From positions 1 to 34,285 of the forward strand of contig JAKOVI010000002.1 of assembly GCA_029782135.1 (NCBI GenBank): 34,285 nt of DNA, in the 5' to 3' direction. The translations under genes were made by a program, and so were the position numbers. How positions within the stretch are numbered: the stretch's first letter is position 1; each line of letters starts with the position of its first letter. This document shows, piece after piece, positions 1-34,285 of this stretch. The notes under the pieces were generated by a model. The model was not told the origin of the DNA. It ran no database searches and was given only the letters and a program-made list of their open reading frames with translations. Source of the DNA: Bacillota bacterium. Its GTDB lineage: Bacteria > Bacillota > UBA4882 > UBA10575.

Positions 1-387
1 CCCGTTTCGGTACCGGCGATGGTCGGGTTGATCATGCTGGCCGGAATCGTGGTGAACAACGGGATTGTGCTGGTGGACTATACCAATATCTTAAAGAAGA
101 AAGGCTACCAGGCGGAAGAGGCCTTACTCCTGGCCGGGCCGGTCCGTTTCCGCCCAATCATGATGACGGCCTTGACGACGATTCTCGGGCTGATCCCGAT
201 GGCGATCGGGAGCGGGGATGGAGCGGAATTGCAGGCGCCAATGGCGGTGGCGGTCATTGGTGGATTAGTGGTAGCGACGGCGCTGACGCTCATTGTCGTT
301 CCTGTCTTTTACCTGAGCTTTGATTTGATCGGCCGCAAACGCCGGGCGCGAAAGGCGCAAAAGCTGCAGGCAGGTTACGAGGTTTAG
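1..387 (+). CDS. RND-family efflux transporter, C-terminal end (partial)
   Basis: The reading frame is open from base 1 to the TAG at 385-387, so only the last 128 residues are in the window. The segment MLAGIVVNNGIVLVDYTN, followed by a cytoplasmic loop with GPVRFRPIMMTALTTILGL and two more hydrophobic stretches, is the typical end of the AcrB/HAE1 type of RND pumps (last transmembrane helices). Such pumps use proton motive force to move hydrophobic compounds or metals out of the cell, usually as trimers with a periplasmic adaptor. The substrate cannot be told from this part. The protein ends in a short basic tail. A gaagagg/cctcttc inverted repeat (400-406/427-433) lies just after the stop but has no T tract. 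Confidence 0.93.
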   Translation, partial: PVSVPAMVGLIMLAGIVVNNGIVLVDYTNILKKKGYQAEEALLLAGPVRFRPIMMTALTTILGLIPMAIGSGDGAELQAPMAVAVIGGLVVATALTLIVVPVFYLSFDLIGRKRRARKAQKLQAGYEV

Positions 388-600
388 GCCTGGATGGCAG
401 AAGAGGACTATGCTCCACTTGGTTGGCCTCTTCGCCGCCGGTTTGGCAGTTCTCGATTTCAACAAGGGGGAGACCGGAAACTGGTTAATAGCATTTGACG
501 GCAAAAAATAACCAGGATTTTATGGAAAAATGGCGAACTTATGATCTTGAGTCCGACGGGCGAACTTTGTCCCAGTTGCTACAAAAATGGGAGGTAAGTC

Positions 601-1314
601 ATGAGAAAGCTATGGTTGTTCCCCCTTATTCTTTTCATTCTTCTGCTTTGCGCAGGGGGTTGGCGTTGGGAAAAAGGACCATACCAAGAACAAGGGGATT
701 TTCAGGTCCTCCATACGAGGGACCGGTGGACAGGCCAACGCTGGCTGGTTGTCTATGGCGGATTTAAAGAAATCCTTCCTCCTGCTGACGGGTGGCCTGA
801 TCCGCAGTACAGTGGCGATTGGATCCCTCATTTGACAAAGGCCGAATTTGAAGAACGGATGGAGCAGCTGCTCGCGCAACCGGAACATAAAAGCAAGTGG
901 GAAGGTTTTCAGGGGCGCCTCCGGGAACTTGAGGAAGTGAAAAGTGCAAACCAGGCCGGTTATGAGCGATACCTGGCAATCATGGAGAATGATTCCAAGG
1001 CGGCCGCGGCGGAGGAGGCGGTTTTCCACGCCTACCAGGCTTGGATCCAAGCGGACCAGGAACATGAACAAACTTCTTGGGAGCTGATGGCTTTCTATGC
1101 GGAGCTTCGGGAGAAGCTGGTGGCAGCGTACAAGACCAGCGCGCTCCAGCGGAAACAGATTGCCACCTACGTTTGGTTTCTTCTCCTGCTTACTACTTTC
1201 ATTTTTAGCCTCCACTATTTTATTCTGGAAATCAAGCGGTGGCAGCGGGTCAATGAAACCTATGAAATTGTGGAATATGTGACGAGAAATAACCGTTATC
1301 CCACCAGCCGGTGA
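601..1314 (+). CDS. Hypothetical membrane-anchored protein with coiled-coil-like middle
   Basis: This 237-residue protein is not one I recognise. It begins with a hydrophobic segment (residues about 3-20, LWLFPLILFILLLCAGGW) and has a second one near the C terminus (about 189-209, YVWFLLLLTTFIFSLHYFIL). Between them is a charged, Glu/Lys/Gln-rich region (about 80-180) that is probably helical. A likely topology has both ends inserted in the membrane with the middle outside, and a short basic cytoplasmic tail. The ATG is preceded by GGGAGGTAAGTC, a good ribosome site. The gene lies between an RND pump end and an oxidoreductase and is followed at once by a hairpin with a T run. No function is proposed. 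Confidence 0.75.
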   Translation: MRKLWLFPLILFILLLCAGGWRWEKGPYQEQGDFQVLHTRDRWTGQRWLVVYGGFKEILPPADGWPDPQYSGDWIPHLTKAEFEERMEQLLAQPEHKSKWEGFQGRLRELEEVKSANQAGYERYLAIMENDSKAAAAEEAVFHAYQAWIQADQEHEQTSWELMAFYAELREKLVAAYKTSALQRKQIATYVWFLLLLTTFIFSLHYFILEIKRWQRVNETYEIVEYVTRNNRYPTSR

Positions 1315-1330
1315 AGAGTTTGCTCCACAT

Positions 1331-1376
1331 AAACCTCCTTTTTGATGGGGAAATTAGAGCAAAAGGAGGTTTTTTC
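1331..1376 (+). terminator. Hairpin with T run whose 3' arm holds the next gene's ribosome site
   Basis: AAACCTCCTTTT (1331-1342) pairs perfectly with AAAAGGAGGTTT (1361-1372), with an 18-base loop and a T run to 1375. It starts 17 bases after the stop of the upstream gene, so it can act as its rho-independent terminator. The 3' arm contains AAAGGAGGT, the Shine-Dalgarno sequence of the oxidoreductase that starts at 1377. In any read-through transcript the ribosome site would therefore be paired. Confidence 0.6.
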
Positions 1377-2426
1377 ATGGAGAAGATCAAGATTGGTGTG
1401 ATTGGTACCGGATTGGCCTGGGAAAGGTTGCATTATCCCGCATTTCAGGAACTCGCCGGGGAATATGAGATCAGGGCGGTTTGTGACCGCGACCGGGAAG
1501 CGGCGGCAGAATGGGGGCGGCGGCTGGGGCTCCACCCGGAGCAGGATGTTTACGAAGACTACCATAAAATGTTAGCCCGGGAGGACCTCCATGCCGTTGA
1601 TATTCTGGTTCCGATCCCCCAAAACCACCAAGTTGCCGAGGAGGTAGCCCGATCCGGCAAGCATATCATCCTGGAGAAGCCTTTAGGGGCAACTTATGAG
1701 CAAGCGGTGGCAACCATTGAACTGCCTTACCGGTATGGAATAAAAATGATGATTGCCGAAAACTACCGGTACAGCGAGGAGTTTAACCTCCTACGCCGCC
1801 TGGTCCACGAGCGGAAGGTCGGCGAGGCGATCTTCTTTATATACCATAGTACCAGTTGTTTCCCTTGTGCGATGGTGAAAGATACTTTTTCCGCCAAGGA
1901 ATGGCGTCAGCATCCGGATTACCGGGGCGGCGATATCCTTGATGCGGCCATCCATGATGTGGCCGGGTTGCGTCATATCTTCGGCGGGATCAAACATCTG
2001 TCCGCGTTTGGGGTTCCGCAGAAGGATGATTTTAGTCCTTATGCCGTGATTACGGTGAATATGGAGTTTCAGAGCGGCGTGATCGGGAGTTTCTCGTATT
2101 ATCCGGCCGGACAGGAACCGCAAAAGCCATTGGTCGGGTTCCGGATTTTCGGGACGAACGGGATGCTTTACCTGGAAAACACCGACTGCGGGGTCGTGAA
2201 TGTCTTCTATAATGACGGCGGGCATGAGATGATTGGGTTTACACCGCGCCGGGGGTACTATAATGAGTTGCTCAACTTTTACCATGCGCTGATGGGAACG
2301 GAGGAGATTGCGGTTACCCCGGACGTCGAGATTGGCGATTTCCGGACGATCTATGCGATTCTGCAATCGATTACCGAACAGGATATCGTGAAGGTCGACT
2401 ATACGCGCGAGTATGCGTTGTTCTGA
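1377..2426 (+). CDS. Gfo/Idh/MocA-family oxidoreductase
   Basis: A 349-residue NAD(P)-dependent dehydrogenase of the glucose-fructose oxidoreductase/inositol dehydrogenase/MocA family, probably acting on a sugar, inositol or sugar derivative in the cytoplasm. The N-terminal Rossmann fold starts KIGVIGTGLAWERLHYPAF (residues 4-22); the family EKP motif is E100-K101-P102, and GGDILDAAIHDV (about 186-195) carries the Asp/His pair (D189, H193) expected near the substrate. The open frame extends upstream to a GTG at 1311, but the ATG at 1377 is chosen because AAAGGAGGT lies 7 bases before it and the Rossmann fold begins there. The substrate is unknown and the neighbours do not define a pathway. 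Translation may be limited by the overlapping hairpin. Confidence 0.9.
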   Translation: MEKIKIGVIGTGLAWERLHYPAFQELAGEYEIRAVCDRDREAAAEWGRRLGLHPEQDVYEDYHKMLAREDLHAVDILVPIPQNHQVAEEVARSGKHIILEKPLGATYEQAVATIELPYRYGIKMMIAENYRYSEEFNLLRRLVHERKVGEAIFFIYHSTSCFPCAMVKDTFSAKEWRQHPDYRGGDILDAAIHDVAGLRHIFGGIKHLSAFGVPQKDDFSPYAVITVNMEFQSGVIGSFSYYPAGQEPQKPLVGFRIFGTNGMLYLENTDCGVVNVFYNDGGHEMIGFTPRRGYYNELLNFYHALMGTEEIAVTPDVEIGDFRTIYAILQSITEQDIVKVDYTREYALF

Positions 2427-2515
2427 AGAAACGTGACGAAATGGGCAAAATCCGGCTTGGAACACGAGCGAAGGATGAGCTGTGATGAGCTTGGAGAGCA
2501 GAGGAGGTTTGGAGG

Positions 2516-4315
2516 ATGGAGAACGGGGAGAAAACCCTTCCCAGGAGGGAGGAGATCCCGGTCGCTTATCGCTGGCGGTTGGAGGATATTTATGCTTCCC
2601 TTGAAGAGTGGGAAGCCGACCGGCAACGTGTGGAAGAACTAATCCGGGAGTTTGAGTCGTACCAGAACAAAGTGGGTGAGTCAGCCCAGACGCTGCTGCG
2701 GGCGCTGCAAACGAGAGACCAGTTGGGCCGGATCTTGGATAAAATGCTTGTCTACACCCGGATGAAAAGGGATGAAGATAACACCAACTCTCAAAGTCAA
2801 GCGTTGGCCGACCGGGCACAGGCGATTGCCGTGCAGGTGCAGACGAAGGCCTCCTATTTTCTCCCCGAAGTGATGGCGATCCCCCAAGCCAAGCTGGAAG
2901 GGTATTTCCGGGAGGAGCCGGGGCTCGAGACTTACCGCCACTTCTTTGACGATCTGTTCCGGCGCAAGGAACATATTCTCTCCCCCGCGGAAGAGCGGAT
3001 CCTGGCGTTAAGCGGGGAGATCGGAGATAGCGGGCAGAACATCTTTACGATGTTGAACAATGCCGATTTGCGTTTCCCGGTTATCCATGATGAAGAGGGA
3101 AACGAAGTGGAGCTCACGCACGGCCGTTATCTCCGTTTCCTGGAAAGCAGGAAACAGGCGGTGCGAAAGGAAGCGTTTTTGGGAATCCACCAAACCTATC
3201 AACGCTACCGTAATACCCTGGCAGCCGCGCTCAATGCCGGCGTGAAGAGTAATGTCTTTTATACCCGGGCGCGCCGGTACCCTTCAGCGTTGGAAGCGGC
3301 CTTGGATGATGATCATATTCAGGTGAAGGTTTATGAGAACTTGATCGCCGTTGTCCGTGACCACCTGCCGCTCTTACATGAGTACCTGGCCGCTAAGCAA
3401 AAACACCTCAATCTGCCGGAGCTTCACCTGTATGATCTTTATGTTTCACCGGTGACTGGCTTTGAACTTAAGATCTCCTATGAGGAAGCCAAACAGATTG
3501 TGAAGGACGGCTTACAAACACTGGGCGAAGATTATGGCAGGCTGCTTGACCAGGCTTTCACCGGCGGCTGGGTGGATGTTTATGAAAACAGGGGGAAAAC
3601 CAGCGGGGCGTACGCCTGGGGATGTTATGACAGCCATCCCTATGTTTTACTAAATTTCCAGGGGAGGGCGAATGATCTTTTTACGATCGCGCACGAAATA
3701 GGCCATGCGCTCCATAGTTACCTGGCCAACCATGCCCAGGCCTATGTGAATGCGCATTATCCGATCATTTTGGCCGAGATCGCTTCGACCGTGAATGAGG
3801 TCCTGCTGGTTTTACACCTGATCGAACGGGCGCAGACGCGGGAAGAGAAGCTGTTTTACCTCCATCATTTTCTGGAACATTTCCGGGCAACGGTTTACCG
3901 GCAGACGATGTTTGCCGAGTTTGAAAAGATCATTCACGAACAAGTGGAAAAAGGGGAAGCGTTAACTCCGGAATGGTTGGAGGAGGAGTATTATACCCTG
4001 GTGAAAACCTATCATGGTCCGGGCGTGACCGTGGATGCAGAGATTAAGGCGGAGTGGTCGCGAATTCCCCATTTCTATTACAATTTTTATGTGTATAAAT
4101 ATGCGACCGGTTTCTGTTCGGCGGTCGCGTTTGTGCAAAAGTTCCGGGAAGAAGGGGGAGCGGCGGTCCAAAACTATCTGCGGTTACTGGCGGCCGGTGG
4201 TTCTGATTACCCCTTGGAGCTATTAAAAAGAGCCGGGGTCGATCTCTCCGTTCCCGAACCGCTGGTGGCGGCGATGTCGATGTTTAAGCAATTGGTCAAG
4301 GAGTTTGCCGGGTGA
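2516..4315 (+). CDS. pepF: Oligoendopeptidase F (M3 family zinc metallopeptidase)
   Basis: A 599-residue cytoplasmic M3 peptidase that cuts short peptides inside the chain. The zinc site is visible as HEIGH (residues 393-397) with the third ligand E421 in LAEIASTVNE. Length and the helical N-terminal half match PepF/PepB of Bacillota. The ATG at 2516 has AGGAGGT 7 bases upstream. The gene starts 90 bases after the oxidoreductase and may share its transcript. It runs convergently into the ferritin-like gene, and I saw no clear terminator in the 40 bases between them. The family turns over peptides imported or released by proteolysis; a specific role here cannot be inferred. Confidence 0.95.
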   Translation: MENGEKTLPRREEIPVAYRWRLEDIYASLEEWEADRQRVEELIREFESYQNKVGESAQTLLRALQTRDQLGRILDKMLVYTRMKRDEDNTNSQSQALADRAQAIAVQVQTKASYFLPEVMAIPQAKLEGYFREEPGLETYRHFFDDLFRRKEHILSPAEERILALSGEIGDSGQNIFTMLNNADLRFPVIHDEEGNEVELTHGRYLRFLESRKQAVRKEAFLGIHQTYQRYRNTLAAALNAGVKSNVFYTRARRYPSALEAALDDDHIQVKVYENLIAVVRDHLPLLHEYLAAKQKHLNLPELHLYDLYVSPVTGFELKISYEEAKQIVKDGLQTLGEDYGRLLDQAFTGGWVDVYENRGKTSGAYAWGCYDSHPYVLLNFQGRANDLFTIAHEIGHALHSYLANHAQAYVNAHYPIILAEIASTVNEVLLVLHLIERAQTREEKLFYLHHFLEHFRATVYRQTMFAEFEKIIHEQVEKGEALTPEWLEEEYYTLVKTYHGPGVTVDAEIKAEWSRIPHFYYNFYVYKYATGFCSAVAFVQKFREEGGAAVQNYLRLLAAGGSDYPLELLKRAGVDLSVPEPLVAAMSMFKQLVKEFAG

Positions 4316-4355
4316 AGAGAGCGGAACAAACAGTATTCAACCTTGGCTGTTGTAA

Positions 4356-4883
4356 CTACCGGAGGGCGGGGCCGGTTGAAGAGCCGGATAACAGGATCGT
4401 CAGGATCATCCCGTGCTGTGCTTCGGCGGCCCCGATTTTATAGAATAAACACCGCAGGTACATATCGGGGGCGGTGAGGAATTCATCGCCATATTTGAGG
4501 TAATCATTGCTCTCCGCGAAAAGGCGTTGGCGGAGTGCGCCCTGATAGGAATCGATTGACGGGGGAGAAGCCGGAAGAACTCTTCCCGGCCGGCCGGTAA
4601 TCTGGCGGTAAACGGTACGCAGGTAGGCGGCATGCCTGGCCTCATCTTTGGCCAATTTGCGGAGGAGTTCCTTTTCTCCAGAACCTGGGGCCAAGGCGGC
4701 CAGTTGTTGATAATAAAGCGAAGCGGAAGTTTCTTCGGCGATGAACTCGAGTAATTTATCAGCCAGTTTCCGGAAATAGTAATACCATTCGTTGATCCTA
4801 ACCACCTCCCAAAGGAATTTTGGGGGAACGGGGTTTTGGTAAAAACCTATGATTGGGAGTGGCGAAAAATGTTCTTGTTCCAC
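4356..4883 (-). CDS. Ferritin-like / rubrerythrin-like domain protein
   Basis: A four-helix-bundle protein of up to 175 residues. Metal-site-like motifs are EETSASLYYQQLA in the first helix pair, DEARHAAYLR next, and EAQHGMILT in the last helix, giving the E...ExxH pattern of ferritin-like di-iron proteins; a middle ESNDYLKYGDE segment may supply a further ligand. No rubredoxin-type Cys pairs are present. Role is probably iron or peroxide handling, inferred only from the fold. The start is uncertain. The open frame begins at GTG 4883, which has no well-spaced ribosome site. A strong GGGAGGT (minus strand, about 4802-4808) lies inside the frame, just before the helical domain, but there is no ATG, GTG or TTG at the right distance, only ATC. 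The 5' end overlaps the RNase J promoter. Confidence 0.75.
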   Translation of the reverse strand: MEQEHFSPLPIIGFYQNPVPPKFLWEVVRINEWYYYFRKLADKLLEFIAEETSASLYYQQLAALAPGSGEKELLRKLAKDEARHAAYLRTVYRQITGRPGRVLPASPPSIDSYQGALRQRLFAESNDYLKYGDEFLTAPDMYLRCLFYKIGAAEAQHGMILTILLSGSSTGPALR

Positions 4884-4903
4884 CTTTTTTCTTTTGTTAT
4901 AAT
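4875..4903 (+). promoter_or_regulatory. Sigma-A type promoter for the RNase J gene
   Basis: TTGTTC (4875-4880), a 17-base spacer and a perfect TATAAT (4898-4903) point toward the RNase J gene, giving a leader of about 110 bases. The -35 box lies inside the 5' end of the divergent ferritin-like frame if its GTG start is used. Confidence 0.7.
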
Positions 4904-4954
4904 AAAAAGGGTTAACGGTAATTATTTACCAATTCCTGTATAGTAAGGACTGTG

Positions 4955-4986
4955 AAGACCGTCAGACGGGAGGCGGTCTTTGGTTA
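4955..4986 (+). terminator. Hairpin in the RNase J leader (possible attenuator)
   Basis: AAGACCG (4955-4961) pairs with CGGTCTT (4974-4980); two further pairs, one of them G-T, extend the stem to 9 bp with an 8-base loop. A weak T-rich tail (TTTGGTT) follows. It sits between the promoter at 4875-4903 and the TTG start at 5022, so it could act as a leader terminator or a stability element. Weak as a terminator because the T tract is short. Confidence 0.4.
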
Positions 4987-5021
4987 TATGGATAAAAAGA
5001 CTAGTGGAGGTGTTTTTTTTA

Positions 5022-6686
5022 TTGCCCAAACAGAACAAGCTCTCCCTGATTCCGCTCGGCGGGTTGGGGGAGATCGGCAAAAATATGACGGTTGTTGAAT
5101 ACAAGAACCAAATCTTGGTGATTGATGCCGGAATCATGTTTCCGGAGGAAGAGATGCTCGGCATTGACCTGGTCATTCCCGATATTACCTATTTGGTTGA
5201 GAACAAAGAGAAAGTGTTGGGGTTAATTTTAACCCATGGTCACGAAGACCATATTGGAGCCTTGCCCTACGTCTTGCCCCAGCTAAATATCCCAATTTAC
5301 GGTTCGCGTTTAACCCTCGGGCTGGCGGAGGCCAAACTGCAGGAGCACGGCCTGGACCGGAATGCGCAGTTAATCCCGGTTAATCCGGGGGATTCGGTGA
5401 AGATTGGCACGTTTAAGGTTGATTTCATTAATGTCAACCATAGTATCGCGGGGGTCTTAGGGCTGGCGATCCATACGCCGGTAGGGACCATTGTCCATAC
5501 GGCCGATTTTAAAATCGACCATACCCCCGTTGATGGTGACCCCTTGGACTTCCGCAAATTTGCCGAACTGGGTGAGAAGGGCGTGTTGGTGCTCCTCTCG
5601 GACAGCACAAATGTAGAACGGGAGGGGTATACGGTTTCCGAGCGGGTCCTGGCCGAGAAGTTTGAGGAGCTCTTTCTCCGGGCGGAAGGCCGTTTGATCG
5701 TGGCCACCTTCTCTTCCAACATCCACCGGGTACAACAAGTGGTGAATGCGGCGATCGTGCACAACCGGAAGGTCGCCTTTGTCGGCCGCAGTATGATTAA
5801 TGTGGTATCGATCGCCAAGGATCTTGGTTATCTGCAGATCCCGGAGGGGATCGAGGTTGATTTGGACCAGCTTGACCGGCTACCGGCGAACCAGGTTGCG
5901 ATTGTTACAACCGGCAGTCAGGGTGAACCTTTGTCGGCGCTTTCGCGGATGGCGATGGGAGAACACCGGAAGGTCGCCATCATGCCGGGGGATACTGTGA
6001 TTATTTCGGCGTCGGCGATTCCTGGGAATGAGAAACTGATTGCCCGGACGATCAATCACCTCTTTAAACAGGGAGCGAATGTCGTTTACGAGAGTACGAC
6101 CGGTGTCCACGTCTCCGGACATGCCCGGCAGGAAGAGTTGAAACTGATGTTGAATCTGGTGAAACCAAAATTTTTCGTACCGGTGCACGGGGAATACCGG
6201 CATCTTGTCCAGCATGCCAACTTGGCCAAAGAGATTGGGATCCCCAGTGAGAATGTGTTTATTGCCGAAAATGGGGATGTCTTGGAGTTTACCCCGGATT
6301 CTGGACGGTTGGCGGGGCGGGTAACCGCCGGCCGGGTTTTTGTAGACGGTTTAGGTGTCGGCGATGTCGGCAGCGTTGTTCTGCGTGACCGTAAACAACT
6401 CTCACAGGACGGGATTTTGATTGCGGTGATTACGATTGACCGTGACAACGGGAAGATTCTGGCCGGTCCGGATATTGTCTCACGTGGTTTTGTCTACGTC
6501 CGGGAGGCCGAGTCCCTCATGGACGAGGTGAAAAGCAGGGTAAAAGCCGTGCTTGATAACTGTCTAACCCAGGAAAACTGTGACTGGTCGATGATGAAAG
6601 GCCGGGTGCGGGAAGCCTTGAGCAAGTTCCTGTACGAAAAGACGAAACGGCGTCCGATGATTCTCCCGATTATCATGGAAGTTTAA
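5022..6686 (+). CDS. Ribonuclease J
   Basis: A 554-residue metallo-beta-lactamase/beta-CASP ribonuclease, the Bacillota enzyme for 5'-to-3' exonucleolytic and endonucleolytic mRNA decay and rRNA maturation. The zinc motif HGHEDH is at residues 72-77 and further family motifs include the HTADFK segment, DSTNVEREGYT, the beta-CASP ATFSSNIHRVQQ block, VSGHA and VPVHGEYRHL. Length matches RNase J1/J2. The open frame starts at TTG 4980, but TTG 5022 is chosen: GTGGAGGTG lies 9 bases upstream and the protein then begins LPKQNKLSLIPLGG, as in the family. I cannot tell RnjA from RnjB. Its own promoter and leader hairpin lie upstream, and a terminator follows the stop. Confidence 0.96.
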   Translation: MPKQNKLSLIPLGGLGEIGKNMTVVEYKNQILVIDAGIMFPEEEMLGIDLVIPDITYLVENKEKVLGLILTHGHEDHIGALPYVLPQLNIPIYGSRLTLGLAEAKLQEHGLDRNAQLIPVNPGDSVKIGTFKVDFINVNHSIAGVLGLAIHTPVGTIVHTADFKIDHTPVDGDPLDFRKFAELGEKGVLVLLSDSTNVEREGYTVSERVLAEKFEELFLRAEGRLIVATFSSNIHRVQQVVNAAIVHNRKVAFVGRSMINVVSIAKDLGYLQIPEGIEVDLDQLDRLPANQVAIVTTGSQGEPLSALSRMAMGEHRKVAIMPGDTVIISASAIPGNEKLIARTINHLFKQGANVVYESTTGVHVSGHARQEELKLMLNLVKPKFFVPVHGEYRHLVQHANLAKEIGIPSENVFIAENGDVLEFTPDSGRLAGRVTAGRVFVDGLGVGDVGSVVLRDRKQLSQDGILIAVITIDRDNGKILAGPDIVSRGFVYVREAESLMDEVKSRVKAVLDNCLTQENCDWSMMKGRVREALSKFLYEKTKRRPMILPIIMEV

Positions 6687-6697
6687 CCTGATTGTTA

Positions 6698-6725
6698 CTC
6701 CCGTGGCGGCGGGAGGATTTTTTTA
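6698..6725 (+). terminator. Rho-independent terminator after RNase J
   Basis: CTCCCG (6698-6703) pairs with CGGGAG (6710-6715) around a 6-base loop, followed by GATTTTTTT. It starts 12 bases after the RNase J stop codon and separates that gene from aroE. Confidence 0.75.
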
Positions 6726-6807
6726 TCTCTTGAGATCTTTTCTTCGGAAGACGATTGAATTAAGGCTGAAACGGAAAGCCGGAGGATGGGTTGAAGGAGG
6801 ACGAAGC

Positions 6808-7677
6808 TTGTTTATTGACCAGGTAAAACTGTACGGTGTTTTTGGGGATCCGGTGGCACACTCGCTTTCTCCCCATTTTCAAAACGAAGCTTTTAAACTC
6901 TTAGGAGTTAACGGATTGTATTTAAAATTCCGGATTACCGCGGAGCAGTTGCCGGCGGCGATCGCGGCGGTTCGTTGTCTGGAGTTTGGCGGGGTAAACA
7001 TCACCATCCCGCATAAAGAGGCGGTCACCCCTTATTTGGACCGGTTGGAGGGTGATGCCAAGTTAACCGGTTCGGTGAATACCATCTTACGGCGGGACGA
7101 CGAGTTAATCGGGTATAGTACCGACGGGGAAGGCTTTCTGCTCTCCTTACGTCACCAGGCCGGTTTCGAGCCAAGGGGAAAGAAGGTTATTCTCCTCGGT
7201 GTGGGGGGCGCAGCACGGGCGCTTGCCTTCCGGTTGGTGCAGGAGGGGATCGCTGCGCTCTATCTGGTCGGGCGGGACCGGGAAAAGACGGAGCGCCTCT
7301 GTCAGGCGCTCCGGGAAAAAACCGGTTTCTCCGCAGAAGCAGTTCTCTTCGGGACTTCCCGGTTAAAGATGATCGCCGCCCAAGCCGGCCTGGTAGTGAA
7401 TACTACTCCGCTGGGTATGTACCCGGAGACGAAACTTTTCCCGCCCTTTCCTCTGGAGGATTGTCCGCGGGACTGTTTGGTCTGTGATTTGATCTACCAT
7501 CCTTTGACCACGACATTTTTGCGCAGGGCCGGCGCGTTGAAGCTGCCAACGTTGAGTGGGTTGGGGATGCTGGTCTATCAGGGTATTTTGGCCTGTCAAA
7601 TCTGGACTGGTCTAACGCCGCCGTTTTCCCCGTTATATCAGCTACTGGAGGGAATTCTCCAACAGGAGGAGCAATGA
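6808..7677 (+). CDS. aroE: Shikimate dehydrogenase (NADP+)
   Basis: A 289-residue enzyme reducing 3-dehydroshikimate to shikimate in the cytoplasm. Visible motifs: SLSP at 19-22 for substrate binding; NITIPHK ending in catalytic K70; NT at 91-92; STDGEG with D106, the partner of the catalytic Lys; LGVGGAARALAFRL for the NADP fold; and NTTPLGMYP. The open frame reaches back to 6703, but the upstream part overlaps the RNase J terminator and does not resemble AroE. TTG 6808 is preceded by AAGGAGG at 7 bases, and the protein then has normal length. It heads the shikimate cluster. Its stop overlaps a small ORF with its own good ribosome site. Confidence 0.95.
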   Translation: MFIDQVKLYGVFGDPVAHSLSPHFQNEAFKLLGVNGLYLKFRITAEQLPAAIAAVRCLEFGGVNITIPHKEAVTPYLDRLEGDAKLTGSVNTILRRDDELIGYSTDGEGFLLSLRHQAGFEPRGKKVILLGVGGAARALAFRLVQEGIAALYLVGRDREKTERLCQALREKTGFSAEAVLFGTSRLKMIAAQAGLVVNTTPLGMYPETKLFPPFPLEDCPRDCLVCDLIYHPLTTTFLRRAGALKLPTLSGLGMLVYQGILACQIWTGLTPPFSPLYQLLEGILQQEEQ

Positions 7678-7764
7678 ATGGCGCGCGGAGGGGAGGTTTC
7701 AGATCTGGCGCCGGCGGTGGCGGATGGCAGGAAATACTTGCACGATCGCGAAATATGTAGTTGA
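7678..7764 (+). CDS. Tiny ORF after aroE, possible gene remnant
   Basis: A 28-codon ORF (starts MARGGEVSDLAPAV, ends before TGA 7762-7764) begins 1 base after the aroE stop, with AGGAGGA (7664-7670) at a good distance of 7 bases. An overlapping ATG at 7674 also opens a short frame ending at TAG 7758-7760. The strong ribosome site so close to the aroE stop is what one expects of a following operon gene, but nothing recognisable follows. It may be the 5' stub of a lost gene, since type IV pilus genes often follow aroE in clostridial relatives (known arrangement), or a leader peptide. Confidence 0.3.
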   Translation: MARGGEVSDLAPAVADGRKYLHDREICS

Positions 7765-7813
7765 CCGATTGTCATCTTTTAACGGAATAAAACGAGCGGG
7801 AGGGTGAGCTGGA

Positions 7814-9514
7814 ATGGGCGGTGGCCGGTTGGTCCGGAAACGAATGTTGACTGTTTTGCTCCTTTCCTTGTTTTTTCTTCTTTTTTCGTTCTGCGGGATA
7901 GGACAGGGGCTTACCCTCTCGGAAGTTGATCTGAACGAGACCGGATTGCGGGAGGCTTTAAGAAGCTTTGCAAAAACAGGAGGTTTCCGGATCTTAATCG
8001 ATCCGGGTGTCCAGGGGAGGGTCACTTTAAGACTGAAGCCGGGACTTACCGCACAGAAGGCGGTTGAGTCACTGGCGCAGCTTTATGGTTATGATTGCCA
8101 GTGGGAAGGGGAGACAGCGATTGTAGGACCGGAAGGAACGGGCGGCAGGCGTGGTGAAGTGAAACCCCGTGTCTATACGTTGCAGCATGAGCCGGCGGCC
8201 TGGCTGTTCGAAGCCCTGGAAGGTGTGGTGCCGGCGGAACGGATCAGTTTTCATGCGGCAACCCGGCAGTTAACAATCACAGCGGATGCTTTGGAAGATG
8301 AAAACCTCCGGGAGATCATTGCCCGGTATGACCGGCCGGTGGTCAGTTACTTAATTGAGGTGAAGATTGTCGAGTTGGATCGGAACGCTGTCATTGAGAA
8401 GGGGTTGTCATCGATGCTACCCGGTTCTGCGGCGGAATCTTCCTTTCGCGTTTCGACTTTAGAAACCGACCCGTTGGCTGTCCTGGGTGATCAGAAGCTT
8501 TATTCGGTCCTGAGCGAACTGCAGGTTGTTACCGGGCATGGGGAGGCTAAATCGGCCTTTGTCGGCGAGCAATATCCAGTTCTTACGTCGCGGCCCGGTG
8601 AAAAGATGGATTTACTGGAGTATAAAAAGGTCGGAATCAACATTGGACTCACCCCCTATGCCGAAGAGCAAGGAAGGGTTATCCTGGCGACGAACCTTGA
8701 GGTCAGCGGTTTGGCGGACGGGGAGAAAGCTGCCGGCCGGCAAGGGGCGCCGGTGCTGAAGAACAATCAAATTAGCTCGCTCCGCGGCCTGCAGGACGGG
8801 GAAACCTGTGTCATTGCCGGGATTAACTATACCGGGAGGAGTTCCACCCGGGAAGCGGCGGAAGGCCCGCGAAAGGAGAAAGTAATCTGCCTTCTCCTGA
8901 CGCCCCGTTTGGTCACCGCGGAACTGCGGGCAGAGCTAAAAAAGGTTCCAGGCACCGGGTTGGTTGAGGCCAGTCCCAAGCCTGGTCCGGGTGGGGGAGA
9001 TGAACTGCCGGGAACACCCGAGGTTGTGCAGATTGCCATTTCCGGCCAAAGCAAGGCAACGGCCGGAGGTGAACTGCCGGCGAGTGAAGTGTTGACGGAG
9101 GTGGTTGGTCTGGCCAAGCCGGGAGGCCAAACCAGGCCGGGCGAAGCGGCGGCGAAGCAGAAGGAGGAAAGCAACCCTATTGTCCTGCGGGTGGCCTACC
9201 GGGTCAGTAAAGGAGATACTGTTTTTTCGATTGCCCGGAAATACGGGGTTGACCCGGCGCTTATTTTGGCGGAGAATCAATTAACAGCCTCCAGTATCCT
9301 GAGTATCGGTCAGACCTTGCGGATTCCGATCCGCCAAAACCAATTGTATCAGATCCAACCGAAGGAGACTTTATGGCGGATAGCCCAGCGTTATGGTACA
9401 ACAGTGGAGATTTTGATGGAGATCAACAGTATTGAAGATGTTACAACTTTACGGACGGATCAGGTGATTATCTTACCGGTCCCGGTCGATCGAATCGTTA
9501 ATGACCAATACTAG
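7814..9514 (+). CDS. Secretin-domain protein with two C-terminal LysM domains
   Basis: A 566-residue exported protein. A basic start and hydrophobic stretch (residues about 11-30) form a signal peptide. Then comes an STN-like (secretin/TonB N-terminal) domain (about 35-95), an N1-like linker domain (about 105-175), and a secretin core (about 176-368). The core shows the family pattern YKKVGINIGLTPYAE, a V-L-K-N-N-Q segment, GLQDGETCVIAGI and a closing LLLTPRLV. A Pro/Gly/Ala-rich linker (about 375-455) leads to LysM 1 (462-507) and LysM 2 (512-556), which should bind peptidoglycan. Secretins form ring channels in outer membranes for type IV pili or type II secretion. No pilM/N/O, ATPase or prepilin genes are in the window. 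An unusual domain order; best read as a PilQ/GspD relative anchored to the wall. Confidence 0.85.
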   Translation: MGGGRLVRKRMLTVLLLSLFFLLFSFCGIGQGLTLSEVDLNETGLREALRSFAKTGGFRILIDPGVQGRVTLRLKPGLTAQKAVESLAQLYGYDCQWEGETAIVGPEGTGGRRGEVKPRVYTLQHEPAAWLFEALEGVVPAERISFHAATRQLTITADALEDENLREIIARYDRPVVSYLIEVKIVELDRNAVIEKGLSSMLPGSAAESSFRVSTLETDPLAVLGDQKLYSVLSELQVVTGHGEAKSAFVGEQYPVLTSRPGEKMDLLEYKKVGINIGLTPYAEEQGRVILATNLEVSGLADGEKAAGRQGAPVLKNNQISSLRGLQDGETCVIAGINYTGRSSTREAAEGPRKEKVICLLLTPRLVTAELRAELKKVPGTGLVEASPKPGPGGGDELPGTPEVVQIAISGQSKATAGGELPASEVLTEVVGLAKPGGQTRPGEAAAKQKEESNPIVLRVAYRVSKGDTVFSIARKYGVDPALILAENQLTASSILSIGQTLRIPIRQNQLYQIQPKETLWRIAQRYGTTVEILMEINSIEDVTTLRTDQVIILPVPVDRIVNDQY

Positions 9515-9535
9515 AGAATGGTGGTGATCAGCGTA

Positions 9536-9811
9536 ATGAAGAACTTTGCGGAAGACGTTATCATTGAGGTTTTTGAGGAGATCAAGGGCACCAATCCCAA
9601 TTTTTGCAACTGTGAGAAATGCCGGCGCGATGTGATTGCCCTTGCGTTGACGAAGATCAGAGGCCGGTACGCTTGCAGTCCGGAAGGGGAGATATTTGCC
9701 CGGGTGGAACAGTCCGATCGTCAGGTGCGGGCCGATGCGCTTTTTGCCGTGATGGAAGCCATGGACACCGTGATCAAGCGCCCGCGCCATTCCGAGGAAG
9801 AAAGATCGTGA
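9536..9811 (+). CDS. ComFB-family protein
   Basis: A 91-residue protein of the late competence ComFB family. The pattern ED.I.EV..EI, then CNCEKCRRDVIALALTKI (Cys 24, 26 and 29), then RYACSPEGE and a C-terminal helix are all typical. ComFB is coded in the Bacillus comF operon; some relatives in cyanobacteria bind cyclic dinucleotides. A role in metal binding or DNA uptake cannot be shown from this sequence. ATG 9536 is preferred over ATG 9518 because GGTGGTGAT is well spaced before it; the 9518 start would add six residues. The gene sits between the secretin-like gene and aroC, 21 bases after the former and 32 before the latter, so it is probably in the same transcript. Confidence 0.85.
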   Translation: MKNFAEDVIIEVFEEIKGTNPNFCNCEKCRRDVIALALTKIRGRYACSPEGEIFARVEQSDRQVRADALFAVMEAMDTVIKRPRHSEEERS

Positions 9812-9843
9812 AGCAAAGTAATTACGGTTGATGGAGGAGTAGG

Positions 9844-11058
9844 ATGCGCTTTTTAACATCAGGGGAATCACATGGCCAAGCGCTGGTAGCGGTGATCGAA
9901 GGGTTTCCTGCCCGGGTCAGAATCGACAAGGATGAGATCGACCGCGAACTGGCCCGGCGACAGATGGGTTATGGGCGCGGGGGACGGATGAAAATCGAAT
10001 CAGACCAAGTGGAGATCCTTTCCGGTGTACGGCAGGGGTTAACCATTGGCAGTCCGATCTGTTTGAAGATCGCGAACCGGGACTGGGTGAACTGGGCGCC
10101 GGTGATGGAGCCGTTTCTCCAGTCGATACCGGAGGAGGTTGCGATCAAAGAAGATCCTCGCCTCGCAAAAGTGGCGCCGGTCGTTACCATCCCGCGCCCA
10201 GGCCATGCCGACCTGAGTGGAGCGTTAAAGTATGGTTTTACTGATCTGCGTAATATTATCGAACGTGCGAGCGCACGGGAGACGAGCGCCCGGGTGGGGG
10301 TTGGCGCTATCGCAAAACAATTGTTGAAAGCGTTTGGGATCCGGATTGGCAGTTATGTTCTTTCGATCGGGCAAGCGGAGAGCGGACCGGTTCAACCGTT
10401 GACCCCGGAGCAGCAAGCGGAGGTTGACCGGTCACCGGTGCGGGTGTTTCCTCCAGAAGCGGCGGCGGCAATGATCAATTTGATTGATCAAGCCCGCCAG
10501 AACCAGGAGACACTGGGCGGAACCTTTGTGGTGTACGCGACCGGATTAATACCGGGCCTTGGTTCGCATGTCCACTGGGATCGCCGGTTAGACGGACGCC
10601 TGGCGCAGGCGGTTATCAGTATTCCCGGGATCAAGGGAGTCGAGTTTGGCGCCGGTTTCAAAACCGCAGCCCTGCCCGGTTCCCAGGTCCATGACCCGAT
10701 TACCTATTCACCGGAGACCGGTTTCCGGCGAACGGCCAACCGGGCAGGAGGTCTTGAAGGAGGAATTACTAACGGCGAGCCCCTCCTTTTGACCGCGGTC
10801 ATGAAGCCGATCCCGACCTTGTATCAAGGTCTACCGAGCATCGATCTCGAAACGCTGGAACCGGTGAGGGCGAGGGCCGAGCGTTCGGATTTGACGGCGG
10901 TTCCGGCAGCCGGGGTTGTCGCGGAGGCGATGGTCGCCTGGGTTTTGGCCGATGCGTTGCTCGAGAAATTCGGGGGTGATTCGCTTCCCGAAATGAAACA
11001 AGCGTGGCTTGCTTATCAGGAGGGATTGCGTGGAAAAGGTAAAGGAGGAAAAGACTAA
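9844..11058 (+). CDS. aroC: Chorismate synthase
   Basis: A 404-residue enzyme that turns 5-enolpyruvylshikimate-3-phosphate into chorismate with reduced FMN as cofactor, the last shared step of aromatic biosynthesis. Motifs: GESHGQALVAVIEGFP at the start, RRQMGYGRGGRMKIE, RPGHADLSGALKYG, and the signature DLRNIIERASARETSARVG. C-terminal part has GGLEGGITNGEPL. Length is near the usual 360-400. The start ATG has GGAGGAG just upstream. Its end overlaps aroK by 29 bases, which suggests coupled translation. Confidence 0.97.
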   Translation: MRFLTSGESHGQALVAVIEGFPARVRIDKDEIDRELARRQMGYGRGGRMKIESDQVEILSGVRQGLTIGSPICLKIANRDWVNWAPVMEPFLQSIPEEVAIKEDPRLAKVAPVVTIPRPGHADLSGALKYGFTDLRNIIERASARETSARVGVGAIAKQLLKAFGIRIGSYVLSIGQAESGPVQPLTPEQQAEVDRSPVRVFPPEAAAAMINLIDQARQNQETLGGTFVVYATGLIPGLGSHVHWDRRLDGRLAQAVISIPGIKGVEFGAGFKTAALPGSQVHDPITYSPETGFRRTANRAGGLEGGITNGEPLLLTAVMKPIPTLYQGLPSIDLETLEPVRARAERSDLTAVPAAGVVAEAMVAWVLADALLEKFGGDSLPEMKQAWLAYQEGLRGKGKGGKD

Positions 11059-11572
11059 TATTTTCCTGGTTGGCATGATGGGGAGCGGGAAGACGACGGT
11101 GGGAAAACTGCTGGCCAACCATCTAGAATGGGAGTTTGTTGATACAGATGAACTGATTGTAGAAGAAACAGGGCTGAGCATCCCTGTTCTTTTTAAAGAT
11201 AAAGGAGAGCAATATTTTCGCCGCTTGGAACAAGAGGCGGTCGCCAGGGTAGCCCGGCGGAGACGGATGGTGGTCGCCACCGGCGGCGGTGTGATTCTGA
11301 ACCCGGAAAACCGCCAGGTATTGAAGGAGAACGGCCTGGTTTTTTACTTAAGAGGGACGGCGCAGGTGCTGGCGGCGCGTGTGGGCGCCGGTGAAGGGCG
11401 TCCATTGCTGACCGGGAAGGAACTAGCCCCTGAGTTGGAAAGGCTGCTCGCGGTCAGAGAAAAATACTACCAGGAAGCAGCAGACGTGGTGCTGGAGACC
11501 GATGCGTTGACGACGGGACAAGTGGTCGCGGCAATCCTTGAGGAATGCGCGCAGAGAGGAATTTTAAGTTAG
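11030..11572 (+). CDS. aroK: Shikimate kinase
   Basis: A 180-residue kinase that phosphorylates shikimate at the 3-hydroxyl with ATP. The Walker A motif GMMGSGKT lies at residues 15-22; DTDELIVEETG binds shikimate; FRRLEQEAV and ATGGGVIL are further family motifs, and the lid region carries RPLL. The start GTG 11030 is inside the aroC end and has AGGAGGG 5-6 bases upstream; an upstream in-frame TTG at 11009 lacks such a site. The gene is followed not by aroB directly but by a palindromic repeat (11581-11655). Confidence 0.95.
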   Translation: MEKVKEEKTNIFLVGMMGSGKTTVGKLLANHLEWEFVDTDELIVEETGLSIPVLFKDKGEQYFRRLEQEAVARVARRRRMVVATGGGVILNPENRQVLKENGLVFYLRGTAQVLAARVGAGEGRPLLTGKELAPELERLLAVREKYYQEAADVVLETDALTTGQVVAAILEECAQRGILS

Positions 11573-11580
11573 GAGAATCC

Positions 11581-11655
11581 AGCCGACGCCAAATGCTGTT
11601 CCCTTGTTCCGGTGGTGCAATTCAAGACAGCGGAGAACAGCATTCGGCGCCAGCT
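11581..11655 (+). repeat. Dispersed palindromic repeat, copy A
   Basis: Arms of 21 bases (11581-11601 and 11635-11655) match at 18 positions, and the three differences are all of the type that still pair as G-U in RNA. The interior holds CTTGTTCCGGTGG and AATTCAAGACAGCGG, which align with copies B (23795-23920) and C (30700-30770). It splits the aroK-aroB junction, leaving about 195 bases between the genes in an otherwise tight operon. No T tract follows, so it is not a simple terminator. Confidence 0.8.
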
Positions 11656-11766
11656 AAGTAAACGTACTAAGGTAATCTTTCACAGATAATGATCAGAGGC
11701 GAACTGAACCAAGTTGAACAGGCACCTAGGGAAATAAGGGCAGCGACGAGGAGGATTGATGGTAGG

Positions 11767-12882
11767 ATGGGAATTGAACGGGAGCTCCGGGTGAAGGCCG
11801 GGGCGGAGGAGTACCCGATTTTTTTAGGGACCGGTCTCCTGGCCGGCAGCGGTAGACTTTTACGGGCGGCCGGTTTAAAGGAAAAGGTGTTGGTGGTCAC
11901 CAATCCGAAAGTTGGAGGGTTGTACCTCGAACCCTTGTTGAAAGGACTCGAGCAGGAAGCTTTCCGGCCACAGGTAGTGATGATCCCCGACGGGGAGGAG
12001 TATAAGCAGTTTGCTCAGTTGGAACGGGTTTATGATGCGGCGGTGGAGGCCCGTTTGGAACGCGATTCGGCCATTATCGCGCTTGGCGGCGGCGTGATCG
12101 GCGATCTGGCCGGTTTAGCGGCGGCTACCTATTTGCGCGGGGTGCAGTTCGTTCAGGTGCCGACGACGCTACTGGCGCAGGTTGACAGCTCAATCGGGGG
12201 AAAAGTGGCGGTTAACCACCGGGAAGGGAAGAATCTGATCGGCGCTTTTTACCAACCGCGCGTGGTGATCAGTGACTTGAATGTCCTGTCGACCCTGGAC
12301 GAGCGGGAGTATAAGTCCGGGCTGGCGGAGATTATTAAAGCCGGGTTGATCGGTGATCCGGAGCTTTACCACCTTCTGGTGGCCGAAAGTGATGCGGTAA
12401 AAGCCCGGGCGGCCGGTGTTTTACTATGGATTATTGAACTTGCCCTTCGTTTTAAAGCCCGGGTGGTCGAGGCGGATCTTTTCGAACACGGGCTACGGGC
12501 GATCTTAAACTACGGACATACGATTGGCCATGCCTTGGAAGCGGAGACCAATTACAGCGCGTACCGTCATGGCGAGGCGGTCGCGATCGGGATGCGGGGA
12601 GCAGCCCTTCTCAGTGAAGAACTGGGCCTTTGCCCGCCGGAGGTGAGCCGAAAAACCACGGAACTATTGGCAATTTACAATTTACCCCATAGCTTGCCGG
12701 CGATTCCGGCCGGACGGCTGCTGGCACGGATGAAAATGGATAAGAAGATTAAGGGTGGGAAGCTCCGATTTGTCCTGACCAAAGGGATTGGCGAGGCCAT
12801 TCTGAAAGCCGATCTCCAGCCGGAGTTGCTCACCAAGGTGCTATGGCAGCTTGGAGCAGGGAAGGGAGAAGAAGAAGGATGA
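11767..12882 (+). CDS. aroB: 3-dehydroquinate synthase
   Basis: A 371-residue NAD- and metal-dependent enzyme that cyclises DAHP to 3-dehydroquinate. Motifs: IPDGEEYKQ, the NAD-binding [19 protein letters not shown] from about residue 107, [21 protein letters not shown], the substrate and metal region [11 protein letters not shown], and metal ligands in [11 protein letters not shown] and RHGEAVAIG. The open frame goes back to 11689, but ATG 11767 is the likely start, with GAGGAGG at 11749-11755 and the fold beginning soon after. The last bases overlap the aroQ start as ATGA. Confidence 0.96.
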
Positions 12883-13328
12883 AAATTTTGGTGCTCCATG
12901 GACCGAACCTCAACCTCTTGGGGAAACGGGAACCGGGGATTTACGGGCGGACGACGCTGGAAGAGATTAATGCCCAACTTTTAGCATTAGCCAAAGAGTT
13001 GAACGTCGAGTTGAAGATTGTCCAGTCGAACCATGAAGGCGTGATCGTTGACGAAATCCAGCAAGCAGCAAGGGATTGTCAGGGCATCTTAATCAATCCG
13101 GCCGCTTACACCCATACGAGTGTGGCGATCCGTGACGCGTTGGCGGCCGTTAACTTGCCGGCGGTTGAGATTCATCTCAGCAACATCCACGCGCGCGAAG
13201 AGTTCCGGAGAGTTTCACTTACCGCGCCGGTAGTGACCGCACAAATTTGCGGTTTGGGTGCCGACGGTTATCTTTGGGGATTACGAGCCCTCGTCCGGAT
13301 CGTCCGCCAAGAAAGTAAAATCAAGTAG
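12879..13328 (+). CDS. aroQ: 3-dehydroquinate dehydratase, type II
   Basis: A 149-residue dodecameric-type enzyme that removes water from 3-dehydroquinate. Motifs: [16 protein letters not shown] (residues 8-23, with R17 and catalytic Tyr 22), [28 protein letters not shown] and [14 protein letters not shown]. Length is normal for type II. The ATG overlaps the aroB stop (ATGA), which supports this start over the longer frame beginning at 12843. It is the last aro gene; aroA and the DAHP synthase gene are not in the window. Confidence 0.97.
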
Positions 13329-13344
13329 TCTTTTTGCGCGTTTT

Positions 13345-13383
13345 TTTACGGCATAGATTACGCCGTAAAGTTAACCTTTTTTT
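13345..13383 (+). terminator. Weak terminator-like hairpin after aroQ
   Basis: TTTACGGC (13345-13352) pairs with GCCGTAAA (13362-13369), followed after 7 bases by a run of seven T. The gap before the T run makes it weaker than a standard terminator, but the position 16 bases after the aroQ stop fits. Confidence 0.45.
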
Positions 13384-13408
13384 AATTTAAACTTTCGGGA
13401 AGTTGTCG

Positions 13409-13431
13409 TAGAATGAACTTAAACGTATAAA
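13409..13431 (+). promoter_or_regulatory. Promoter -10 and operator-like palindrome of the LacI-type gene
   Basis: TAGAAT (13409-13414) is a -10 candidate with only a weak -35. Overlapping the expected start of transcription is CTTAAACGTATAAA (13418-13431), which matches 12 of 14 bases of the perfect palindrome at 14529-14542 in front of the ABC exporter. A central CG is typical of LacI-family operators. Confidence 0.6.
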
Positions 13432-13469
13432 TTGGCAGGGAAACTTCCTTCCGGTTGAGGAGAACAGGC

Positions 13470-14483
13470 ATGGAAAAAACCAAAAAGCCCTCGAGCAGGG
13501 ATGTGGCCAGGGAGGCCGGTGTTTCCCAGGCGACTGTCTCCTATGTGCTCAACAATGTACCCGGCGTCAAGATCAAAGAAGAGACCAGGGAAGCAGTGCT
13601 GGCGGCCGCCCGGAAATTGAATTATTACCCAAATGAGATTGCCCGGAGTATGCGCTTGAAGAAGGCAATGTCGATTGGCGTTGTCTCCGATAAAGACCTT
13701 TCCAATTTTCGTTTGATGAAGATCCTGGAGGGGATTAAGGATGCGCTTCTCCCCAAAAATTACTCCATTACCCTCTGTTTCGACAAACAGAACGGCCCGA
13801 TCGAACAGGCCGAATCGGTCCGGTATTACCGTTCGAACCGGATCGAGGGAATTATCTTTGTCTATACGGAACTGAGGGAGGAGGATTACCGGTATTTACA
13901 TGAGCATAAGGTCCCCTTTGTCGTGATCAACTCGCACCAGAACCAGTCGCTTAGCAACCAGGTACAGAATGATATGGAACAGGCGCTGATCACGGCGCTC
14001 CTTAGCCTAAAGAACGCCGGAAAAGAGGAAGTGGCCTTTCTCGGCCTGCAGGATCGAAGCCCGTTGGACCGGCGCTTTCGCGGGTATTTAAAAGCTTTGG
14101 CTGCTTGTGGCCTCCCGGCGGAAGAACGCCTGTGTATGCGGGCACCCGGCAAGGCCGAGGAGATCGAGGAGTATCTTGAGGCCTATTACGCGGAGCATCA
14201 ACGGCTGCCGGCGGCCATCCTTTGTGAAAGCGCGGGGATCGGTTTTCGCCTCTTACGCTTCGCGGCGCGAAAGGGGGTGACGGTCCCGGAACAACTGTCG
14301 GTCATTGCCATCGGCTCTTCCCGTTTCAGTACGTTATCATACCCTGCCTTATCAACCATTGAAAATCCTCTGTACGAGATGGGTTATACCGGATGTCAAT
14401 TGCTTTTCAATTTGATTGAAGGAAAACCCGCCCAAAGTATCATTACCCTTGAATGGAGGTTTGTTCCACGCGAGTCAAGCTAA
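13470..14483 (+). CDS. LacI-family transcriptional regulator
   Basis: A 337-residue repressor-type regulator. The N-terminal helix-turn-helix reads SSRDVAREAGVSQATVSYVL with VLNN following, then the hinge region NYYPNEIARSMRLKKAMSIGVV, then a periplasmic-binding-protein-like effector domain to the C terminus. ATG 13470 is chosen over the TTG at 13455 because GAGGAG lies 7 bases before it. The gene is followed by a heterodimeric ABC exporter 72 bases downstream. Matching operator-like palindromes precede both genes, so autorepression and repression of the exporter are likely. LacI proteins usually bind sugars or nucleosides; the effector cannot be read from the sequence. Confidence 0.92.
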   Translation: MEKTKKPSSRDVAREAGVSQATVSYVLNNVPGVKIKEETREAVLAAARKLNYYPNEIARSMRLKKAMSIGVVSDKDLSNFRLMKILEGIKDALLPKNYSITLCFDKQNGPIEQAESVRYYRSNRIEGIIFVYTELREEDYRYLHEHKVPFVVINSHQNQSLSNQVQNDMEQALITALLSLKNAGKEEVAFLGLQDRSPLDRRFRGYLKALAACGLPAEERLCMRAPGKAEEIEEYLEAYYAEHQRLPAAILCESAGIGFRLLRFAARKGVTVPEQLSVIAIGSSRFSTLSYPALSTIENPLYEMGYTGCQLLFNLIEGKPAQSIITLEWRFVPRESS

Positions 14484-14528
14484 AAGGAGCTTTTTTGGAT
14501 AAAACTGAGAATAATATTGTGTCAACAA

Positions 14529-14542
14529 TTTATACGTATAAA
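14529..14542 (+). promoter_or_regulatory. Perfect LacI-type operator palindrome before the ABC exporter
   Basis: TTTATACGTATAAA is a perfect 14-base palindrome with central CG. It ends two bases before the AGGAG ribosome site (14544-14548) of the first exporter gene and lies downstream of TAATAT (14512-14517), a -10 candidate. Binding here would block initiation or elongation. Confidence 0.7.
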
Positions 14543-14555
14543 CAGGAGCGGAGAA

Positions 14556-16313
14556 ATGGTTAAGAAGTATATCAAAGAGTTTCTGTGGACCCATAAAGTG
14601 AAGTATATCTTAGGGATTACCGCTTTAATCTGTTCCGGGATTCTAACCCTTGCCGTACCGAAACTGTTAGGTTACATCATTGATTGCCTGGAGAAGCGAA
14701 CCGTCAGCCCCGGCAGGATTGCCTGGTTGACCGGCGGGATGTTGTTGATGGCGGTGGTCATCTTTGGTTTGAAGTATCTTTGGCGCAATCTCCTGATGGG
14801 GAGGGCGCGGGATCTGGAGTGTTATCTCCGGGACAAGTTTTTCGCTCATTTACAGACATTGCCTCTTAAGTTTTACCACCAAAAGAAGACCGGCGATCTC
14901 ATGGCCTATGCGATTAATGATCTGGGCGCGATCCGGCGGGCGTTTGCATTTGGTTTGGTCTCTTTGATCGATGGTGTGCTCATCAATTCTTCTTCCTTGT
15001 TTGTGATGGCAAAGACGATTAACCTGCGCTTGACTTTGATCGGACTCGCCCCCCTTCTGATGGCGTTGGTCGTGATCTTTATCGTCAAGAATCCGTTGCG
15101 CCGCAGTTTTGTAAAGGTGCAGGCGGCATACGCCAATATTTCTGAGAAGACGCAGGAAAACATCTCTGGAATTCGCGTCGTCAAAGCTTATGTGCAAGAG
15201 GAAGCGGAGAAAAAGAAGTTGGAGGCGGCGAGCCTTCAACGTATGCGGGTGATGCTGGATTACATCAAACTCTCCTCCCTTGTGGGGCCGACGGTCCAGA
15301 TCTGTTTTGGGTTGAGCTTCTCACTGGTCCTTGTTTTTGGTTCCGCTTATGTGGTTGAGGGCTTAATAACCCTCGGCGACTTTATCGCCTTCAATACTTA
15401 TTTGACGATGTTGCAACGGCCGATCAGGCATATTGCCAGGATCGTCGAGGTGTGGCAGCGGGCGATGGCTTCGAGCAACCGTTTGGATGAGATCTTTTTA
15501 ACGCAAAGTGATATTGTGGATGACCACCCGGTCCCGGTCAAGGAGCGTTTCGACGGGGCGATCGAGGTAAGGAATCTTAGTTTTACATACCCGGGCACTG
15601 AAGTGGAAGTCCTGAAGAACATCAGTTTTAAGCTTGAAGCCGGTCAGACATTAGGCTTGATTGGCCCGACGGGCAGCGGGAAGAGCACCTTGATCAATCT
15701 CTTGTTGCGCCTTTATCCGGTACCGCGCGGTCATATTTTTATTGACGGGATTGAGATTAATGATCTTCCGTTGGCAACCCTCCGGGAAAACTTTGGTTAT
15801 GTTCCGCAGGATAATTTCCTTTTCTCGGCGTCGATCAATGACAATATCCGCTTTTTCTCCGACCGGTTCACCCGGGAAGAAGTCGAGGCGGCCGCCCGTT
15901 TTGCCAGCGTGTATGAGAATATTATGGAGTTTCCGGACGGTTTTGAAACGATCATCGGCGAACGGGGGATTACCCTCTCCGGCGGACAGAAGCAAAGGGT
16001 GGCAATTGCGCGGGCGGTGATCAAGGACCCGTCGATTTTGGTGCTTGATGACAGCCTGTCGGCGGTCGACACCCAAACCGAGGCGGAGATTCTCACCCAT
16101 ATCAAGGAGATTTTAAAAGACCGGACCGGAATCATTATCGGGCACCGTGTCTCTTCGCTGAAGCATGCCGATTGGATTATTGTCCTGGATGAGGGCAGGA
16201 TCATCGAAGCAGGTGACCATCAACAACTGATGGCGAAGCGGGGCTATTATTACCAGTTGTACCAGAAACAATTGGTAGAGAGCAGATTACAGGAAGTTGG
16301 GGAGAGCGTATGA
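14556..16313 (+). CDS. ABC exporter subunit 1 (degenerate Walker B), TMD-NBD half transporter
   Basis: A 585-residue half transporter of the type found in heterodimeric multidrug/lipid exporters (LmrC/BmrC/TM287-like). Six hydrophobic helices lie in residues about 15-300. The ATPase domain has Walker A GPTGSGKST (370-378), signature LSGGQ (474-478), Walker B ILVLDD and H530 in the switch. The catalytic Glu after Walker B is Asp (D499), the mark of the degenerate partner. The ATG at 14556 follows AGGAG by 7 bases; the upstream frame to 14517 would run across the operator. The stop overlaps the start of subunit 2 (ATGA). The exported substrate is unknown. Confidence 0.93.
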   Translation: MVKKYIKEFLWTHKVKYILGITALICSGILTLAVPKLLGYIIDCLEKRTVSPGRIAWLTGGMLLMAVVIFGLKYLWRNLLMGRARDLECYLRDKFFAHLQTLPLKFYHQKKTGDLMAYAINDLGAIRRAFAFGLVSLIDGVLINSSSLFVMAKTINLRLTLIGLAPLLMALVVIFIVKNPLRRSFVKVQAAYANISEKTQENISGIRVVKAYVQEEAEKKKLEAASLQRMRVMLDYIKLSSLVGPTVQICFGLSFSLVLVFGSAYVVEGLITLGDFIAFNTYLTMLQRPIRHIARIVEVWQRAMASSNRLDEIFLTQSDIVDDHPVPVKERFDGAIEVRNLSFTYPGTEVEVLKNISFKLEAGQTLGLIGPTGSGKSTLINLLLRLYPVPRGHIFIDGIEINDLPLATLRENFGYVPQDNFLFSASINDNIRFFSDRFTREEVEAAARFASVYENIMEFPDGFETIIGERGITLSGGQKQRVAIARAVIKDPSILVLDDSLSAVDTQTEAEILTHIKEILKDRTGIIIGHRVSSLKHADWIIVLDEGRIIEAGDHQQLMAKRGYYYQLYQKQLVESRLQEVGESV

Positions 16314-18046
16314 AGCAGATGAACCAGAACACATTTCTCAGGGTATTAAAGTATTTCCGGCCATTTATTGGCTTGGTCTGTTTGGCGGCGTTCTTGGCAT
16401 TCCTGGTGAATATTACGGATCTGGCCGGCCCGTATATCGTAAAAATTGCGATTGATGATTACATTGTCGGGCAGAAAGCCAGGGAAGGGATCAAACTCAT
16501 AGGCCTCGTTTATTTTCTCTCGGTTTTGGTCGGGGCTTGCTCCAACTATTTCCAGAACTATGTCTTAAACTCGATCGTCCAACAGATCATGCATAATATC
16601 CGGATGGAACTCTTCGCCCATATTCAACATTTACCGCTGCAGTTTTTTGACCGGAACTCTTCCGGACGGATCCTGACGCGGGTGACCAATGACGTGGAAT
16701 CTTTGAATGAGATGTACTCCGGGGTCTTGGTGATCCTGTTTAAAGATCTTTTTCTCCTGGTCGGGATTGTGGCGGCGATGCTCCGTTTGAATCTGCGTTT
16801 GACTTTCCTTAGCTTTTCGGTGGTCCCGATCATTGTGGCGGTGACCTTTTTATACCGGACGAAAGCCCGGGAGAATTTTAAACGGGTGCGTGCCCTCATT
16901 GCCCGGATTAACGGCTTTTTGGCCGAAAACATCTCCGGAATGAAGCTTGTCCAGATCTTTCACCGGGAACGGGAGAAGTACCGGGAGTTTAAACAGTTGA
17001 ATGACGAGTATAACCGGGCGAGTATCTTTGAGGTCGCGCTCACTGCCCTCTTCCGCCCTTCGGCCGAATTGATTAATAACCTTGGGATCTCCTTACTGAT
17101 CTGGTATTGTACGCCCGGGATCTTTGCGTCGACGGTGGAGATTGGCGTCTTGTACGCCTTTATCAGCTATATCAAGAAGTTCTTCGGTCCGATTAATGAC
17201 CTGGCCGATAAGTATAATGTGATTCTCTCCGGAAATGTCTCCGCCGAGCGGATCTTCGAGCTGATGGATCATAATGAAGGTCTGGAGGAGATGACGAGCG
17301 GCCGGCCGTTAACCGAATTGAAAGGGAAGATTGAATTTAAGAATGTCTGGTTCGCTTATCACGATGAGGATTGGGTCTTAAAAGATGTCAGTTTCACGGT
17401 GAATCCCGGCGAAACTGTAGCCTTCGTCGGTGCGACCGGGGCGGGGAAGTCCACCATTATTAGTCTGTTGAGCCGGTTTTACCAGATCCAAAAAGGAGAG
17501 ATCCTGCTCGACGGGGTGAACATCAACGAGTACCGGCTGGAAGATTTACGCCGCAGGGTCTCCGTGGTCATGCAGGATGTTTTCCTCTTCGCCGGGACGA
17601 TCGAGTCGAACATCCGGTTGAATAATGAGGAGATTACCCCGGAGGAAGTGAAGCGTGCCGCGGAATACGTGAACGCCGATCATTTTATCCGGAGACTGCC
17701 CGGTGCGTATGCGGCGGAAGTTAAGGAACGTGGGTGTACGCTCTCCGCCGGGGAGCGGCAGTTGCTCTCGTTTGCCCGGGCGGTGGCTTTTAACCCGTCC
17801 ATTTTGGTCCTTGATGAGGCAACGGCGAATATTGATACGGAAACGGAGCTTTTAATCCAGGATTCGCTGGCGAAAATCGCTAAAAACCGGACGATGTTGA
17901 TCATTGCGCACCGTCTGTCGACGATCCAAAGGGCCGACAAGATTATTGTGATTCATAAAGGCCGGATCCGGGAGATGGGAAAGCACGAGGAACTGCTGTC
18001 CCAAAATGGAATCTACCGGCATCTTTACGAGATGCAGTATGCTTAA
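16310..18046 (+). CDS. ABC exporter subunit 2 (consensus catalytic Glu), TMD-NBD half transporter
   Basis: A 578-residue partner of the preceding gene, starting on its stop codon. Six helices precede the ATPase domain with Walker A GATGAGKST (374-382), altered signature LSAGE (478-482), Walker B with catalytic E503 in LDEATANID, and switch His in AHRLSTIQRAD. The consensus ATP site would use this subunit's Walker motifs with the LSGGQ of subunit 1, while the second site pairs D499 of subunit 1 with the LSAGE here. This is the known asymmetry of heterodimeric exporters. A GC-rich hairpin at 18119-18146 follows. Confidence 0.94.
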   Translation: MKQMNQNTFLRVLKYFRPFIGLVCLAAFLAFLVNITDLAGPYIVKIAIDDYIVGQKAREGIKLIGLVYFLSVLVGACSNYFQNYVLNSIVQQIMHNIRMELFAHIQHLPLQFFDRNSSGRILTRVTNDVESLNEMYSGVLVILFKDLFLLVGIVAAMLRLNLRLTFLSFSVVPIIVAVTFLYRTKARENFKRVRALIARINGFLAENISGMKLVQIFHREREKYREFKQLNDEYNRASIFEVALTALFRPSAELINNLGISLLIWYCTPGIFASTVEIGVLYAFISYIKKFFGPINDLADKYNVILSGNVSAERIFELMDHNEGLEEMTSGRPLTELKGKIEFKNVWFAYHDEDWVLKDVSFTVNPGETVAFVGATGAGKSTIISLLSRFYQIQKGEILLDGVNINEYRLEDLRRRVSVVMQDVFLFAGTIESNIRLNNEEITPEEVKRAAEYVNADHFIRRLPGAYAAEVKERGCTLSAGERQLLSFARAVAFNPSILVLDEATANIDTETELLIQDSLAKIAKNRTMLIIAHRLSTIQRADKIIVIHKGRIREMGKHEELLSQNGIYRHLYEMQYA

Positions 18047-18110
18047 AAAGAAATAAGAACAGCAAAAAGGCTAATTTCCTGTTTCCGGTGTGCAAATAAC
18101 ATGTTTTAGC

Positions 18111-18151
18111 TAAAGGAAGAGGCCGTCGGAGGGAACCGGCGACCTCATCCT
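18111..18151. terminator. GC-rich hairpin between convergent exporter and GNAT genes
   Basis: GAGGCCGTCGG (18119-18129) pairs with CCGGCGACCTC (18136-18146) at 10 of 11 positions counting one G-T, and outer AAGGA/TCCTT bases can extend it. Neither side has a long T run, so it is at most a weak two-way terminator between convergent genes. Confidence 0.4.
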
Positions 18152-18167
18152 TCGCTTTATATGTGGA

Positions 18168-18968
18168 TTAAGGTGAAACGTGTGCATAGGCACCGACATG
18201 TGCATAGTTCGAGAGGAAAATGTAACTCTCCTGGCTTTGGCTCTCCTTTAGGCCAAGGCGTTGGGCAGTCTTCCAAGAACCAATGTTTCCGCTGTGTGTC
18301 CGCCAACAGGGGAGCCTGCCAAATTCTTCAAACTGCATTTTACTAAGGGCTTTCGCACATTCCAAAGCCAATCCATGCCCTTGGTATTCCGGACGGGTGA
18401 TAACACCCAATTCACAGTATTTTTCCGTAAACGCCAACGTTGTGGCGACTGAGGCGATTTCTCCATCAATAACCGCCGCGGCCGCTTGACCTTTGGTTAA
18501 AAGTTGTTCCGGGGTGGAGAAGAAATCCCAGAGCCAGTCGTCGTGCGGAAACGCCTGCTGCAATTTTCCGGCTTCCGCGGGTTTTAACAAGCGGACACGA
18601 TAGTCGGTTGTTTCTTTTGGCGTCCAATCTTCATCCGCCGCCAACAGCAGAACGGGAACGGCGAAACGAACCGGCCAGTAACGGTTAATCACGGGGAATA
18701 AGGATTGGGGAACCACAATATCCGCCGGTTGTTTCAAGTGTTTTAAGAACTGTTTGATGATGAGCAACCGCCCGGCCTGGGTATAGATGAAATAGAGCGG
18801 CGGTGTGGTATCCGGGTAGCTAATTGAAAGGAATTTTGGAGAATGTTCATGATCAACAACGACCATACTCGTTTCGAGGTTAAAGAGAAACAAGGCTGAA
18901 CAATTCGTTGGGGTATCAGGCAATAAAGTCCGGACGGAATCCCGTTTGTTAAGGGGTAGCCTTCGCAT
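18168..18968 (-). CDS. GNAT-family N-acetyltransferase
   Basis: A 266-residue protein with a GNAT domain in its C-terminal half (about 130-255). The acetyl-CoA binding pattern is seen in LGVITRPEYQGHGLALECAKAL and the later GNIGSWKTAQRLGL motif. The N-terminal half (DHEHSPKFLSISYPDT, then LVIKQFL-like and PVINRYWP segments) resembles the long GNAT proteins whose substrates are unknown. ATG at 18968 has AGGAGATG 8 bases upstream. It stands alone between convergent exporter genes and the oad genes. The last residues repeat AHVGAYAHV, from a near tandem repeat of GTGCATAG in the DNA. A palindrome CTTCAAcTTGAAG (18991-19003) lies just upstream. Confidence 0.85.
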   Translation of the reverse strand: MRRLPLNKRDSVRTLLPDTPTNCSALFLFNLETSMVVVDHEHSPKFLSISYPDTTPPLYFIYTQAGRLLIIKQFLKHLKQPADIVVPQSLFPVINRYWPVRFAVPVLLLAADEDWTPKETTDYRVRLLKPAEAGKLQQAFPHDDWLWDFFSTPEQLLTKGQAAAAVIDGEIASVATTLAFTEKYCELGVITRPEYQGHGLALECAKALSKMQFEEFGRLPCWRTHSGNIGSWKTAQRLGLKESQSQESYIFLSNYAHVGAYAHVSP

Positions 18969-19389
18969 AATTTCATCTCCTAATTTTTGACTTCAACTTG
19001 AAGCAAAAGTCGATCCGGTAAGGCTACCTTCAGCTAGTAGGTACTAAAATGGATTGATCCCCCCTTTGATCCTGTCTAAGCTTAGCATACTCCTCGGGTT
19101 TCGAAAGAGCAATCAGTAAATCGGAACAATTTTTCTTTAATTACCGTGGTTTGCATGGCCTGTCCCCCAAAGAAACCTTCTTTTAGTGGAGGCTCGTGAT
19201 ATTTCGCTTTCTTTTATGCGCAGTGAAAAAAAGAAATATTGGGAAGTAAAAAAAAAGAAAACCACTGCCGGATCTCCGCTTCCTTGAAGGTTCGTCAGGG
19301 CAACCGTCTTCAGGAAGAACGCCTTCCGGCAGGGGGCGATTATTGCTTATCGTTTATTCTCTTTTGATGTCAACGGGATGAGAATTATT
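18969..19389. other. 421-base gap between the GNAT and OadG-like genes
   Basis: No credible gene was seen. Contents: the palindrome CTTCAAcTTGAAG (18991-19003) about 10 bases from the GNAT ribosome site, which could be an operator; an imperfect AT-rich hairpin (ATATTTC 19199-19205 with GAAATAT 19233-19239); and the large hairpin at 19247-19332 that ends the oad transcript. I could not assign a clear GNAT promoter. Confidence 0.5.
19247..19332 (-). terminator. Large two-part hairpin with long U tract after the oad genes
   Basis: Read on the minus strand, CTGCCGG (19332-19326) pairs with CCGGCAG (19271-19265), and inside it CTTCCTGAAG (19317-19308) pairs with CTTCAAGGAAG (19289-19279) with one bulge. 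A tail of TTTTCTTTTTTTTT follows. At about 70 bases the stem-loop is much longer than a usual terminator. Confidence 0.6.
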
Positions 19390-19515
19390 TTATTGATCTT
19401 CGGGGAAATAACGGACGAGAATTTTAACTAAAGCATAAATGATCATCATTCCGATAAAGGTAACGCCAAGACTCTGAAGCATGATCCAGAGGGTGGTTGC
19501 GATATTATCCTGCAT
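19390..19515 (-). CDS. OadG-like small membrane protein
   Basis: A 41-residue ORF (minus strand ATG at 19515, TAA at 19392-19390) beginning MQDNIATTLWIMLQSLGV and holding one hydrophobic segment (about residues 8-32), then a basic KILVRYFPEDQ tail. AAAGGAGG lies at a good distance before the ATG. It starts 19 bases after the OadB-type gene. This fits the short OadG-related subunits that go with beta subunits of sodium-pumping decarboxylases: one N-terminal membrane helix, here without the long soluble tail of classical gamma subunits. It probably helps assemble or stabilise the beta subunit. Confidence 0.75.
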   Translation of the reverse strand: MQDNIATTLWIMLQSLGVTFIGMMIIYALVKILVRYFPEDQ

Positions 19516-19534
19516 GATGAGACCTCCTTTATCT

Positions 19535-20647
19535 TTATAATGCCAAGGAGCTGACCAGGTAGATCAGGACGCCACCTGCTAAAATGGAACCAACCTGACC
19601 GGCGACATTGGCGCCGACCGCCTGCATGAGAACAAAATTCCCCGGATTTTCTTGTTGTGCTAATCTCTGAATCACCCGGGCCGACATCGGGAAGGCGGAG
19701 ATACCGGCGGCTCCGACCATCGGATTGACCTTCCGTTTTAGGAACAGGTTGAGGAATTTGGCAAACAAAACTCCACCGGCGGTATCGAAGATAAAGGCAA
19801 AGAGCCCCATTCCCAAGATCATGATGGTCTTGATGGTTAAGAAGTTCTCAGCCACCATGGTAGAACCGATCGTAATACCCAACAATAAAGTGACAAGGCT
19901 GGACAGCTCATTTTGGGCGGATTTAGAGAGCTTCTCCAAAACTCCGCATTCGCGGATCAGGTTCCCGAACATCAGAGAGCCAACCAAAGAGACACTCAGC
20001 GGAGCAATTAAACCGGCTACGGCAGTGACCAGAATTGGGAAAAGAATTCTGGTGGTCTTTGATACCTTATGGAGATTCAGATCCATGGCCATGCTCCGTT
20101 CCTCGCGCGTGGTCAGGGCTTTAATTACCGGCGGTTGAATCAGGGGTACCAATGACATATAGGAATAGGCAGCCACGCTGATCGGGCCGAGCAGTTCGCC
20201 GGCGAAAAGGTTAGCGACATAGATCGAAGTGGGGCCGTCGGCCGCGCCGATGATCCCGATCGAGACCGCTTCCTTTAATGAGAAGCCGAGCAACTTGGCA
20301 AAAATAGTTGTCATAAAGATTCCGAACTGGGCAGCGGCGCCAAAAAACAACATAAAGGGTTGCTGGAGGAGGGGGCCGAAATCGATCATCGCCCCGACGG
20401 CAATAAAGATTAGAACCGGGAAGAGTTCCGTCGCGATGCCGGCATTATATAAGATAGTGAGGAAACCGTGTTCGCCGATGGCCGAGGAAGCAGGGATGTT
20501 GGCGAGGATGGCACCGAAACCAATGGGCAAAAGCAACATTGGCTCGTAATCCTTTTTAATCGCCAAATAGATGAGGAGCCCGCCAATTAAAAACATGATG
20601 ATGTTCCCTAACGACAAATCCTTGAACGACCCTAGTAATACTTCCAA
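19535..20647 (-). CDS. Sodium-pumping decarboxylase beta subunit (OadB/GcdB/MmdB type)
   Basis: A 370-residue very hydrophobic protein with about nine to eleven membrane segments. Family hallmarks are GFGAILANIP, the conserved Asp in IGAADGPTSIYVANLF, GSTMVAENFL, FDTAGGVLFAK, NPMVGAAGISAFPMSARV and the C-terminal GANVAGQVGSILAGG. In the known complexes this subunit couples decarboxylation of a biotin-bound carboxyl group to sodium export. The open frame starts at 20683, but TTG 20647 is chosen since AAAGGAGGA lies 7 bases upstream. No biotin carrier or carboxyltransferase gene is in the window, so the decarboxylase partner must be elsewhere, or the pair works otherwise. Confidence 0.93.
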   Translation of the reverse strand: MEVLLGSFKDLSLGNIIMFLIGGLLIYLAIKKDYEPMLLLPIGFGAILANIPASSAIGEHGFLTILYNAGIATELFPVLIFIAVGAMIDFGPLLQQPFMLFFGAAAQFGIFMTTIFAKLLGFSLKEAVSIGIIGAADGPTSIYVANLFAGELLGPISVAAYSYMSLVPLIQPPVIKALTTREERSMAMDLNLHKVSKTTRILFPILVTAVAGLIAPLSVSLVGSLMFGNLIRECGVLEKLSKSAQNELSSLVTLLLGITIGSTMVAENFLTIKTIMILGMGLFAFIFDTAGGVLFAKFLNLFLKRKVNPMVGAAGISAFPMSARVIQRLAQQENPGNFVLMQAVGANVAGQVGSILAGGVLIYLVSSLAL

Positions 20648-20982
20648 ACTTAGTTCCTCCTTTTTCAACATACTGCTCAGCAACTGGCGTATCTCTTTAC
20701 TAACGGTTGGCGTTACATGAGTTGCTTATCTGAAAACTATGTATAGTATATTAGCTTGTCCTCGAAAAGAAGAGTTCCAGTTGACAAGCATAAAGATACT
20801 ACTCTATTATAACAATAAAAAAATGAAGATAAAGATATTTAACAAAGATGCAATAGAATGAATTAGCAGCCTTTTACTGCTTTGCGCAAGGGGAAGATTA
20901 AATTCCCAGTAGGTAATATGTGATATGATGGCGAATTTATTGTTAATTCCATGGCAAATTTTACATTTCAACGGAGACAACC
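20648..20982. other. 335-base divergent regulatory region
   Basis: It lies between the oad genes (minus) and the secreted-protein gene (plus). It holds the plus-strand promoter at 20781-20810, an extended -10 (TGaTATGAT, 20921-20929), the inverted repeat GCTTGTC/GACAAGC (20754-20760/20783-20789) and a bulged repeat AATTCCATGG/CCATGGGAATT (20945-20954/20981-20991). I found no convincing promoter for the oad genes. Confidence 0.5.
20781..20810 (+). promoter_or_regulatory. Sigma-A type promoter with overlapping inverted repeat
   Basis: TTGACA (20781-20786), an 18-base spacer and TATTAT (20805-20810) face the secreted-protein gene, leaving a leader of about 250 bases. The -35 box overlaps GACAAGC, one arm of the repeat GCTTGTC (20754-20760)/GACAAGC (20783-20789), so a regulator could bind here. 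Confidence 0.6.
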
Positions 20983-21066
20983 ATGGGAATTGATCCTGTG
21001 GGGGAAGACTGTCGTTTTAATCGTGTGGAAATAGAGAAGAAGGAAGGCAGTCGGAGGTGTTTTTGA
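20983..21066 (+). CDS. Possible upstream leader peptide
   Basis: A 27-codon ORF (begins MGIDPVGEDCRFNRV) with CGGAGA 6-7 bases before the ATG. Its TGA overlaps the ATG of the next gene (TGATG), a layout often seen in translational coupling. The peptide itself has no known motif, so it may be chance. Confidence 0.3.
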   Translation: MGIDPVGEDCRFNRVEIEKKEGSRRCF

Positions 21067-22493
21067 TGCGCAAGTTACAATGGGTCGTATCTTTCCTCCT
21101 CTTGTTGGCCGTTGGCTCCAGCGTGGTGCGGGCATTCGAAAGTCCGATAGATGAATCGGCAGTGGTGAAAACCGGGAATTTAACTTTATTGGAACCAAAA
21201 GAGATTATTGTGGAGGAGAAATTGCTCCATCTCACCCTGGATGGCGACTATACCCATGTCTATGCGTACTATAAAATGCTCAACCCGGGACCGGAAGACC
21301 GGATCAACTTGGGGATTCCGGTCGTCTATCTTAAAGAATCGGAGTTTTATGGGTTAGCCTGGCAGGAAGAGAGTTTCTTCGCCTACCAGATCAGCGATGA
21401 ACAGGGAATGTTGGATGTACAAGAATATATGGACGAAAAACCGGAGATTGTCATTCTGGACGGGAAAAAAAGGGATGTGATCCGTAAATGGTATGTAACG
21501 GAAGTGAACTTTCCGGCGAACGGCCGGAAAGAGTTCGTGGTAAGTTACACGGTCCGCAATTCATTTCTAGACAAAGATTCAGTCTCTTCCTTTTTCCCCT
21601 ATTACTCGGACCGTCTGTTTAACTATAGTTTTATCCCGTCCGGCGGTTGGGGGAACGACCTGATCAAAAACTTCAAAATCGTCGTCGATGCGCGCGAGAA
21701 TCTTAAGAACGGAGCGGTAATTAAAAGCCTTGGGTTCGAAGATTTTTACGGCTTTGGCGGGTTGTATATCTTTGAAACCCAAAACTTCAACCTCCAAACG
21801 CTCCCCGAGTTAAAGATCTTGTATGATAACTCCGCGGCTTTATATACGGAATTAATCAATGCTTATCAAGTCCGGAAGGAGAATATCGTTGGTCTGCAAT
21901 CTTCTTCCGCTTTACCCGGGCATGCCCCGGCCAATTTGCTGGATTCCGATCTTCGCACCGCTTGGATCTCCGGTCAAACAGGAGTCAACGAACCGGTCTG
22001 GATTGAAATCAGTTTACAGGACTTTTGCCTGCAGGCGGTCGGGATCATTAACGGGTTGCCGGTTAGTCAAGATACTTATTATGCCTATAGCCGGATTAAA
22101 CGGTTGAAGATCGAGATTGAGCTGGACGAGTATGATTACTTTATGGACAAGACGAAAAAGGTATTATTTGAGAAAGAAGTAGAGCTTGAGGATAAACCGT
22201 CCCGGAGTTTTAATCCGGTGGCTTTTGCCCCGTTTGTTTCGGTTTTGGCGGACTTGGGCCAGTCCTTTAACCAAGCATACCGGGTACGTTTAACGGTTTT
22301 AGAGGTTTATCCTGGTACTAACCAGCAGACTTGTATTTCCGAACTTTTCTTGCTGGGTTATAAAAACGATCAAGACTTTGCGAATCACGATCAATTCTTC
22401 GATTATGAAATCGCTGCCTATCCTGATGAATTCTTTGAGGATGCCGGTGAAATCTTTGCGGATCCTGATGAATTATTTGATTACCATGAATAA
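21066..22493 (+). CDS. Secreted protein with C-terminal discoidin-like (NADase-type glycan-binding) domain
   Basis: A 475-residue exported protein. A signal peptide (residues about 1-23, ending VVRA) is followed by a beta-rich region (about 30-260) resembling DUF4424-like extracellular domains. A discoidin-like domain (about 270-430) contains ALPGHAPANLLDSDLRTAW, IEISLQD and INGLP, the pattern of NADase-type glycan-binding domains. The last 45 residues are very acidic with repeated short motifs such as DQFFDYE, DEFFEDA and DELFDYHE. ATG 21066 is chosen over GTG 21057 because CGGAGGTG lies 6 bases before it. Probably surface or extracellular and carbohydrate-binding; this is inference. A terminator hairpin follows. 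Confidence 0.75.
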   Translation: MRKLQWVVSFLLLLAVGSSVVRAFESPIDESAVVKTGNLTLLEPKEIIVEEKLLHLTLDGDYTHVYAYYKMLNPGPEDRINLGIPVVYLKESEFYGLAWQEESFFAYQISDEQGMLDVQEYMDEKPEIVILDGKKRDVIRKWYVTEVNFPANGRKEFVVSYTVRNSFLDKDSVSSFFPYYSDRLFNYSFIPSGGWGNDLIKNFKIVVDARENLKNGAVIKSLGFEDFYGFGGLYIFETQNFNLQTLPELKILYDNSAALYTELINAYQVRKENIVGLQSSSALPGHAPANLLDSDLRTAWISGQTGVNEPVWIEISLQDFCLQAVGIINGLPVSQDTYYAYSRIKRLKIEIELDEYDYFMDKTKKVLFEKEVELEDKPSRSFNPVAFAPFVSVLADLGQSFNQAYRVRLTVLEVYPGTNQQTCISELFLLGYKNDQDFANHDQFFDYEIAAYPDEFFEDAGEIFADPDELFDYHE

Positions 22494-22535
22494 TAAAAAA
22501 GCTGAGATCGATCTGGCCGGATGATCTCAGTTTTT
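22494..22535. terminator. Bidirectional terminator
   Basis: CTGAGATC (22502-22509) pairs with GATCTCAG (22523-22530), flanked by an A run (22494-22500) and TTTTT (22531-22535). It can end the secreted-protein gene on the plus strand and the phasin-like gene on the minus strand. Confidence 0.85.
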
Positions 22536-22541
22536 CGCTCT

Positions 22542-22844
22542 TTACTCCGGGTTTCCTAAGCGTGCTTCCAATTCTTTAACCCGTTCTTCCAGGATGGCGT
22601 ATTCTTCTTTTTTAATATAACCCAAATTTTTCATCACTTCGCTTACTTGGTTTTGGATCATTTCTTTGAGGGCGGATCGCTCTTGCTCTCCTTTTTCCAT
22701 CAATTCGTTGAACAATTTTTTGGCTTCGGCGGTTGTGACTTCGCCCCTTTCTTCCAATTCTTTCAGAAACTTCTCCGCTTTTTCCTTGGTGAAGGAGAGG
22801 GTTCCGAGGCCGAGGAGTAAGGATTTCTCAAGTAGTGCTTTCAT
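22542..22844 (-). CDS. Phasin-like coiled-coil protein
   Basis: A 100-residue protein starting MKALLEKSLLLGLGTLSFTK, then heptad-rich helices with many Glu and Lys, and a final coiled coil EEYAILEERVKELEARLG. This is the pattern of small phasin-family (PhaF/PhaI-like) proteins found in many clostridia. Classical phasins coat polyhydroxyalkanoate granules, but no polymer-synthesis genes are in the window, so the function is open. GAAAGGAGGAAG lies before the ATG. Divergent from the next small membrane protein gene. Confidence 0.8.
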   Translation of the reverse strand: MKALLEKSLLLGLGTLSFTKEKAEKFLKELEERGEVTTAEAKKLFNELMEKGEQERSALKEMIQNQVSEVMKNLGYIKKEEYAILEERVKELEARLGNPE

Positions 22845-22995
22845 CGGGCTTCCTCCTTTCGCGCTTTAACCTTATTATGAACAGGCGAAAACAAATTTAT
22901 GAAAGGGGAAAAGGAAAGGGCGAAGCAAAAAGGAACTTGCCGGGAAGAGGAGAAATAGACAAACGGGATGCGGAAAGCAGACGGAAGGTGGTCTT

Positions 22996-23469
22996 GTGCG
23001 GAAAATTTTGCGGTTCTTGATCGGACTGATCCTGTGTTTACTGGGGGCAGCAGGGGTTTTGCTCCCCATTGTTGGTTATTTTTCCTACCGTTATTGGCTG
23101 GTTTCCCTTTACCAACTAACCCCTTATCTGCTTTTTCTTTTCTATGGACCATTGATGCTCTGGTTCCTCGTCACCGGCATCGGTCTGCTCGCGAAGAGGG
23201 AATGGGCAAGATCTTCGGTCCAAACTCTCTCGGTCTTTCTAATCTTAACGGGTATCATCTTGATTACGGCCTTAAACACCATTTCTGTCTCCGGGCAATT
23301 TCAACTTTCCTGGAAACAACTGAAGTTAGCTGGGACGATTGGCCTTTTTATTCTTCTGGTCGTGCTTCCCCTCTTTTCCCTCGTGTTGTTTGCCAAGAAA
23401 AAAGAGGAAGAAGGGATTGTTACCCGCTCTTCAAGGGATGATAAACCGGCGGGCTATCACTTAAACTAG
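22996..23469 (+). CDS. Small membrane protein with four transmembrane segments
   Basis: A 157-residue protein with four hydrophobic segments (about 5-28, 43-66, 75-97, 112-133) and a charged cytoplasmic tail (KKKEEEGIV to the end). No family recognised. The start GTG 22996 has GAAGGTGG 4-5 bases upstream; an overlapping frame of equal length in another phase (22968-23441) is a shadow. It may be in a stand-alone unit; a 16-base perfect palindrome with A and T flanks at 23527-23542 could end its transcript. Confidence 0.65.
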   Translation: MRKILRFLIGLILCLLGAAGVLLPIVGYFSYRYWLVSLYQLTPYLLFLFYGPLMLWFLVTGIGLLAKREWARSSVQTLSVFLILTGIILITALNTISVSGQFQLSWKQLKLAGTIGLFILLVVLPLFSLVLFAKKKEEEGIVTRSSRDDKPAGYHLN

Positions 23470-23526
23470 CAATGCAGGTCAATCCGGTTATGCTTTTGGT
23501 TCGTGGCGTGACCGTTCTTTTTTTGT

Positions 23527-23542
23527 AAAAAGAGCTCTTTTT
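23527..23542. terminator. Perfect AT-flanked palindrome, likely terminator of the membrane protein gene
   Basis: AAAAAGAGCTCTTTTT is fully self-complementary and is followed by more T on the plus strand. It lies about 58 bases after the stop. A stem without a loop is short (effective loop takes the centre), so strength is uncertain. Confidence 0.4.
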
Positions 23543-23647
23543 TTGGATTTCTTCGGTCGTAACCGCTCAGGTTGGCCGTTTTCCGGACCGGTTGGACGAG
23601 GGAGCGTGACCGGGCATCCGTGACGGAAAAGGTGCGGAACATTGATG

Positions 23648-23728
23648 ACACCTGCCTTCCTAATTGTTGGCTGCGGGAAGGATGGTTGGGATCATTCCCG
23701 CATTGCAACAAATAGTATGGGCAGGTGT
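23648..23728. repeat. 81-base nested hairpin
   Basis: ACACCTGCC (23648-23656) pairs perfectly with GGCAGGTGT (23720-23728). Inside, TTGTTGGCTGCGGG pairs with CCCGCATTGCAACAA with a small internal mismatch. The two stems are coaxial with short symmetric spacers. No T tract on either side. It could be a structured RNA or a palindromic mobile sequence. Confidence 0.6.
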
Positions 23729-23794
23729 TGGAAATTTTATGCAGCATTTTTCTGAGGCAACAAAGTGGTGAGAAGCTATTCAAGTCGTAATCTC

Positions 23795-23920
23795 GCCGGA
23801 GCAGAATGGTGTTTCCTTGTTCCGGTGAACTTCTTGGAGTATTCTAAAGCTCAGCTTCGCTTCGTTAAGAATACTTTGCCAAGAAATTCAAGTCACCGGT
23901 ATACACCATTCTGCCCGGCT
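23795..23920 (+). repeat. Dispersed palindromic repeat, copy B (extended)
   Basis: Outer arms share GCAGAATGGTGT (left, 23801-23812) with ACACCATTCTGC (right), plus CCGGTGA/TCACCGG further in. It then has extra nested stems not in copies A and C: TTCTTGG/CCAAGAA (23831-23837/23879-23885), AGTATTCT/AGAATACT (23838-23845/23868-23875) and AAGCTcAGCTT. The outer sequence aligns in the same orientation with A and C, including CTTGTTCCGGTG and ATTCAAGTCACCGG. Confidence 0.8.
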
Positions 23921-24079
23921 TAGTAAAAGGCTAGAGAGAGATTTTTTATTGCGTTTATTGCGAAGATCATAATTAAGAATATAGGAATAGAAGGGAATAA
24001 TAATTGAAAAGGAGCAAAAGTAGTGTGTAATATGGTGAAGAATAATATAAGTGCAGGCAGCAGTATGAGGGGGAACGAA

Positions 24080-24367
24080 ATGTTAACGGGGAAACAGAAA
24101 TCATTTTTACGGGGTTTGTTAAACACGATGGCTCCAATCTTTCAAGTGGGGAAGGGAGGAATCAATGCCAACCTCCTGAAACAGTTGGATGATGCTTTGG
24201 AAGCCCGTGAACTGATTAAAATTACCGTGTTAAATAACCAGGAGGCGGACGCGGAAACGATTGCCCAGGAACTTGCGGCCGGAACCGGCGCGGAGGTTGT
24301 GCAAGTGATCGGGAATAAGATCGGGCTGTACCGGGCGGCCAAGAAAAAACGGATTGAACTGCCGTAG
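24080..24367 (+). CDS. yhbY: YhbY-family RNA-binding protein (CRM domain)
   Basis: A 95-residue single CRM-domain protein of the YhbY family, linked to assembly of the large ribosomal subunit. Typical features are MLTGKQKSFLRGL at the start, the VGKGGIN loop, ALEARELIKITVLNN and the C-terminal VVQVIGNKIGLYR. The open frame begins at 24023, but ATG 24080 is chosen because AGGGGG lies 5 bases before it and family members start here. A strong terminator follows. It stands alone, although relatives often lie near obg or proB. Confidence 0.94.
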   Translation: MLTGKQKSFLRGLLNTMAPIFQVGKGGINANLLKQLDDALEARELIKITVLNNQEADAETIAQELAAGTGAEVVQVIGNKIGLYRAAKKKRIELP

Positions 24368-24432
24368 GTTTCCGCACGGAGCTTTTACCAACCGGTAAGC
24401 ACCTTTGTTTTATTCTTAAAACATTACACTGA

Positions 24433-24460
24433 TAAAAAGGACCCAAACGGGTCTTTTTTT
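24433..24460 (+). terminator. Terminator after yhbY
   Basis: AAAAAGGACCC pairs with GGGTCTTTTTTT around a short AAAC loop. It lies about 65 bases after the yhbY stop; a second small stem (TTACC/GGTAA, 24385-24398) sits between them. Confidence 0.8.
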
Positions 24461-24516
24461 GCTAGTCATGCCCCGGGCAGCCAGGCGAGGAAAACATATC
24501 TAGCAGGAAAAAAGGG

Positions 24517-24545
24517 TTGTTTACCGAAAATTATGGGATTAAAGT
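24517..24545 (+). promoter_or_regulatory. Promoter candidate for the two-component genes
   Basis: TTGTTT (24517-24522), 17-base spacer, TAAAGT (24540-24545). The predicted transcript start is about 25 bases before the ribosome site of the kinase gene. Four or five of six bases fit in each box, so it is moderate. Confidence 0.4.
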
Positions 24546-24588
24546 AGACAGCTGGAGATTTGAATTTCATATTATTCAGGAGTGTGTG

Positions 24589-26001
24589 ATGAGATCACTA
24601 AAAAAGGACATTTTATTGATCTTTGGGATCTTCCTTTGTACGGTCTTCTTTAGTTTCCTCCTCGGGACCGTGCTTGATTATTTTTTGTTTCAACGCAACA
24701 ATGAACTGGTCAAGAATTACGATAAAATCAACCAAATCGTGACGGCTTTTACCAATTCGAAAACCGCTTTTAATCTATACAACCGGTATCATGATCGTCA
24801 TTACCTGGAAGAATACGAGGAAAATACCGGAATTACCGTCCGGCTTTTCGCCGAAATGGAAGAGGAACTGAACCAAACCTGGCAGTGCAGGATGTATTAC
24901 AGAATTGTGATGCAGATGCTTGAACACCGGGCGGAGTGCGTCGAAAAATTCATCAACTTTATCCCGATTGCCGGCAGTTCAATAGATGATCTTGGTTACA
25001 TTCAGATTATGAACGATTACATTGAAACTTACATTAATAGTTTGATGTCCCACTATATTGATTATTTGAACCATCTTAATTATGAGCAGACGCAAAACCA
25101 CCAGAAGATCCGGCAGTGGATTAATTACTTCGTTTTTCTGATTGTCAGCGGTTTAAGCTTCCTTTGTTATGCGATCTATAAAAACATTATCCGCTCGCTT
25201 GGCAAAATCAACCATGTGGCAAGGGAATTAACGGCCAACAATTTTGGGGTTGAGGATATACCGCTGGTCCAGTATAACGAGATGAATATGTTCATCACCA
25301 CCATCAACAATATGAAAAAGGCGATTAACCAACTGATTCAGGAGATCAAACGGTATTCAGAAGAAAAGGTGGAGATGGAGCAGCAGAAACGCCTGTTGGT
25401 CGAGGCGAAGATGAAAGAGTTGCAGATGCAGATCAACCCGCATTTTCTCTTTAACACGCTTAGCCTGATTATCCGTAATATCCAACGTGACGAGAAAGAG
25501 AACAGTATTTTACTGGTTAAATCAACCTCGCAACTTTTACGGAGCAGTATGGAAATTCAGGATCTGATTATAAGCCTGGACGAAGAGATTGGGCTTCTTA
25601 AGTCCTACATTAACATCCAACAGATTCATTTTGGGAATAAAGTCACTTTTATTCTGGATATCAGAAAAACCTATAGTGATGAAGAGATCAAGGTTCCGCC
25701 CTTGATCATCCAGCCGATTGTCGAAAATTGTTTGTTCCACGGTTTAAAGGATGTGACCGCGGGCGGTATCGTCAATATCGTGGTTACCGAATATACCCGA
25801 TACGTTGAGGTAATTGTGGAAGATAACGGGATTGGGATGGATCAGAAAACCATTGCCGCGATTATGAGCGGCGAGGCGAAAAGTATCGGTTTGAGCAATG
25901 TGCTGGCCCGTTTGAAACTGCATTATAAAGAGGAGGATGTTCTCGCGATTACCAGCGAGCCGAAGAAAGGGACCAGAGTGACGATGAAACTTTATAAATA
26001 A
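24589..26001 (+). CDS. Sensor histidine kinase, YesM/LytS-like family
   Basis: A 470-residue membrane kinase. Two membrane helices (about 8-33 and 177-201) enclose an extracellular sensor region of about 140 residues. HAMP (about 202-255) and a coiled-coil linker (about 260-275) follow. The His_kinase domain has QMQINPHFLFNTL with phospho-acceptor H285, and the ATPase domain shows PIVENCLFHGL (N box) and VEDNGIGM (G box), with GLSNVLARL near the end. ATG 24589 is used, since AGGAG is 6 bases upstream; the frame open from 24517 includes promoter-like sequence. The response regulator gene starts 20 bases later. The sensor region has no Cys or family domain I recognise. Confidence 0.93.
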   Translation: MRSLKKDILLIFGIFLCTVFFSFLLGTVLDYFLFQRNNELVKNYDKINQIVTAFTNSKTAFNLYNRYHDRHYLEEYEENTGITVRLFAEMEEELNQTWQCRMYYRIVMQMLEHRAECVEKFINFIPIAGSSIDDLGYIQIMNDYIETYINSLMSHYIDYLNHLNYEQTQNHQKIRQWINYFVFLIVSGLSFLCYAIYKNIIRSLGKINHVARELTANNFGVEDIPLVQYNEMNMFITTINNMKKAINQLIQEIKRYSEEKVEMEQQKRLLVEAKMKELQMQINPHFLFNTLSLIIRNIQRDEKENSILLVKSTSQLLRSSMEIQDLIISLDEEIGLLKSYINIQQIHFGNKVTFILDIRKTYSDEEIKVPPLIIQPIVENCLFHGLKDVTAGGIVNIVVTEYTRYVEVIVEDNGIGMDQKTIAAIMSGEAKSIGLSNVLARLKLHYKEEDVLAITSEPKKGTRVTMKLYK

Positions 26002-26021
26002 AAGATTTGGAAGTGGTTGGC

Positions 26022-27611
26022 GTGTATAAAGTGTTAATTGCTGATGATAAAGAGTATGAAAGAGAGTACCTGCACAAGTTTATCACCAGTAAATACCCGC
26101 ACGACCTGCGGGTCGTCTGTACGGCCCAGGATGGAGAGGAAGCCTTAAGACAACTTTATGAATTAAAACCGGACCTGCTCCTCCTTGATATCATCATGCC
26201 GAAACTGGATGGTCTTGAAATCGCCCAGCAGGCGAAGAAGGCCTTTCCACAGGTGGTAATTGTGATGATCTCGGCCTATGCAGAATTCGATTATGTAAAG
26301 GAAGCTTTGAAGATCGGCGTCCGTGATTATCTGTTGAAGCCTTATGTCGATGAGGAGCTGCAGGAGACGATTGATCACATTTTACTCCAGCTGGACAGGG
26401 TTCATCGTAAGGAAAGCGAGCCCCGGGATCTGGAACCAACAGCCCTTACTTTGCCACTACTGGAAGAAAAGACAGCCGTGCTTAAATCAATCTTCGACAA
26501 GAAAGGGAATGTGGCGGCCGAGTATTTTCTCTCCACTTTTGGGAGTACGACCGGTTATTACAAATGCATTGTTTTCTATAGTCCGCAAAAATTTTTCTAC
26601 GACGAAGAAAACATCCATTTCATCAAAAACATTTTCACAAGAAATGATCTCAAGGTCATGGTTGGGGTAGATTTATTCAAATTGGTGTTGATCCTCTGGG
26701 GAAGCCAGTATGCCGATTTTAATGAGATTGATCATTCAATTAAGCGAACACGGACGTATATTATCGATACAAAAGAGATTCAAAAGGATTTATTTTTCTG
26801 CGGTGTCAGCGCCTTTTATGAAGAATTCGATGAACTCCCGCGCGCCTATACTGAAGCCGTCGATTTGATCAAAAATAATACGCTGGAAAAGATCAGCAAA
26901 ATGCTGCAGAGGGGAGAAGAGTACTGTCAGGCCGCTCATGATCTGGAGAAGCAGATAAGCCTGGAGATTATCAATAAAAGAAAGGAAACGGCGACCGCCC
27001 GTTTCAAGGAGTTGTATGCGCTCCTGCAGGATTCTAACGGAATGGCCGGGTTTGACCAGGTTGTCAAAGACCGGCTGCTGCAAGCGATCAATTATGTGCT
27101 TAATAACGTCGAAAGTTTTGTCAAACGGGAGAATGAACCGGCAGAAGAAAAACCATTTGCCTCTTATTTGGCACTCTGTCATGAAGAAGGCAATAGTTTT
27201 GATGAACTGCTTTTACATTGGGAGGCGTTGCTGGAGGAACTGACCGCCAGAATCGGGGGGATTTCCGTTTACAACAATGTCCTCCTGGTAAAAAAGGCGA
27301 AGGAATATATTGCTGAGCATTACCAGGAAAAGATCTCCCTGCAAATCATCGCGGAAAAACTGGGGATCAGCTATGGTTATCTGAGCAAATGCTTTAAGGA
27401 TGTTGAAGGAAGAGCATTGACGGACTATTTGAACCAGTTCCGGATTGAGCGGGCGAAGGAATTGATGGAGACTAAGAATTTAAATATCAGTGAGGTCTCC
27501 TATGCGGTCGGGTTCGGTGATCCGAATTATTTCAGCAAATGTTTTAAGAAATATACCGGCCTTACCCCGAAGGAGTACTGGCAAATGATCCTGGTGGACA
27601 GTTTGGATTAG
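26022..27611 (+). CDS. Response regulator with C-terminal AraC DNA-binding domain, YesN-like
   Basis: A 529-residue regulator. The receiver domain (1-120) has VLIADD and phospho-acceptor D56 in LLLLDIIMPKLDG. A middle region of about 300 residues contains a YesN-type insert. The C-terminal AraC domain (about 425-525) has two helix-turn-helix motifs: LQIIAEKLGISYGYLSKCFK and ISEVSYAVGFGDPNYFSKCF. The GTG at 26022 is preferred over the TTG at 26007; GGAAGTGG is nearby and the receiver begins directly at YKVLIADD. YesM/YesN pairs usually control sugar or oligosaccharide transport operons. Here the dctPQM genes lie directly downstream and are the likely target. Confidence 0.93.
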   Translation: MYKVLIADDKEYEREYLHKFITSKYPHDLRVVCTAQDGEEALRQLYELKPDLLLLDIIMPKLDGLEIAQQAKKAFPQVVIVMISAYAEFDYVKEALKIGVRDYLLKPYVDEELQETIDHILLQLDRVHRKESEPRDLEPTALTLPLLEEKTAVLKSIFDKKGNVAAEYFLSTFGSTTGYYKCIVFYSPQKFFYDEENIHFIKNIFTRNDLKVMVGVDLFKLVLILWGSQYADFNEIDHSIKRTRTYIIDTKEIQKDLFFCGVSAFYEEFDELPRAYTEAVDLIKNNTLEKISKMLQRGEEYCQAAHDLEKQISLEIINKRKETATARFKELYALLQDSNGMAGFDQVVKDRLLQAINYVLNNVESFVKRENEPAEEKPFASYLALCHEEGNSFDELLLHWEALLEELTARIGGISVYNNVLLVKKAKEYIAEHYQEKISLQIIAEKLGISYGYLSKCFKDVEGRALTDYLNQFRIERAKELMETKNLNISEVSYAVGFGDPNYFSKCFKKYTGLTPKEYWQMILVDSLD

Positions 27612-27689
27612 CGTGTTTGGGAACCGGCATCCGGTTATATCGAAAATTTACTATTAATATTATTTTAATCCATTCCCTGATTGTTAAAG

Positions 27690-27701
27690 AGGGGATATAA
27701 T
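27690..27701 (+). promoter_or_regulatory. -10 box upstream of the TRAP operon
   Basis: TATAAT at 27696-27701 precedes the dctP ribosome site. No good -35 box lies at 16-18 bases upstream, which is expected if the promoter needs the AraC-type activator. Confidence 0.5.
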
Positions 27702-27743
27702 TCAGTTAAATTCGCGGACAAAACAATTTAAGGAGGTCCTATA

Positions 27744-28751
27744 ATGACAAGAAGACGGATTCTGGTTCTGCTTTTGTCTTTAGTAGTGCTGCTGAGCGCG
27801 GTATCCTTAGCGGTGAACGGCGCCAGCAAGCAAAAGGCGAAGATTGTTCTCCGTTATGGCGACGTTAATCCCGAAGGCCATGTCTTGTTGGAGTCCGCTC
27901 ACTTTTTTGCCGACAAGGTCAGCGAGTTGAGTGACGGGCGGATTCAGATTGAGATTTATCCTTCCGGGCAACTCGGGGACGATAACGAAGTCTACCAAGC
28001 GTTGCAGATGGGTGCCGTAGATTTATACCGCGGTAATGCCTCGTCCCTGACGGATGTTGGTAACATGCAGATCAGCGCGTTGGCCCTTCCCTACATCTTT
28101 AGAGACCGGGATCATTTCTGGAAAGTTTGCCGCAGCGAGCTCGGCGAAAGCATTTTAAAGAACATCCAGGAATCCGGTTCAAGAATGGTCGGACTCTTCT
28201 ATATGGATGAAGGAGCCAGGAATTTCTTTACGGTTAAAGCTCCGGTGACCAAGCTTTCTGATATTAAGGGTCTAAAAATCCGTGTCCAAAGTTCGGCTTT
28301 GATGCTTGATACAATCGCGGCTTTAGGAGCCAACCCGACCCCGATTGACTACGCTGAGCTTTATACTTCCTTACAGACCGGCGTGGTCGACGGCGCCGAG
28401 AATCCACCGGCCAGCTATTATGCGAATAAATTCTACGAAGTGGCGCCTTATTATGTGCTCGATGGGCACACCTTCAGCCCCAGCGTTGTTTTGTGCAGCG
28501 AAATCACCTGGAAGAAGCTGAGTAAAGAAGATCAACAGATTCTGTTGAAAGCCGGCAAACTTACAGAAGAATTTAACCGTAACGCGATCGAAGCGGCCGA
28601 TGAAAAAGCCTATGCCAACTTGCGGGCCAACGGCGTAACCATCACCCAACTGGAAGATCCGGAAGCTTGGCAAGCGGCGATGGCTCCGGTATACAAGAAG
28701 CACGGTGCTCGCTTCCTCGACCTGATTGAAAAGGTGAAAAATGTTAAGTAA
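27744..28751 (+). CDS. dctP: TRAP transporter solute-binding protein (DctP family)
   Basis: A 335-residue exported binding protein for the TRAP family, which uses sodium or proton gradients to import organic acids and similar compounds. Signal peptide about residues 1-26 (RILVLLLSLVVLLSAVSLAVNG). Family features include GDVNPEGHVLLESAHFFADKV, LGDDNEVYQALQMGAVD, the GLKIRVQSS segment with its substrate-carboxylate Arg (about residue 180), and GVVDGAENPPASYYANKFYEV. GGAGGT lies 9 bases before the ATG. A hairpin follows before dctQ. The ligand may be a sugar acid or C4-dicarboxylate, unresolved. Confidence 0.96.
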   Translation: MTRRRILVLLLSLVVLLSAVSLAVNGASKQKAKIVLRYGDVNPEGHVLLESAHFFADKVSELSDGRIQIEIYPSGQLGDDNEVYQALQMGAVDLYRGNASSLTDVGNMQISALALPYIFRDRDHFWKVCRSELGESILKNIQESGSRMVGLFYMDEGARNFFTVKAPVTKLSDIKGLKIRVQSSALMLDTIAALGANPTPIDYAELYTSLQTGVVDGAENPPASYYANKFYEVAPYYVLDGHTFSPSVVLCSEITWKKLSKEDQQILLKAGKLTEEFNRNAIEAADEKAYANLRANGVTITQLEDPEAWQAAMAPVYKKHGARFLDLIEKVKNVK

Positions 28752-28783
28752 CCCTGGGGGAGCCAATAATATAGCTTCAAGTC

Positions 28784-28820
28784 AAGCCCGGTTCCCGAGC
28801 TATCGGGACCGGGCTTTTTT
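28784..28820 (+). terminator. Terminator-like hairpin between dctP and dctQ
   Basis: AGCCCGG-T-TCCCGA (28785-28798) pairs with TCGGGACCGGGCT (28803-28815) with one bulged T, then TTTTTT. Inside an operon it would end most transcripts after dctP while some continue, so binding protein exceeds permease. Confidence 0.85.
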
Positions 28821-28840
28821 CAAAAAGGGGGGAGTGCTGT

Positions 28841-29320
28841 TTGGTCAGATCAATTTACGAGCGATTAATACAGGTATTGGAGGCCTTTTGTAAAGTGGCG
28901 CTGGTAATTCAGACGATCAGCGTTACGATTGTGGTTGTCGGCCGGCAAGTTTTCAGCAAGATGCCGGCTTGGGGGGAAGAGCTTACTTTATTGCTTTTGG
29001 TCTGGGCATCGCTCGTCGGTGCCGTGATCGTGATGAAAGAGGATGGGCATATCGCGATTACGTCTTTTGACCGGTTGCTTCCGCAGAAGTTCATCAGATT
29101 TACCAATTTGCTGTCGTACTTGTTTTTAGGGTTTTATGCAGTAACTATGTTGATCTACGGGATTAGCCTGGCCGAAATCACAGCGATGAGTATTCTGCCT
29201 GGCCTGAAGATCAAATCGAGCTGGTTATATGCTTCGGTGCCGGCTTCATCTTTGTTGTTGTTGATCGTGGTCATCGAAAAAATAATTGCCTGGTTTTCCC
29301 GTAATGAAAAGGAGGTTTAG
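28841..29320 (+). CDS. dctQ: TRAP transporter small permease subunit (DctQ family)
   Basis: A 159-residue protein with four membrane helices. DctQ pattern: early FCKVALVIQTISVTIVVVGRQVF, WGEELTLLLLVWASLVGAVIVMKEDGHIAI, a conserved segment, then two further helices. It starts at TTG 28841, with GGGGGGAG 7 bases upstream. The dctM start is 3 bases after its stop. It pairs with the large subunit in the membrane and docks the binding protein. Confidence 0.94.
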   Translation: MVRSIYERLIQVLEAFCKVALVIQTISVTIVVVGRQVFSKMPAWGEELTLLLLVWASLVGAVIVMKEDGHIAITSFDRLLPQKFIRFTNLLSYLFLGFYAVTMLIYGISLAEITAMSILPGLKIKSSWLYASVPASSLLLLIVVIEKIIAWFSRNEKEV

Positions 29321-29323
29321 CGC

Positions 29324-30625
29324 ATGCCGGACCAGACTATAGCCACCATCATCATCATTGGAAGCTTTCTTCTCATGTTGCTGCTGCGCTTTCCGATTGC
29401 TTTTTCTCTTGGTTTGTCATCGATCTTTACCGCAATGTATCTGGGGATGCCGCTCGCGATGGTCGCACAGAATATTGTACGGGGGATTAATACCTTTTCA
29501 ATTATGGCGGTACCCTTTTTTATCCTGGCGGGCGAGATTATGAGCTCGGGCGGAATTGCCGACCGTCTGGTTAAACTGGCGGATGCGTGTGTTGGATGGA
29601 TGCGGGGTGGGCTTGCCATTGTCAACGTGCTTGATTCCGTCTTTTTTGGCGGGCTTTCCGGTTCATCGGCCGCTGATACTGCCTCCTTGGGGCCGATCCT
29701 GATCCCGATGATGACGAAACAGGGTTATGATAAAGATTTTGCGACGGCTATGACCTGTGCTACTTCGGTTCAGGGGATGCTGATTCCGCCCAGCCACAAT
29801 ATGGTAATTTATGCCATGGTCGCGGGGAGTGTATCGATTGGAGCTTTGTTTATGGCCGGTTTGATTCCCGGGCTTTTCCTGGCAGCGGCCTTTATTGTTT
29901 ATGCTTTTATTGCGGCGAAAAAACGCAATTTTCCAAAAGGTTCCCCTTTCAGCCTAAAAAATCTATGGGTCAGTTTTAAAGGTGCCTCGTGGGGATTGGT
30001 GATTGTCTTCATTGTGGTGGTTGGGGTAATTTCCGGTTACTTTACAGCGACCGAAGCCTCCGCCCTCGCCGTAGTCTGGGCATTTTTCGTAACTTTCTTT
30101 GTTTACCGCGAGGTTCCTCTCCGTGAATTCTGGAACATTCTTGGCCGGGCGTTGAGGACGGTTGTAATGGTTATGATGATCATCGGTAGTTCAGCCGCCT
30201 TCGGGTGGTTACTGGCTTACCTGCAGGTACCGAAGTTGGTCGCCAGTAGTATTTTGTCGCTCACTAACAATAAAGTTTTAGTGCTGCTTATCATTAACGC
30301 CATCCTCATTTTGTTTGGAATGTTTATGGATATGGCGGCGATTATCACCATTACGACGCCGATCCTCCTGCCGATTGCGATGCAGGTGGGGATGGACCCC
30401 GTTCATTACGGCGCGATGCTTATCCTAAATCTCGGGATTGGGGTCTTGACACCGCCGGTCGGCAGCACCTTGTTTATCGGGGCGGCGATTGCCAAGCTGA
30501 AAATTGAAGAACTGGCGAAGGCCTTAATACCTTTTTATCTGGTTATGCTCATTGTCTTGATGTTTATTACCTTTGTCCCGGGAATTTCGCTCACGATCCC
30601 GAAAATGCTGGGCTTGATTAAGTAA
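29324..30625 (+). CDS. dctM: TRAP transporter large permease subunit (DctM family)
   Basis: A 433-residue transport subunit with about 12 hydrophobic segments. Typical motifs: FPIAFSLGLSSIF, PFFILAGEIMSSGGIADRLVKLA, GGLSGSSAADTASLGPILIPMM, LIPPSHNMVIYAMVAG, and late NLGIGVLTPPVGSTLF. AAAGGAGG lies before the ATG in the dctQ end. It completes the dctPQM operon and is followed by a strong terminator. Confidence 0.96.
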   Translation: MPDQTIATIIIIGSFLLMLLLRFPIAFSLGLSSIFTAMYLGMPLAMVAQNIVRGINTFSIMAVPFFILAGEIMSSGGIADRLVKLADACVGWMRGGLAIVNVLDSVFFGGLSGSSAADTASLGPILIPMMTKQGYDKDFATAMTCATSVQGMLIPPSHNMVIYAMVAGSVSIGALFMAGLIPGLFLAAAFIVYAFIAAKKRNFPKGSPFSLKNLWVSFKGASWGLVIVFIVVVGVISGYFTATEASALAVVWAFFVTFFVYREVPLREFWNILGRALRTVVMVMMIIGSSAAFGWLLAYLQVPKLVASSILSLTNNKVLVLLIINAILILFGMFMDMAAIITITTPILLPIAMQVGMDPVHYGAMLILNLGIGVLTPPVGSTLFIGAAIAKLKIEELAKALIPFYLVMLIVLMFITFVPGISLTIPKMLGLIK

Positions 30626-30639
30626 TATAAAAAAAGACG

Positions 30640-30680
30640 GGCTTTATGCGCACCGTCATGGGCGCATAAAGCCTTTTTTT
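30640..30680 (+). terminator. Strong terminator after dctM
   Basis: GGCTTTATGCGC (30640-30651) pairs perfectly with GCGCATAAAGCC (30662-30673), 10-base loop, then seven T. It lies 14 bases past the dctM stop. Confidence 0.93.
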
Positions 30681-30699
30681 ATGCTAAGTTTTAAGCTCT

Positions 30700-30770
30700 G
30701 CCGGGGCAAAATAGTGTTTACCATGTTCCCGTGGAATCCAAGTCACCGTCAACACCATTCTGTCCCGGCT
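30700..30770 (+). repeat. Dispersed palindromic repeat, copy C
   Basis: Arms of 19 bases (30700-30718 and the matching right arm ending at 30770) agree at 16 positions. The interior has CCATGTTCCCGTGG and AATCCAAGTCACCG, aligning with copies A and B in the same orientation. It lies between the dctM terminator and the 3' end of the convergent typA gene. Confidence 0.8.
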
Positions 30771-30823
30771 GGATATTTAGCGGGTAACACGACGAATAAC
30801 ATTTTTTGTGTTAGAAAAAGGGA

Positions 30824-32653
30824 TCAAACGATACTTTCGTTTTTCTTCCTTAGCCGGGCGCGTTCGTTCCGGTCAAGGATTTTTTTGCGAATCCGGATGG
30901 ATGCCGGGGTTACCTCGACCAGTTCATCATCGCCAATAAACTCCATCGCCTGTTCCAAACTGAAAATGAGGGGCGGGGTAAGGCGGATCGCCTCGTCAGA
31001 CCCGCTGGCACGCATATTGGTCAGTTGCTTTTTCTTGCAGACATTGACATCAAGATCCCCTTCTTTGGCATGGATCCCAACGACCATGCCGGCGTAGACT
31101 TTTTCGCCCGGGCCGATGAAAAGGACGCCCCGGTCTTCGACATTATGCAGCCCGTAGCTGGTGGCCTCACCCGTTTCAAAAGCGACTAACGCCCCACGGT
31201 ATCGGCTTTCGATCCCTTCTTTCCAGCGGCCGTAGGAATCAAAAAGATGATGCATCACGCCTTCGCCTTTCGTGTCGGTGAGAAACTCGGAACGAAACCC
31301 GATTAAACCACGGGCCGGAATCAGGAACTCCATTTTAACCTGGGTGCCGGTGTGTTGTAGATCACAGAGTTCGGCCCGGCGCCGGCCCAGTTTTTCAATG
31401 ACCTGACCGGAGAAAACCTCCGGAACACTGATAAAAAGCCGTTCATATGGTTCATAGAGCTGATGGTCGATGATTTTGGTGATCGGTTCCGGTTTGGAGA
31501 TTTGCAGTTCGTATCCTTCCCGGCGCATGGTCTCGATCAGAATCGAGAGGTGCAACTCGCCCCGCCCGGAGACTTGAAAGGCATCGGGTGAGGATGTCTC
31601 TTCAACGCGCAGACTAACATTGGTTTCCGCTTCCTTCCAGAGACGGTCGCGGAGGTGTCGGGAAGTGAGGTATTTCCCCTCGCGCCCGGCGAAGGGACTG
31701 TCATTGACCATGAAGGTCATTGTCAGCGTCGGTTCATCAATGGCCAGGAGGGGAAGGGGGAGAGGATTCTCCAAATGACAAACCGTTTCCCCGATATTGA
31801 CGGCGCCGAGGCCGGTCACGGCAACAATTTCCCCGGCGGAGGCGCTTGGGACCTCCTTCCGTTTTAACCCCTCGAAGACCCATAGTTTGCCGACTTTCCC
31901 CGCGACCACCGTTCCATCGCGTTTGCATAAACTAACCTCTTGCCCGGCTCGCAGGGTACCATTGCTCAGGCGGCCGATTGCGATTCTTCCCACATAATCG
32001 TCATAATCCAGCGTGGCAATCTGGAGTTGGAGAGGGAGGGCCGGATCACCAGGCGGAGCAGGGATCTCCTGTTTGATCAGTTCAAACAATGGTTGCATAT
32101 TCCGGCTGGGGATTGCCGGATCGGTGGTGGCGACTCCTGTGCGGGCAGAGGTATAGATGACGGGAAAATCAAGTTGCCAGCTTTCCGCCTCAAGCTCGAT
32201 AAAGAGATCGAAAACTTCGTTTAAAACTTCATCCGGACGGGCATCGGGACGGTCGATCTTATTGATCACGACGATAATTTTGAGACCGGCGGCGAGGGCT
32301 TTTTTCAGGACGAACTTGGTTTGGGCCATTGGTCCTTCGAAAGCATCGACGAGGAGAAGCGCACCGTCAACCATTTTCAAGACCCGTTCAACTTCACCGC
32401 CGAAGTCGGCATGGCCGGGCGTATCGACGACATTTATTTTCAAATCGCCGTAATGAAGGGATGTGTTTTTCGCCAGGATGGTAATCCCCCGTTCCCGTTC
32501 CAAGTCGTTGCTGTCGAGTACGCGGTCGACGATCTGTTCATTCTCCCGGAAAACACCGGACTGCCGAAGGAGGCAATCAACCAGTGTTGTTTTCCCGTGA
32601 TCGACATGGGCGATAATGGCAACATTCCGTAACTGTTTGGGTGGAATTGGCAT
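30824..32653 (-). CDS. typA: GTPase BipA/TypA, ribosome-associated translational GTPase
   Basis: A 609-residue translational GTPase of the EF-G-like superfamily that binds the ribosome and helps 50S assembly or stress growth. G motifs: [10 protein letters not shown] (G1), RGITI (G2), DTPGHADF (G3), [12 protein letters not shown] (G4), TSARTG (G5). Domains II, III and V are followed by the C-terminal BipA-specific domain ([19 protein letters not shown] and the final [13 protein letters not shown]). ATG at 32653 on the minus strand has AGAGGTG upstream. A single gene; its promoter candidate is at 32730-32758. Confidence 0.97.
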
Positions 32654-32729
32654 GACTGAACACCTCTGAATAGCATGTTACTGTTTGGAATGGTCTAATT
32701 ACAGATTTTACGACGAACTTAACTTTAAC

Positions 32730-32758
32730 ATTAAAGCACTAAATTACAGTGAAGACAA
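32730..32758 (-). promoter_or_regulatory. Promoter candidate for typA
   Basis: On the minus strand, TTGTCT (32758-32753), 17-base spacer, TTTAAT (32735-32730), about 75 bases before the typA start. Confidence 0.45.
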
Positions 32759-32869
32759 GTCAACAAACGTTAAAATTGGAGGGGTGTTGGCAACAGTTTA
32801 AAAAGGAGCGGTTTACGTTTAAAAAACCATCCTTTTTGAGGACAAAGTAAGGATTGTACTTTTTTGTCC

Positions 32870-32897
32870 TTGACAAAAATTTAGAGAATGGTAAAAT
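32870..32897 (+). promoter_or_regulatory. Promoter for the GGDEF gene, overlapped by an inverted repeat
   Basis: TTGACA (32870-32875), 16-base spacer, TAAAAT (32892-32897). One arm of the inverted repeat 32839-32849/32857-32870 ends on the first base of the -35 box, so a regulator could compete there. Confidence 0.65.
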
Positions 32898-32989
32898 TAT
32901 GTTAATATTGGAGAAAACCGTATGACTCTTATCTTTAACTGAATTGAGCATCTATTGGTAAATCTCTTATGTAAAAGGGATGTATAAAT

Positions 32990-34090
32990 GTGTTAAACCA
33001 AAACTTTTGTCTCGACAAGACAACTGGTTTTTTAAATCTTTTTGGCTTAATTAAAGCCGTAACCACAGAGAAACTTGGCGATCATGGGTGCGTTGTCTTT
33101 TTTTATGGAGATAATTCTTCGCCTTTCCTAAGTAATTATTCCCTCGAGTGCGCGAAGATTTTCCGGAGTACCTTCGATACCTATCTTCAAACCTGGCAAG
33201 CCGGCAATCAGGAGCGGAGAGTATTTCCGGCGCGTATCAGCAATCAAGACTTTGTCTTAATCTACCCGGGGAGAACCAGGGCAGAAGCAGCGGAGCTGGC
33301 CTCACAGTTGAAAGCGCAGATTTCCGCCAATCTAGAGAAGGCCGGTTTCGGAGGGCACATTTATCATGACTATATTATGTCGTACGGGGAAGAGGGAAAA
33401 GACCCGACTGCTTTTTTGCGTTTGCTGTTTTTAAGCCAGATCAATTCCACCCATGGGGAAGAAGAAGGGGAGTTTGTCAGTTCAATCAAAAGCTTGATTG
33501 TCAACCTATCGGAGCATATTTACCAAAGTTACGGCCTGCTCAGTCAAGCGCATAGTTTGGCGCTCAGTGACGATATATCAGGTTTGCCTAATCACCGGGC
33601 GGCCGAGTCGATTCTCGAAGAAAAACTGAATAAATCGATTGAAGCACAAGAACCTTTCAGTATCCTGTTTATCGATGGTGATAATCTTAAGCAGTATAAC
33701 CACCTCAGTTATCAACGGGGCAACCTCATGATCCGGCATTTGGCGGAGTTACTGGCCGGGCAGCTACGGAAGAATGATTTTTTGGCGCGTTGGTTTTCCG
33801 GAGATGAGTTTTTAGCTGTTCTCCCCGGAGCCGACCGCCAAGAGGCTTTCCGGATTGGCGAACGCCTCCGCTCGGTAGTTGAAACCGCGACTAAGCACTG
33901 GCCGATTCCGGTGACGATTTCGATCGGGATGGCCAGTTACCCGGAGGACGGCAGTTCAATGGAAGAATTGCTGCGAAAAGCGGAAGAGGCGAACTTCCTG
34001 GCGAAAAGCAGGGGGAAGAACCAGGTTTGTGAAGCGAAAGGGGCGTTTGACCGGTTGACTTCTGCCCTGCCCCGCCGGCAGATGAGTTAG
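32990..34090 (+). CDS. Tandem GGDEF-domain protein, probable diguanylate cyclase
   Basis: A 366-residue cytoplasmic protein. The C-terminal GGDEF domain (about 190-350) begins DDISGLPNHRAAE, has IDGDNLKQYN, and the active-site motif is SGDEF (270-274) with one extra residue before it (RWFSGDEF); RKND (260-263) may be an inhibitory-site variant. TISIGMASYPEDG and AKSRGKNQV close the domain. The N-terminal half (about 10-125) has the same outline (TTGFLNLFGLIKAV, then ARISNQDFVLIYPG at 81-94, where SNQDF replaces GGDEF), so it seems to be a dead GGDEF copy acting as a sensor or dimer part. GTG 32990 is preceded by AGGGATG. No membrane segments. Confidence 0.85.
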   Translation: MLNQNFCLDKTTGFLNLFGLIKAVTTEKLGDHGCVVFFYGDNSSPFLSNYSLECAKIFRSTFDTYLQTWQAGNQERRVFPARISNQDFVLIYPGRTRAEAAELASQLKAQISANLEKAGFGGHIYHDYIMSYGEEGKDPTAFLRLLFLSQINSTHGEEEGEFVSSIKSLIVNLSEHIYQSYGLLSQAHSLALSDDISGLPNHRAAESILEEKLNKSIEAQEPFSILFIDGDNLKQYNHLSYQRGNLMIRHLAELLAGQLRKNDFLARWFSGDEFLAVLPGADRQEAFRIGERLRSVVETATKHWPIPVTISIGMASYPEDGSSMEELLRKAEEANFLAKSRGKNQVCEAKGAFDRLTSALPRRQMS

Positions 34091-34140
34091 TGTAAAATTA
34101 CTGTAGATTTTATGGAGGAGATATCTTTACAAAAAGAGAA

Positions 34141-34196
34141 GAGGAACCTCACATTCGGCAAGAATGAATACCCCCCGAAGGAGGTCGAGGTTCCTC
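34141..34196 (+). promoter_or_regulatory. Hairpin that masks the ribosome site of the last ORF
   Basis: GAGGAACCTC (34141-34150) pairs perfectly with GAGGTTCCTC (34187-34196), the latter ending right at the ATG (34197). Inside, TTCGG (34154-34158) can pair with CCGAA (34175-34179). The ribosome site GAAGGAGGT (about 34177-34185) is enclosed in the loop region. Such hairpins often keep transposase translation low in transcripts that enter from outside. Confidence 0.65.
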
Positions 34197-34285
34197 ATGG
34201 ATTTAGTTCGTTTAGTAGAAGAAAAAATCCTTTCGGTTGTAGAAAGAATTTTTGCCGTATTAGATGGTAAAACCAACTATCATAG
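34197..34285 (+). CDS. Start of an ORF cut by the window edge, possible transposase
   Basis: ATG 34197 opens a frame of 29 complete codons (begins MDLVRLVEEKILSVVERIFA) that runs off the end. GAAGGAGGT lies 11-12 bases before it. The helical start and the upstream hairpin suit the N terminus of a transposase such as the ISLre2 type, but the visible part is too short to confirm. The start of an insertion element could lie in 34091-34140. Confidence 0.45.
   Translation, partial: MDLVRLVEEKILSVVERIFAVLDGKTNYH

Follow-up and report, generated by a model that had tools for sequence, protein, structure and literature searches.

Secretins are almost always studied within pili or secretion machines, and a secretin gene standing between aroE and comFB in a shikimate cluster raises the question of where such a gene came from and what its product can still do. 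We addressed this question in the window, the whole 34,285-nucleotide stretch analysed here, which is an entire contig of a 2.38-Mb genome that is 96.6% complete (G000). The gene is an intact 566-codon open reading frame on the forward strand (7814-9514) and encodes a PilQ-derived secretin-like protein of 566 residues (P0001) with two C-terminal LysM domains. It provided the single match to the Secretin family PF00263 in the whole genome, and the first-pass annotation was right in describing a lone secretin between aroE and comFB.

The protein begins with a hydrophobic signal peptide (residues 1-31; 7814..7906), 51.6% identical to that of the sister species, in which inspection of the sequence revealed no canonical lipobox. 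An N0 domain follows (residues 39-88; 7928..8077), where PF21305 (type_II_gspD_N0) scored 20.4 bits, below the Pfam cut-off of 27 bits, and where the solved PilQ 6w6m also matched. The next domain, N1/Secretin_N-like, is weak (residues 119-175; 8168..8338; PF03958, E 0.096); the same family reached E 0.0016 in the sister-species orthologue and was clear in relatives linked to type IV pilus (T4P) genes. The secretin core (residues 227-346; 8492..8851) scored 46.3 bits against PF00263 (cut-off 27.5), and its match spanned profile positions 5-131 of 169 only, leaving the C-terminal end incomplete. This defect, revealed by profile coverage, had gone unnoticed in the first-pass annotation. A Pro/Gly-rich linker (residues 371-457; 8924..9184), 58% identical to that of the sister species and with a dN/dS of 0.24, leads to LysM domain 1 (residues 462-505; 9197..9328) and LysM domain 2 (residues 511-555; 9344..9478), as originally described. 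The two PF01476 stretches totalled 90.5 bits, above the Pfam cut-off, and aligned to the solved LysM pair 4uz2. All these features lie on the forward strand. At the level of whole-protein models, the NCBIfam entry TIGR02515 (IV_pilus_PilQ) gave 45.6 bits, below its curated cut-off of 284.35, under which two T4P-linked copies of the same class also fall (156-157 bits), and NCBIfam type_II_gspD gave 51 bits for a cut-off of 351. An AlphaFold model of the full protein, built from an alignment of two rows only, had a mean pLDDT of 34.9 and a pTM of 0.23, too low for the model to inform on the barrel. Promoter and terminator scans around the gene gave no more matches than chance.

The surroundings of the gene are conserved. 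Upstream lies aroE (6703..7677, forward strand; Shikimate_dh_N 95 bits), identified also by synteny. Downstream are comFB (9536..9811, forward strand; PF10719, 64.5 bits), of the cyclic-dinucleotide receptor family, and aroC (9844..11058, forward strand), followed by aroK, aroB and aroQ to 13328, all on the same strand. The comFB frame opens at 9518 with a likely ATG start at 9536, and this is the only ComFB gene of the genome. The order rnjA-aroE-[secretin-LysM]-comFB-aroC-aroK-aroB-aroQ recurs throughout the family: the secretin-LysM gene with its aroE/comFB neighbours was found in 16/16 family genomes, contig ends splitting the gene in G003, G012 and G013. Its reading frame is intact in every family copy without a contig-end cut. 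The orphan seemed to be missing in G012, an absence due to a contig break, as its LysM end was found at a contig start. The gene order is therefore common in relatives, which the first-pass annotation had listed among the findings that would count against it. A contig scan matched only a genome of the same genus, an unclassified Bacillota MAG. In a family relative (L090), the GNAT and oxaloacetate decarboxylase genes come immediately after aroQ, whereas in the window a regulator of the LacI family and two genes for ABC exporters (13455-18046) intervene; locus L033, from the same genus, seems to carry the same insertion. Further along, 21057-22493 encodes a secreted-looking 478-residue protein whose sole Pfam match was the NADase_transloc F5/8 type C domain (48 bits).

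Secretin genes normally lie beside pilus or general-secretion genes, and the first-pass annotation had asked whether pilus genes occur elsewhere in the genome. Searches of the window genome for T2SSE (PilB/PilT/GspE), T2SSF (PilC/GspF), PilM_2, Peptidase_A24 (prepilin peptidase) and N_methyl pilins gave no match, so that a pil set at another locus was rejected; the same searches gave matches in control genomes and relatives. Four other genomes of the family (G001, G002, G007 and G009) likewise had no match to T2SSE, T2SSF, PilM, prepilin peptidase or N_methyl pilins. No T2SSE match was found in G012, G013 and G015, T2SSE being the one pilus family searched there. None of the type IV filament genes searched for is left in the window genus or in several further genomes of the family. 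ComEC is kept in all five genomes without any of the searched pilus families. Omp85, present in 30/31 genomes searched, gave three matches in the window genome; an outer membrane therefore exists and the cell is diderm.

The first-pass annotation had considered the domain order unusual, on the ground that LysM-bearing secretins usually carry LysM before the ring. This proved wrong in the present lineage, where the C-terminal pair is the rule: all the T4P-linked PilQ proteins of the class that were tested and complete enough bore two LysM domains at the C terminus, and the order is thus that of its standard PilQ, found also in at least one protein outside the class (L097). A profile search in 299 genomes of the phylum placed end-of-profile matches essentially in the same class, plus G224 and, more weakly, G271. 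The few secretins of outer-membrane Firmicutes examined previously had shown no distinctive architecture (Denise et al. 2019, PMC6668835), and our literature searches found no description of a secretin-LysM fusion. The C-terminal LysM fusion is a feature of the lineage and not an oddity of the window gene.

Comparison of loci accounts for the position of the gene. In G016, a genome of the same order, exactly the interval from aroE to comFB-aroC is taken up by pilB, T, C, A, D, M, N and O, a PilP-like gene and pilQ, and the PilQ of this cluster ends in a C-terminal LysM pair. The window locus thus corresponds to this site stripped of every pil gene but the secretin. In G008, G017, G020, G021 and G023, the PilQ-LysM gene closes a pil cluster located elsewhere. 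In a maximum-likelihood tree, 14 orphans of the family formed one clade (100/99) nested among T4P-linked PilQ-LysM proteins and sister to the T4P-linked copies of genus g3 (98/95); this clade held when the longest branch was removed (99/99). The family f5 orphans (G020, G022 and G025) were placed elsewhere in the tree, and a single origin of all orphans was rejected (forced grouping, p-AU 2e-10). Orphan secretins arose at least twice, the long branches in the tree making the order of duplications less sure than this double origin. Given the G016 pil cluster at the same site and the nesting of the orphans in the PilQ-LysM tree, it is well supported that the window gene was once the secretin of a type IV pilus, a PilQ with a C-terminal LysM pair, that in a diderm Bacillota lineage it closed a pil cluster situated between aroE and comFB-aroC, and that it remained when the other pil genes left the locus.

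Several variants of these genes were met during the survey. The pilus-linked PilQ of G016 (L051:8162-10155, reverse strand) lies in two overlapping frames, N0-N1 (283 residues) and secretin-LysM (381 residues), reflecting either a natural gene split or an assembly frameshift. Genomes of genus g3 carry a third PilQ-LysM paralogue of 542-563 residues (L071:1903-6812, L067), with a Secretin score of 30 bits in G008; in G003 and G008 it directly follows a gene for a 1,052-1,094-residue carboxypeptidase-regulatory-like-domain protein with its own C-terminal LysM pair. The f5 genomes G024 and G028 (L079:355-5201, L077:4336-9013) have a pilMNOPQ-like set in aroE/comFB context with no motor genes beside it, a state midway from a complete pil cluster to an orphan.

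The main change in the orphan protein concerns the secretin core. Seven T4P-linked proteins (L042, L045, L046, L048, L050, L051 and L079) matched nearly the full Secretin profile with 101-165 bits, whereas the 15 scored orphans adjoining aroE/comFB reached 15-70 bits, without overlap. In ten family orphans (the window genus, the scored members of genus g2, G005 and G006) the PF00263 match ended at profile position 89-132 of 169. Their alignment shows a ...GETCVIxG[IL] strand soon before ...GPxKxKxxCLxLTP, the VPxxxxIPLLGxLF stretch between them being gone, which is why the Pfam match stops early. The site of the deletion (residues 338-350; 8825..8863, forward strand) holds 13 residues in the window protein (NYTGRSSTREAAE) versus 30 in the T4P-linked PilQ of G021, including VPGFSKIPLLGALF, and the motif is absent in 10/10 close family orthologues, window protein included. 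When a profile of the ten orphans was compared with solved PilQ and GspD chains, the alignments stopped just before this site. The amphipathic loop is described as the most conserved segment of secretins and as the one that starts their insertion into the outer membrane (PMC6532946, PMC7545093); from its position and conservation, we take the deleted stretch to be this amphipathic helical loop. Two glycines, G251 and G274, are invariant in the ten loop-less orthologues and presumably correspond, by their position, to those flanking gate 1. Other orphans differ in extent: that of G004 keeps a degenerate loop motif (LSELPVIGGII), and in those of G003, G008 and G010, genomes of genus g3 where a T4P-linked copy is also present, the core is almost unrecognisable (17.8 bits in G008).

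Is a protein so truncated still useful to the cell? Selection was estimated from simple pairwise Nei-Gojobori dN/dS values, at dS 0.24-1.1. Between the two species of the window genus, dN/dS came to 0.17 over the whole gene. By region it rose from 0.046 in the LysM pair, which at 93% identity between the species is the best-conserved region of the protein, to 0.14 in N0, 0.18 in the core and 0.24 in the linker. Orphans of genus g2 gave 0.10-0.13 for the core, so that the two genera together span 0.10-0.18 for the core and 0.05-0.11 for LysM. In genus g3, the core of T4P-linked PilQ gave 0.11-0.17 versus 0.43 for that of the orphan, whose LysM region gave 0.16. Thus, in genomes that have lost the pilus, the shortened core is about as constrained as that of a pilus secretin (0.10-0.18 versus 0.11-0.17), and where a pilus copy coexists, the orphan core is relaxed while LysM is still constrained (0.43 versus 0.16). 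The window gene is still under purifying selection.

Which function is then being preserved? We give an about even chance to the proposal that this former PilQ-LysM is now a peptidoglycan-bound periplasmic scaffold or ring rather than an ordinary outer-membrane channel, its exact job being something we infer. The protein would be exported to the periplasm, where its two LysM domains would, judging from their family, bind peptidoglycan. PilQ itself is a 12-15-mer ring in the outer membrane; in the orphan, N0 and the shortened core probably still fold and may still form a ring. Because the stretch taken as the amphipathic loop is deleted, the protein has most likely lost the ability to enter the outer membrane and form a large gated channel there; its role could be that of a peptidoglycan-bound scaffold or an envelope-organising ring. 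The wall-anchored outer-membrane channel of the first-pass annotation is thus not supported in its ordinary sense. Its second suggestion, a secretin fold reused possibly with ComFB, fared better: reuse is probable and ComFB is a conserved neighbour, the link between the two being one of adjacency.

ComFB is a c-di-AMP/c-di-GMP receptor that controls pili in cyanobacteria (PMC12313861). From gene adjacency, we propose that expression, and perhaps activity, of the secretin-derived protein could be coupled to this cyclic-dinucleotide receptor. The adjacency is a hint and not a proof, since ComFB, single-copy in the class, can adjoin rnjA or aroE without any secretin, as in G021, G019 and G026. 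A GGDEF diguanylate cyclase protein is encoded on the same contig (32990-34090; PF00990, 108.7 bits); c-di-GMP synthesis is therefore plausible, and this protein is a possible source of the ComFB ligand. The fuller proposal, in which a loop-less secretin orphaned at least twice would act as a stand-alone peptidoglycan-anchored periplasmic ring tied to ComFB, with no type IV filament machinery, is tentative, and we hold it with a good deal less confidence than the scaffold itself.

The strong purifying selection on a core that retains both presumed gate glycines means that a pore could still be present. A still working outer-membrane channel, anchored to the wall by LysM and operating without a pilus, for example in DNA or polymer uptake with ComEC under the control of ComFB, would agree with a constraint as strong as that of pilus secretins, with the invariance of G251 and G274 and with the retention of ComEC in the five genomes lacking the searched pilus families. 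However, the motif taken as the membrane-inserting loop is missing in 10/10 orthologues, and the searches brought up no pilin, assembly ATPase or platform protein that could drive uptake; ComEC, for its part, occurs commonly in bacteria with no known competence. We regard such a channel as possible but doubtful, on a par with the ComFB-tied ring. A tether or spacer between outer membrane and peptidoglycan, with the ring at the outer membrane and LysM arms in the wall, alongside tethers such as OmpM, would fit a diderm cell in which the LysM pair is the best-conserved region of the protein, and diderm Firmicutes do depend on special tethers (PMC10628300). But the loss of the presumed amphipathic loop, together with the missing lipobox, leaves no evident outer-membrane anchor, and we judge this role unlikely. 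The disappearance of the pilus from the window genome and the badly degraded, relaxed core of the g3 orphans would fit a gene that no longer has a function and is decaying as a remnant of the pilus cluster; this is very improbable given the frames intact in every uncut family copy, the low dN/dS of core and LysM in the window genus and g2, and the two independent origins of such orphans.

The ancestor of the window gene is ordinary and its fate is what is interesting: a secretin-derived protein persists under purifying selection although its whole machine and the presumed insertion stretch have apparently been lost. If the ComFB-tied ring of the fuller proposal is real, it would be a new kind of envelope device built from a pilus leftover. 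Confirmation of the protein's survival would reveal the capacities of a secretin's periplasmic part by itself and the way in which PilQ of diderm Bacillota may be anchored by a C-terminal LysM pair, and would provide a natural deletion series for testing the role of the amphipathic loop. Annotators should not read a pilus into a 'type II/III secretion system' or 'PilQ' label at this locus.

Among known systems, GspD shares N0 and secretin domains with the window protein, as seen in the G011 copy. This copy differs in having several N domains, a full secretin core, no LysM match and a place within a gspE-F-pseudopilin cluster, whereas the window genome has no GspD, T2SSE or T2SSF and the window protein scores under the GspD family level. 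Such GspD-like proteins of 837-855 residues occur in G004, G005, G006 and G011, in a separate type II secretion-like cluster that the window genome does not have; G014 has the gspE-F part of such a cluster (L063), and cluster loci elsewhere are L058, L062, L089 and L059. TsaP/FimV-type proteins, which anchor PilQ or help its assembly, resemble the window protein through LysM alone, that is, peptidoglycan binding next to a secretin; they are separate proteins with no secretin core (in part after PMC7545093), whereas LysM and secretin would here be fused in one chain. In another Bacillota lineage, the 830-residue PilQ of G224 (L097) bears a C-terminal LysM pair and lies directly upstream of aroC. 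It and the weaker case of G271 (L098), in which LysM falls below the Pfam cut-off, share a pilC ... pilQ-aroC neighbourhood and so resemble the window gene in lying near aroC, but have a full secretin core (168-175 bits), more N1 domains and adjacent pil genes. The PilQ-LysM proteins of the class (e.g. L042:9634-11568, L045:8026-9981) differ from the window protein by their Secretin scores (131-165 bits in L042, L045, L046, L048, L050 and L051 versus 46), their VPxxxxIPLLGxLF motif and their pil genes, but show the same order of N0, N1, secretin core and LysM pair, and with that of G016 the window gene also shares its neighbourhood, aroE ... pilQ-comFB-aroC.
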